Shown here in pieces: positions 1 to 44,145 of a DNA stretch of 44,145 nt. Every line of letters starts with the position of its first letter. Position 1 is the first letter of the stretch. Source of the DNA: Polaribacter sp. (GTDB lineage: Bacteria > Bacteroidota > Bacteroidia > Flavobacteriales > Flavobacteriaceae). Location of the stretch: assembly GCA_029245785.1 (NCBI GenBank), contig JAQWOR010000056.1, forward strand, positions 1-44,145. The letters are read 5' to 3'. The notes beneath the pieces were generated by a model that saw nothing but the letters and a program-made list of their open reading frames with translations, ran no database searches and was not told where the DNA came from. The position numbers and the translations under genes were made by a program.

Positions 1-197
1 TACCAGAAATGAAAAAAGTAGTTGTAGAGTATGCTATTGGAGAAATTGTAATTGACAGAAATCCACAAGCAGTAGCACGCCAAATTCAGAAATTCATTGA
101 AAAGGACTTTACCAAAGGAATTCAAAAAGCCAAACATGAATTGATTTGGGAACATGAAAAAAAGAAATTAATTACTCTCTTTAAAACAGATGCATAA
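1..197 (+). CDS. C-terminal end of a glycosyltransferase (partial, start lies before the window)
   Basis: The frame is open from the first base, so the Met at position 9 is internal, not a start. Only about 64 residues are visible. They resemble the C-terminal helical tail of GT4-type glycosyltransferases (a stretch reading GEIVIDRNPQAVARQIQKF, then a Lys-rich amphipathic helix). The stop codon overlaps the start of the next glycosyltransferase by 8 bases, which suggests translational coupling in one surface-polysaccharide cluster extending to the left. The family call rests on this short tail and on the neighbour, so it is tentative. Confidence 0.55.
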   Translation, partial: PEMKKVVVEYAIGEIVIDRNPQAVARQIQKFIEKDFTKGIQKAKHELIWEHEKKKLITLFKTDA

Positions 198-1308
198 AAC
201 TCTACACATTGTTGCTTTTGATGTTCCCTACCCTCCTAATTATGGAGGTGTTATTGATGTTTTTTATAAAATAAAAGCACTACATAAACTAGGCATTGCT
301 ATTTATCTACATGCTTTTGAATACGGAAAAGACACACAAACAGCACTAGAAAAATATTGTGTAAAAACGTATTACTACCCTAGAAAGGCCTTTTTCAAAA
401 GCTTTTTCTCCATGCATCCTTTCATCGTACAAAGTAGGTCAAACAAAAGCTTAGTAACAAACTTACAGACCGTTAAAGCTCCCATCTTATTTGAAGGACT
501 TCATACCACACATGCCTTATTAAAAAACGCTCTTAAAGGTCAGAAAACATTTGTACGAACACATAATATTGAACACCTATACTATAAAGGTCTTTCAGCC
601 AGCAGTGTATCTGCTTTTAAAAAGATTTTCTATAGCATAGAAGCTTTCAAACTGAAAAAATATGAGCGTATATTAAGTGCTACAGATGGAATTTTAACCA
701 TCTCTCCTTTTGAGCAACAGTATTTTTCAACACAATACCTAACTCCATGCAAGTACATACCTGTCTTTCATGAAAACTCCACAGTTCGAAATGCTAATAA
801 TTCTAAAAAGCAAGTGTTGTATCATGGCGATTTAAGGCTCTCTGACAATATCAAAGCTGCACTTTATTTAATTAAAGTTTATAGAAACACAGAGATTCAA
901 TTTATAATAGCAAGCAGTTGCAAAAACAAAAAAGTACTTCAAGAAATCAATAAGTATACTAATTGTGCATTTGCAAACATTAAAAATGCAGTTCAAATCA
1001 ATGAGCTCATCAATGAGTCGCAGGTGAATGCATTGGTCACTTTTCAAAAAACAGGAATCAAACTAAAGTTAATAAATGCCCTATACAATGGAAGTTTTGT
1101 TATTACAAACCTTTTGATGGTTGAAGATACTGGCTTGGAAAACAGCTGTGAAATAGCAAAAAACGAACGGCAATTTTTGTTAAAAACAAAAGCGCTGTTA
1201 GAAACTTCATTTAGTTTAAAAAACAGAGAGCTAAGAAAAGCGAACTTATCTTCTTTTCATACAGAAACAAGCGCTAAAGAATTAATTAATTTTATTTTTA
1301 AACTGTAG
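190..1308 (+). CDS. Glycosyltransferase, GT4-like
   Basis: A 372-residue protein with the two-domain look of a GT-B glycosyltransferase. The N-terminus has a beta strand followed by a Gly-rich loop (VPYPPNYGGVIDVFYKIKAL, residues 14-33), as in GT4 enzymes that grip the acceptor. A conserved-looking RTHNIEH stretch lies mid-protein, and the C-terminal half holds TGIKLKLINALYNGSFVITN, where GT4 enzymes bind the nucleotide sugar. It probably transfers a sugar during polysaccharide or lipid-linked glycan synthesis at the inner face of the cytoplasmic membrane; the substrate cannot be read from sequence. The start overlaps the previous gene by 8 bases. The 3' end overlaps ftsE on the other strand by 11 bases, with no terminator between them. 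Confidence 0.75.
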   Translation: MHKTLHIVAFDVPYPPNYGGVIDVFYKIKALHKLGIAIYLHAFEYGKDTQTALEKYCVKTYYYPRKAFFKSFFSMHPFIVQSRSNKSLVTNLQTVKAPILFEGLHTTHALLKNALKGQKTFVRTHNIEHLYYKGLSASSVSAFKKIFYSIEAFKLKKYERILSATDGILTISPFEQQYFSTQYLTPCKYIPVFHENSTVRNANNSKKQVLYHGDLRLSDNIKAALYLIKVYRNTEIQFIIASSCKNKKVLQEINKYTNCAFANIKNAVQINELINESQVNALVTFQKTGIKLKLINALYNGSFVITNLLMVEDTGLENSCEIAKNERQFLLKTKALLETSFSLKNRELRKANLSSFHTETSAKELINFIFKL

Positions 1309-1984
1309 CTTGTTGTACAACCTCAAAGAGCTCTCCTCCTTCACATTTAATTGTTTTTTGTTTGAATTTTACAATCAGTGAATAATCATGTGTTGCCATT
1401 AAAACAGATTTTCCGCTTTGATGAATTTCATTCAACAACTCCATTACTTCTAAAGATGTTTTAGGGTCTAAATTTCCTGTGGGTTCATCTGCCAAAATTA
1501 ATTCTGGATCATTTAACAATGCTCTTGCAATAGCAACACGTTGTTGTTCTCCTCCAGACAATTCGAAAGGTTTTTTAAAATCTTTGGTTTTCATTCCTAC
1601 CTTTTCCAATACGGCATGAATCTTTTCTTTCATCTTTTTTAGATCTTTCCAACCCGTGGCTTTTAACACAAAAAGCAAGTTGTCAAAGACAGTTCTATCA
1701 TTCAACAGCTTAAAATCTTGAAAAACAATTCCGATTTTTCTACGTAAAAAGGGAATGTCTTTTTCTTTTAATGTCTTTAAATCAAAGCCCACAATAGCTC
1801 CTTTTCCCTTTTTCAACAAGAGATCTCCATACAAGGTTTTCATCATACTACTCTTACCACTTCCTGTTTTACCAATTAAGTAAAAAAAGTCTCCTTTATT
1901 AATTGTTAGGTTTACATTAGACAACACCAAACTATCTCGTTGATAAATATCTGCGGCCTCTAAATGTAAAATTGGGTTGTCCAT
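1298..1984 (-). CDS. ftsE: Cell-division ABC transporter ATPase FtsE
   Basis: A 228-residue ABC ATPase. Walker A GKTGSGKS is at residues 38-45, the Q-loop Gln at 89, signature LSGGEQQR at 142-149, Walker B ELILADEP at 161-168 and the switch His at 199. Size and sequence fit FtsE, the ATPase that pairs with membrane protein FtsX to activate peptidoglycan hydrolases at the division site. FtsX is not next to it here, so the partner must be encoded elsewhere. The FtsE name rests on resemblance to flavobacterial homologues annotated this way; a LolD-type ATPase is the main alternative. A TAnnTTTG promoter lies just upstream. Confidence 0.8.
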   Translation of the reverse strand: MDNPILHLEAADIYQRDSLVLSNVNLTINKGDFFYLIGKTGSGKSSMMKTLYGDLLLKKGKGAIVGFDLKTLKEKDIPFLRRKIGIVFQDFKLLNDRTVFDNLLFVLKATGWKDLKKMKEKIHAVLEKVGMKTKDFKKPFELSGGEQQRVAIARALLNDPELILADEPTGNLDPKTSLEVMELLNEIHQSGKSVLMATHDYSLIVKFKQKTIKCEGGELFEVVQQATV

Positions 1985-1998
1985 AAAAATTCTTTCTA

Positions 1999-2027
1999 CA
2001 AACTTATCATTTTCTTATCAGTTTCAA
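1999..2027 (-). promoter_or_regulatory. Candidate promoter for ftsE
   Basis: On the minus strand a TAAGTTTG box (2006-1999) matches the Bacteroidota -7 consensus TAnnTTTG. A TTG lies 18 bases upstream (2027-2025), or 21 bases upstream (2030-2028). Transcription would begin only about 8-12 bases before the ftsE ATG, a very short leader, so this is a plausible but not strong call. Confidence 0.45.
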
Positions 2028-2201
2028 CAAATAATCTTTCGATTAATCTTCCAGAGTCTATCAAGAAACAAGCAATACACCTATACTTGTTCTTTTGCTA
2101 TTTTTCTTTGTTACAAAATATTCAAGTAACTTAGGCTATTATCACATTTTGTGTCTTGAAAAAAAACAAAACTACTTCGCATATTTTGTACACTTTATGT
2201 A

Positions 2202-2230
2202 TTGATAACCCCTTACAATTGATATCTTTG
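2202..2230 (+). promoter_or_regulatory. Promoter for the TPR/outer-membrane gene pair
   Basis: TTG at 2202-2204, an 18-base spacer, then TATCTTTG at 2223-2230, a full match to the Bacteroidota sigma-ABfr type promoter (TTG-N19ish-TAnnTTTG). The predicted leader is about 85 bases to the start at 2322. Confidence 0.6.
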
Positions 2231-2321
2231 ATATTTAAAACATGTTTTCTTTTTCGAATTTCATCCAACAAAAGAAAAAAACCTACGTTATAATCTTCAA
2301 ATAGCAAAAAAATTTTCAAAA

Positions 2322-5300
2322 ATGAATGTCCGCTTTTCTATAAAATCTACCTTTTTACTATGCTGTACATTTATAAGTGCAAGCCTGTTTTCTCAGCAGT
2401 CTGATTTGAATGTAAATCATGCATCTGCATACAACCATGCCATGCAATTATACAATAACAACGCCTATGCGGCAGCTCAAAAAACATTTCAAGAAGTTGC
2501 TACACAAAACAACAACACCTCTAATTTAACTTCAGATTCTGATTATTATGCTGCCATGTGTGCCGTAAAATTAAACCAAACAGCAGCTGAAAAAATGGTC
2601 TTGAATTTTGTAGCAAAGTATCCAAACAGCAACAAAAAGGAAAAGGCTTTTTTAACGATTGGTAATTATTATTTTGCAAACAAAAAAGCTTCTTATGCAT
2701 TGAAATGGTATTCAAAAGTAAATATGAACGCCTTATCAATAGAGGAACAACATGAGCTCAATTTTAAAACAGGCTACGCGCTATTGATTGCTGGAAATTT
2801 AACCTTGGCAAAAAAACGTTTTTTACCGCTCATCAACAATCCCAACTACGGAAATCAATCAAGGTACTACTACGGATATATTTCTTACAAACAAGGAGAT
2901 CATGACACTGCCGAAGCATACTTAACAGAAGCTGCAGAGGATGAATCCTACAAAAATGATGTGACTTATTTTTTATTAGACATTCGTTTTAAAGCAGGTA
3001 AATTTGACACATGTATTGAAATAGGAAAGGAAATAATTTCTAAAGCAAGTCAGAAAGAAAAGTCAGAAATTTCTAAAATTATTGGCGAAAGCTATTTCAA
3101 CCTAAAAAAATATGCAGAATCAATTCCGTATCTAAAAGCATACAAAGGAAAGCGTGGAAAATGGAACAACACCGACTACTATCAATTAGGGTATGCTTTT
3201 TACAAGCAAAATGATTTTGAAAACGCCGTTAAAAATTTTAATAAAATTATTGGCGAAAAAAATGCCGTTTCACAAAACGCTTATTATCACTTGGCAGAAT
3301 CTTATTTATATTTAGAACGAAAACCGGAAGCACTGAATGCTTTTAAAAGTGCTAGCGAAATGAATTTTAATGCAACAATCAAAGAAGACGCTAGTTTAAA
3401 TTATGCCAAATTAAGTTATGAAGAAGGAAACCCGTACAAAAGTGTTGCCGCAGTTTTACAAGAATTCTTAACGGCATATCCGAAGTCGCCTCACACACAA
3501 AAAATCAATAAACTGATTGTTACTTCATATGTGCATCAACAAGATTACAAAGGGGCCTTGACTTATTTAGCAAAAAAGAAAACGCCAAAAAACAAGGCAC
3601 TCTCTAAAGAAATTTCATTGTACAGAGGCATCCAATTATTTAATCAGAATAAATTACAAGATTCGTATGTGTTTTTTACAAAAGCCTCTCAATCTTCAAA
3701 TGCAGTGATAAAGACACCTGCCTTATATTGGAAAGCAGAAATTGATTTTCAACGGTCTAATTTTCAAAAAGCATTGACTGGTTTTATCCGATTTAAAAAA
3801 GCAACAAACGCCTCAAAAACAACAATGTTTAAACAGGTAGATTACCACATTGCTTATAGCTATTTTAAGCTAAAAGAATATAGCAATGCTGCGGTTTTTT
3901 TTACTAAATTTTTATCAAAAAAAGGAAATAACGCATCCTTAAATGATGATGCAATTATTAGATTGGCAGATTGTTATTTTGTAACAAAAAGCTATTCTAA
4001 TGCCATTAAATCCTACCAAACAATTATCACAAATAAAGGCGTTGGCGCTGACTATGCTCATTATCAAAAAGCCCTTAGCTATGGATTTATCGGACAAAAC
4101 AGTCAGAAAATCTCAGGGCTGTTAACGCTTATAAATGAATATACAACTTCTAGTTTACAAGACGATGCATTGTTTCAATTAGCAAACACTTATGTAGCCA
4201 TAAAAGAAAATGAGAAAGCGCATACAACCTACAAGCGATTGCGAAACAAACACACCAGGAGCTCGTACATTTCTAGAACATTATTGCGCCAAGGATTGTT
4301 GTATTATAATGACAATCAACATCAAAAAGCATTAAAAAAATACAAGAAAATTGTAACGAGCTATCCAAACACAAACGAAGCAAAAGAAGCCGTTAGCAAT
4401 GCGAGAAATGTATATATTGATCTTGGCGATATAGATACCTACGCAAGTTGGGTAAAAACAATTTCTTTTGTAAATGTTACCAATGCAGATTTAGACAACA
4501 CTATGTATGAAGCTGCAGAGAATAAGTTTCTAGAAAACAATACCGAAAAGGCTATTGATGGTTTTACAAAATATGTGGCTCGTTTTCCTGAAGGACTACA
4601 CGCTCTAAAAGCCAATTTTTATGCCGCGCAGTTGTTATCCAAATCTAATCAACCTGAAAAAGCACTCCCTTATTATCAATTTGTCACTGCCAACAACCAA
4701 AATGAATTTAGCGAAGAAGCCTTAAATAAATTGGCACAGATCTATCTAGAAAAAGAAAATTGGACCCAAGCAATTCCTTTATTGATTCGTTTAGAACAAG
4801 AAGCCAATTACCCACAAAATATTTTATTTGCACAAAGCAATTTGATGAAAGGCTATTACCAATCAGATCAATTTAAAGAAGCTGTTTTGTATGCTAAAAA
4901 AGTATTGAAAAAAGACAACTTAAATAAAACCTTACTCTCTGATGCCAACATCATTATTGCGCGTTCTGCTTTTAAAACAAATGACCTAACGATTGCCGAA
5001 GCATATTATATGACTGTTGAAAAAACTGCTCATGGAGAAATGAAAGCAGAAGCTTTATACTATAGCGCCTATTTTAAAAATCAACATAAAAAGTTTACCG
5101 CTTCTAACAAAGTAGTTCAGAATTTAATTGCCAATTACGCTAGTTATAAATATTGGGGTGTAAAAAGTTATATCATCATGGCCAAAAACCATTATGGTTT
5201 AAAAGATGCGTATCAAGCAACGTATATTTTAGAAAATATCATCAACAACTTTACACAGTTTAAAGATGTCATCACAGAAGCACAAAGAGAGCTAAAAGAC

Positions 5301-5351
5301 ATTCAAGCTAAAGAAGCGAAAACCAACGATTCTGTAACACCAAAAAATTAA
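2322..5351 (+). CDS. Large periplasmic tetratricopeptide-repeat protein
   Basis: A 1009-residue protein with an N-terminal signal peptide (hydrophobic core within the first 25 residues, ending at FSQQ). The rest is built almost entirely of TPR-like helix pairs: repeated units with A-x-Y-Y and LG/LA-Y patterns, such as YQLGYAFYKQNDFENAVKNF near residue 290. TPR solenoids bind other proteins; here the signal peptide places it in the periplasm. It is followed after 19 bases by a beta-barrel protein gene and shares its promoter, so the two probably act together at the cell envelope. Proteins of this size and layout are common in flavobacteria but I know of no assigned function. The fold is clear, the role is not. 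Confidence 0.8.
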   Translation: MNVRFSIKSTFLLCCTFISASLFSQQSDLNVNHASAYNHAMQLYNNNAYAAAQKTFQEVATQNNNTSNLTSDSDYYAAMCAVKLNQTAAEKMVLNFVAKYPNSNKKEKAFLTIGNYYFANKKASYALKWYSKVNMNALSIEEQHELNFKTGYALLIAGNLTLAKKRFLPLINNPNYGNQSRYYYGYISYKQGDHDTAEAYLTEAAEDESYKNDVTYFLLDIRFKAGKFDTCIEIGKEIISKASQKEKSEISKIIGESYFNLKKYAESIPYLKAYKGKRGKWNNTDYYQLGYAFYKQNDFENAVKNFNKIIGEKNAVSQNAYYHLAESYLYLERKPEALNAFKSASEMNFNATIKEDASLNYAKLSYEEGNPYKSVAAVLQEFLTAYPKSPHTQKINKLIVTSYVHQQDYKGALTYLAKKKTPKNKALSKEISLYRGIQLFNQNKLQDSYVFFTKASQSSNAVIKTPALYWKAEIDFQRSNFQKALTGFIRFKKATNASKTTMFKQVDYHIAYSYFKLKEYSNAAVFFTKFLSKKGNNASLNDDAIIRLADCYFVTKSYSNAIKSYQTIITNKGVGADYAHYQKALSYGFIGQNSQKISGLLTLINEYTTSSLQDDALFQLANTYVAIKENEKAHTTYKRLRNKHTRSSYISRTLLRQGLLYYNDNQHQKALKKYKKIVTSYPNTNEAKEAVSNARNVYIDLGDIDTYASWVKTISFVNVTNADLDNTMYEAAENKFLENNTEKAIDGFTKYVARFPEGLHALKANFYAAQLLSKSNQPEKALPYYQFVTANNQNEFSEEALNKLAQIYLEKENWTQAIPLLIRLEQEANYPQNILFAQSNLMKGYYQSDQFKEAVLYAKKVLKKDNLNKTLLSDANIIIARSAFKTNDLTIAEAYYMTVEKTAHGEMKAEALYYSAYFKNQHKKFTASNKVVQNLIANYASYKYWGVKSYIIMAKNHYGLKDAYQATYILENIINNFTQFKDVITEAQRELKDIQAKEAKTNDSVTPKN

Positions 5352-5370
5352 TTTAAGAGCCTAAAAAACA

Positions 5371-7134
5371 ATGCAAAAAATCAGTTTCATCCTTTCTTTA
5401 ATTGTGGTAAGCGCTAGCGCTTTTTCTCAAAAAAAAGCGGATTCTAAAAAAGCTAAAGACAGTATAAAAACAGAAGTCATTAATGTAGTAACTTCATACA
5501 CACCAACGATTTCTGACGCTTTTAAAATTAAAAAAAATCCAACCATTCACATGGGTACGCACATGCAGAAAAAGAAATTGCAGTATCAAATTTTTTCTGC
5601 GCCAGTAGCCTCTACTTTTATTCCAAAAACTGGAATTGTAAAAAGAATGAGCATGGGTAAAAAAGAACAGATATATAACAATTATATCGCTGCAGGATTT
5701 GGAAACAACACCACTCCTTTTTTTGAAACATTTTTACACCACTCTACTCGTTTCAAAAATGAGTTTGGTTTCTATGCAAAGTACATCTCTTCAAAAAACG
5801 GCATTGAAACAAGCCCCTTAAACAATGACTTTTCCAATCTTACAATCGGCACTTTTTACAAACAAGAAGAACGCTCTTATTCTTGGAAAGTTGGAACAGA
5901 TTATACTAGAAATCAATACAACTGGTACGGCTTACCAATAAGCATTCCTTTTAGTGAAACCACTCTAAATGCCATCAACCAAAACCAAACATACAGCAAT
6001 ATAGAGGCATATGGAAATGTAATTTTCAAAGACTTATTCCTCAATTCTGGAACCGTAAATCTTTCTTATTTTTCTGACAATAACAGCAGCAAAGAGTTGT
6101 CATTTACTGCGGCACCACAATTTCAATTTTCATTAAAAACGTTGGGCAAAAATTTCAATGATTTAATTGTTGATAGTTCTATGGATTATTTAAACGGAAA
6201 ATTCACACAAACCTATAGCGGTGCAACAACATTAAAGCACCATTTTTTGACATTCGGAATTGCTCCAAAATACAATTTCAAGCACAAAAGTTTGACTGTA
6301 AAACTAGGAACCAAGGTTGTTTTTAATGCTGACTTGGAAAACAAGATCTATCAATTTTTCATCTATCCAGACATCAACATCAGTTTCCCAATTATCGCAA
6401 ACTATGTAAATTTTTATGTCGGAGCAAATGGCAACTTAAAAAGCAATTCATACAAAGAGTTGGTTTCAGAAAATCCATACCTATCACCAACACAGTTCAT
6501 CACACAAACCAATGAGAAATACAATGTGTTTGGCGGTTTTAATGGTAAATTATCTTCGAACATAAATTATGACATCAAAGCAAGCTACAGCAACGAAGAT
6601 GACAAAGCACTATTTATAAGAAACAATTCAAAATCAGACGGAAGCAGTGCTACTGCTTTGTTAGGATATGAATTTGGCAACTCTTTTTCTGTCATTTATG
6701 ATGATGTAAAAACGTTTTCTATTTTTGCAGAGGTGACCATAGATGTTTTCAAAAACTTTGTTGTGGGCGCAAACGGACAATTCAATTATTTTACGCTAAC
6801 AAGGCAGTTTACTGCTTGGAATACTCCAAAAATAAGTGGAGAAATTTTCGGTGATTATAAAATTAACAATTGGTACGCTGGTGCTAATGTGTTTTTTGTA
6901 GGAGATCGAAAAGATCTTTTATACAGTGCTACATTTCCCTCAACCATTAACAAAATACACCTTTTAAAGGCATATCTAGATGTTAATATAAATGGAGGAT
7001 ATCATATAAATAAGCAGTTTACAGCATTTTTAAAATTACATAACATCCTCAACTCTAAGTACCAACGGTTTTCTAATTTTACCGTACAAGGGTTTCAAGT
7101 CCTTGGAGGAGTTAGTTATAAGTTTGATTTTTAA
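5371..7134 (+). CDS. Outer-membrane beta-barrel protein, TonB-dependent-receptor-like
   Basis: A 587-residue protein with a signal peptide (MQKISFILSLIVVSASAFSQ) and long alternating hydrophobic/polar strands typical of an outer-membrane barrel. It ends in an aromatic residue (GGVSYKFDF), the usual C-terminal signal for BAM insertion. It is shorter than a full TonB-dependent receptor and I see no clear plug domain, although the residues after the signal peptide (TEVINVVTSYTPTISDAFKI) could be a remnant of a TonB-box/plug-like region. It is co-transcribed with the TPR protein upstream (19-base gap), so the TPR protein may be its periplasmic partner. Substrate unknown. Confidence 0.7.
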   Translation: MQKISFILSLIVVSASAFSQKKADSKKAKDSIKTEVINVVTSYTPTISDAFKIKKNPTIHMGTHMQKKKLQYQIFSAPVASTFIPKTGIVKRMSMGKKEQIYNNYIAAGFGNNTTPFFETFLHHSTRFKNEFGFYAKYISSKNGIETSPLNNDFSNLTIGTFYKQEERSYSWKVGTDYTRNQYNWYGLPISIPFSETTLNAINQNQTYSNIEAYGNVIFKDLFLNSGTVNLSYFSDNNSSKELSFTAAPQFQFSLKTLGKNFNDLIVDSSMDYLNGKFTQTYSGATTLKHHFLTFGIAPKYNFKHKSLTVKLGTKVVFNADLENKIYQFFIYPDINISFPIIANYVNFYVGANGNLKSNSYKELVSENPYLSPTQFITQTNEKYNVFGGFNGKLSSNINYDIKASYSNEDDKALFIRNNSKSDGSSATALLGYEFGNSFSVIYDDVKTFSIFAEVTIDVFKNFVVGANGQFNYFTLTRQFTAWNTPKISGEIFGDYKINNWYAGANVFFVGDRKDLLYSATFPSTINKIHLLKAYLDVNINGGYHINKQFTAFLKLHNILNSKYQRFSNFTVQGFQVLGGVSYKFDF

Positions 7135-7173
7135 AAATTGTAATACAGCAAATTCAACATCGGTTTTCATTAA

Positions 7174-7181
7174 TAATTTTG
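7174..7181 (+). promoter_or_regulatory. Possible -7 box for the M28 peptidase gene
   Basis: TAATTTTG matches TAnnTTTG. There is no good TTG at the expected distance upstream, so the -33 element is weak. Its last two bases run into the inverted repeat at 7180-7208. Confidence 0.35.
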
Positions 7182-7208
7182 TAGTTTTATACACTTTATA
7201 AAACTACA
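7180..7208 (+). repeat. Perfect 12-bp inverted repeat before the M28 peptidase start
   Basis: TGTAGTTTTATA (7180-7191), loop CACTT, TATAAAACTACA (7197-7208), ending three bases before the ATG at 7212. It overlaps the expected transcription start. It could be a repressor operator, or an mRNA hairpin hiding the start codon. No T-run follows, so it is not a terminator. Confidence 0.6.
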
Positions 7209-7211
7209 TCA

Positions 7212-8645
7212 ATGAAAAAACTTGTTGCACTCTCTTTAACAACCCTTCTTTTATTTTCGTGTACAGAAAAAAAAGAAAACTCTAATAACTCCATTTCCTT
7301 TTCTGCGGAAGAAAAAATTGATTCTACAAACATCAAACATTTTTTCAACTTAGCATTAACACAAGGAAAATCTTATGAATGGCTTCGTGATTTAACCACC
7401 AATGTTGGTGGAAGATTATCAGGTTCTCCAGAAGCTGCAAAAGCCGTGAAATGGGGAGAGCGCATTATGAAAGAAACCGGGCTGGATACTGTTTGGTTAC
7501 AGCCTGCAATTGTTCCTCACTGGGTTAGAGGCGAAAAAGAAATTGCCAACTACACTGTAAACGGACAAAAAATAAACATGCCTGTTTGTGCTTTAGGAGG
7601 CTCTATTGGCACGCCCAAAAATGGGATTACTGCGGAAGTCATTGAAGTAAAAAGTGTTGCAGAAGCGGTAGCTTTAGGAAATCAGTTAAAAGGTAAAATT
7701 GTGTTTTTTAACCGGCCTTTTGACAATACATTGATCAATACTTTTAGTGCTTATGGCGGTTGTGTTGGACAACGAGTAAACGGAGCAAAAGCAGTTGGTA
7801 AATTTGGCGCAAAAGCCGTATTGGTGCGATCAATGACTAATAACATTGATGATTATCCACATACAGGAACCATGCGTTATGGAGATATTCCTGAAAGCGA
7901 ATACATTCCAACTGCAGCAATCAGCACAAAAGCTGCTGAATTATTAAGCAACAATTTAAAGCAACATCCGAAGCTGAAAATTTACTTTAAACAACAATGT
8001 AAAAACTTACCAAAAGAAAATTCTTTTAACGTTATTGGAGAGATTAAAGGTGCTGAACATCCAGAAAAAATTATTGTGGTTGGCGGACATTTAGATTCTT
8101 GGGATTTGGGAGACGGAGCACATGATGACGGAACAGGAATTGTACAATCTTTAGAAGTATTGCACTTATTCAAAGCAAACAATATCAAGCCAAAAAATAC
8201 CTTGAGAGTTGTGTTTTTTATGGATGAAGAACAAGGAGGTGGAGGCGCTAAAGCATACGCCGAAGCAGTAAAACTGAAAAAAGAAATTCATATTGGAGGC
8301 TTAGAATCTGACGCCGGTGGCCATACACCAAGAGGATTTACAATTGATGCAAATGCAGGAAACACAAAAGTGCTGCAAAGCTGGAAAAAATTATTAACCC
8401 CTTATGGCTTACACGACATCCAAAAAGGAGGAAGTGGCGCAGACATTAGCCCTCTAAAAGGAGAACATGTCACCTTAGTTGGTTACAGACCAGACAGCCA
8501 ACGGTATTTTGACTATCATCATGCGGCAACGGACACTTTTGACAAAGTAAACAAACGCGAGCTCGAATTGGGAAGTGCTTCTATGGCGAGTTTGATCTAT
8601 TTAATGGATAAATATTTAGAAAGCCCTGAGGCAATAAAACAATAA
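7212..8645 (+). CDS. M28 family metallopeptidase, lipoprotein (carboxypeptidase Q-like)
   Basis: A 477-residue zinc peptidase. The first 17 residues form a lipoprotein signal with lipobox LLFSC, so the mature protein is tethered to a membrane, probably facing the periplasm or cell surface. A protease-associated-type insert sits roughly at residues 130-250. M28 metal ligands are visible: His293 in GGHLDSWD, Asp305 in GAHDDGTG, the Glu339-Glu340 pair in MDEEQGGGG, Asp367 in ESDAGG and His436/437 in DYHHAATD. It probably removes single residues from peptides. The amidohydrolase gene follows after two bases, so the pair is an operon of nutrient-scavenging lipoproteins. The perfect inverted repeat just before the start suggests specific control. 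Confidence 0.88.
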   Translation: MKKLVALSLTTLLLFSCTEKKENSNNSISFSAEEKIDSTNIKHFFNLALTQGKSYEWLRDLTTNVGGRLSGSPEAAKAVKWGERIMKETGLDTVWLQPAIVPHWVRGEKEIANYTVNGQKINMPVCALGGSIGTPKNGITAEVIEVKSVAEAVALGNQLKGKIVFFNRPFDNTLINTFSAYGGCVGQRVNGAKAVGKFGAKAVLVRSMTNNIDDYPHTGTMRYGDIPESEYIPTAAISTKAAELLSNNLKQHPKLKIYFKQQCKNLPKENSFNVIGEIKGAEHPEKIIVVGGHLDSWDLGDGAHDDGTGIVQSLEVLHLFKANNIKPKNTLRVVFFMDEEQGGGGAKAYAEAVKLKKEIHIGGLESDAGGHTPRGFTIDANAGNTKVLQSWKKLLTPYGLHDIQKGGSGADISPLKGEHVTLVGYRPDSQRYFDYHHAATDTFDKVNKRELELGSASMASLIYLMDKYLESPEAIKQ

Positions 8646-8647
8646 AC

Positions 8648-10261
8648 ATGAAAAAACTACTTTTTAGCGTTGCTGTAATTGGCGTATTATTTTCTTGTCA
8701 GCAACAAAAAAAGGCCGACTTGATTGTTATCAATGCCAATGCCTATACGGTGAATTCTGATTTTGGGATGGCGGAAAGCTTTGCTATTAAAGATGGGAAA
8801 TTTATTGCCGTTGGAACGACTAAAGACATCCAACAGAAATATGCAACCTTAAAAACAATAGATGCAAAAAACCAAACGATTGTTCCAGGACTGATCGATG
8901 CACATTGCCATTTCTTCGGAATGGGATTGCAACAACAAAAAGTAGACCTTACCGGCACAAAAAGTTACGACGAAGTCTTAGAAAGATTAGTCGCCTTTCA
9001 AAAAGAAAAAAACACCGCATTTATTACAGGTCGTGGTTGGGATCAAAATGACTGGAAAGTGAAAGAATTTCCGACCAAAGAAAAATTAGACAAATTATTT
9101 CCAAATACACCTGTGGCCGTTCGTAGAGTTGATGGGCATGCGCTGCTGGTAAATCAGGCAGCAATAAACTTATCAAAACTCACAAAAGACACCAACGTTT
9201 CTGGTGGAGAAATTATTCTTAAAAATGGAAAAATGACAGGTGTATTGATTGATGCAGCGATGCGCTTTATCAACATTCCACAAGCTTCAAAAAAAGAACA
9301 AATTCAAGCATTGTTAGACGCACAAAAAATTTCTTTTAATTTAGGATTAACCACTGTTGATGACGCTGGTTTATCGCAACAAACCATTGCATTGATTGAC
9401 AGCTTACAGCAATCTGGAGATTTAAAAATGAGAATCTATGCAATGGTTTCTGTAAGCGACCAGAATTTAGACCATTTCTTATCAAAAGGAATCATCAAAA
9501 CAGATCGATTAAATGTCCGCTCGTTTAAAGTGTATGGAGATGGTGCTTTAGGCTCTCGTGGTGCAGCCATGAAACAACCTTATAGCGACAGAAAAAATCA
9601 TCACGGCGCCTTGATCTTTGAGCCTAAAAAATATCAAGAAATTGCCAATCGAATTGCGGCTTCAGACTATCAAATGAACACACATGCTATTGGAGATTCT
9701 GCCAATGCGTATATTTTAAAAACCTATGCATCTGTATTGAAAAATCAAAAAAATAGACGTTGGAGAATTGAACATGCACAGATCATTGCTCCAGAAGATT
9801 TTAAATATTTTGATAATATCATTCCTTCTGTACAACCTACTCATGCCACAAGTGATATGTATTGGGCAGAAGACAGAGTTGGTAAAAAACGTATAAAAGG
9901 TGCCTATGCTTTTAAAGACCTTTTAAGCACCTACGGAAAAATAGCGTTGGGAACTGATTTTCCTGTTGAAAAGGTGAGTCCGTTTTTAACTTTTTATGCC
10001 GCTGTGGTTCGAAAAGACTTAGACAATTATCCCGTAAATGGATATCAAATGGAAAATGCCTTGACTCGAGAAGAAACTTTAAAAGGAATGACTCTTTGGG
10101 CCGCCTATGCTAACTTTGAAGAACATGAAAAAGGAAGTATTGAAGTGGGTAAGTTTGCTGATTTTGTCATCCTGAACCAAAATATTATGGAAGTTGAAGG
10201 CACTGAAATTCCGAATACCAAAGCACTCGCTACCTATGTGAATGGGGAAAAAGTAAAGTAG
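8648..10261 (+). CDS. YtcJ-like amidohydrolase, lipoprotein
   Basis: A 537-residue metal-dependent hydrolase with a lipoprotein signal (lipobox VLFSC, Cys17). The amidohydrolase HxH metal motif is at His86/His88 in GLIDAHCHFF, followed by the TGRGWDQNDW and DGHALLVN blocks characteristic of the YtcJ group. Later blocks include THAIGDSAN, WRIEHAQ and LGTDFPVE, which carry the remaining metal-binding His and Asp. YtcJ-group enzymes hydrolyse C-N bonds in amide or formamide-like substrates; the natural substrate here is unknown. It follows the M28 peptidase by two bases and ends three bases before the stop of trpA on the opposite strand, with no terminator visible in that gap. Confidence 0.85.
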   Translation: MKKLLFSVAVIGVLFSCQQQKKADLIVINANAYTVNSDFGMAESFAIKDGKFIAVGTTKDIQQKYATLKTIDAKNQTIVPGLIDAHCHFFGMGLQQQKVDLTGTKSYDEVLERLVAFQKEKNTAFITGRGWDQNDWKVKEFPTKEKLDKLFPNTPVAVRRVDGHALLVNQAAINLSKLTKDTNVSGGEIILKNGKMTGVLIDAAMRFINIPQASKKEQIQALLDAQKISFNLGLTTVDDAGLSQQTIALIDSLQQSGDLKMRIYAMVSVSDQNLDHFLSKGIIKTDRLNVRSFKVYGDGALGSRGAAMKQPYSDRKNHHGALIFEPKKYQEIANRIAASDYQMNTHAIGDSANAYILKTYASVLKNQKNRRWRIEHAQIIAPEDFKYFDNIIPSVQPTHATSDMYWAEDRVGKKRIKGAYAFKDLLSTYGKIALGTDFPVEKVSPFLTFYAAVVRKDLDNYPVNGYQMENALTREETLKGMTLWAAYANFEEHEKGSIEVGKFADFVILNQNIMEVEGTEIPNTKALATYVNGEKVK

Positions 10262-10264
10262 GTT

Positions 10265-11029
10265 TTATTCAAGAATCCCTTGCACAAACTCTCCTATTCT
10301 AGCAACGCCATTTGTATCTAAGTGTTTGATAAACGCAGAGCCAATAATGGCTCCGTTTGCAAATTGACAAGCGGTAGCAAACGTTTCTTTATCCGAAATA
10401 CCAAAACCAATGATCAAGTTACTTTGTAAATTCATCGCTTTGATGCGCTCAAAATAATTGATTTGTTGTTGAGAAACTTCTCCTTTTGCTCCCGTAATTG
10501 AAGCGGAAGCCACCACATAAATAAACGCTTTTGTCAACGCATCTATTTTCCGAATTCGTGCTTCTGACGTATGTGGCGTAATTAAAAACACATTGGTAAT
10601 TCCGTACCTATCAAATAACTGTTGATAGTGATTTTTGTATTCTAACATTGGTAAATCAGGAATAATTACGGTTTCTACTCCGCAATCTTTACATTGTTGG
10701 CAGAATTTATCTTCACCGTATTTGATAACTTGATTCAAATAGCCCATCAACAACAAAGGTGTTGTGTTTGTGTCTTTGATTGTTTTTAATTGCTCAAAAA
10801 CTACATCTAAGTTCATACCGTTTTGCAAAGCAACTTGGCTGCTATCTTGTATGGTTGGACCATCTGCCAACGGATCTGAGTAGGGCAAACCAACCTCAAT
10901 AAAATCAACATTGTTTGTGCTTAATTCAGCGATGATTTTCGTGGTATCTTCCAAATTTGGAAAACCTGCAGTAAAAAAGATAGAAAGCACGTGTTGCTTT
11001 TCTTTAAATATATTATTGATTGATTTCAT
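10265..11029 (-). CDS. trpA: Tryptophan synthase alpha chain
   Basis: A 254-residue TIM-barrel protein that cleaves indole-3-glycerol phosphate to indole and glyceraldehyde 3-phosphate, passing indole to TrpB through the alpha2beta2 complex. The catalytic Glu lies in [16 protein letters not shown] (about residues 39-54) and the following Asp is present. The C-terminal phosphate-binding part reads [12 protein letters not shown] and [12 protein letters not shown]. It is the last gene of the trp operon, and its ATG overlaps the TGA of trpB (ATGA), implying coupled translation and equal subunit amounts. Confidence 0.96.
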
Positions 11030-12210
11030 TTTTCTATATGCTTGATGTATGTTTCCATGTCTTTATCTCCCCTACCCGATAGATTTACCACAATAACCTG
11101 ATCTTTTTTCAATGCCAATTTTGGCAATACCGCCAACGCGTGTGCACTTTCTAAAGCAGGGATAATCCCTTCTATTTTGGTCAATTCATAGGCTGCATCC
11201 AAGGCTTCTTTATCTGTTGCATTCATGAATTTTGCACGTTTTGTTTCGTGTAAAAAGGCATGTAAAGGCCCAACTCCTGGATAATCTAAACCTGCTGAAA
11301 TTGAATAAGGCTCCGTAATTTGCCCGTAGGCATCTTGCATTAACATGGTTTTACTTCCATGAATTACACCAACATCTCCCAATTGAGAAGTGGCAGCACT
11401 TTTACCTGTATCTACCCCTAACCCAGCTGCTTCTACGGCAATTAATGCAACTTCTTCATCTTCTAAGTAATGATAAAAAGCACCTGCAGCATTGCTTCCT
11501 CCTCCAACACAAGCAATAATGGTATCTGGATTTTCTTTACCCTTTTGTGCTTTTAATTGCACTTTCATCTCTTCACTAATCACTGCTTGTAAACGCGCTA
11601 CCATATCTGGATATGGGTGAGGCCCTACCACAGAACCAATTAAATAATAGGTTTCTGGATGCTGAATCCAATACCGAATGGCTTCATTGGTGGCATCTTT
11701 TAAGGTTTTACTTCCGCTTGTTGCTGCAATGACTGTTGCTCCCAACATTTTCATACGAGCCACATTTGGCGCTTGACGCTCAATATCAATTTCACCCATA
11801 AAAACCACACATTCCAGGTTCATCAAAGCACAAACCGTTGCCGTTGCCACACCGTGTTGTCCGGCGCCAGTTTCTGCAATGATTTTTGTTTTACCCAAGT
11901 GTTTTGCTACCAAAATCTGACCAATGGTATTGTTTATTTTATGCGCTCCGGTATGGTTTAAATCTTCGCGTTTTAAATAAATAGTAGCACCATATTTTTT
12001 CGATAAACGTTTTGCTAAATATAACGGGCTCGGTCGTCCAACATAATGTTGCAACAAATCCTTGTACTCTTTTTTAAACGCTTCAGATTCCAAAATTTGC
12101 AAGTAATTCTCTTCCAACTCTTTTACGTTTGGATACAATAATTCTGGAATAAACGCACCCCCGAATTGTCCGTAATAGCCGTTTTTATTGGGTTGATATT
12201 TTGATTTCAT
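11026..12210 (-). CDS. trpB: Tryptophan synthase beta chain
   Basis: PLP enzyme that joins indole and serine to make tryptophan. The Schiff-base Lys lies in [13 protein letters not shown], the phosphate-binding loop is [10 protein letters not shown], and the C-terminus carries [11 protein letters not shown]; overall it is a normal TrpB. I place the start at 12210 ([20 protein letters not shown]), giving 394 residues. An in-frame ATG six codons upstream (12228) would add MTENKN, but that ATG lies inside the palindromic repeat of the trpF-trpB spacer, so it is probably an accident of the repeat. The stop is TGA, overlapping trpA; this also shows that TGA acts as a stop in this genome. Confidence 0.95.
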
Positions 12211-12221
12211 GTTCTTGTTTT

Positions 12222-12299
12222 CTGTCATTGCGAATGCAATGAAGCAATCTTACAATTAAGTTAAGAGATTACTTCGTCGTTTCACTTCTCGTAATGACG
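12222..12299. repeat. Palindromic interspersed repeat at the trpF-trpB junction
   Basis: A roughly 78-base element with imperfect inverted arms: it begins TGTCATTGCGAATGCAATGA on the plus strand and ends CTTCTCGTAATGACG. Termini of the type GTCATTGCGA/TCGTAATGAC are typical of dispersed palindromes in flavobacterial genomes. The element encodes the last nine residues and the stop of TrpF (12269-12298) and supplies the spurious upstream ATG of trpB (12228). It can form a hairpin between the two cistrons. Confidence 0.75.
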
Positions 12300-12949
12300 T
12301 TTCTTTTAAATTCTTTTAATTGCTCAAGGTTTTTCAACCCAGGTTTCAGTTCAAATTTACTGTTTACATCCAATGCATACATTGGTAAATCTGTTTTTGC
12401 TAACTTTTTTATTGCTGCTACTTGATCCAGTCCAATTCCCCCACTTAAAAAAAATGGTTTTGTTGAATTATAATTTTTTAAAACGTTCCAATCAAATGTG
12501 ATTCCGGTACCACCTCGTTCTTTTCCTTTGGTATCAAATAAAAAATAATGACACGCTTCCTCAAACTCTTTTGTACGTTCAAAATCAAAGGATTCATCTA
12601 CAGAAAATACTTTAATGATTTCAAGTTTATTCCGAACTTGATTCGGAATCTCATCATGAGAAACTGAAACAAGTTCAGCTTGACGCAATTCTTTGCAGAA
12701 TTGCACCGTTTCATCACCATGTAATTGTACTGCTTGTAACTTATAACTCTTAATTTTATCTACAACAACATCAATAGGCGCATTTACAAAGACACCCACT
12801 TTTTTGATCGATGTTGGCAATTCAGGAATGATTCCATCAAAATTTCTTTTTGACTTCTCATAGAAAATAAAGCCCAAATAATCGGGCTGCAATTCAGCAA
12901 CCGACTGAATATTTTCTAGGTATTTCATTCCACAAATTTTTAGTTTCAT
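12269..12949 (-). CDS. trpF: Phosphoribosylanthranilate isomerase with a repeat-derived insertion
   Basis: A 226-residue TIM barrel that converts N-(5-phosphoribosyl)anthranilate to CdRP. Catalytic Cys lies in KICGMKY (residues 4-10), catalytic Asp in ALDVNSKFE (192-200), and the phosphate site in LSGGIGL. Flavobacterial TrpF is usually near 205-210 residues. The excess comes from about 19 residues at 90-108 (QAELVSVSHDEIPNQVRNK), encoded by a palindromic repeat inserted in frame after helix alpha4 and before strand beta5 (IIKVFSV), plus a nine-residue tail (VITRSETTK) encoded by the trpF-trpB repeat. The insertion sits on the barrel face opposite the active site, so the enzyme is probably still active. 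Confidence 0.93.
   Translation of the reverse strand: MKLKICGMKYLENIQSVAELQPDYLGFIFYEKSKRNFDGIIPELPTSIKKVGVFVNAPIDVVVDKIKSYKLQAVQLHGDETVQFCKELRQAELVSVSHDEIPNQVRNKLEIIKVFSVDESFDFERTKEFEEACHYFLFDTKGKERGGTGITFDWNVLKNYNSTKPFFLSGGIGLDQVAAIKKLAKTDLPMYALDVNSKFELKPGLKNLEQLKEFKRNVITRSETTK
12625..12685. repeat. Palindromic repeat inserted in frame within trpF
   Basis: Three small palindromes lie in a row: ATTCCGAA-cttga-TTCGGAAT (12629-12649, perfect 8-bp arms), TCTCAT-c-ATGAGA (12649-12661, perfect) and CTGAA-acaag-TTCAG (12664-12678). This CCGAACTTGATTCGG plus CTGAAACAAGTTCAG composition resembles an intergenic repeat widely scattered in flavobacterial chromosomes. Here it is read as protein within trpF, with no stop and no frame change. 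Confidence 0.75.
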
Positions 12950-12962
12950 CTCCTTATTTTGT

Positions 12963-13083
12963 TGTCACTTCGAGTGGTTTTCGAATTTATGAGAAAATTG
13001 TATCAAGAAATCTCATTTGTTCTCGATACAAAATTCTTAAAAAAGAATTTTACCTGTCTACCGCAGGCAGGCTCGAACTGACA
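12963..13083. repeat. 121-base palindromic repeat between trpC and trpF
   Basis: The termini TGTCACTTCGAG (12963-12974) and CTCGAACTGACA (13072-13083) are inverted with one mismatch, and an inner imperfect inverted pair AAAATTGTATC / GATACAAAATTC lies between. This TGTCA(C/G)TTCGAG type of element is a familiar dispersed repeat in flavobacteria. It fills most of the 138-base gap between the trpC stop and the trpF start. Confidence 0.75.
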
Positions 13084-13087
13084 TTAA

Positions 13088-13873
13088 TTATCTAATTTGA
13101 TTTATAAACTCCTGACATGCCAACCCAGGGTTTTCTTCTTTCATAAAGGATTCTCCAATTAGAAAGCCTTTAAACCCATATTCTTTTAAGCCCATGATTA
13201 CTCTTGGGTCACTAATACCACTTTCTGATACTTTGATACAACTCTCAGGAATTTGACTTGCCAAAGAAATCGAATTTTCTAAATCTACCTCAAAAGTTTT
13301 TAAATTCCGATTGTTGATCCCTATTAACTTATTATCCAAATCTATCTTGTCTAACTCTGCTTGTGTGTGTACCTCATACAAAACTTCCAAGCCTAAATCA
13401 TTGGCCAACTGTCCGTAATTTTTTAGTTCTTGTTTTGTCAAACAGGCAGCAATTAGCAGAATAACATCTGCTCCGATTGCTTTGGCTTCTACAATTTGAA
13501 ACCCATCTACAATAAAATCTTTTCTCAAAATTGGAATGGCGGTATTGATAACTCTTGCTTCCATCAAATCGGCCATCGTTCCTCCAAAGAAAGAAGTATC
13601 TGTTAAAATGGATTGCGCCGCAACATTAGCCTCTATATATCCTTTTGTCACCTCTGCAATAGCCACAGAATCGTTGATAATTCCTTTAGATGGAGATTGT
13701 CGTTTAAATTCAGCAATAATCCCTGTTGATCCTGCACGCAGCAATTCCTTTTTTAAAGAAATCGATTGCCGTTTAAAATTAGGACTCTCTACCAATCTCT
13801 TAATTGGAACTTCTGATTTTATCTTTGCGATTTCCTTCTTTTTAAAGGCAATTATTTTGTCTAAAATTGTCAT
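13088..13873 (-). CDS. trpC: Indole-3-glycerol phosphate synthase
   Basis: A 261-residue TIM-barrel enzyme closing the indole ring (CdRP to indole-3-glycerol phosphate), the step after TrpF. The N-terminal helix MTILDKIIAFKKKEI is typical. The catalytic Lys/Glu region is GIIAEFKRQSPSKG (about residues 52-65), later strands carry PILRKDFI and GINNRNL, and the phosphate site is SESGISD with GFLIGESFM. It is a single-function enzyme, not fused to TrpF. Confidence 0.96.
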   Translation of the reverse strand: MTILDKIIAFKKKEIAKIKSEVPIKRLVESPNFKRQSISLKKELLRAGSTGIIAEFKRQSPSKGIINDSVAIAEVTKGYIEANVAAQSILTDTSFFGGTMADLMEARVINTAIPILRKDFIVDGFQIVEAKAIGADVILLIAACLTKQELKNYGQLANDLGLEVLYEVHTQAELDKIDLDNKLIGINNRNLKTFEVDLENSISLASQIPESCIKVSESGISDPRVIMGLKEYGFKGFLIGESFMKEENPGLACQEFINQIR

Positions 13874-13880
13874 AGGTAAT

Positions 13881-13911
13881 TGTGAATTTTAAATTATGAA
13901 TTATGAATTAA
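13881..13911. repeat. AT-rich tandem-like repeat at the trpD-trpC junction
   Basis: On the minus strand AATTCATAATTCATAA is followed by TTTAAAATTCACA. This ATTCATAATTCATAATT type of low-complexity unit recurs widely in flavobacterial intergenic DNA. It encodes the last five residues of TrpD (LIHNS) and its TAA stop. Confidence 0.5.
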
Positions 13912-14886
13912 TTTTTCAAGACAGCTTTTTGCTTTCATTCCAAATAGCGATTGCTTTGCTTGTTCAAAAGCAGTTTCAAAACTCTTTGTTGAATCTATTG
14001 TTTTCAAGGCAAATGCTGTATTGGTTAACACCACATTGTGTTGTTGCTCTGTTCCTTTTCCGTTGATGATGTTCATAAAAATCTTCGCGGCTTCTTTTAC
14101 CGTATTTCCGCCAAAAATATCGGATTGTAAAATTGTTTTTTGCCCTAGATCTTCCGGTGACAATTGCTGCTCTCCTTCTTTGGTAAACAACTTAAAATCT
14201 CCTGTTAAAGAAATCTCATCATAGCCATCTAAAGCATGTACCACTCCATAATTCACTGTAGAATCTTGCAATATATAATTATACACACGAGCAACTTCTA
14301 AATTAAAAACACCTACCAATTGATTTTGGGGTGCACTCGGATTTACCAATGGACCTAGCATATTAAAAAATGTTTTTACGCCCAATTCTCTCCTAATCGG
14401 CGCAACCACTTTCATCGCTGGATGAAACAATGGCGCATGCAAAAAACAAATATTTGCGGTTTCTAATTGCCGCTTTAAAATACTTTCTTTATTCGTAAAT
14501 GTATAGCCTAAAAACTCTAACATATTTGAAGATCCTGAAGCAGAAGAAACGCCATAGTTACCGTGTTTGGCAACTTTATTTCCAGTTCCGGCAACAATAA
14601 AAGACGTTAAGGTAGAAATGTTGAAAGTGTTTTTTCCATCTCCTCCGGTTCCACATAAATCAATCGTATTAAAATCTGATACATCTACTTTTACTGACAA
14701 TTCTAATAAAGCTTCTCTAAAACCGGAGAGTTCATCAACAGAAACAGGACGCATTAAAAAAACAGTGATAAATGCCGCAATTTGCGCCGAATTGTATTTC
14801 TCTTGCGCAATATTTATCAAGACTTCTTTAGATTGTGTTTTCGACAATCTTTTTTGTTCAAATAAGGTATTTAATATGTTTTTCAT
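13894..14886 (-). CDS. trpD: Anthranilate phosphoribosyltransferase
   Basis: A 330-residue enzyme that transfers phosphoribose from PRPP to anthranilate. Diagnostic motifs are LCGTGGDGKNTFNIST (PRPP-binding Gly-rich loop), KHGNYGVSSASGS and GPLVNPSAPQNQLVGV. Length is normal. The final residues LIHNS and the stop are supplied by an AT-rich repeat, so the native C-terminus may have been slightly different. Confidence 0.96.
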   Translation of the reverse strand: MKNILNTLFEQKRLSKTQSKEVLINIAQEKYNSAQIAAFITVFLMRPVSVDELSGFREALLELSVKVDVSDFNTIDLCGTGGDGKNTFNISTLTSFIVAGTGNKVAKHGNYGVSSASGSSNMLEFLGYTFTNKESILKRQLETANICFLHAPLFHPAMKVVAPIRRELGVKTFFNMLGPLVNPSAPQNQLVGVFNLEVARVYNYILQDSTVNYGVVHALDGYDEISLTGDFKLFTKEGEQQLSPEDLGQKTILQSDIFGGNTVKEAAKIFMNIINGKGTEQQHNVVLTNTAFALKTIDSTKSFETAFEQAKQSLFGMKAKSCLEKLIHNS

Positions 14887-14928
14887 ATCTAGTTGCTGGG
14901 TGTTCGATATCTATTTAGTTTTTCACTT

Positions 14929-15501
14929 TTAAATGCTTTCTATAAAATTCTGAATCATTTTTTTTCCATCTGGAGTTAAAATACTTTCTGGATGAAATTG
15001 TACTGCTTCAATTGGAAACTCTCGATGGCGCAGCGCCATAATACTTCCTGCCGCATCAATCGCCGTGATTTCTAATTCTGATGGAAAATTAGCATTCGAG
15101 GCAATCCAAGAATGATAGCGTGCCGCTTCAAAGGTCTTGGAAATATTTTTAAAAATAACACAGTCGTCTTTTACAATGCTCATCTCTGTTGCCACACCAT
15201 GAAAAACATCGTTTAAATTTTCAATACTGCCGCCAAAAACCTCAGTAATTGCCTGTAAACCCAAGCAAACTCCAAATATTGGCTTTATACCTGCGTAGGT
15301 TTTTATCACCTCCTTTAAAATTCCGGCTTCATTTGGAATACCTGGCCCTGGTGATAAAACGATCGCATCATACCGTTGAATTTCTTCCACCGAAATTTTA
15401 TCATTGCGAAATACATCTGGCAATTTTCCTGTAATTTCTTCTACAATATGCACCAAATTGTAGGTAAAGGAATCGTAATTGTCTAAAATTAATATGTTCA
15501 T
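14929..15501 (-). CDS. trpG: Anthranilate synthase glutamine amidotransferase subunit
   Basis: A 190-residue class I glutamine amidotransferase. It starts MNILILDNYDSFTYNLVHIV, has the oxyanion strand LSPGPGIPNEAG, the nucleophile Cys in FGVCLGLQAI, and the His-Glu pair in VQFHPESIL. It supplies ammonia to TrpE. Flavobacteria may also use such a subunit for p-aminobenzoate synthesis, but its place in this operon makes tryptophan its main role. The 42-base spacer to trpD is short, with an ATCGAACACCCAGCAAC low-complexity stretch. Confidence 0.95.
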   Translation of the reverse strand: MNILILDNYDSFTYNLVHIVEEITGKLPDVFRNDKISVEEIQRYDAIVLSPGPGIPNEAGILKEVIKTYAGIKPIFGVCLGLQAITEVFGGSIENLNDVFHGVATEMSIVKDDCVIFKNISKTFEAARYHSWIASNANFPSELEITAIDAAGSIMALRHREFPIEAVQFHPESILTPDGKKMIQNFIESI

Positions 15502-15517
15502 CTATCTTATTTTTCAT

Positions 15518-15612
15518 CCTACAAGGTCTTGAAGAACTTGTAGGTTTTAATTGTTCGTTATCTAGACCTACAAGGTTTTAAAAACCTTGCAGGTCAGTTT
15601 TAAAAACCTTGT
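15518..15612. repeat. Palindromic CCTACAAGG repeat cluster between trpE and trpG
   Basis: Two and a half copies. Copy 1, 15518-15544: CCTACAAG paired with CTTGTAGG. Copy 2, 15565-15595: GACCTACAAGGTTTT and AAAACCTTGCAGGTC, 15-base arms with one mismatch around one base. A half copy ends at 15612 (TTTTAAAAACCTTGT). Half-copy-like sequences also occur at about 34949 and 36950. The folded RNA lies within the trp operon and could affect processing or stability between trpE and trpG. Confidence 0.8.
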
Positions 15613-15618
15613 AAAAGA

Positions 15619-17010
15619 CTAAATATCTTCTGCTAAAATCAACGCTTTTTTCAACGCCATTAATTTATTGTTTACTTCTTGTAATTCATTTTCCTCTTTA
15701 GAATTGATCACAATTCCAGCTCCTGCTTGATAATACAAGGTATTGTCTTTACTTACAAAAGACCGAATGGCAATTGCCTGGTTTACGCTTCCGTTTAAAC
15801 CAATAAAGCCCAAACAACCACCATAAAACCCACGTGTTTGATTTTCATAAGTATCAATCAATTCCATGGCTTTAAATTTAGGCGCTCCACTTAAGGTTCC
15901 TGCAGGAAATGTATCTCCTACAACACGGATAGCATTCCCATTTAAATCTCCGGTAACTGTAGACACCAAATGAATTACATGGCTAAAATACTGTACTTCT
16001 TTATACGTTTCTACCACTACGTTTGTGGCATGCTTACTCAAATCATTACGTGCCAAATCTACCAACATCACATGTTCTGCATTTTCCTTTGGATCATTCG
16101 CCAATTCTTTTGCAAGCGCACTGTCTTTTGCATCATCTCCTGTTCTTTTAAACGTTCCTGCAATTGGGTTGATTATGGCTTTTTTACCGTCAATTTTTAT
16201 TTGTGCTTCTGGTGACGAACCCATTAACTTAAAAGACCCATAATCAAAATAAAATAAATAGGGTGATGGATTTATAGATCGCAATGCTCTGTATACATTG
16301 AACTCATCGCCTTTAAATTTTTGCTGAAACTGTCGTGACAATACCAACTGAAAAACATCGCCTCGTTTGCAATGCTCTTTTGCCTTTGTTACATTATTTT
16401 TAAACGCTTTGTCTGTAATATTAGAAGTTTCTTCTCCTTCAAAATTGAATTGATAGGTAGCAAAAGATTGTGAGTTGACCAAGTTTTCAATTTCATCCAA
16501 TCTAGAAACATCTCCTTCTGGAATATTCTCAATCAACAGCATTTCATTTTTAAAATGATTAATCGCAATGATAAATCGGTAAAAACTGTATTGCAACATC
16601 GGAATTGCTGAAGGCGCTTTTTTAGCCGCTAATTTGATGGTTTCAAAATACTGAACGGCATCAAATGTCGTGTATCCGTACAAGCCATTAAAAGAAGTTA
16701 CAGACTCAGGGCAATCAACATCAATTGCATTGCTATATGTTTCAAAAACTGAATAAAAATTTCGATCAATTGTAGCGGCTTTAAGCACTTTTTCTTGATT
16801 ACTTAACGAGATCTTATTTTCATCTGCTTTGATGGTCACCAAAGGCTCAACACATAAAAAAGAATAACTATTTTCTTTACTATGGTAGTCTGAACTCTCT
16901 AACAACAAGCTATTCGCGTACTTGTCACGTATCTTCAAATACAAACTTACAGGCGTATTTGTATCTGCCAGTTGTTTTTTTGTTGTCGTTTTGAATTGTA
17001 ATTTTTTCAT
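15619..17010 (-). CDS. trpE: Anthranilate synthase component I
   Basis: A 463-residue chorismate-utilising enzyme that forms anthranilate from chorismate with ammonia from TrpG. The N-terminal allosteric motif is LLLESSD (about residues 35-41), the LLES element that binds tryptophan for feedback inhibition. The catalytic half has SPEAQIKIDG, PIAGTFKRTGDD, HVMLVDLARND and GTLSGAPKFKAMELID. It is the first structural gene, so it is controlled both by attenuation in the leader and by feedback. It is separated from trpG by a 117-base spacer filled with the palindromic repeat cluster. Confidence 0.96.
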   Translation of the reverse strand: MKKLQFKTTTKKQLADTNTPVSLYLKIRDKYANSLLLESSDYHSKENSYSFLCVEPLVTIKADENKISLSNQEKVLKAATIDRNFYSVFETYSNAIDVDCPESVTSFNGLYGYTTFDAVQYFETIKLAAKKAPSAIPMLQYSFYRFIIAINHFKNEMLLIENIPEGDVSRLDEIENLVNSQSFATYQFNFEGEETSNITDKAFKNNVTKAKEHCKRGDVFQLVLSRQFQQKFKGDEFNVYRALRSINPSPYLFYFDYGSFKLMGSSPEAQIKIDGKKAIINPIAGTFKRTGDDAKDSALAKELANDPKENAEHVMLVDLARNDLSKHATNVVVETYKEVQYFSHVIHLVSTVTGDLNGNAIRVVGDTFPAGTLSGAPKFKAMELIDTYENQTRGFYGGCLGFIGLNGSVNQAIAIRSFVSKDNTLYYQAGAGIVINSKEENELQEVNNKLMALKKALILAEDI

Positions 17011-17030
17011 TGTATGCTATACTTGCTTGT

Positions 17031-17102
17031 GCTGAATTTATGTTCAGTATTTCAGGATCTGTTTAATTTAAAATTTTAAGGCTGCTGAACTATACATTCA
17101 GC
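17031..17102 (-). repeat. Two small hairpins with shared CTGAA/TTCAG arms in the trpE leader
   Basis: Plus-strand CTGAA (17032-17036) with TTCAG (17043-17047), and GCTGAA (17084-17089) with TTCAGC (17097-17102); an extra TTCAG is at 17051. They lie between the attenuator and the trpE ATG. They look like a decayed copy of the CTGAA-type interspersed repeat also seen inside trpF. Confidence 0.4.
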
Positions 17103-17108
17103 AAAACA

Positions 17109-17138
17109 AAAAAGGCTTATCGTGAGATAAGCCTTTTT
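17109..17138 (-). terminator. trp attenuator hairpin
   Basis: Perfect 13-bp stem: reading on the minus strand, AAAAAGGCTTATC, loop TCAC, GATAAGCCTTTTT, with one more T, a G and four Ts after it. It lies between the Trp-rich leader peptide and trpE on the same strand, about 100 bases before the trpE ATG, so it is placed to stop transcription before the operon. Confidence 0.85.
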
Positions 17139-17165
17139 GTTATGTTTTGTACATACAGAAATTCA

Positions 17166-17184
17166 CTCACTTAGTCTTTAAGAG
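17166..17184 (-). promoter_or_regulatory. Candidate antiterminator/protector segment of the trp leader
   Basis: On the minus strand GTGAG (17170-17166), directly after the leader-peptide stop, is complementary to CTCAC (17126-17122) in the loop and top of the terminator stem. It can also pair with CTC of CTCTTA (17184-17179) inside the leader-peptide gene, with a two-base bulge. These short pairings fit a switch, but only five core bases are involved, so this is a hypothesis. Confidence 0.35.
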
Positions 17185-17218
17185 AGTTCCACCACCATAT
17201 ATTTTGTTGTTTCATCAT
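17171..17218 (-). CDS. trpL: trp operon leader peptide
   Basis: A 15-residue peptide MMKQQNIWWWNSLKD with three consecutive TGG codons at 17197-17189. The stop TAA is 32 bases before the terminator hairpin. Such Trp runs are the sensor of ribosome-mediated attenuation: with little charged tRNA-Trp the ribosome stalls and the terminator is not formed. A longer frame extends upstream to 17359, but the promoter at 17255-17226 falls inside it and fixes the start at one of the two ATGs at 17218/17215. Transcription would begin only a few bases before the ATG, so the message may be almost leaderless. Confidence 0.8.
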   Translation of the reverse strand: MMKQQNIWWWNSLKD

Positions 17219-17225
17219 TATGAGA

Positions 17226-17255
17226 CAAATGTACCATAGATTTTGAAAACACCAA
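17226..17255 (-). promoter_or_regulatory. trp operon promoter
   Basis: Minus strand TTG (17255-17253), a 19-base spacer and TACATTTG (17233-17226): a full match to the Bacteroidota consensus. It lies immediately before the leader peptide. The remaining bases up to asnB (about 17256-17455) are AT-rich; I could not identify a clear asnB promoter there. Confidence 0.75.
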
Positions 17256-17455
17256 ATTTTTCTTTCCTCTTTTTCTGAAAAAAAAGAATTGTAAGCCACA
17301 CAAGATAAAATCATTAAAAAACTTACATAAATAACTAAAATAAAACAAAAAAGTTTCATTTTGTAATCAATTATATTGTTTTTATTTTCATATATAAAGT
17401 TTTACCCGTTGTTTGCATCATAAATAGAATAAAAATTATTAAAAAAATATAGATT

Positions 17456-19120
17456 ATGTGCGGAATTGTATGTGCGTTTGACCTAAAAGAAACATCAACA
17501 ATTATAAGACCTCAAATCTTAGAAATGTCTAAAAAAGTGAGACATCGTGGTCCAGATTGGAGTGGAATTTACAGTGATAAAAAAGCTATTTTAGCACACG
17601 AGCGTTTGGCAATTGTAGATCCTGCTTCAGGAAAACAACCTTTATTTAGTGAAGATAAAAAATTAATCTTAGCCGCAAATGGCGAAATTTACAACCATAG
17701 AGAACTCCGCAAACAATTTGAGGAAACATATAACTTTCAAACTGAATCTGATTGTGAAGTAATCTTAGCCTTGTATCAAAAAAAAGGCGCTTCATTTTTA
17801 GATGAGCTGAACGGAATTTTTGGCTTTGCTATTTACGACGTAGAAAAAGACGAATACTTTGTTGCCCGCGATCATATGGGAATTATTCCTCTATATATGG
17901 GATGGGATCAAAACGGAACTTTCTATGTGGCATCAGAATTAAAAGCACTAGAAGGAACCTGTTCTAAGATCGAATTATTTCCTCCAGGACATTACTTATC
18001 AAGCAAAGATGGAGCGCTAAAACAATGGTACACACGCGAGTGGAGTGACTATGATGCGGTAAAAGAAAACCAAACCAGCATTGATGAACTGCGTGATGCC
18101 TTAGAGGCTGCTGTACACCGTCAACTAATGAGCGACGTTCCTTATGGCGTATTACTTTCTGGCGGCTTAGACTCTTCAGTAATCTCTGCCATCGCAAAAA
18201 AATATGCACAAAAACGTATTGAATCTGGCGATGAAAAAGATGCGTGGTACCCACAATTACATTCCTTTTCAGTTGGATTGGATGGTTCTCCAGATTTGGC
18301 CGCTGCACAAAAAGTAGCCGATCATATTGGCACCGTACACCACGAAATAAAGTTCACCATACAAGAAGGATTAGACGCTATCAAAGATGTTGTTTACAAC
18401 CTAGAAACATATGACGTTACCACCATTAGAGCATCAACTCCAATGTATTTAATGGCTAGAGTCATCAAATCGATGGGTGTTAAAATGGTTTTATCTGGCG
18501 AAGGCGCAGATGAACTTTTTGGAGGATACCTCTACTTTCACAAGGCCCCAAATGCAGAAGAATTTCACAAAGAAACCGTACGTAAATTAGAAAAATTACA
18601 CATGTACGACTGCCTACGCGCTAATAAATCATTAGCAGCATGGGGCATTGAAGGGCGTGTTCCGTTTTTAGACAAAGAATTTATGGATGTTGCCATGCGC
18701 ATCAATCCACAAGATAAAATGATCAATGGAGAGCGCATGGAGAAATGGGTTATCCGAAAAGCATTTGAAGATTATTTACCAGAATCTGTAGCTTGGAGAC
18801 AAAAAGAACAATTTTCAGACGGTGTTGGCTATAGCTGGATTGACACTTTGAAAGAAGTGGTTGAAACTGCAGTAAGCGATGAACAATTGGCAAATGCCCA
18901 CTATAAATTCCCAATTCAAACACCAACATCAAAGGAAGAGTTTTATTACCGTGCTATTTTCGCTGAACATTTTCCAAGTGATGCAGCTGCGCTCTGTGTT
19001 CCACAAGAGCCTAGTGTAGCTTGTAGTACAAAAATTGCTTTAGAATGGGACGAAAGCTTTAAGAACATGAACGACCCTTCTGGAAGAGCCGTTGCCAATG
19101 TACATGAAGAAGCTTATTAG
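17456..19120 (+). CDS. asnB: Asparagine synthase B (glutamine-hydrolysing)
   Basis: A 554-residue two-domain enzyme. Cys2 directly after the start Met (MCGIVCAF) is the glutaminase nucleophile of the N-terminal Ntn domain. The C-terminal synthetase domain has the PP-loop LSGGLDSS (residues 234-241) that adenylates aspartate, and the SGEGADELFGGY block. It makes asparagine from aspartate, glutamine and ATP. Length and motifs match the AsnB of enteric bacteria. It is transcribed divergently from the trp operon and ends at a terminator about 35 bases downstream. Confidence 0.96.
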   Translation: MCGIVCAFDLKETSTIIRPQILEMSKKVRHRGPDWSGIYSDKKAILAHERLAIVDPASGKQPLFSEDKKLILAANGEIYNHRELRKQFEETYNFQTESDCEVILALYQKKGASFLDELNGIFGFAIYDVEKDEYFVARDHMGIIPLYMGWDQNGTFYVASELKALEGTCSKIELFPPGHYLSSKDGALKQWYTREWSDYDAVKENQTSIDELRDALEAAVHRQLMSDVPYGVLLSGGLDSSVISAIAKKYAQKRIESGDEKDAWYPQLHSFSVGLDGSPDLAAAQKVADHIGTVHHEIKFTIQEGLDAIKDVVYNLETYDVTTIRASTPMYLMARVIKSMGVKMVLSGEGADELFGGYLYFHKAPNAEEFHKETVRKLEKLHMYDCLRANKSLAAWGIEGRVPFLDKEFMDVAMRINPQDKMINGERMEKWVIRKAFEDYLPESVAWRQKEQFSDGVGYSWIDTLKEVVETAVSDEQLANAHYKFPIQTPTSKEEFYYRAIFAEHFPSDAAALCVPQEPSVACSTKIALEWDESFKNMNDPSGRAVANVHEEAY

Positions 19121-19156
19121 AAGAATTGGTTACATTTTTGATAAAAAATCGACGTT

Positions 19157-19186
19157 AAAATCTCGCTTCTGCGGGATTTTTTCTTT
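19157..19186 (+). terminator. asnB terminator
   Basis: AAAATCTCGC, loop TTCT, GCGGGATTTT (one U-G pair), followed by TTTCTTTTT-like sequence. It lies about 35 bases after the asnB stop. Confidence 0.75.
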
Positions 19187-19311
19187 TTATAAAGAAGCAT
19201 TCAAAAACAAAAACGCTAACATGTGCCTTAACGTTATTTTTAAGCGATTTAAGCCACTTTTTTCACAATTAACAAATGTTAATAATTCTCGTGTTCCATT
19301 TCTAAAAATCG

Positions 19312-19341
19312 CTGAAACCACTCTTATAAATAGTATATTTG
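19312..19341 (+). promoter_or_regulatory. Candidate gyrB promoter
   Basis: TATATTTG at 19334-19341 is a full -7 match. At the right distance (19 bases) there is only CTG (19312-19314) in place of TTG. Transcription should begin near 19346, just before a terminator-like hairpin. Confidence 0.5.
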
Positions 19342-19350
19342 TTGGTATAG

Positions 19351-19376
19351 AATCACCTTTTTAAGGTGGTTTTTTT
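19351..19376 (+). terminator. Terminator-like hairpin in the gyrB leader
   Basis: AATCACCTT (19351-19359), loop TTT, AAGGTGGTT (19363-19371, one U-G pair), then five more Ts. It lies between the putative gyrB promoter and the ATG at 19406. asnB already has its own terminator upstream, so this is either a second terminator for readthrough or an attenuator/5' hairpin of the gyrB message. Confidence 0.55.
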
Positions 19377-19405
19377 AAGACGATAAAAAGAAAATCATAC
19401 AGACA

Positions 19406-21343
<1,938 letters not shown>

Positions 21344-21370
21344 TACAGCACTCATTTAAATACTATTCAT

Positions 21371-21403
21371 AACACACTCCCTCATCAGAGTGTGTTTTTT
21401 TTT
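21371..21403 (+). terminator. gyrB terminator
   Basis: AACACACTC, eight-base loop, GAGTGTGTT, and a run of nine Ts (the last two stem Ts plus seven). It lies 28 bases after the gyrB stop. Confidence 0.85.
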
Positions 21404-21459
21404 GTATATTGAAACATTAATTATACTCATTTTACCAAAAAAAGCGAATACCTACAACT

Positions 21460-22497
21460 ATGAAAAAGTACATCTTAATTTTTATTGGTGTTTTTACCTT
21501 AACACTCAGCGCCAATGCACAAAAAGGTTTTGAAAACATTTTACTAGCTGACCCAAGCGACGCTAGCAAACTACTACAAGGGTATTTTAACCCAGCAGTA
21601 AAAGGTTTTATTTACGGAATGAACAACGGATGGTATCATACCGCCAAAGTGCACAAAACACTTGGCTTTGACATATCTATCGTAGGAAACCTTTCAATAA
21701 CACCCACAGAAGACAAAGTCTTTGATATTTCAGGATTAAACTCCATTACATCAACAGCCACAACAGCTCCAACATTTGCTGGAAATAACACAGAAACACC
21801 CATGGTGGTTACCCGAACAATAACCGTTAATGGAACCCCTAGAGAGGTAAGTGCTAATTTTGAAATGTTGGGCGGCCTTCAAGACAAGCTTTCTTTAGGA
21901 GGACTTCCAACACCTGCTGTACAAGCTAATCTAGGACTTCCTTTTGAAACAGAATTGATGGTACGTTACCTCCCAGAAACAACATTTAAAGACAGCAATA
22001 TTAACATGATGGGGATTGGGATAAAAAAAGAAATTACAAGTTGGTTTGGTCCTATAGACAAATTACCACTACACATCTCTTTAATGGCCGCATATTCAGC
22101 CTTAGATGTAAACTATGATCTTAAAGACATCAACACATCAGTATTTCAAATGTCAAATGCCGGTGCAGACCTTCAAATAAAAGCCTACACTGTTCAAGCC
22201 ATCGCATCTTTAAATTTTCCTTTTATTAGTGCGTATGGAGGCATTGGGTATAGCAGCGGAACTTCAACTTTTAAAATGAAAGGGACTTACAAAGGAACCT
22301 ATCAAACCGGATTACCTGCTCCAAATCACGAAATATCTGAAACACTTACACCTCCATCTAATATGGAGTTTGATGCAAGCGGTATGAAAACCACCCTTGG
22401 AGCAAGAATAAGTCTATTGTTTTTTAAAATATTTGCAGATTATACCTTTCAAGAATACAACACCGTTAGTGTAGGTGTTGCATTTAGCTTTCGCTAA
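21460..22497 (+). CDS. Predicted outer-membrane protein, DUF6588-like
   Basis: A 345-residue protein with a signal peptide ending LSANAQK (about residue 21), followed by SDASKLLQGYFNPAVKGFIY. It then has beta-rich, Gly/aromatic-patterned sequence ending in VSVGVAFSFR, as expected of an outer-membrane barrel. The N-terminal pattern resembles proteins grouped as DUF6588 in flavobacteria, whose function is unknown to me. It is flanked on both sides by terminators, so it is a single-gene transcription unit. The family name is from memory and tentative; outer-membrane location is more secure. Confidence 0.6.
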   Translation: MKKYILIFIGVFTLTLSANAQKGFENILLADPSDASKLLQGYFNPAVKGFIYGMNNGWYHTAKVHKTLGFDISIVGNLSITPTEDKVFDISGLNSITSTATTAPTFAGNNTETPMVVTRTITVNGTPREVSANFEMLGGLQDKLSLGGLPTPAVQANLGLPFETELMVRYLPETTFKDSNINMMGIGIKKEITSWFGPIDKLPLHISLMAAYSALDVNYDLKDINTSVFQMSNAGADLQIKAYTVQAIASLNFPFISAYGGIGYSSGTSTFKMKGTYKGTYQTGLPAPNHEISETLTPPSNMEFDASGMKTTLGARISLLFFKIFADYTFQEYNTVSVGVAFSFR

Positions 22498-22520
22498 TTG
22501 CATTACAAAAAACAGACTGT

Positions 22521-22551
22521 AAAAGAGGCATCGAAATTCGATGTCTTTTTT
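22521..22551 (+). terminator. Terminator after the outer-membrane protein gene
   Basis: A 15-base stem, AAAAGAGGCATCGAA with TTCGATGTCTTTTTT around a single A (two G-U pairs; in practice the top opens to a larger loop), ending in six Ts. Confidence 0.75.
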
Positions 22552-22586
22552 GATTTGGAAGCGGCCTAATTTTCAAATATTTAACC

Positions 22587-22594
22587 TACTTTTG
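22587..22594 (+). promoter_or_regulatory. Possible -7 box for mdh
   Basis: TACTTTTG, a full TAnnTTTG match 39 bases before the mdh ATG. No TTG is present at the usual distance upstream. Confidence 0.4.
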
Positions 22595-22632
22595 CAGAAT
22601 AAACTTATCATCAAAATTAAAAAATAACACCC

Positions 22633-23559
22633 ATGAAAATAACAGTTGTAGGAGCAGGTGCTGTAGGCGCAAGTTGCGCTGAGTACATTGCCATTAAAAA
22701 CTTTGCATCAGAAGTTGTAATTTTAGATATCAAAGAAGGTTTTGCAGAAGGAAAAGCAATGGACTTAATGCAAACGGCTTCTTTAAATGGTTTCGACACT
22801 AAAATTACCGGTACTACTGGCGATTATTCTAAAACTGCAAACTCAAACATTTGTGTAATTACTTCTGGAATTCCTCGTAAACCAGGAATGACTCGTGAAG
22901 AATTGATTGGCATCAATGCTGGAATCGTAAAAATGGTTTCTGCTAGCTTGATCAAACATTCTCCAGATACAATCATTATTGTGGTATCTAACCCAATGGA
23001 CACCATGACGTATTTAGTTCATAAAACAACCGACATCCCAAAAAACAGAATTATTGGAATGGGTGGCGCTTTAGATTCTGCTCGTTTTAAATATAGATTA
23101 GCGGAAGCCTTAGAAGCTCCAATTTCTGATATTGACGGAATGGTTATTGGTGGGCACTCTGACAAAGGAATGGTTCCTCTTACAAGATTAGCAACACGTA
23201 ATTCAGTACCTGTTTCTCAGTTTATTTCTGATGAAAGATTGGCACAAGTTCTAGAAGATACCAAAGTTGGTGGAGCTACATTAACTGGATTGCTAGGAAC
23301 TTCTGCTTGGTATGCGCCAGGCGCTGCTGTTTCTGGACTGGTACAAGCAATTGCTTGTGATCAGAAAAAAATATTTCCATGTTCTGTTTTATTAAACGGA
23401 GAGTATGGATTGAACGACCTATGTATTGGTGTTCCTGTGGTTTTAGGTAAAAACGGAATTGAAAAAATCGTTGAAATTGAACTAAATACTGCTGAAAAAG
23501 CACACATGCAAGAATCTGCAGTTGGAGTTCAAAAAACAAATGGTTTGCTAGAATTGTAA
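22633..23559 (+). CDS. mdh: Malate dehydrogenase
   Basis: A 308-residue NAD-dependent dehydrogenase of the LDH-like type that oxidises malate to oxaloacetate in the TCA cycle. The Rossmann motif VVGAGAVGASCAEYIA is at residues 5-20. The substrate loop GIPRKPGMTREEL carries the Arg residues that bind malate, and the catalytic His175 is in GGHSDKGMVPL. The RKPGM loop supports malate rather than lactate as substrate. It has its own terminator and probably its own promoter. Confidence 0.95.
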   Translation: MKITVVGAGAVGASCAEYIAIKNFASEVVILDIKEGFAEGKAMDLMQTASLNGFDTKITGTTGDYSKTANSNICVITSGIPRKPGMTREELIGINAGIVKMVSASLIKHSPDTIIIVVSNPMDTMTYLVHKTTDIPKNRIIGMGGALDSARFKYRLAEALEAPISDIDGMVIGGHSDKGMVPLTRLATRNSVPVSQFISDERLAQVLEDTKVGGATLTGLLGTSAWYAPGAAVSGLVQAIACDQKKIFPCSVLLNGEYGLNDLCIGVPVVLGKNGIEKIVEIELNTAEKAHMQESAVGVQKTNGLLEL

Positions 23560-23580
23560 AAATTCGACGAACAAATTGAC

Positions 23581-23611
23581 AAAAAAAACCTGCCATTGGC
23601 AGGTTTTTTTT
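23581..23611 (+). terminator. mdh terminator
   Basis: A-tract plus CCTGCC, loop ATT, GGCAGG plus eight Ts, beginning about 20 bases after the mdh stop. The A-tract makes it bidirectional. Confidence 0.85.
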
Positions 23612-23637
23612 GCTATCCATTTCGCTCTTCGCTACTA

Positions 23638-23734
23638 TCATTCTGGCGAAGGCAGGAATCTAAAGAAGTGTTTTTAGCCCAATCAAAATGGATTCCCGCT
23701 CCTGTCTGCCGACAAGCAGGTCCGCGAGAATGAC
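23638..23734. repeat. Palindromic interspersed repeat between convergent mdh and fhs
   Basis: About 97 bases with inverted ends (TCATTCTGGCGAAGG ... CCGCGAGAATGA) and inner GGAATC/GGATTCC parts. The right half (GGATTCCCGCTCCTGTCTGC and onward) is shared with the repeat at 31564-31674. The GTCATTC...GAATGAC type is a common flavobacterial dispersed palindrome. Confidence 0.75.
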
Positions 23735-23764
23735 AAACTACAGCACTATCTTCCTTCTTTAATC

Positions 23765-23858
23765 ATTGAGTAGTAATTGTACTGACAACCAACAACTGCT
23801 CACTGACAACCTTCTTTCATCTTGTCTCTTGGCTCTAGCTTCTTGTCTCTCTTTTAGC
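23765..23858. repeat. Low-complexity repeat next to the fhs stop
   Basis: On the minus strand, short units AAGAGACAAGA-like (GAGACAAGAAGCTAGAGCC) are followed by GTCAGTGAGCAGTTGTTGG-like units. Degenerate tandem strings of this kind are frequent between genes in Bacteroidota. No gene is visible here. Confidence 0.5.
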
Positions 23859-23860
23859 TT

Positions 23861-25537
23861 TTATGACAATCCAGAAATAACACCATCATTATCAATAGAC
23901 ATCTGCTCTGACGCAGGTATTGGCGGCAAGCCTGGCATCCGCATCATTTTACCTAAAATAGGGATTACAAATTTTGCTCCGGCAGCAATTTCTATTTCAC
24001 GAACGGTCACAATAAAATCTTCTGGTCTTCCAACCAGTGTTTCATTATCAGAAAATGATTTTTGTGTTTTTGCCATACAGACTGCAAAATCACTAAACCC
24101 TAAACGGTCGATTCGACGTAAGTTTAATTTTGCTTTTTTATCGTAATCAACGCGTACTGCTCCATAAATTTCACGAGCAATAGTTTCAATTTTTTCTTTT
24201 ATTGGAGAATTCCAATCATACAAAGGTTTAAAACTAGTTTTGGTAGATTCTACTACTTTTACAACAGCTTTTGCTAGTTTTTCTGTTCCTTCACCTCCTT
24301 TTTCCCAGCCTTCAGAAACCACTGCTTGCACGCCCAATTTCTTGCAACGTTCAACTACAAATTCAACTTCTTCATAAGAATCTGTGACAAATGCATTGAT
24401 CGCCACAACGGGTTCAATATTAAATTTTCGAATATTTTCAATGTGTTTTTCTAAATTGCAAATCCCTGTTTTTACAAATTCTAAATTCGGAGTATTGAAT
24501 TCATCTTTCTTTGCTCCTCCGTGATGACGCAATGCTCTAATTGTCGCTACCAACACTACCGCCTTCGGGTTTAATCCTGCGTGTGCACATTTGATGTTTA
24601 AAAATTTTTCAGCACCTAAATCAGCACCAAAACCAGCTTCAGTAACTACATAATCAGACAAAGACAAGCCCATTTTAGTTGCAATAATTGTATTGGTTCC
24701 TTGGGCTATATTTGCAAAAGGGCCTCCATGAATAATTGCAGGGTTCTCTTCTAATGTTTGTACCAAATTAGGCTTAATTGCATCTTTTAATAAGATTGCC
24801 ATCGCATCTTGCGCTTTTAAATCGCGCGCAAAAATTGCTTTTTTATCGAATGTGAATCCGATAAAAATATCTCCCAAACGTTTTTTTAGATCTTCAAAAT
24901 CAGTAGCCATACAGAGTATTGCCATTACTTCAGATGCAGGTGTAATATTAAAACCATCTTCGCGCGGAACTCCATTTGCAGTTCCTCCCAAACCAATGGT
25001 TATTTTGCGAAGCGCTCTGTCATTCATATCAATCACACGTTTCCAAAAAATAGTACGTGCATCTAAATTTAGATTACAGCAGTTGCTTTGTAAATTATTA
25101 TCAATCAATGCAGACAACAGGTTATTTGCTTTTTCAATAGCATTAAAATCTCCCGTAAAATGCAAATTGATATCTTCCATTGGTACCACTTGAGAATATC
25201 CGCCGCCTGCAGCACCTCCTTTAATTCCAAAAACAGGACCTAATGAAGGCTCTCGCAATACAACTGTTGCTTGTTTTCCAATTTTATTTAGCCCTTCGGT
25301 CAAACCAATTGAAACTGTTGTTTTTCCTTCTCCAGCTGGTGTTGGCGTTAAAGCGGTAACCAATACCAAATTATTATTTTTAACTTTTTTTTCATCAATT
25401 AAACTTAGAGGGAGCTTGGCTTTGTACTTTCCGTACATTTCTAAATCATCTTCTTGTATGTTTAATTTTTGAGCAATATTCTTGATATGCGTAAGCGTTT
25501 TTGCTTGTGCAATTTCGATATCAGATAAGTGAGACAT
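23861..25537 (-). CDS. fhs: Formate-tetrahydrofolate ligase
   Basis: A 558-residue ATP-dependent enzyme making 10-formyl-tetrahydrofolate from formate. The P-loop [10 protein letters not shown] is at residues 65-74. Other diagnostic blocks are [46 protein letters not shown] and, near the end, [11 protein letters not shown]. Length is typical. It feeds one-carbon units into purine synthesis. The gene is isolated, converging on mdh. Confidence 0.96.
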
Positions 25538-25573
25538 ATGTTCGAGTTTTTATTTAAAATTGCGGCTATTTTA

Positions 25574-25581
25574 CAAACCTA
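25574..25581 (-). promoter_or_regulatory. Possible -7 box for fhs
   Basis: TAGGTTTG on the minus strand, a full TAnnTTTG match 37 bases before the fhs ATG. No clear TTG lies upstream of it. Confidence 0.4.
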
Positions 25582-25690
25582 TTTTGAAAAAATTAGCGAG
25601 TAAATATAGAAAATTAAAACCCTTTAAAGCCATCAAAAAAATGAAAGGTTTAAAAAACGCTTATTTGAAGCTACAAATATGACAAAACTA

Positions 25691-25721
25691 TTGCTTACTC
25701 CTTTTTGAAATACTATATTTG
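25691..25721 (+). promoter_or_regulatory. secDF promoter
   Basis: TTG (25691-25693), a 20-base spacer, TATATTTG (25714-25721): full match to the Bacteroidota consensus, 43 bases before the start codon. Confidence 0.7.
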
Positions 25722-25764
25722 CACGTTTTTACAAAGAAAGAAGTCGATTAAAATTTAAGAGAAG

Positions 25765-28746
25765 ATGCAAAACAAAGGACTGATTAGATTATTCGCTATC
25801 CTATTTGGATTAGTAAGTTTATACCAATTATCGTTTACCTATTTCGCAGGAAATGTAGAAGATGACGCAAAATCCTACGCAAAGAAACACGTACCTAATA
25901 ACGACGGTAAAGAACTTGCTAGATTTGAAAAAAAATACTTAGACAGTGTTGGCAATACCAACATCATAAACTTAGGGTTTTCTGAGTATAGCTATAATGA
26001 CATCAGAGACAAAGAGATGAATCTTGGTCTTGACTTAAAAGGAGGTATCAATGCCATTTTACAAGTTTCTGTAAAAGACATCTTAAGAGGATTGTCTAAT
26101 GAATCTAAAAATGAAGTCTTCAACCAAGCTTTAAAAGCAGCCGATCTGGCACAAAAAAACAGTTCTGACACCTATTACAACTTGTTTTTTACGGCCTTTG
26201 AAAAGATTAGTAACGGAACTGTAAAACTAAGTGACCCTACCATTTTCGGAAACAAATCATTGCGAGAAAAAATAAACTTCAACCATACAAATGACGAAGT
26301 TAAACCAATCATCCAACAAGAAATAAACAGTTCTATCAACACTGCTTTTGAAGTATTGCGTAGTAGAATTGATAAATTTGGGGTTGCACAACCAAACATT
26401 CAACGTATTGGAAACTCTGGTAGAATTCAAATTGAATTGCCTGGAGCAAAAGACATTGCTCGTGTTAAAAGATTATTGACGAGTACTGCAAAATTACAGT
26501 TTTGGGAAGTGTACACCAACTCAGAAGTACTAAATTACTTCATTGCAGCAAATGCCAAAGTAACTGAAATTTTAAAAGAAGACAGTCCTGCTGAAGCAGA
26601 AGATGTTGTTAAGAAAAATGATATTGACGATTTATTAGGCGGTAAAGACTCTACTGCTGTAAAAAGCCAAAAAACATTATTTACCTACTTATATCCGAAT
26701 GCCCCACAAAATCAGAATCAAGTTAGCTCTTTAGTCGCGCAAGCCAAAGTATCTGATACTGCTACCGTGAACAACCTACTTGCTACGAAAGAAGTTAGAG
26801 CTTTATTGCCTAACAACTTAAAGTATGTAAAGTTTTTATGGGACTACAAATCACAACCTAATGTAGATAAAACTGCTGAAGTCATTGGTTTATACGCTAT
26901 CAAATCAAACAGAAATGATGCTGCTCCGATTGAAGGAGATGTTATTGCAGATGCAAGACAAGCCTTTAATCAATTAGGAAACAAGCCTGAAGTTAGCATG
27001 ACAATGAACAGCATCGGAACAAAACAATGGGCAAAAATGACCACTGAAAATGCGGGGAAATTTGTAGCTGTAGTTCTAGATGATTATGTGTATACGGCCC
27101 CGTCTGTAAACGACCCTATTACAGGAGGAAGGACTTCTATTTCTGGAGGATCTATGACCGTTACAGAAGCACAAGATATTGCAACCGTATTAAAAGCTGG
27201 TAAGTTACCCGCTGCTGCTCGAATTATACAAGCAGAAGTTGTTGGACCATCATTAGGGCAAGAATCTATTGACCGATCTTTGAATTCTTTTGGATTGGCC
27301 ATTGGACTGGTATTGATCTGGATGTTCTTCTATTATGGAAAAGCAGGAGGGTATGCAAATGTTGCTTTATTAGTAAACATCTTATTCCTTTTCGGAATAT
27401 TGGCTTCATTTGGCGCTGTGTTAACCTTACCAGGAATTGCAGGTATTATCTTAACCATTGGGATGTCTGTAGATGCAAACGTGATTATCTTTGAAAGAAT
27501 TAAAGAAGGGCTAAACAAAGGACAAGGTTTAAAATTAGCGGTAGAAAATGGATTTAGTGTAAAAGGAGCATTGTCTGCAATTATTGACGCAAACATTACC
27601 ACCTTATTAACAGGTATCATTTTATATGTTTTCGGAACAGGACCAATTAAAGGATTTGCCTTAACATTAATGATTGGTATTGCAACTTCATTATTTACAG
27701 CTGTATTTATTACACGCATGTTAATAGACGGAGCGGTAAACAAAAACAGCAACTTAACATTCAATACTTCTATGACCAAAGGTTGGTTTCAAAACATCAA
27801 CATTGAGTTTTTAAGAAAACGTAAATTTGCTTATATAATTTCTGGAGCAATCATCTTAGGAGGAATTTTCTCTATGGCTACTTTAGGTCTAAAACAAGGA
27901 GTAGATTTCAAAGGAGGTCTTTCATATATGGTTCGTTTTGCACAACCAATGAATGCCACGCAAGTTGCCAATGAATTAAAAGACGTTTTTGGTTCTGCAC
28001 CAGAAGTAAAAACCTATGGAGCGAGCAATCAATTAAAAATAACTACTGTTTTTAAAATTGAAGACGAAGGGGTTCAAGTTGATGATGAAGTTCAATTCGC
28101 TTTATATAACGGATTAAAATCACACATAGGAACAACCACCTATGAAAATTTCAAGCCAGGTTTTGAAAAAGCAGAAAATACCAATGGGATTATGAGCTAT
28201 ATGAAAGTAGATCCTACCATTGCAGATGACATTAAAACATCTGCACTTTGGGCAGTTATTGGTTCTTTACTCGTTGTTTTCTTATACATTTTATTTCGTT
28301 TTAGAAAAATGTCATTTAGTATTGGTGCAGTAATCGCAGTATTCCACGATGTATTAATTGTATTAGGAATTTTTTCTATCCTACACAGCATAATGCCTTT
28401 TGATATGGAAATCGGGCAATCATTTATTGCCGCCATCTTAACCGTAGTTGGATACTCACTGAATGATACCGTGGTAATTTTTGATAGAATTAGAGAATTT
28501 GCTGGGTTGCATACCAAATGGAAATACACAGAAGTAGTAGACAAGGCACTGAGCAGTACCTTAGGAAGAACCATCAACACTTCTTTAACAACATTGTTAG
28601 TAATGTTAGCAATCTTCTTATTCGGTGGAGATTCTATTAAAGGATTTATGTTTGCATTAATTGTGGGGGTTCTTGTAGGAACGTACTCTTCGCTATTTAT
28701 TGCAACACCAATTATGTTTGACACTTCTAAAAAAGAAGAAAAATAA
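25765..28746 (+). CDS. secDF: Protein translocase SecDF (fused SecD and SecF)
   Basis: A 993-residue fusion of SecD and SecF, the proton-driven chaperone pair that pulls proteins out of the Sec channel on the periplasmic side. TM1 is near residues 8-28, and the SecD signature LGLDLKGGINAILQV is near residue 92. The SecD membrane block (SFGLAIGLVLIWMFFYYG, then IAGIILTIGMSVDANVIIFERIKE) lies in the middle. The SecF half starts near residue 670 with GVDFKGGLSYMVRF and carries a second RND-like block (VGYSLNDTVVIFDRIRE). Fusion of the two is the usual arrangement in Bacteroidota. It has its own promoter and terminator. Confidence 0.95.
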   Translation: MQNKGLIRLFAILFGLVSLYQLSFTYFAGNVEDDAKSYAKKHVPNNDGKELARFEKKYLDSVGNTNIINLGFSEYSYNDIRDKEMNLGLDLKGGINAILQVSVKDILRGLSNESKNEVFNQALKAADLAQKNSSDTYYNLFFTAFEKISNGTVKLSDPTIFGNKSLREKINFNHTNDEVKPIIQQEINSSINTAFEVLRSRIDKFGVAQPNIQRIGNSGRIQIELPGAKDIARVKRLLTSTAKLQFWEVYTNSEVLNYFIAANAKVTEILKEDSPAEAEDVVKKNDIDDLLGGKDSTAVKSQKTLFTYLYPNAPQNQNQVSSLVAQAKVSDTATVNNLLATKEVRALLPNNLKYVKFLWDYKSQPNVDKTAEVIGLYAIKSNRNDAAPIEGDVIADARQAFNQLGNKPEVSMTMNSIGTKQWAKMTTENAGKFVAVVLDDYVYTAPSVNDPITGGRTSISGGSMTVTEAQDIATVLKAGKLPAAARIIQAEVVGPSLGQESIDRSLNSFGLAIGLVLIWMFFYYGKAGGYANVALLVNILFLFGILASFGAVLTLPGIAGIILTIGMSVDANVIIFERIKEGLNKGQGLKLAVENGFSVKGALSAIIDANITTLLTGIILYVFGTGPIKGFALTLMIGIATSLFTAVFITRMLIDGAVNKNSNLTFNTSMTKGWFQNINIEFLRKRKFAYIISGAIILGGIFSMATLGLKQGVDFKGGLSYMVRFAQPMNATQVANELKDVFGSAPEVKTYGASNQLKITTVFKIEDEGVQVDDEVQFALYNGLKSHIGTTTYENFKPGFEKAENTNGIMSYMKVDPTIADDIKTSALWAVIGSLLVVFLYILFRFRKMSFSIGAVIAVFHDVLIVLGIFSILHSIMPFDMEIGQSFIAAILTVVGYSLNDTVVIFDRIREFAGLHTKWKYTEVVDKALSSTLGRTINTSLTTLLVMLAIFLFGGDSIKGFMFALIVGVLVGTYSSLFIATPIMFDTSKKEEK

Positions 28747-28769
28747 ATTAAAAAATATAAAAAATAGAC

Positions 28770-28819
28770 AAGCCGTTTTGCTTTACTGATCATTGATTCA
28801 GCACGTGCAAAACGGTTTT
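28770..28819 (+). terminator. secDF terminator
   Basis: AAGCCGTTTTGC (28770-28781) pairs with GCAAAACGGTTTT (28807-28819) with one G-U pair. A 25-base inner part can itself pair weakly (CTGA/TCAG). It is followed by ATCTTTT. The long loop makes it less typical. Confidence 0.6.
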
Positions 28820-28851
28820 ATCTTTTAAAAGACAAACTGAAAAAATCAAGC

Positions 28852-28859
28852 TATATTTG
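28852..28859 (+). promoter_or_regulatory. -7 box for the ORF6N gene
   Basis: TATATTTG, a full consensus match. The TTG that could serve as an earlier start codon (28857) is part of this box, which is why the ATG at 28872 is preferred for the gene. Confidence 0.5.
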
Positions 28860-28871
28860 TATAAAAAAGCT

Positions 28872-29366
28872 ATGGATTTACAAGTGATAAAAGATACTAT
28901 TTTTAATATTCGTGGTCAACGAATAATGATTGACATACATTTAGCTGAACTGTATGATGTTGAAGTTCGGGTTTTAAATCAAGCAGTAAAAAGAAATATT
29001 GATCGTTTTCCTGCAGATTTCATGTTTCAGTTGACAAAAACAGAATGGACAAACTTGAAATCACAAATTGTGACTTCAAGTTGGGGAGGAAGAAGAACAC
29101 TTCCTTTTGCTTTTACAGAACAAGGTGTAGCTATGTTAGCTGGAATTTTGAGAAGTAAAAAGGCCGTTCAAGTAAATATTGAAATTATGCGTGCTTTTGT
29201 ACTGCTAAGAAAAATGTCATTACAGTATGCAGAAATTACAGAAAAAATGGATGCTTTAGAATCTAAATACAGTTCGCAATTCGCAGAAGTATTTACTGTT
29301 TTAAAACATTTATTAGACCCTGAAATTTCTAAAAAAGAACGTATTAAAATCGGTTATAAAAAATGA
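28872..29366 (+). CDS. ORF6N domain DNA-binding protein
   Basis: A 164-residue protein. The N-terminal 100 or so residues match the ORF6N (KilA-N-related) domain: IFNIRGQRIMIDIHLAELYD, VLNQAVKRNIDRFPADFMFQ and FAFTEQGVAMLAGIL. The C-terminus is helical and likely a coiled coil (EITEKMDALESKY). ORF6N proteins are common in phages and mobile DNA but also stand alone in Bacteroidota chromosomes; their role here is unknown, presumably DNA binding. The stop TGA overlaps the hpt ATG (ATGA), so it is translationally coupled to a housekeeping operon. The ATG start is chosen over TTG at 28857, which lies in the promoter. Confidence 0.85.
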   Translation: MDLQVIKDTIFNIRGQRIMIDIHLAELYDVEVRVLNQAVKRNIDRFPADFMFQLTKTEWTNLKSQIVTSSWGGRRTLPFAFTEQGVAMLAGILRSKKAVQVNIEIMRAFVLLRKMSLQYAEITEKMDALESKYSSQFAEVFTVLKHLLDPEISKKERIKIGYKK

Positions 29367-29908
29367 ACATTATCAAACTACACGACCTACATTTCAAACC
29401 GTTTATTTCGGCAGAAGAAATCGATACCATTGTTTGCTCTTTAGCAGATCAAGTAGGAACCGACTGCAAAGAAGAAACACCATTATTTATCGGAATTTTG
29501 AACGGCTCTTTTATGTTTGCAGCTGATTTTGTAAGAGCTTATAAAGGAGATTGTGAAATTTCGTTTGTAAAATTGGCTTCTTACCAAGGCACTTCATCTA
29601 CAGAAAACGTAAAGCAACTAGTTGGTCTTAATGAAAACTTAGAAGGCAGAACGGTAGTTATTTTAGAAGACATTATTGATACCGGAAACACCTTACAAGA
29701 GATTTATGAAATCTTTAAAGACAAAAAATTAAAACAATTAAAAATAGCAACCCTTTTCTTTAAACCAGATGTCTTTAAAAAAGAATTGCCTATCGATTAT
29801 ATCGGAAAAAGTATTCCCGATAAATTTATAGTGGGTTACGGATTAGATTACAATGGACTAGGAAGGAACAACCCTGCCATTTACCAATTAACAACACAAG
29901 CAACATAA
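29363..29908 (+). CDS. hpt: Hypoxanthine phosphoribosyltransferase
   Basis: A 181-residue type I phosphoribosyltransferase with the PRPP motif VVILEDIIDTGNTL near residues 95-108 and an upstream flexible-loop region (KLASYQGTSSTENV). It salvages hypoxanthine and/or guanine to nucleotides. It starts inside the stop of the ORF6N gene and is followed by adk after two bases, so purine salvage and nucleotide balance are coupled. Confidence 0.92.
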   Translation: MNIIKLHDLHFKPFISAEEIDTIVCSLADQVGTDCKEETPLFIGILNGSFMFAADFVRAYKGDCEISFVKLASYQGTSSTENVKQLVGLNENLEGRTVVILEDIIDTGNTLQEIYEIFKDKKLKQLKIATLFFKPDVFKKELPIDYIGKSIPDKFIVGYGLDYNGLGRNNPAIYQLTTQAT

Positions 29909-29910
29909 CG

Positions 29911-30483
29911 ATGAAAAACATTGTATTATTTGGACCTCCAGGTGCAGGAAAAGGTACACAAGCAGATTTATTAAAAGAAAAATACAACTTGGTACACATT
30001 TCTACCGGAGACGTATTTCGATACAATATCAAGAACAAAACCGAACTTGGATTATTAGCAAAAACGTTTATTGATGCTGGCGATTTAGTGCCAGATGAAG
30101 TAACCATCAATATGCTAAAAGAAGAGGTAAATAAACATGCAGATGCTAACGGAATTATCTTTGACGGATTTCCAAGAACACAATCACAAGCAGAAGCGCT
30201 AGATGTTTTTTTAACTGAAAAAGGCGAGCAAATAAACGGCATGATTGCCCTAGAAGTTGCAGAAGACTTATTGGTAGAACGCTTGTTAGAAAGAGGAAAA
30301 GTAAGTGGCCGATCTGACGATACTGACGAAAGTAAAATTAGAAATCGCTTTAACGAGTACAATACAAAAACAGCTGTTTTAAAAGACTATTATAATGCTC
30401 AAGGCAATTATTACGGCATCAATGGTGTTGGATCTATTGATGAAATTACAATACGATTGGCTCAAGTATTTGATAAAATTTAA
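29911..30483 (+). CDS. adk: Adenylate kinase
   Basis: A 190-residue kinase interconverting ATP+AMP and 2 ADP. The P-loop GPPGAGKGTQ is at residues 7-16, AMP-binding STGDVFR near 31-37, and the DGFPRTQSQA block near 83-92. The LID is the short type (no zinc Cys cluster), which accounts for the shorter length. It is co-transcribed with hpt. The gap after it holds a 7-bp inverted repeat (30488-30504: AGTTGAA, TCG, TTCAACT) with no T-run. Confidence 0.95.
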   Translation: MKNIVLFGPPGAGKGTQADLLKEKYNLVHISTGDVFRYNIKNKTELGLLAKTFIDAGDLVPDEVTINMLKEEVNKHADANGIIFDGFPRTQSQAEALDVFLTEKGEQINGMIALEVAEDLLVERLLERGKVSGRSDDTDESKIRNRFNEYNTKTAVLKDYYNAQGNYYGINGVGSIDEITIRLAQVFDKI

Positions 30484-30551
30484 AAGAAGTTGAATCGTTC
30501 AACTGTTTATTTGTATCTTATTAAACAAATTAACACCTAAACAATACAAAA

Positions 30552-31541
30552 GTGACTGAAGGAAATTTTGTAGACTATATAAAAGTATATGCTTCTTCTG
30601 GTAACGGAGGTGGCGGATCTGTACATTTACACAGAGAAAAGTTTATTACCAAAGGAGGTCCAGATGGTGGTGATGGTGGTCGTGGCGGTCATATTATTCT
30701 CCGTGGAGATAAAAACATGTGGACCTTATTTCACTTAAAATTTAAAAAACATTTTAGAGCAGAACACGGTGGTCATGGAAGCAAAAGTAGAAGTACTGGT
30801 GCTGACGGATCTGACGTGTATGTTCCTGTTCCTTTAGGAACCATTATCAGAGATGCTGATACCAATGAAGTGCTCTTTGAGATCACTGAAGACGGACAAG
30901 AAAAAATATTGCTAAAAGGTGGAAAAGGTGGTTTGGGAAACTGGAATTTTAAATCTTCTACAAATCAAACTCCTAGATATGCACAGCCAGGAATTGAAGG
31001 TCTTGAAGGCTGGTTTCAATTAGAATTAAAATTGTTGGCAGATGTTGGATTGGTAGGATTTCCGAATGCTGGAAAATCGACCTTACTTTCTGTAATTACC
31101 TCAGCAAAACCAAAAATTGCAGATTATGCATTTACAACGCTAAAACCCAATTTAGGAATTGTAGAATACCGCGATTACAAGAGTTTTGTCATGGCAGACA
31201 TTCCTGGAATTATTGAAGGAGCTGCTGAAGGAAAAGGATTGGGGCATCGATTTTTACGTCATATAGAACGGAACTCTACCTTGCTATTCTTAGTTCCTGC
31301 CGATAGTGATGACATTAACAAAGAATACGAAATTTTACTGAATGAATTGCGTACCCACAATCCAGAACTGTTGGACAAAAAGAGATTGCTTGCCATTTCT
31401 AAAGATGATATGCTAGACGATGAATTAAGAGCTGAAATCTCTAAAGAATTGCCCAAAGGAATTCCTTATATTTTCTTTTCTTCATTAGCACACACAGGGT
31501 TGACAGAGCTGAAAGACAAGCTGTGGGAAATGCTAAATTAA
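30552..31541 (+). CDS. obgE: GTPase Obg/CgtA
   Basis: A 329-residue ribosome-associated GTPase. The N-terminal Gly-rich Obg fold (residues about 1-155) has [29 protein letters not shown] and [12 protein letters not shown]. The G domain has P-loop GFPNAGKST and G3 [20 protein letters not shown]. The G4 motif is SKDD instead of NKxD, a variant I also associate with flavobacterial Obg. It acts in 50S ribosome maturation and the stringent response. The start codon is GTG at 30552, chosen because the conserved N-terminus begins there ([19 protein letters not shown]). Confidence 0.95.
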
Positions 31542-31563
31542 CAACCCACCCAATAAATACAAT

Positions 31564-31674
31564 TGTCATTCTTACTAATTTATCTGCCGTGGCAGAGGTA
31601 GAGGCAAGAATCTATACAAGGTTTTACTTGGATCTCCGCTCCTGTCTACCAACAGGCAGATCTGCGAGAACAAT
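31564..31674. repeat. Palindromic interspersed repeat after obgE
   Basis: About 111 bases, beginning TGTCATTCTTACTAATTT and ending TCTGCGAGAACAA, with inner halves CCGTGGCAGAGG and CTCCGCTCCTGTCTACC. The right half matches the element at 23638-23734 at most positions. Like that one, it lies between convergent genes (obgE and the lipoprotein gene), where it may act as a bidirectional terminator. Confidence 0.7.
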
Positions 31675-31698
31675 AAACACTTTTAGTTTTACAGACCA

Positions 31699-32172
31699 CT
31701 ATTGTACCTGTATTTTTATAGGGAGCTGATATTGTGTCGAAACCGGAATTCCACGTTTGATTGCAGGAAACAATGTTGGTAAACGTTGTAAACTTATTCG
31801 CACCAAACTATCTAAATGCACAAGCGCTTCTTTTAATTCAGCTGAAGATTCAATGTTTTTCAAGGTTACCTTTCCTTCTTTATCTATCAATACATGAACA
31901 AAAATAGTTTCGTCAATAGAGCCTTTAATTATTATTGGAGTTGCTCTCAAACTCTTTGATACCTGTTGGTGAATTGTGTTTCGAAAACAAGCTGTTTTTG
32001 CTACTTTATCAATTACACTATCACAGATTGCAAAAGACGGAGAAACATCAACTACAGAAAAATCAACAATCGTATCAACTTCTTGTTGTATCGAAGTTCT
32101 ATCCAGATTAAAAAACTGGCAAGAGGTTGTAAAAGCCCCTAAAAGCAACAAAAAAATAACACGTAGTTTCAT
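31699..32172 (-). CDS. Lipoprotein with a TonB C-terminal-like domain
   Basis: A 157-residue protein with a lipoprotein signal (lipobox FTTSC, Cys18). Residues about 45-155 resemble the C-terminal domain of TonB-like energy transducers seen in flavobacteria (VDVSPSFAICDSV, IFVHVLIDKEGKVTLKNIES, VRISLQRLPTLFPAIKRG, TQYQLPIKIQVQ). There is no transmembrane anchor for the ExbBD motor, so it is probably not a true energy transducer and may bind an outer-membrane partner. The related domain at the end of the M56 protein just upstream suggests a shared pathway or duplication. Function unknown. Confidence 0.65.
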   Translation of the reverse strand: MKLRVIFLLLLGAFTTSCQFFNLDRTSIQQEVDTIVDFSVVDVSPSFAICDSVIDKVAKTACFRNTIHQQVSKSLRATPIIIKGSIDETIFVHVLIDKEGKVTLKNIESSAELKEALVHLDSLVRISLQRLPTLFPAIKRGIPVSTQYQLPIKIQVQ

Positions 32173-32198
32173 TAGTTATAAATCCTACGTGAAAGTAC

Positions 32199-32318
32199 TC
32201 ATTTTAAAACTTTTAATAAAAAAATAGGTGAATTTATTCTATACGCAAAAAAAGTAGAAGACTGTGCTCCTACTTTTAAACTGATCAATACTACAAGAAT
32301 CAATACCTTCTTTTTCAT
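32199..32318 (-). pseudogene. Remnant ORF with a signal peptide, interrupted by a terminator
   Basis: A 39-residue frame starts 20 bases after the M56 stop and reads MKKKVLILVVLISLKVGAQS, a textbook Sec signal ending at AQS, then 19 more residues and TGA. The terminator at 32247-32277 lies inside the frame. It is most likely the leftover 5' end of a gene for a secreted protein once in the operon, though a tiny secreted peptide cannot be excluded. Confidence 0.35.
32247..32277 (-). terminator. Terminator of the blaI-M56 operon
   Basis: Minus strand AAAAGTAGGAG, loop CACAGT, CTTCTACTTTT (one G-U pair) and three further Ts, 61 bases after the M56 stop. It separates the operon from the TonB-C lipoprotein gene. 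Confidence 0.7.
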
Positions 32319-32337
32319 AACAATATTTTATGTTTCC

Positions 32338-33888
32338 TTACTCTATATTGAATGAAATTGGCAGTGTGTATTTCATTCCAACTGCTTTACCATCCTGTTT
32401 TCCTGGTTGCATTTCAGGAAGTGTCTCTACTGCCCGCATCGCCTCTTCTTTTAACGTTGGATGTGGCGCTCTCGCATTTATTTCTGTAATTGCTCCTTTT
32501 TCATCAATTCTAAAGATGACCCATATTTTCTTTTTTCCTGGAGACAATCCTAAACCATTTGCTAAGCCTATATCAAACTCTCTACCCACATGGCGTCTAA
32601 TTCCTGCACTCAAACAATCTGATTTTTGCTGCCTAGTCCCTTCACATCCTGGAAAAACAGGCACTTCATCAATCACTGCAAAAGGCACGTTATTACCATC
32701 ATCTTTCTTTCCTGTTATTGTTTTTTTTCTTGGGTAAGTCATAATAATTGCCAACGTGACTCTTCCGTTCTTTTTTCGAAAGAGTTTTATTTTTACGAAA
32801 TCTATGAACTTATTCTTTGGTAACGCATTTGAAAACTTTTCATAAAAAACATCGTATTCTTCTTTTTCTTCAGAAGACAGATTTTTATCTGTAATTTCTT
32901 TTCCTTCCGGAGTTCCCATTCCTAAATAACTATCTAAATAGGTTTCTTTATCTCCTTCAGAAACTTCAAGTCCTTTTGACATTTCAACATACCTTGTCTG
33001 CAACTGTTTACTAGATTGTAATTCGTTCACTTCATTTACTTCACACGACGTATACACCAACATACTTGCCAATAAAGGCAGCAATAATACATACTTGAGT
33101 TTCTTTAATTCACTAGATTTGTTCTTTGTCATCATAATAATTCTTTTTTTAATGAATGAATGTTTATAAAATTGGTTGACAAACGAAATATTTTTTACTT
33201 GAAACACTTCGCACAACAGGTTTTTAAAATAGACTTGTTTCTCTGTGGTTTTTACCATTTCAGAGTCAGAAATATATTCGTGCAGTAAGGTTATTTTTTG
33301 TTGATAAACATAAATCATTGGATTGAACCACATGACAATTCGTAGAAACTCAAAAAACAATAAATCTAATGAGTGTTTCTGTTTGCTGTGAATCAATTCA
33401 TGCTGAATGATTTTTTCTTGTTGCTCTTTCGGAATGTTTTTTCCCAAAAAGATAACATTGAAAAACGAAAAAGCAGCCGTTTGTTGCGGCAATAACACCA
33501 ACTTGTAAAAAGGGGTATTGATGGTTTCATTTTTTAAAATTAGCCGTGCAATTTTAAACAGTTTTACTAGAAAAATAAGTGCAAACACTACTACTCCACC
33601 CCAAAATAGTATCTGTATATAATTTACCGAGCTTTCAGAATACAAGAAGGTTTCTTCTAGTGCTTTTTGTGGCGATAGCATCAATTCTGGCAATAGCACA
33701 CTAAATTCTTGTGATACTGTTTGTTGTATGGTTGGTATTTTTATCAATGGCAATACAAAAGATACAATTGGAGTTCCCAGCAAATACCATCTATTATAGG
33801 TGTGAAATGTTTCTTTCTTTAAAAAGAAATCATACACTGCCAAAAACAGTACTTGAAATAAAACAACTTGTAAAATATAGCCAATCAT
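32338..33888 (-). CDS. M56 (BlaR1-like) membrane metallopeptidase with C-terminal TonB-like domain
   Basis: A 516-residue protein. Two N-terminal membrane segments (about 3-20 and 33-52) and a third (about 91-112) precede the zinc motif HELIH at residues 163-167; Glu180 is a probable third ligand. A fourth segment lies at about 266-284. The periplasmic end (about 405-516) resembles a TonB C-terminal domain (VPVFPGCEG, IWVIFRIDEKGAITEINARA, LPEMQPGKQDG). In the BlaR1 family the peptidase cleaves its partner repressor after a signal; here the sensor is a TonB-like domain in place of a penicillin-binding domain, so the signal is probably not a beta-lactam. It follows blaI by two bases. Confidence 0.88.
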   Translation of the reverse strand: MIGYILQVVLFQVLFLAVYDFFLKKETFHTYNRWYLLGTPIVSFVLPLIKIPTIQQTVSQEFSVLLPELMLSPQKALEETFLYSESSVNYIQILFWGGVVVFALIFLVKLFKIARLILKNETINTPFYKLVLLPQQTAAFSFFNVIFLGKNIPKEQQEKIIQHELIHSKQKHSLDLLFFEFLRIVMWFNPMIYVYQQKITLLHEYISDSEMVKTTEKQVYFKNLLCEVFQVKNISFVNQFYKHSFIKKRIIMMTKNKSSELKKLKYVLLLPLLASMLVYTSCEVNEVNELQSSKQLQTRYVEMSKGLEVSEGDKETYLDSYLGMGTPEGKEITDKNLSSEEKEEYDVFYEKFSNALPKNKFIDFVKIKLFRKKNGRVTLAIIMTYPRKKTITGKKDDGNNVPFAVIDEVPVFPGCEGTRQQKSDCLSAGIRRHVGREFDIGLANGLGLSPGKKKIWVIFRIDEKGAITEINARAPHPTLKEEAMRAVETLPEMQPGKQDGKAVGMKYTLPISFNIE

Positions 33889-33890
33889 AA

Positions 33891-34256
33891 TTAATTCTTT
33901 TTCTTATTCATCTCTTTTAAAACAAGTTCCAATTCAGAAATATCCATGTCGTTTTTTTCTACAAAAAAAGACACCATGCTTTTAAAAGAACCCCCAAAAT
34001 AACCATCCATTACTTTGTGCAATGTCTGGTTGCTATAGGTATCTTTTTTAATTAACGGTGCATACACATAACCTCTTCCTTTTGGGGTATGTTTAACAAA
34101 TTCTTTGGTTTCTAAAATTCGAATGATGGTCGAAACCGTATTATACGCTGGTTTTGGCAATGGTAATTGCGCAATAACGTCCTTTACTGAAGCCTCTTCT
34201 AAACTCCATAAAACGTGCATAATTTGTTCTTCTGCTTTGGTCAATTGTCTTTTCAT
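33891..34256 (-). CDS. BlaI/MecI/CopY family repressor
   Basis: A 121-residue winged-helix repressor. The N-terminus MKRQLTKAEEQIMHVLWSLE is followed by SVKDVIAQLPLPKPAYNTVS (recognition helix region) and by TKEFVKHTPKGRGYVYAPLI (wing). The C-terminal half is a dimerisation/cleavage region. It should repress its own operon together with the M56 peptidase, which removes it by cleavage. Three dyads AACTA-N6-TAGTT in the upstream region are its probable operators. Confidence 0.92.
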   Translation of the reverse strand: MKRQLTKAEEQIMHVLWSLEEASVKDVIAQLPLPKPAYNTVSTIIRILETKEFVKHTPKGRGYVYAPLIKKDTYSNQTLHKVMDGYFGGSFKSMVSFFVEKNDMDISELELVLKEMNKKKN

Positions 34257-34261
34257 TATTC

Positions 34262-34326
34262 AACTATATTTTTAGTTTTATGCTACAAATATAACTATTT
34301 TTTTAGTTTAAACTAATTTTTTAGTT
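34262..34326 (-). promoter_or_regulatory. blaI promoter with three BlaI-type operator dyads
   Basis: Three copies of AACTA-N6-TAGTT: 34262-34277, 34293-34308 and 34311-34326, each with the same six-base spacing. The minus-strand -7 box TATATTTG (34293-34286) lies between the first and second. Dyad 1 covers the region just after the transcription start, and dyads 2 and 3 cover the -33 area, where a bound dimer would exclude RNA polymerase. Confidence 0.7.
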
Positions 34327-34332
34327 TAAATG

Positions 34333-34361
34333 TTGTTCGTAACAATCTTTTTGTACATTCG
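34333..34361 (+). promoter_or_regulatory. Candidate promoter for the DUF456 gene
   Basis: TTG (34333-34335), 18 bases, TACATTCG (34354-34361; one mismatch to TAnnTTTG). It lies 32 bases before the ATG and close to the third blaI operator, so BlaI could also influence this gene. Confidence 0.45.
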
Positions 34362-34392
34362 TCATATACTAACATAGGTTAAAAAAACACGG

Positions 34393-34893
34393 ATGGATAT
34401 ATTCTTACTATTGATAGGTTTCTTTTTTGTTTGCTTAGGAATTATTGGCGCATTCTTACCTATACTACCAGGTCCTTTAACAGGGTGGATTGGCTTACTA
34501 CTACTTCATTTGACAACGGCTGTTCCAAAAGACTGGACTTTTTTAGGGATCACATTAGGTGTTGCTATTATAGTTTGGATCTTAGATTATTTTATTCCTG
34601 CCATGGGCACAAAACGTTTTGGCGGCAGTAAGTATGGCGTATACGGAACTACAATCGGATTGATTATTGGGCTCTTGAGCCCCATTCCTTTCGGAATTTT
34701 AATCGGAGCATTTGTTGGAGCATTTGTAGGCGAGCTACTACATGATAGCAAAGACACCAATAGAGCTTTAAAAGCATCAATGGGTTCTTTTCTTGGCTTC
34801 TTGGCTTCTATGAGTTTAAAATTTGGCGTTGGCTTAGTATATTTTTGGTTTTATATCAGTACTTTTTGGGAGTACCAATCAAGTTTCTTTTAA
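34393..34893 (+). CDS. DUF456 membrane protein
   Basis: A 166-residue very hydrophobic protein with about four membrane segments. It has the Gly/Pro-rich motif GIIGAFLPILPGPLTGWIGL (about 18-37) and the glycine-zipper-like stretch IPFGILIGAFVGAFVGELL, both typical of the DUF456 family. Its function is unknown. It is transcribed divergently from blaI and is followed by a 363-base spacer. Confidence 0.85.
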   Translation: MDIFLLLIGFFFVCLGIIGAFLPILPGPLTGWIGLLLLHLTTAVPKDWTFLGITLGVAIIVWILDYFIPAMGTKRFGGSKYGVYGTTIGLIIGLLSPIPFGILIGAFVGAFVGELLHDSKDTNRALKASMGSFLGFLASMSLKFGVGLVYFWFYISTFWEYQSSFF

Positions 34894-34948
34894 ACTAAAA
34901 AGATCAACTACAAACCTTTTTAAATACAAGAGCATCAAACACTACTTA

Positions 34949-34990
34949 TCCTGCAAGGTTTTAACAACTTTACTTACAACAAGTTAAAAA
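34949..34990. repeat. Degenerate copy of the CCTACAAGG palindrome
   Basis: CCTGCAAGGTTTTAACAACT ... CAACAAGTTAAAAAACT: an imperfect inverted pair whose left half resembles the repeat between trpE and trpG. Low confidence because only one half is well preserved. The rest of 34894-35256 holds the sRNA candidate and the lysS promoter. Confidence 0.3.
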
Positions 34991-35002
34991 ACTGTTGAAA
35001 AC

Positions 35003-35035
35003 AAAAAAAAAGCGTCCCATCTCAGGGAAGCTTTT
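35003..35035 (-). terminator. Terminator of the small RNA
   Basis: Minus strand AAAAGC-T-TCCC, loop TGAGAT, GGGA-C-GCTTTT, then five further Ts (nine Ts in a row in total). One internal mismatch interrupts the stem. Confidence 0.7.
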
Positions 35036-35113
35036 CATTGGTTAACAAAACCACGACACTTTTTAGAAAAGTGCCAAAACAACACAACTAAACGCCGCTT
35101 ACTAAAAAGCAGC
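35003..35113 (-). ncRNA. Candidate small RNA, divergent from lysS
   Basis: A transcript of about 110 bases is predicted. Stem 1: GCTGCTT/AAGCGGC (35113-35107 with 35100-35094, one U-G). It is followed by a GU-rich single-stranded linker (about 35093-35075). Stem 2: CACTTTT/AAAAGTG (35073-35067 with 35063-35057). Stem 3: TGGTT/AACCA (35053-35049 with 35043-35039). A terminator closes the gene at 35035-35003. No protein frame with a plausible start fits. Promoter, ordered hairpins and terminator are all on the same strand, which is the main argument. I cannot tell whether it belongs to a known RNA family. Confidence 0.6.
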
Positions 35114-35116
35114 CTG

Positions 35117-35146
35117 CGAATATACAAGATTTTTTAAAACTGGCAA
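35117..35146 (-). promoter_or_regulatory. Promoter of the small RNA
   Basis: Minus strand TTG (35146-35144), a 19-base spacer, TATATTCG (35124-35117; one mismatch to TAnnTTTG). It points into the hairpin-rich segment and away from lysS. Confidence 0.55.
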
Positions 35147-35186
35147 GATTTTTTTCAAATACCTTAAAATTCTCATCAAAACTACA

Positions 35187-35217
35187 TTGCTTAGTTCTGT
35201 AATTGATTGTATCTTTG
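35187..35217 (+). promoter_or_regulatory. lysS promoter
   Basis: TTG (35187-35189), a 20-base spacer, TATCTTTG (35210-35217): full consensus match, 39 bases before the lysS ATG. Confidence 0.7.
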
Positions 35218-35256
35218 CGGCTTTATTACACATTACTATAAACCAAAGTAGGCATT

Positions 35257-36948
35257 ATGCAATTATCAGAACAAGAAATTGTACGTAGAGAAAAGCTATC
35301 CAAATTACGTGAATTAGGAATCAATCCGTATCCGGCAGATTTATACCCTGTAACCACCAATTCGAAACAAATCAAAGACAGTTTTAAAGAGGAGAAACAG
35401 GTAATTATTGCAGGTCGTTTGATGTCTCGTAGGATTCAAGGAAAAGCTTCTTTTGCCGAATTGCAAGATGGTGAGGGACGCATACAAGTGTACTTTAATA
35501 GAGATGAAATTTGTACCGGAGAAGACAAAACCATCTACAATGAAGTGTATAAAAAATTATTAGATATTGGTGATTTTGTTGGTGTAGAAGGAGAATTGTT
35601 TACCACCAATGTTGGGCAAAAAAGTGTACGTGTTAAAAAGTTCACCTTATTAAGTAAAGCGCTAAAACCATTGCCTTTACCAAAAAAAGATGCCGAAGGA
35701 AATACCTTTGACAAATTCAACGATCCTGAAATGCGTTACAGACAACGCTATGCAGATTTGGTTGTAAACCCACATGTAAAAGAAGTATTTGTAAAACGCA
35801 CAAAACTCTTTACCGCCATGCGTGATTTCTTTAATGATTCGGGATATTTTGAAGTAGAAACTCCAATACTACAACCAATTCCTGGTGGAGCAGCTGCAAG
35901 GCCTTTTATCACACATCACAACAGCTTAGACATTCCGTTGTATATGAGGATTGCCAACGAACTGTACTTAAAACGATTAATTGTAGGCGGGTTTGAAGGC
36001 GTATATGAGTTCTCAAAAAATTTCCGTAACGAAGGGATGGACAGAACGCATAATCCAGAATTTACAGCCATGGAAATTTATGTGGCCTATAAAGACTACA
36101 ATTGGATGATGGATTTCTGTGAGCAATTACTAGAGCATTGTGCCATTGCGGTAAACGGAACCACAAAAGCAACTTTTGGAGAGCATGAAATAGATTTCAA
36201 AGCGCCATACGCCAGAGTAACGATGGCAGATTCTATCAAGCATTTTACAGGATTTGACATTACCGGAAAAACGGAAAATGAAATTAGAGAAGCGGCAAAA
36301 GCAATGCACATTCCTGTAGATGACACCATGGGGAAAGGAAAATTGATTGATGAGATATTTGGAGAAAAATGTGAAGGAAATTACATTCAACCAACCTATA
36401 TTACTGATTACCCAAAAGAAATGAGTCCGCTGTGTAAAGAACACCGAGACAATCCAGAATTGACAGAGCGTTTTGAATTGATGGTGTGTGGTAAAGAAAT
36501 TGCCAACGCCTATTCAGAATTGAACGACCCAATAGATCAACGCGAACGTTTTGAAGCACAATTAAAATTAGCAGCAAAAGGTGATGATGAAGCCACCGAG
36601 TTTATTGACCTCGATTTTTTACGTGCATTAGAATATGGAATGCCACCAACTTCTGGAATGGGTATTGGAATGGATCGTTTAATTATGTTCTTAACCAACA
36701 ATCAATCCATACAAGAAGTATTGTTTTTCCCTCAAATGAGACCAGAGAAAAAAGACATCGCCATAAGTGATGAAGCAAAAGGGCTTATAGAGTTCTTAAA
36801 GAAGAGCTCCCCAATCTTATTAAATAACTTAAAAGAACAAAGTGGTTTGAGTAATAAAAAATGGGACAAAACCATCAAAGAATTAACCAAAAATACACTT
36901 GCAAAAGTTAGCAAAACCGATGAAGGCTTGTTTGTAGAAATTGTGTAA
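35257..36948 (+). CDS. lysS: Lysine-tRNA ligase (class II)
   Basis: A 563-residue class II aminoacyl-tRNA synthetase. The N-terminal OB fold (about 50-150) binds the anticodon (IIAGRLMSRRIQGKASFAEL). Motif 1 is around YFEVETPILQPIPGGAAARP, motif 2 in FRNEGMDRTHNPEFTAMEIY, motif 3 in GMGIGMDRLIMF. It has an extra C-terminal segment of about 60 residues (EAKGLIEFLKKSSPILLNNL onward), a feature I associate with Bacteroidota LysS. It has its own promoter and terminator. Confidence 0.96.
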   Translation: MQLSEQEIVRREKLSKLRELGINPYPADLYPVTTNSKQIKDSFKEEKQVIIAGRLMSRRIQGKASFAELQDGEGRIQVYFNRDEICTGEDKTIYNEVYKKLLDIGDFVGVEGELFTTNVGQKSVRVKKFTLLSKALKPLPLPKKDAEGNTFDKFNDPEMRYRQRYADLVVNPHVKEVFVKRTKLFTAMRDFFNDSGYFEVETPILQPIPGGAAARPFITHHNSLDIPLYMRIANELYLKRLIVGGFEGVYEFSKNFRNEGMDRTHNPEFTAMEIYVAYKDYNWMMDFCEQLLEHCAIAVNGTTKATFGEHEIDFKAPYARVTMADSIKHFTGFDITGKTENEIREAAKAMHIPVDDTMGKGKLIDEIFGEKCEGNYIQPTYITDYPKEMSPLCKEHRDNPELTERFELMVCGKEIANAYSELNDPIDQRERFEAQLKLAAKGDDEATEFIDLDFLRALEYGMPPTSGMGIGMDRLIMFLTNNQSIQEVLFFPQMRPEKKDIAISDEAKGLIEFLKKSSPILLNNLKEQSGLSNKKWDKTIKELTKNTLAKVSKTDEGLFVEIV

Positions 36949-36973
36949 AGCCTTACAAGGTTTATTAAATACA

Positions 36974-37007
36974 AAAAAAGGAACTACAGCTCTGTAGTTC
37001 CTTTTTT
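36974..37007 (+). terminator. lysS terminator
   Basis: AAAAAAGGAACTACAG paired with CTGTAGTTCCTTTTTT around CT (the top pair opens to a four-base loop), ending in six Ts. It lies 25 bases after the stop. A half-repeat-like CTTACAAGGTTTATT precedes it. Confidence 0.9.
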
Positions 37008-37145
37008 ATCTTTCAAAAATAATTCCTTTCCTATCTTTTTAAGATTCAGATTTTTTTAGAAAAAATTAACAAATTTTTGACATTATTTTTAACTTCTTTC
37101 AATACCAAACCTAGTATCTTTCAAAATTAAACCTAACTGAAAATT

Positions 37146-39338
37146 TTGAAAAAAATATTCCTACTAATTTTTATAATTAGTTATACCTCTGTCTCTGCTC
37201 AAGAAGTAAAAAAAGTACACGTAAAACACACAACAACACCTATTACAGTTGACGGCTCTTTAGACGAAACTATTTGGTCAGAAACTGTTCCTGCAACAAA
37301 TTTTTGGCAATACTTCCCTACAGATACGCTTCAAGCAAAACAACAAACAGAAATTCGAATGCTTTTCGATGAACATAACTTGTACATTGGCATCAAAGTA
37401 AGTTCTCTCTCAAACAACTTTATAGTTCCTTCTTTGCGTAGAGATTTTAGAGCTTTTGGAAATGACAATGTTACCATGCTTTTCGACACCTTCAATGACG
37501 GAAGCAACGCTTATTTTTTCGGATCAAATCCGGCAGGCGTTAAAAGAGAAGCGCTTCTTGCAGGTGGCGGTACAGATATTAAGGGGTTTAATATGGCTTG
37601 GGATACGAAATGGATCTGTAAAACAACAATTCACGACACCTACTATATTGCCGAAATGGCAATTCCGCTTTCTGCCTTTAAATTTAGAGAAGGAGAAACC
37701 AAATGGCGTTTTAACAGCTATCAATTTGATACACAAGGAAACGAACGAAGTACCTGGATCAACATTCCGCAAAACCAATGGATTTTCAATCTGGCGTATA
37801 TGGGAGAGATGATTTTTGAAAAACCTCTTGGAAAATCAAAAGCCCCAATCTCTATCATCCCATATTTAAATGCTCTTTCTGCAAAAGATTTTGAAGATAA
37901 TTCTGCACTCAATAATTTTAAAATTGGCGGAGACGCGAAGTTCGCAATCGGGAATAGCATGAACTTAGATCTTACGATCAACCCTGATTTTTCTCAAATA
38001 GAAGTAGATCAACAAATTACAAACCTAACAAGGTTTGAAGTTTCACTCCCAGAACGCAGGCAGTTTTTTGTAGAAAATAGCGATCTTTTTGTAGATTTTG
38101 GAAGCGGAAGAGATGAAAACCCATTTTTTTCTAGGCGAATTGGAATCGCAAAAGACACCAATGGAAATAGTATTGAAAATAAAATCATAGGTGGGATTAG
38201 ACTGAGTGGAAAAGTCAACAATAATTTGCGATTGGGAATTCTTAGTGTGCAAACAGAAGAAGATATTGCTAATGAAATTCCAGCAACAAACAACTCTGTA
38301 TTTGCAATTCAACAAAAAGTATTTAGTAGATCAAATCTAAGTTTTTTGTTTATCAACAAACAGGCAACAAAAAAATACGATTTTTTATCTGACAACGACT
38401 CCTACAACAGAGTAATTGGTGTAGACTACAATCTAGCTTCATCAGACAACACCTGGATTGGAAGGTATTTTGTTCATAAATCATTTTCGCCAGGCATAGA
38501 AAACAAAGACATTTCAACCGGAATCTCAACAGAATACAACTCTAGGTTTTTTAAAATAAGGTTAAGCGGACTTTATATTGGAGACGATTTTAGATCTGAC
38601 CTAGGATTTGTTAGAAGAACAGGTATTATTAAAATGAACCCAAGTTTTGAACGAACTTTTTACACAAGAAAAGGTAAAATTCAAAAACATAGCTTTTCTG
38701 TCATTCCCATTTTTATTTGGAAACCTGAACTCGACTTTGAAAACTCTGATTATACGATTATCAGCAAATGGAAAATGAACTTTACCAACAACTCTGAACT
38801 AGAGGTTTCTATGTTTAACAAATTTACCCATTTATATGATGAATTTGACCCTACCAGAACTGGCTCAACTCCTTTACCAGGAAACAAAAGCTACACCTAT
38901 ACCAGTTTTGATGTTAAATACCGGTCTGACATGCGAAAAAAAGTGTCTTTTGGGTTTAGCCCTTCATTTGGACAGTTTTTTAATGGACAGAAATACTCTT
39001 TAAAAGGGCAATTAACTTGGAGGATACAACCTTATTTTCAAACAAAGGTTCAAGTAAACTATAATTATATTGATTTACCAAAACCATATCCAACAAAATC
39101 AATATGGTTGATTGGCCCTCGGTTTGATGTTACCTTTAGCAAAAATTTATTTTGGAATACATTGGTACAATACAACAATCAACAAGAAAACTTAAGCATC
39201 AATTCAAGATTGCAATGGCGTTTTGCACCGCTTTCAGATTTATTTATTGCGTATAATGACAATTATTTCACAGGAGACCCTTATGCACCAAAATTCCGTT
39301 CAATAAACTTAAAGCTCACCTATTGGTTAAACATCTAA
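37146..39338 (+). CDS. DUF5916-like protein with N-terminal CBM9-like domain
   Basis: A 730-residue secreted protein with a signal peptide (ending SVSAQ, about residue 19). Residues about 28-220 resemble a family 9 carbohydrate-binding/DOMON-like fold (ITVDGSLDETIWSETVPATN, LYIGIKV, YYIAEMAIPLSAFKF). The remaining 500 residues are beta-rich with repeated aromatic strands (NPDFSQIEVDQQITNLTRFE, RRQFFVENSDLF), as in DUF5916 proteins, probably an outer-membrane barrel. Function unknown. The start is TTG at 37146: no ATG or GTG gives the signal peptide. A near-consensus -7 box, TATCTTTC, lies at 37115-37122. Confidence 0.75.
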   Translation: MKKIFLLIFIISYTSVSAQEVKKVHVKHTTTPITVDGSLDETIWSETVPATNFWQYFPTDTLQAKQQTEIRMLFDEHNLYIGIKVSSLSNNFIVPSLRRDFRAFGNDNVTMLFDTFNDGSNAYFFGSNPAGVKREALLAGGGTDIKGFNMAWDTKWICKTTIHDTYYIAEMAIPLSAFKFREGETKWRFNSYQFDTQGNERSTWINIPQNQWIFNLAYMGEMIFEKPLGKSKAPISIIPYLNALSAKDFEDNSALNNFKIGGDAKFAIGNSMNLDLTINPDFSQIEVDQQITNLTRFEVSLPERRQFFVENSDLFVDFGSGRDENPFFSRRIGIAKDTNGNSIENKIIGGIRLSGKVNNNLRLGILSVQTEEDIANEIPATNNSVFAIQQKVFSRSNLSFLFINKQATKKYDFLSDNDSYNRVIGVDYNLASSDNTWIGRYFVHKSFSPGIENKDISTGISTEYNSRFFKIRLSGLYIGDDFRSDLGFVRRTGIIKMNPSFERTFYTRKGKIQKHSFSVIPIFIWKPELDFENSDYTIISKWKMNFTNNSELEVSMFNKFTHLYDEFDPTRTGSTPLPGNKSYTYTSFDVKYRSDMRKKVSFGFSPSFGQFFNGQKYSLKGQLTWRIQPYFQTKVQVNYNYIDLPKPYPTKSIWLIGPRFDVTFSKNLFWNTLVQYNNQQENLSINSRLQWRFAPLSDLFIAYNDNYFTGDPYAPKFRSINLKLTYWLNI

Positions 39339-39429
39339 AAAGCCTTTAACATTTTTTTGTGAAGATGATTTTTATAGATTGCTTAACTTCGACAACTTAC
39401 TTATTAATACTCAACCATAAACAACTACC

Positions 39430-41937
39430 ATGATACAAAAATTTCTCACACGATTCTTAATCGTTGCATTCGTTTTCAGTCTTTCTATAGATGCCACTGC
39501 GCAACGAAGAAAAAAGAAAAAGAAAAAAAATAATATTACAGCTGTAAAGCCAAAACCGAAACCGAAAAAAGGTGCTATTTTACCTTATGAAAAGGTGATT
39601 ACAAAAAAACACAAAACCGACGACGGTTTATTTAAAGTACACACCAAAGACGAAAAGTATTTATTCGAAATTCCAGATTCTTTACTAGGCAGAGAAATGC
39701 TAATGGTTACTAGAATTGCTAAAACTGCTAGTAAAATTGGTTTTGGTGGCGGCAAACAAAACACGCAAGTATTGCGCTGGGAAAAACAAGGTAAAAAAAT
39801 ATTACTTCGTGTTGTTTCATACAATGTAGTTGCAGACAAAGAGTTGCCTGTACACGAAGCGGTTGTGAATTCTAATTTCGAGCCTATTTTATTTTCTTTT
39901 CCAATCAAAGCATTCAGTAAAGATTCTACGGCAACTGTCATTGATGCAACCACTCTTTTCTCTACAGATGTAAAAGCACTTGGTTTTCCTGCTAGAAGCA
40001 GAAAACAATATCAAATCACAAGACTAGATAAAGCCCGTTCATACATTGGAAGAGTTAACAGCTATCCAAAAAACATCGAAATCAGACATATAAAGACTTA
40101 TTTCGCCAACAAACCACCATCTAACGGAAGCATTGGCTCTATCTCTTTAGAGATGAGTAACTCTATGATTTTATTACCCAAAGTACCTATGAAACGTAGA
40201 TACTTTGATGAACGCGTTGGCTGGTTTACTAGCTCACAAACAGATTATGGTTTAGCAGCTCAAAAAAGCAAAAAACTTACTTATTTAGACAGGTATCGTT
40301 TGGAAGTAAAAACAGCAGATATCGAAAAATTTAAACGAGGTGAATTGGTAGAGCCTAAGAAACAAATTGTGTATTATGTAGATAGAGCAACACCTGAAGA
40401 ATGGGTTCCTTTTATTATTCAAGGAGTTAATGATTGGCAAGTAGCTTTTGAAGCGGCAGGGTTTAAAAATGCAATCATCGCTAAAAGAGCTCCTACTAAA
40501 GAAGAAGATCCAGAATACAGTCCAGAAGACATCCGTTATTCTGTGATTCGTTACTTAGCATCTCCTATTCCAAATGCAAACGGGCCTCACGTAAGCGACC
40601 CTCGTTCTGGAGAGATTTTAGAATCTGACATCAACTGGTATCATAATGTGATGAGCTTGTTACATAACTGGTTCTTTATTCAAACAGCAGCTATCAATCC
40701 TAACGCTAGAGGAAATAATTTTAAAACTGAAGTGATGGGAGAATTGATAAAATTTGTTTCTTCTCATGAACTAGGACACACCTTAGGCTTACCTCATAAT
40801 ATGGGAAGCAGCACTGCATACCCTGTAGATTCGTTACGCTCTGCATCCTTTACTAAAAAATATGGAACAGCACCTTCTATTATGGATTATGCTCGTTTTA
40901 ACTATGTTGCTCAACCTGAAGACAAAGGCGTTGCACTAATGCCAAACATTGGTGTCTATGACAAGTATGCCATCTCTTGGGGATATCGTCCAATATTAGG
41001 AAAAACTGCCAAAGAAGAAAAAGCAACGTTAAATAGCTGGATTTTAAAACATGCAGATGATTTAAGATACCGTTTTGGACATCAACAGGTTGTAAACGTA
41101 ATAGACCCAAGTTCTCAAACAGAAGATTTAGGTGACAATGCCATGAAAGCAAGTGCGTATGGTATTAAAAACTTACAAAGAATTGTACCAAAACTAGAAG
41201 AATGGACAACGGAAAAAGGAGAGGATTACAACGAATTAAAAACCATGTACGGTCAAGTATTAAGTCAATTTAATCGTTACATGGGACATGTCTCTTCAAA
41301 CATTGGAGGCGTGTACGAAATGTATAAAACATCAGATCAAGAAGGAACTGTATATACGCCTGTAAACAAAGACCATCAGAAAAAGGCCATGCAATTCATC
41401 AGCAAAGAATTGTTCAAAACACCTCTATGGTTGTTAGATAAAAACATTGCTAGCAAAACACAGTATTCTGGCTCTGGAGACCGTATTAGAAGCATACAAA
41501 CAAACACCTTAAACCGAATTTTAAAATTGGGAAGAATGGCTCGTTTAATTGAAAACCAAACCTTAAACGGTGCAAAAAACTCGTATACTATTTTAAGTAT
41601 GATGGGAGATCTACGCAGAGGTGTTTGGGGAGAGTTGTACACCGGAAAAAGAGTGGATGTATATCGAAGAAATTTACAAAGAGCACATATCAATAGATTA
41701 GGTTTCTTACTAAACAAAGCAAAAAGTCAAGGAGGCCCAAATCCAAATTGGGGAACTTATTTTAAACAAACAAAGGTGGTAATCAATCAATCAGACATCA
41801 TTCCTATTGTAAGAGGAGAGTTAAAACGCCTAAAACGTGACATTAAACGCGCCACTGCAACAGCTCCAAACACAATTACTCGCTATCATTTACAGGACGC
41901 TACTGACAGAATTGATGCTATTTTAGATCCTAAATAA
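39430..41937 (+). CDS. Secreted zinc metalloprotease of the metzincin type (DUF5117/5118-like)
   Basis: An 835-residue protein with a signal peptide (ending DATAQ, about 25) followed by a very basic Lys/Arg tract. The zinc site HELGHTLGLPH is at residues 446-456 (three His ligands), with the Met-turn in SIMDYARFN downstream, the metzincin hallmark. The N-terminal part (LPYEKVI, LLGREMLMVTRIA) and C-terminal helical part fit the DUF5117/DUF5118-flanked zinc-dependent metalloproteases common in Bacteroidota. It probably digests proteins or peptides in the periplasm or outside the cell. It is a monocistronic unit with a strong terminator. Confidence 0.85.
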   Translation: MIQKFLTRFLIVAFVFSLSIDATAQRRKKKKKKNNITAVKPKPKPKKGAILPYEKVITKKHKTDDGLFKVHTKDEKYLFEIPDSLLGREMLMVTRIAKTASKIGFGGGKQNTQVLRWEKQGKKILLRVVSYNVVADKELPVHEAVVNSNFEPILFSFPIKAFSKDSTATVIDATTLFSTDVKALGFPARSRKQYQITRLDKARSYIGRVNSYPKNIEIRHIKTYFANKPPSNGSIGSISLEMSNSMILLPKVPMKRRYFDERVGWFTSSQTDYGLAAQKSKKLTYLDRYRLEVKTADIEKFKRGELVEPKKQIVYYVDRATPEEWVPFIIQGVNDWQVAFEAAGFKNAIIAKRAPTKEEDPEYSPEDIRYSVIRYLASPIPNANGPHVSDPRSGEILESDINWYHNVMSLLHNWFFIQTAAINPNARGNNFKTEVMGELIKFVSSHELGHTLGLPHNMGSSTAYPVDSLRSASFTKKYGTAPSIMDYARFNYVAQPEDKGVALMPNIGVYDKYAISWGYRPILGKTAKEEKATLNSWILKHADDLRYRFGHQQVVNVIDPSSQTEDLGDNAMKASAYGIKNLQRIVPKLEEWTTEKGEDYNELKTMYGQVLSQFNRYMGHVSSNIGGVYEMYKTSDQEGTVYTPVNKDHQKKAMQFISKELFKTPLWLLDKNIASKTQYSGSGDRIRSIQTNTLNRILKLGRMARLIENQTLNGAKNSYTILSMMGDLRRGVWGELYTGKRVDVYRRNLQRAHINRLGFLLNKAKSQGGPNPNWGTYFKQTKVVINQSDIIPIVRGELKRLKRDIKRATATAPNTITRYHLQDATDRIDAILDPK

Positions 41938-41970
41938 ACGTTATCTCAATAATTATTTTTGGAAGAATTT

Positions 41971-42004
41971 AAAAACCTTATCAACCAAGTTGATAAGGTT
42001 TTTT
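41971..42004 (+). terminator. Metalloprotease gene terminator
   Basis: Perfect 15-bp stem AAAAACCTTATCAAC, loop CAA, GTTGATAAGGTTTTT, 33 bases after the stop, ending in six Ts. Confidence 0.9.
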
Positions 42005-42073
42005 GTTTCTATTTTATCTTGAAAAAACCTATCAAAGAAAAAATAACCCAAGAACAAAGCTTACTTTTACACA

Positions 42074-43264
42074 ATGAAAAAATCAGTAGCAATTATTGGA
42101 GGGGGTGCTTCAGCACTTTTGTTGGCTGCCTTTTTAGACCCTCAAAAATTTGAGATCACCATCTACGAGCAAAACAAAACACTGGGAAGAAAGTTTTTAG
42201 TTGCCGGAAAAGGAGGGTTTAACTTGACTCATTCAGAAGCTATTGAACTACTGACCGAACGTTATACGCCTACTCAATTTTTAAAAGAATCTCTCCATTA
42301 CTTTAGCAATGTCGATTTTCGAAAATGGCTTGACACCATCGGTATTCCTACTTACATTGGCAGCAGCAGACGTATATATCCTAAAAAAGGGATTAAACCA
42401 ATAGCCGTGTTGAATGCTATTTTAAAAGTGCTTAAAAAACAACATGTTCAGATAAAGTACGAGCATACATGGACAGGCTGGAATAGTAATAATGAACTGA
42501 TTTTTAATACCAACACAACAACACGTTCAGATTATACCGTTTTTGCTCTTGGCGGAAGTAGCTGGAAAATTACAGGTTCTGATGGAGGTTGGCAGAAAAT
42601 AATTAAAGAACAGGGCGTTGACATCGTTTCATTTCAAGCCTCAAATTGTGCCTATGCTGTTGATTGGAATACGAATTTCATACAAAAACACGAAGGCTCT
42701 CCACTTAAAAACATTGCCATTACCTGTTTAGGCAATCGTCAAAAAGGCGAAGTAGTCATTACACGTTTTGGACTAGAAGGAAATGCCATTTATGCGGTAA
42801 GTCCGCAGCTTAGACAAGCGCTAAACAACAACCAAAAAGCGGCAATTTTTTTAGATTTAAAGCCTAATCTAAGCGCTACTGAAGTGCAGGAAAAAATAGA
42901 AAAATCGACCTTTAGAAACACTACAGAAATCATTCGAAAAGAATTAAAATTAAGCTTAACTCAAATTGGGCTTCTAAAAACAGCAGTGTCTAAAGAAGTC
43001 TTTTTAGATCCGAAGTTATTGGCTCAAAGTATAAAAAGTTTGCCCTTAAAAATTACTGGTTTTGCAGGATTAGACGAAGCTATTTCTACCGTAGGCGGAA
43101 TTTCGCTCAATGCGATTGACACAAACTACCAATTAAAAAAAATACCCACACACTATTGTATTGGCGAAATGCTAGATTGGGATGCACCAACAGGAGGCTA
43201 CTTATTACAAGGCTGCACGAGTATGGGGGTACACTTAGCAAATCAGCTAAATAAATCTCTTTAA
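42074..43264 (+). CDS. HI0933/YhiN-type flavoprotein (NAD(P)/FAD-dependent oxidoreductase)
   Basis: A 396-residue protein with an N-terminal Rossmann motif SVAIIGGGASALLLAAFL (residues 4-21) for FAD, then YEQNKTLGRKFLVAGKGGFN, the signature of the HI0933 group. The FAD-closing C-terminal motif includes AGLDEAISTVGGISLNAID and PTGGYLLQGCTSMGVHLANQ. The reaction is not established for this group; related clostridial proteins (BaiN) have been linked to bile-acid reduction, which does not transfer here. The ATG at 42074 directly starts the FAD motif. Confidence 0.88.
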   Translation: MKKSVAIIGGGASALLLAAFLDPQKFEITIYEQNKTLGRKFLVAGKGGFNLTHSEAIELLTERYTPTQFLKESLHYFSNVDFRKWLDTIGIPTYIGSSRRIYPKKGIKPIAVLNAILKVLKKQHVQIKYEHTWTGWNSNNELIFNTNTTTRSDYTVFALGGSSWKITGSDGGWQKIIKEQGVDIVSFQASNCAYAVDWNTNFIQKHEGSPLKNIAITCLGNRQKGEVVITRFGLEGNAIYAVSPQLRQALNNNQKAAIFLDLKPNLSATEVQEKIEKSTFRNTTEIIRKELKLSLTQIGLLKTAVSKEVFLDPKLLAQSIKSLPLKITGFAGLDEAISTVGGISLNAIDTNYQLKKIPTHYCIGEMLDWDAPTGGYLLQGCTSMGVHLANQLNKSL

Positions 43265-43333
43265 AATTCCTGATGTTATTTTTTCAAAACTCCTTTAAAT
43301 ATTCCTTATTTTTACAACGATTAAAAACACAAC

Positions 43334-43981
43334 ATGTCTAACGACTTAAGCAAGCAAAGAAAAACTTATCAGAAGCAAGCGCTTTTAGAAAGAAATTGTC
43401 CAGAAAACCCAATGGAATTATTTCAGAAATGGTTTTTAACGGCACATGAAACAGAAATGGTAGATGAAGCCAACGCTATGACAGTGAGCACTATTGGATT
43501 GGATGGATTTCCTAAAAACCGTGTAGTGTTGCTCAAAAAATACACGTGGGAAGGTTTTATTTTTTATACCAATTATCAGTCAGAAAAAGGGAAGGCTATC
43601 GCAGCAAATAACAACATTTGTTTATCGTTTTTTTGGGCAGGTTTAGAACAGCAAATCATCATCAAAGGTACTGTAGAAAAACTAGCAGAAAACTTGTCTG
43701 ATGGTTATTTTGAAAGCAGACCTGACGGAAGTAAATTAGGTGCTTGGGCTTCAAATCAAAGTGAAGTGGTTGCTTCTCGAGACGTATTGGACAATAATTT
43801 AATTTCGCTTGAAAAAAAACACAAAGACAAAGAAATTCCACGTCCAAAACATTGGGGTGGATATCTGGTAAAACCTATTTCTATTGAATTTTGGCAAGGC
43901 CGCCCAAATAGAATGCACGATAGAATTCGGTATAGCTTGCAAAAAGATTTTTCTTGGAAAATAGAAAGATTAGCCCCATAA
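43334..43981 (+). CDS. pdxH: Pyridoxamine 5'-phosphate oxidase
   Basis: A 215-residue FMN enzyme that oxidises pyridoxine/pyridoxamine 5'-phosphate to PLP. FMN-contacting blocks are VSTIGLDGFPKNRVVLLKKY, FIFYTNYQSEKGKAIAANN, QSEVVASRDVLD and, at the C-terminus, EFWQGRPNRMHDRIRY with the substrate-binding Arg and His. Length is typical. It lies 69 bases after the flavoprotein gene and 29 bases before the phosphatase gene, which may be co-transcribed. Confidence 0.95.
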   Translation: MSNDLSKQRKTYQKQALLERNCPENPMELFQKWFLTAHETEMVDEANAMTVSTIGLDGFPKNRVVLLKKYTWEGFIFYTNYQSEKGKAIAANNNICLSFFWAGLEQQIIIKGTVEKLAENLSDGYFESRPDGSKLGAWASNQSEVVASRDVLDNNLISLEKKHKDKEIPRPKHWGGYLVKPISIEFWQGRPNRMHDRIRYSLQKDFSWKIERLAP

Positions 43982-44010
43982 TTTTTATATTTACTACATC
44001 AAAAATTCAA

Positions 44011-44145
44011 ATGAAAACACTCTATATTGTCCGCCACGCAAAATCTTCATGGAAATATGATGATGTAAATGACATTGACAGACCGCTAAAAGAACGCGGA
44101 ATTAAAGATGCTCATTTGGTGTCTAAATTCTTAGCAAAAGAAATT
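44011..44145 (+). CDS. SixA-like histidine phosphatase (partial, runs off the window)
   Basis: The first 45 codons of a phosphoglycerate-mutase-superfamily phosphatase: MKTLYIVRHAKSSWKYDD carries the RHAKS motif with the phosphorylated His, followed by DIDRPLKERGIKDAHLVSKF, as in SixA-type phosphohistidine phosphatases. The ATG is 29 bases after the pdxH stop. The rest lies beyond the window. Confidence 0.85.
   Translation, partial: MKTLYIVRHAKSSWKYDDVNDIDRPLKERGIKDAHLVSKFLAKEI

Follow-up and report, generated by a model that had tools for sequence, protein, structure and literature searches.

The trpF gene of the Polaribacter DNA analysed here (the window, a stretch of 44,145 nucleotides) carries, in frame, a doublet of CGTC/TGTC-tagged palindromic repeats in the loop between helix α4 and strand β5 of the encoded phosphoribosylanthranilate isomerase. 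In other Flavobacteriaceae, this loop holds repeats from three or more families. It has quite probably been hit several separate times, with the landed copies being tolerated there and subsequently decaying.

The repeat doublet in trpF of the window

The original prediction described three palindromes (12629-12649, 12649-12661 and 12664-12678) inserted in frame into trpF. The palindromes are present at these positions, and the reading frame of trpF passes through them without a stop codon or frameshift (Table 1). Complementarity between the arms 12634-12654 and 12656-12676 amounts to 81%, and a 73-base stretch folded as RNA has a calculated energy of -22.6 kcal/mol (z -3.9), with none of 200 shuffled sequences equally stable.

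Table 1 Repeat elements and the trpF gene in the window.
Feature	Positions	Strand	Basis
trpF, phosphoribosylanthranilate isomerase, 226 aa, insert-bearing	12269..12949	-	ORF; Pfam PRAI 8e-36; Foldseek
F1 repeat doublet, 61 bp, in-frame reading RQAELVSVSHDEIPNQVRNKL	12625..12685	-	ORF translation and pattern matches
First half-element, coding sense, with CGTC tag, stem of 8 bp (one G-T pair) and loop of five bases	12659..12685	-	YGTCATNCYGAANTNNTTTCRGNATCT, 2 mismatches
Second half-element (mirror), decayed tag	12625..12651	+	YGTCATNCYGAANTNNTTTCRGNATCT, 4 mismatches
F3-type half-element, trpB-trpF junction	12223..12250	+	0 mismatches
Second arm of F3 doublet; gives final codons of trpF (RNVITRSETTK) and stop	12269..12305	-	F3 match at ORF position 650, 1 mismatch
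trpF-trpC intergenic palindromic stretch, ends TGTCA..TGACA	12955..13085		RNA fold z -5.6, 0/200 shuffles equally stable

The insert lengthens the protein, as had been predicted, by about 13-17 residues rather than the approximately 19 initially claimed. Alignment with TrpF from T. maritima leaves a 17-residue gap at the insertion site, and the loop from LHG to KVF is formed by 40 residues in the window compared with 24-27 residues in the plain loops of relatives, a difference of 13-16. Related TrpF proteins vary in length at exactly the place of the insert. Four relatives with 87-90% sequence identity (P0002 to P0005; P0001 is the window's own sequence) retain the insert in an open frame, which makes an assembly slip unlikely, and P0006, with 79% identity, is without the repeat peptide. 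The enzyme had been called essential, which holds only for growth without tryptophan.

The structure of the window TrpF predicted by AlphaFold2 is a confident barrel (mean pLDDT 88, pTM 0.86), for which Foldseek returned T. maritima TrpF as the top match. Residues 96-106 have pLDDT values below 50 and are located between a helix formed by residues 82-95 and a strand formed by residues 110-117. They thus belong to the α4-β5 loop, in agreement with the predicted location of the insert. In TIM barrels, the active site and the loops leading from α-helices to β-strands are on opposite faces. In the model, the first residues of the insert seem to continue helix α4, and the remainder seems to form a disordered loop.

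The end of the window trpF is also derived from a repeat. The region 12220-12305, which contains the F3 doublet, folds as RNA with z -2.7 (2 of 200 shuffles equally stable), and the F3 half-element has seven matches in the window's own genome at up to three mismatches, compared with none for the reversed-pattern control. The C-termini of TrpF proteins from many relatives resemble the F3-derived tail of the window (NVIT.., LSFRT).

The strong folding of the palindrome within the gene, together with the presence of repeats in the gaps between trp genes of the window, would be expected if the palindrome were retained as an RNA element that tunes the stability of trp mRNA or the expression of trpF and trpB. 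In the pair L130/L138, synonymous differences affect 1 of 21 identical codons of the insert, compared with 59 of 179 elsewhere. However, the sum over nine sister pairs (21 of 107 in the insert versus 430 of 1573 in the rest) differs only weakly, so that synonymous constraint on the insert is suggestive in L130/L138 and not overall. Furthermore, many copies in the loop match one half-element only, and many relatives are unmatched. We therefore regard retention as an RNA element as improbable.

Concentration of repeats in one TrpF loop

A set of 131 distinct trpF reading frames, including that of the window, was scanned with patterns of three families, F1 (CTGAA type), F2 (TTCGAGC type) and F3 (TTACGAGG type). 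The scan gave 46 matches, with mirrored matches of one hairpin counted separately, and 44 of them fall in the α4-β5 loop, in 30 genes including the window's. The remaining two are at the C-terminus of trpF, where, as in the window, an F3 copy provides the final codons together with the stop. The minus-strand F3 match of L122 probably represents the F1 element a second time. The likeness of a hypervariable loop to the repeats could be due to chance, since the loop varies in length and sequence even in genes without a repeat match. However, codon shuffling resulted in 0.55 F1 matches per pass, and none of F2 or F3, compared with 33 F1 matches in the real genes, and 27-base matches with zero mismatches are present in L128, L130, L138, L145 and L045. 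Chance likeness is therefore exceedingly improbable as a general explanation.

No repeat was matched in 101 of the trpF genes, and in 22 of these the loop has 33-51 residues and belongs to no recognised family. Therefore, the length of the loop varies for further reasons besides the recognised repeats. These long loops may be worn repeats or another thing, and chance likeness may apply to some of them. The loops were extracted using a regular expression, which returned none for L115 and L117 and shortened a few others; the fragment L048 was excluded. Ten unmatched genes from the window's own genus (L093, L094, L097, L101, L102, L104, L108, L113, L116 and L118) share a 51-residue loop with an LAERRALFIEENK-like (LxERRALFIEENK-like) peptide.

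The distribution of sites across the trp genes was determined for 138 loci, in which a gene present in two collections may count twice: the coding sequences of trpA, trpB, trpC, trpD and trpG contain no internal site in 419,565 bases and one at the edge of trpB; trpF contains 33 sites in 87,426 bases, plus eight overlapping its edges; and the sequence outside these trp genes contains 58 sites in 145,595 bases. Therefore, the density of sites in trpF equals that of sequence outside the trp genes.

The query TrpF holds F1 itself, and the top-ranked similarity sets therefore over-represent this family. In a flatter sample of 40 TrpF genes, spaced evenly through the similarity listing below the top 30, five genes have a match, compared with 0.3 expected from codon shuffles. 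The general frequency is thus nearer to one in eight than to the enriched 30 of 131. A loose and query-biased peptide tally of 120 listed homologues (60 with F1, 10 with F2, 3 with F3 and 47 with none) was left unused. Loci of Flavobacterium have the plain 27-residue loop in 49 of 55 cases and a repeat match in one.

The provisional pattern of a possible fourth family, F4, matches two loci outside trpF (L215 and L219, at up to three mismatches) and, with four mismatches, L109 alone of 137 trpF genes, which is a thin indication that F4 might also be present in the loop. In the trpF loop of L344 (G228), outside the five matched genes of the flatter sample, an F2-like repeat appears by eye to be interrupted by F4.

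Probable separate landings, proposed decay and possible targeting

Mobile palindromes have likely landed in the TrpF loop several separate times, and their translation is predicted to give rise to dispensable loop residues. We calculated a tree from TrpF, with its loop and tail cut, and TrpB, using 97 of 137 TrpF rows (every fourth of most Flavobacterium, with duplicates merged). The four states F1, F2, F3 and none need 19 changes on this tree, a count that omits rows with long loops of unrecognised family and does not separate gain from loss. The AU test rejects a single clade for 13 strong F1 rows (p 2e-12) and for nine F2 rows (p 8e-143), both groups having been named after the loops had been seen. 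Copies of F2 in trpF occur in three reading phases, namely 0 in L314 (2 mismatches), 1 in L327 and 2 in L318 (both with 5 mismatches). The sister loci L038, which is empty, and L099, which contains F2, differ by a clean in-frame 27 nucleotides. Within one genus, the F1 repeat of G172 and the F3 repeat of G329 are located within two codons of each other. Doublets are intact or nearly intact in L145 (both halves with 0 mismatches) and L336 (1 and 0 mismatches). Several independent landings in the TrpF loop are well supported.

A single ancient insertion in the ancestor of most of these Flavobacteriaceae, followed by gene conversion or recombination with other copies, decay and loss, would account more simply for the observation that all plus-strand F1 matches in the loop are in phase 0. 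It is also consistent with the position of the tag, 13-17 codons past LHG in 27 genes, and with hybrid repeats, which combine an F2 start with an F1 end in L044 and with an F4 end in L109. Nevertheless, the three phases of F2 (two at five mismatches), the difference between L038 and L099, which reads as a simple gain, the plain loop prevailing in Flavobacterium and the rejection of both the F1 and F2 rows as clades argue against it, and we consider one insertion for the whole pattern unlikely. The constant phase of F1 leaves room for a single ancestral F1 in part of the tree, and some of the F1 pattern may go back to one old insertion that was kept, converted or lost. Twelve pairwise comparisons revealed no recognisable target-site duplication.

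Based on several separate landings, a sequence of events can be proposed. The repeats probably move as non-autonomous DNA elements, with landings all over the genome. Within trpF, the landings would survive only in the α4-β5 loop and at the C-terminal end. Survival in the loop is presumably enabled by its position opposite the active site and by the predicted disorder of the added residues. The landed copy would then decay by substitution and internal deletion, probably giving rise to lineage-specific loop lengths.

The loop and its operon could, beyond tolerance, be a true DNA target, with insertion directed into trp. F1 half-elements other than those in trpF are present within 2.5 kb of trpF in 5 of 56 cases in G321, 2 of 24 in G157, 1 of 19 in G172, 4 of 25 in G103 and 0 of 42 in G330, whereas a uniform spread would provide 0.03-0.07. 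Three of the 73 F1 matches of Kordia are within approximately 400 bases of trpF, and 10 of 27 tags directly follow CTAAAA, TTAAAA or TTGAAA. Around trpF, F1 is denser than a uniform spread would give in G321, G157, G172, G103 and G358, but not in G330. However, four of the five genomes were picked because their trpF carries F1, and several of the matches near trpF are the two halves of one doublet. The repeats may prefer operon gaps generally, the bases before the tags encode a common Glu-Leu-Lys helix end regardless, and the coding sequences of the other trp genes are devoid of internal sites. Directed insertion thus appears rather doubtful.

We see even chances that the TrpF loop is a standing landing pad, which three, perhaps four, palindrome families enter in frame repeatedly across the bacterial family, and that the surrounding trp operon draws the same repeats. 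If this is the case, selfish DNA provides a continuing supply of new sequence at a fixed place of a core enzyme, by means of structural tolerance or directed insertion. Since the loops range from empty and freshly filled to partly deleted and worn down, they make it possible to measure the rate of palindrome entry, the filtering by frame and structure, and the speed of decay.

Genomic copies and known repeat families

The repeat is interspersed in the genome, as expected from the original prediction. At up to three mismatches, the 27-base half-element matches the window's own genome at 15 places, compared with none for the reversed-pattern control. Judged by context, two of these places are deep within credible genes (trpF and the gene of an AMP-binding enzyme), one is in a reading frame of 62 residues, five overlap the ends of genes and seven are located between genes. 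The F1 half-element was also sought in 16 genome handles representing 15 distinct genomes, since G103 and G357 gave identical places, and has 1 to 73 matches in each, with every control at 0. The TrpF loop is plain in the three genomes with a single match, which are two of Flavobacterium and that of Tenacibaculum caenipelagi.

The context of F1 was determined in six genomes, covering 15 sites of the window's own genome, 19 of G172, 56 of G321, 22 of 24 of G157 (the other two are on contig C1), 42 of G330 and 44 of 73 of G358 (29 omitted). The majority of these copies are between genes, for example 43 of 56 in G321 and 39 of 42 in G330. This sample is not neutral: the window's own genome was the starting point, the presence of F1 in trpF was the reason for choosing G172, G321 and G157, and G330 and G358, whose trpF loops match F2, were included for their richness in F1. 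Other Pfam-matched genes contain F1 in frame, including those of PrmC-like, Methyltransf_30, NamZ, AMP-binding, class I/II aminotransferase, methylmalonyl-CoA mutase and TRCF proteins. Within this non-neutral sample of six genomes, trpF is the only Pfam-matched F1-bearing gene seen in more than one genus. Copies in Pfam-matched genes, gene starts apart, are read in frame +1 or -3. The idea that the repeat is open in one frame only was rejected, as, among 51 distinct half-elements, 50 are open in +1, 49 in +2 and 39 in -3. The loci with F1 in frame include L270 (G330), encoding TRCF, L205 (G172), encoding a PrmC-like methyltransferase, and L254 (G330), encoding a class I/II aminotransferase.

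CGTC-tagged REPs are described, in the portions of the article available to us, as having a CGTC or TGTC tag, an 8-9-bp stem beginning with AT, a 4-5-base loop, and a tail that in most but not all cases fits CCA (PMC3733652; Di Nocera, De Gregorio, Rocco 2013). According to the same portions, they form dimers, predominantly of the HH type, are mostly intergenic with some copies in genes, lack a dedicated transposase, and are present in five phyla including Bacteroidetes (PMC3733652). The first half of the window doublet begins with CGTC, the tag of its second half has decayed, and genomic copies begin with TGTC or CGTC. In the surveyed loci, the commonest tagged hairpins span 21 nucleotides and are of the ATGCTGAA/TTCAGCAT type and its variants (123 hairpins versus approximately 43 in shuffled controls). 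The stem of the second half, ATTCCGAA/TTCGGAAT, pairs at 8 of 8 positions, and that of the first half includes one G-T pair. The loop has five bases, such as CTTGT, which corresponds to the 21-nt span less two times eight, and doublets with outward tags are present. Judged by the tag, stem and loop of its sequence, the element is CGTC-REP-like, and it shares the AT start of the stem, the dimers of unlike halves and the mostly intergenic, partly in-gene location. In contrast, its tail reads CT or CTC, and the available portions of PMC3733652 give no account of recurrence at a single enzyme loop throughout a family.

The original prediction regarded the insertion as a parallel case to the protein-coding palindromic elements (RPE) of Rickettsia. 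The in-frame insertion of an interspersed palindrome is supported by the copies elsewhere and by the varying length of TrpF at this place, so that neither of the two observations named beforehand as refuting it was made. A repeat that is in frame in a protein gene and absent from the gene of a relative shows RPE-type behaviour, a functional likeness rather than a sequence test. The tie may be closer than a parallel, because RPE-4 and RPE-6 are assigned to the CGTC superfamily as CGTC-4 and CGTC-1 in the available portions of PMC3733652, an assignment taken from that article rather than from a comparison of the RPE sequences themselves; nor is the event isolated. Like the TrpF repeats, RPE-4 and RPE-6 are palindromes inside protein genes, but they are reported from many different genes, and RPE-1 is a longer element. 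In-frame REPs are therefore an already known kind. The new part is the recurrence of repeats of at least three families in one TrpF loop of Flavobacteriaceae: REPs inside genes have so far been described as scattered over many genes, whereas here many insertions of known source are at one site.

REPINs and GTAG REPs with RAYT resemble the present repeats as short palindromes that spread as non-autonomous units, as far as the available parts of PMC3116915 and PMC2817692 describe them, but they have a GTAG tag. The Coxiella MITEs (PMC5896051) and the coding palindromes of Nematomorpha mitochondria (PMC6649704) are, in the accessible text, also inverted repeats that touch protein-coding sequence, but they are other elements in other hosts. 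RepRanger (PMC12306157) provides REP counts for two Flavobacterium species, and its available text contains no passage on intragenic, translated or in-frame copies. Recurrent insertion into TrpF is not reported in titles and abstract openings, mostly from beyond the subscription literature, on flavobacterial or in-gene palindromes.

A RAYT as the mover of the repeats is not supported. The sole Y1 transposase (Y1_Tnp) match of the genome is L009 (G000 C71:245537-245755), no F1-F4 match is present within 3219 bases around it, and the tag of the repeats is not GTAG. Sister species with filled and empty loops are ready pairs for finding the enzyme and the junctions that move CGTC REPs. The Y1 transposase gene adjoins an inverted repeat of the GCACGAGCAAGATGCTCGCGCC type, which differs from F1-F4. 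The window also contains a different repeat in two 50-base copies, which are 80% alike (23689-23738 and 31629-31678).
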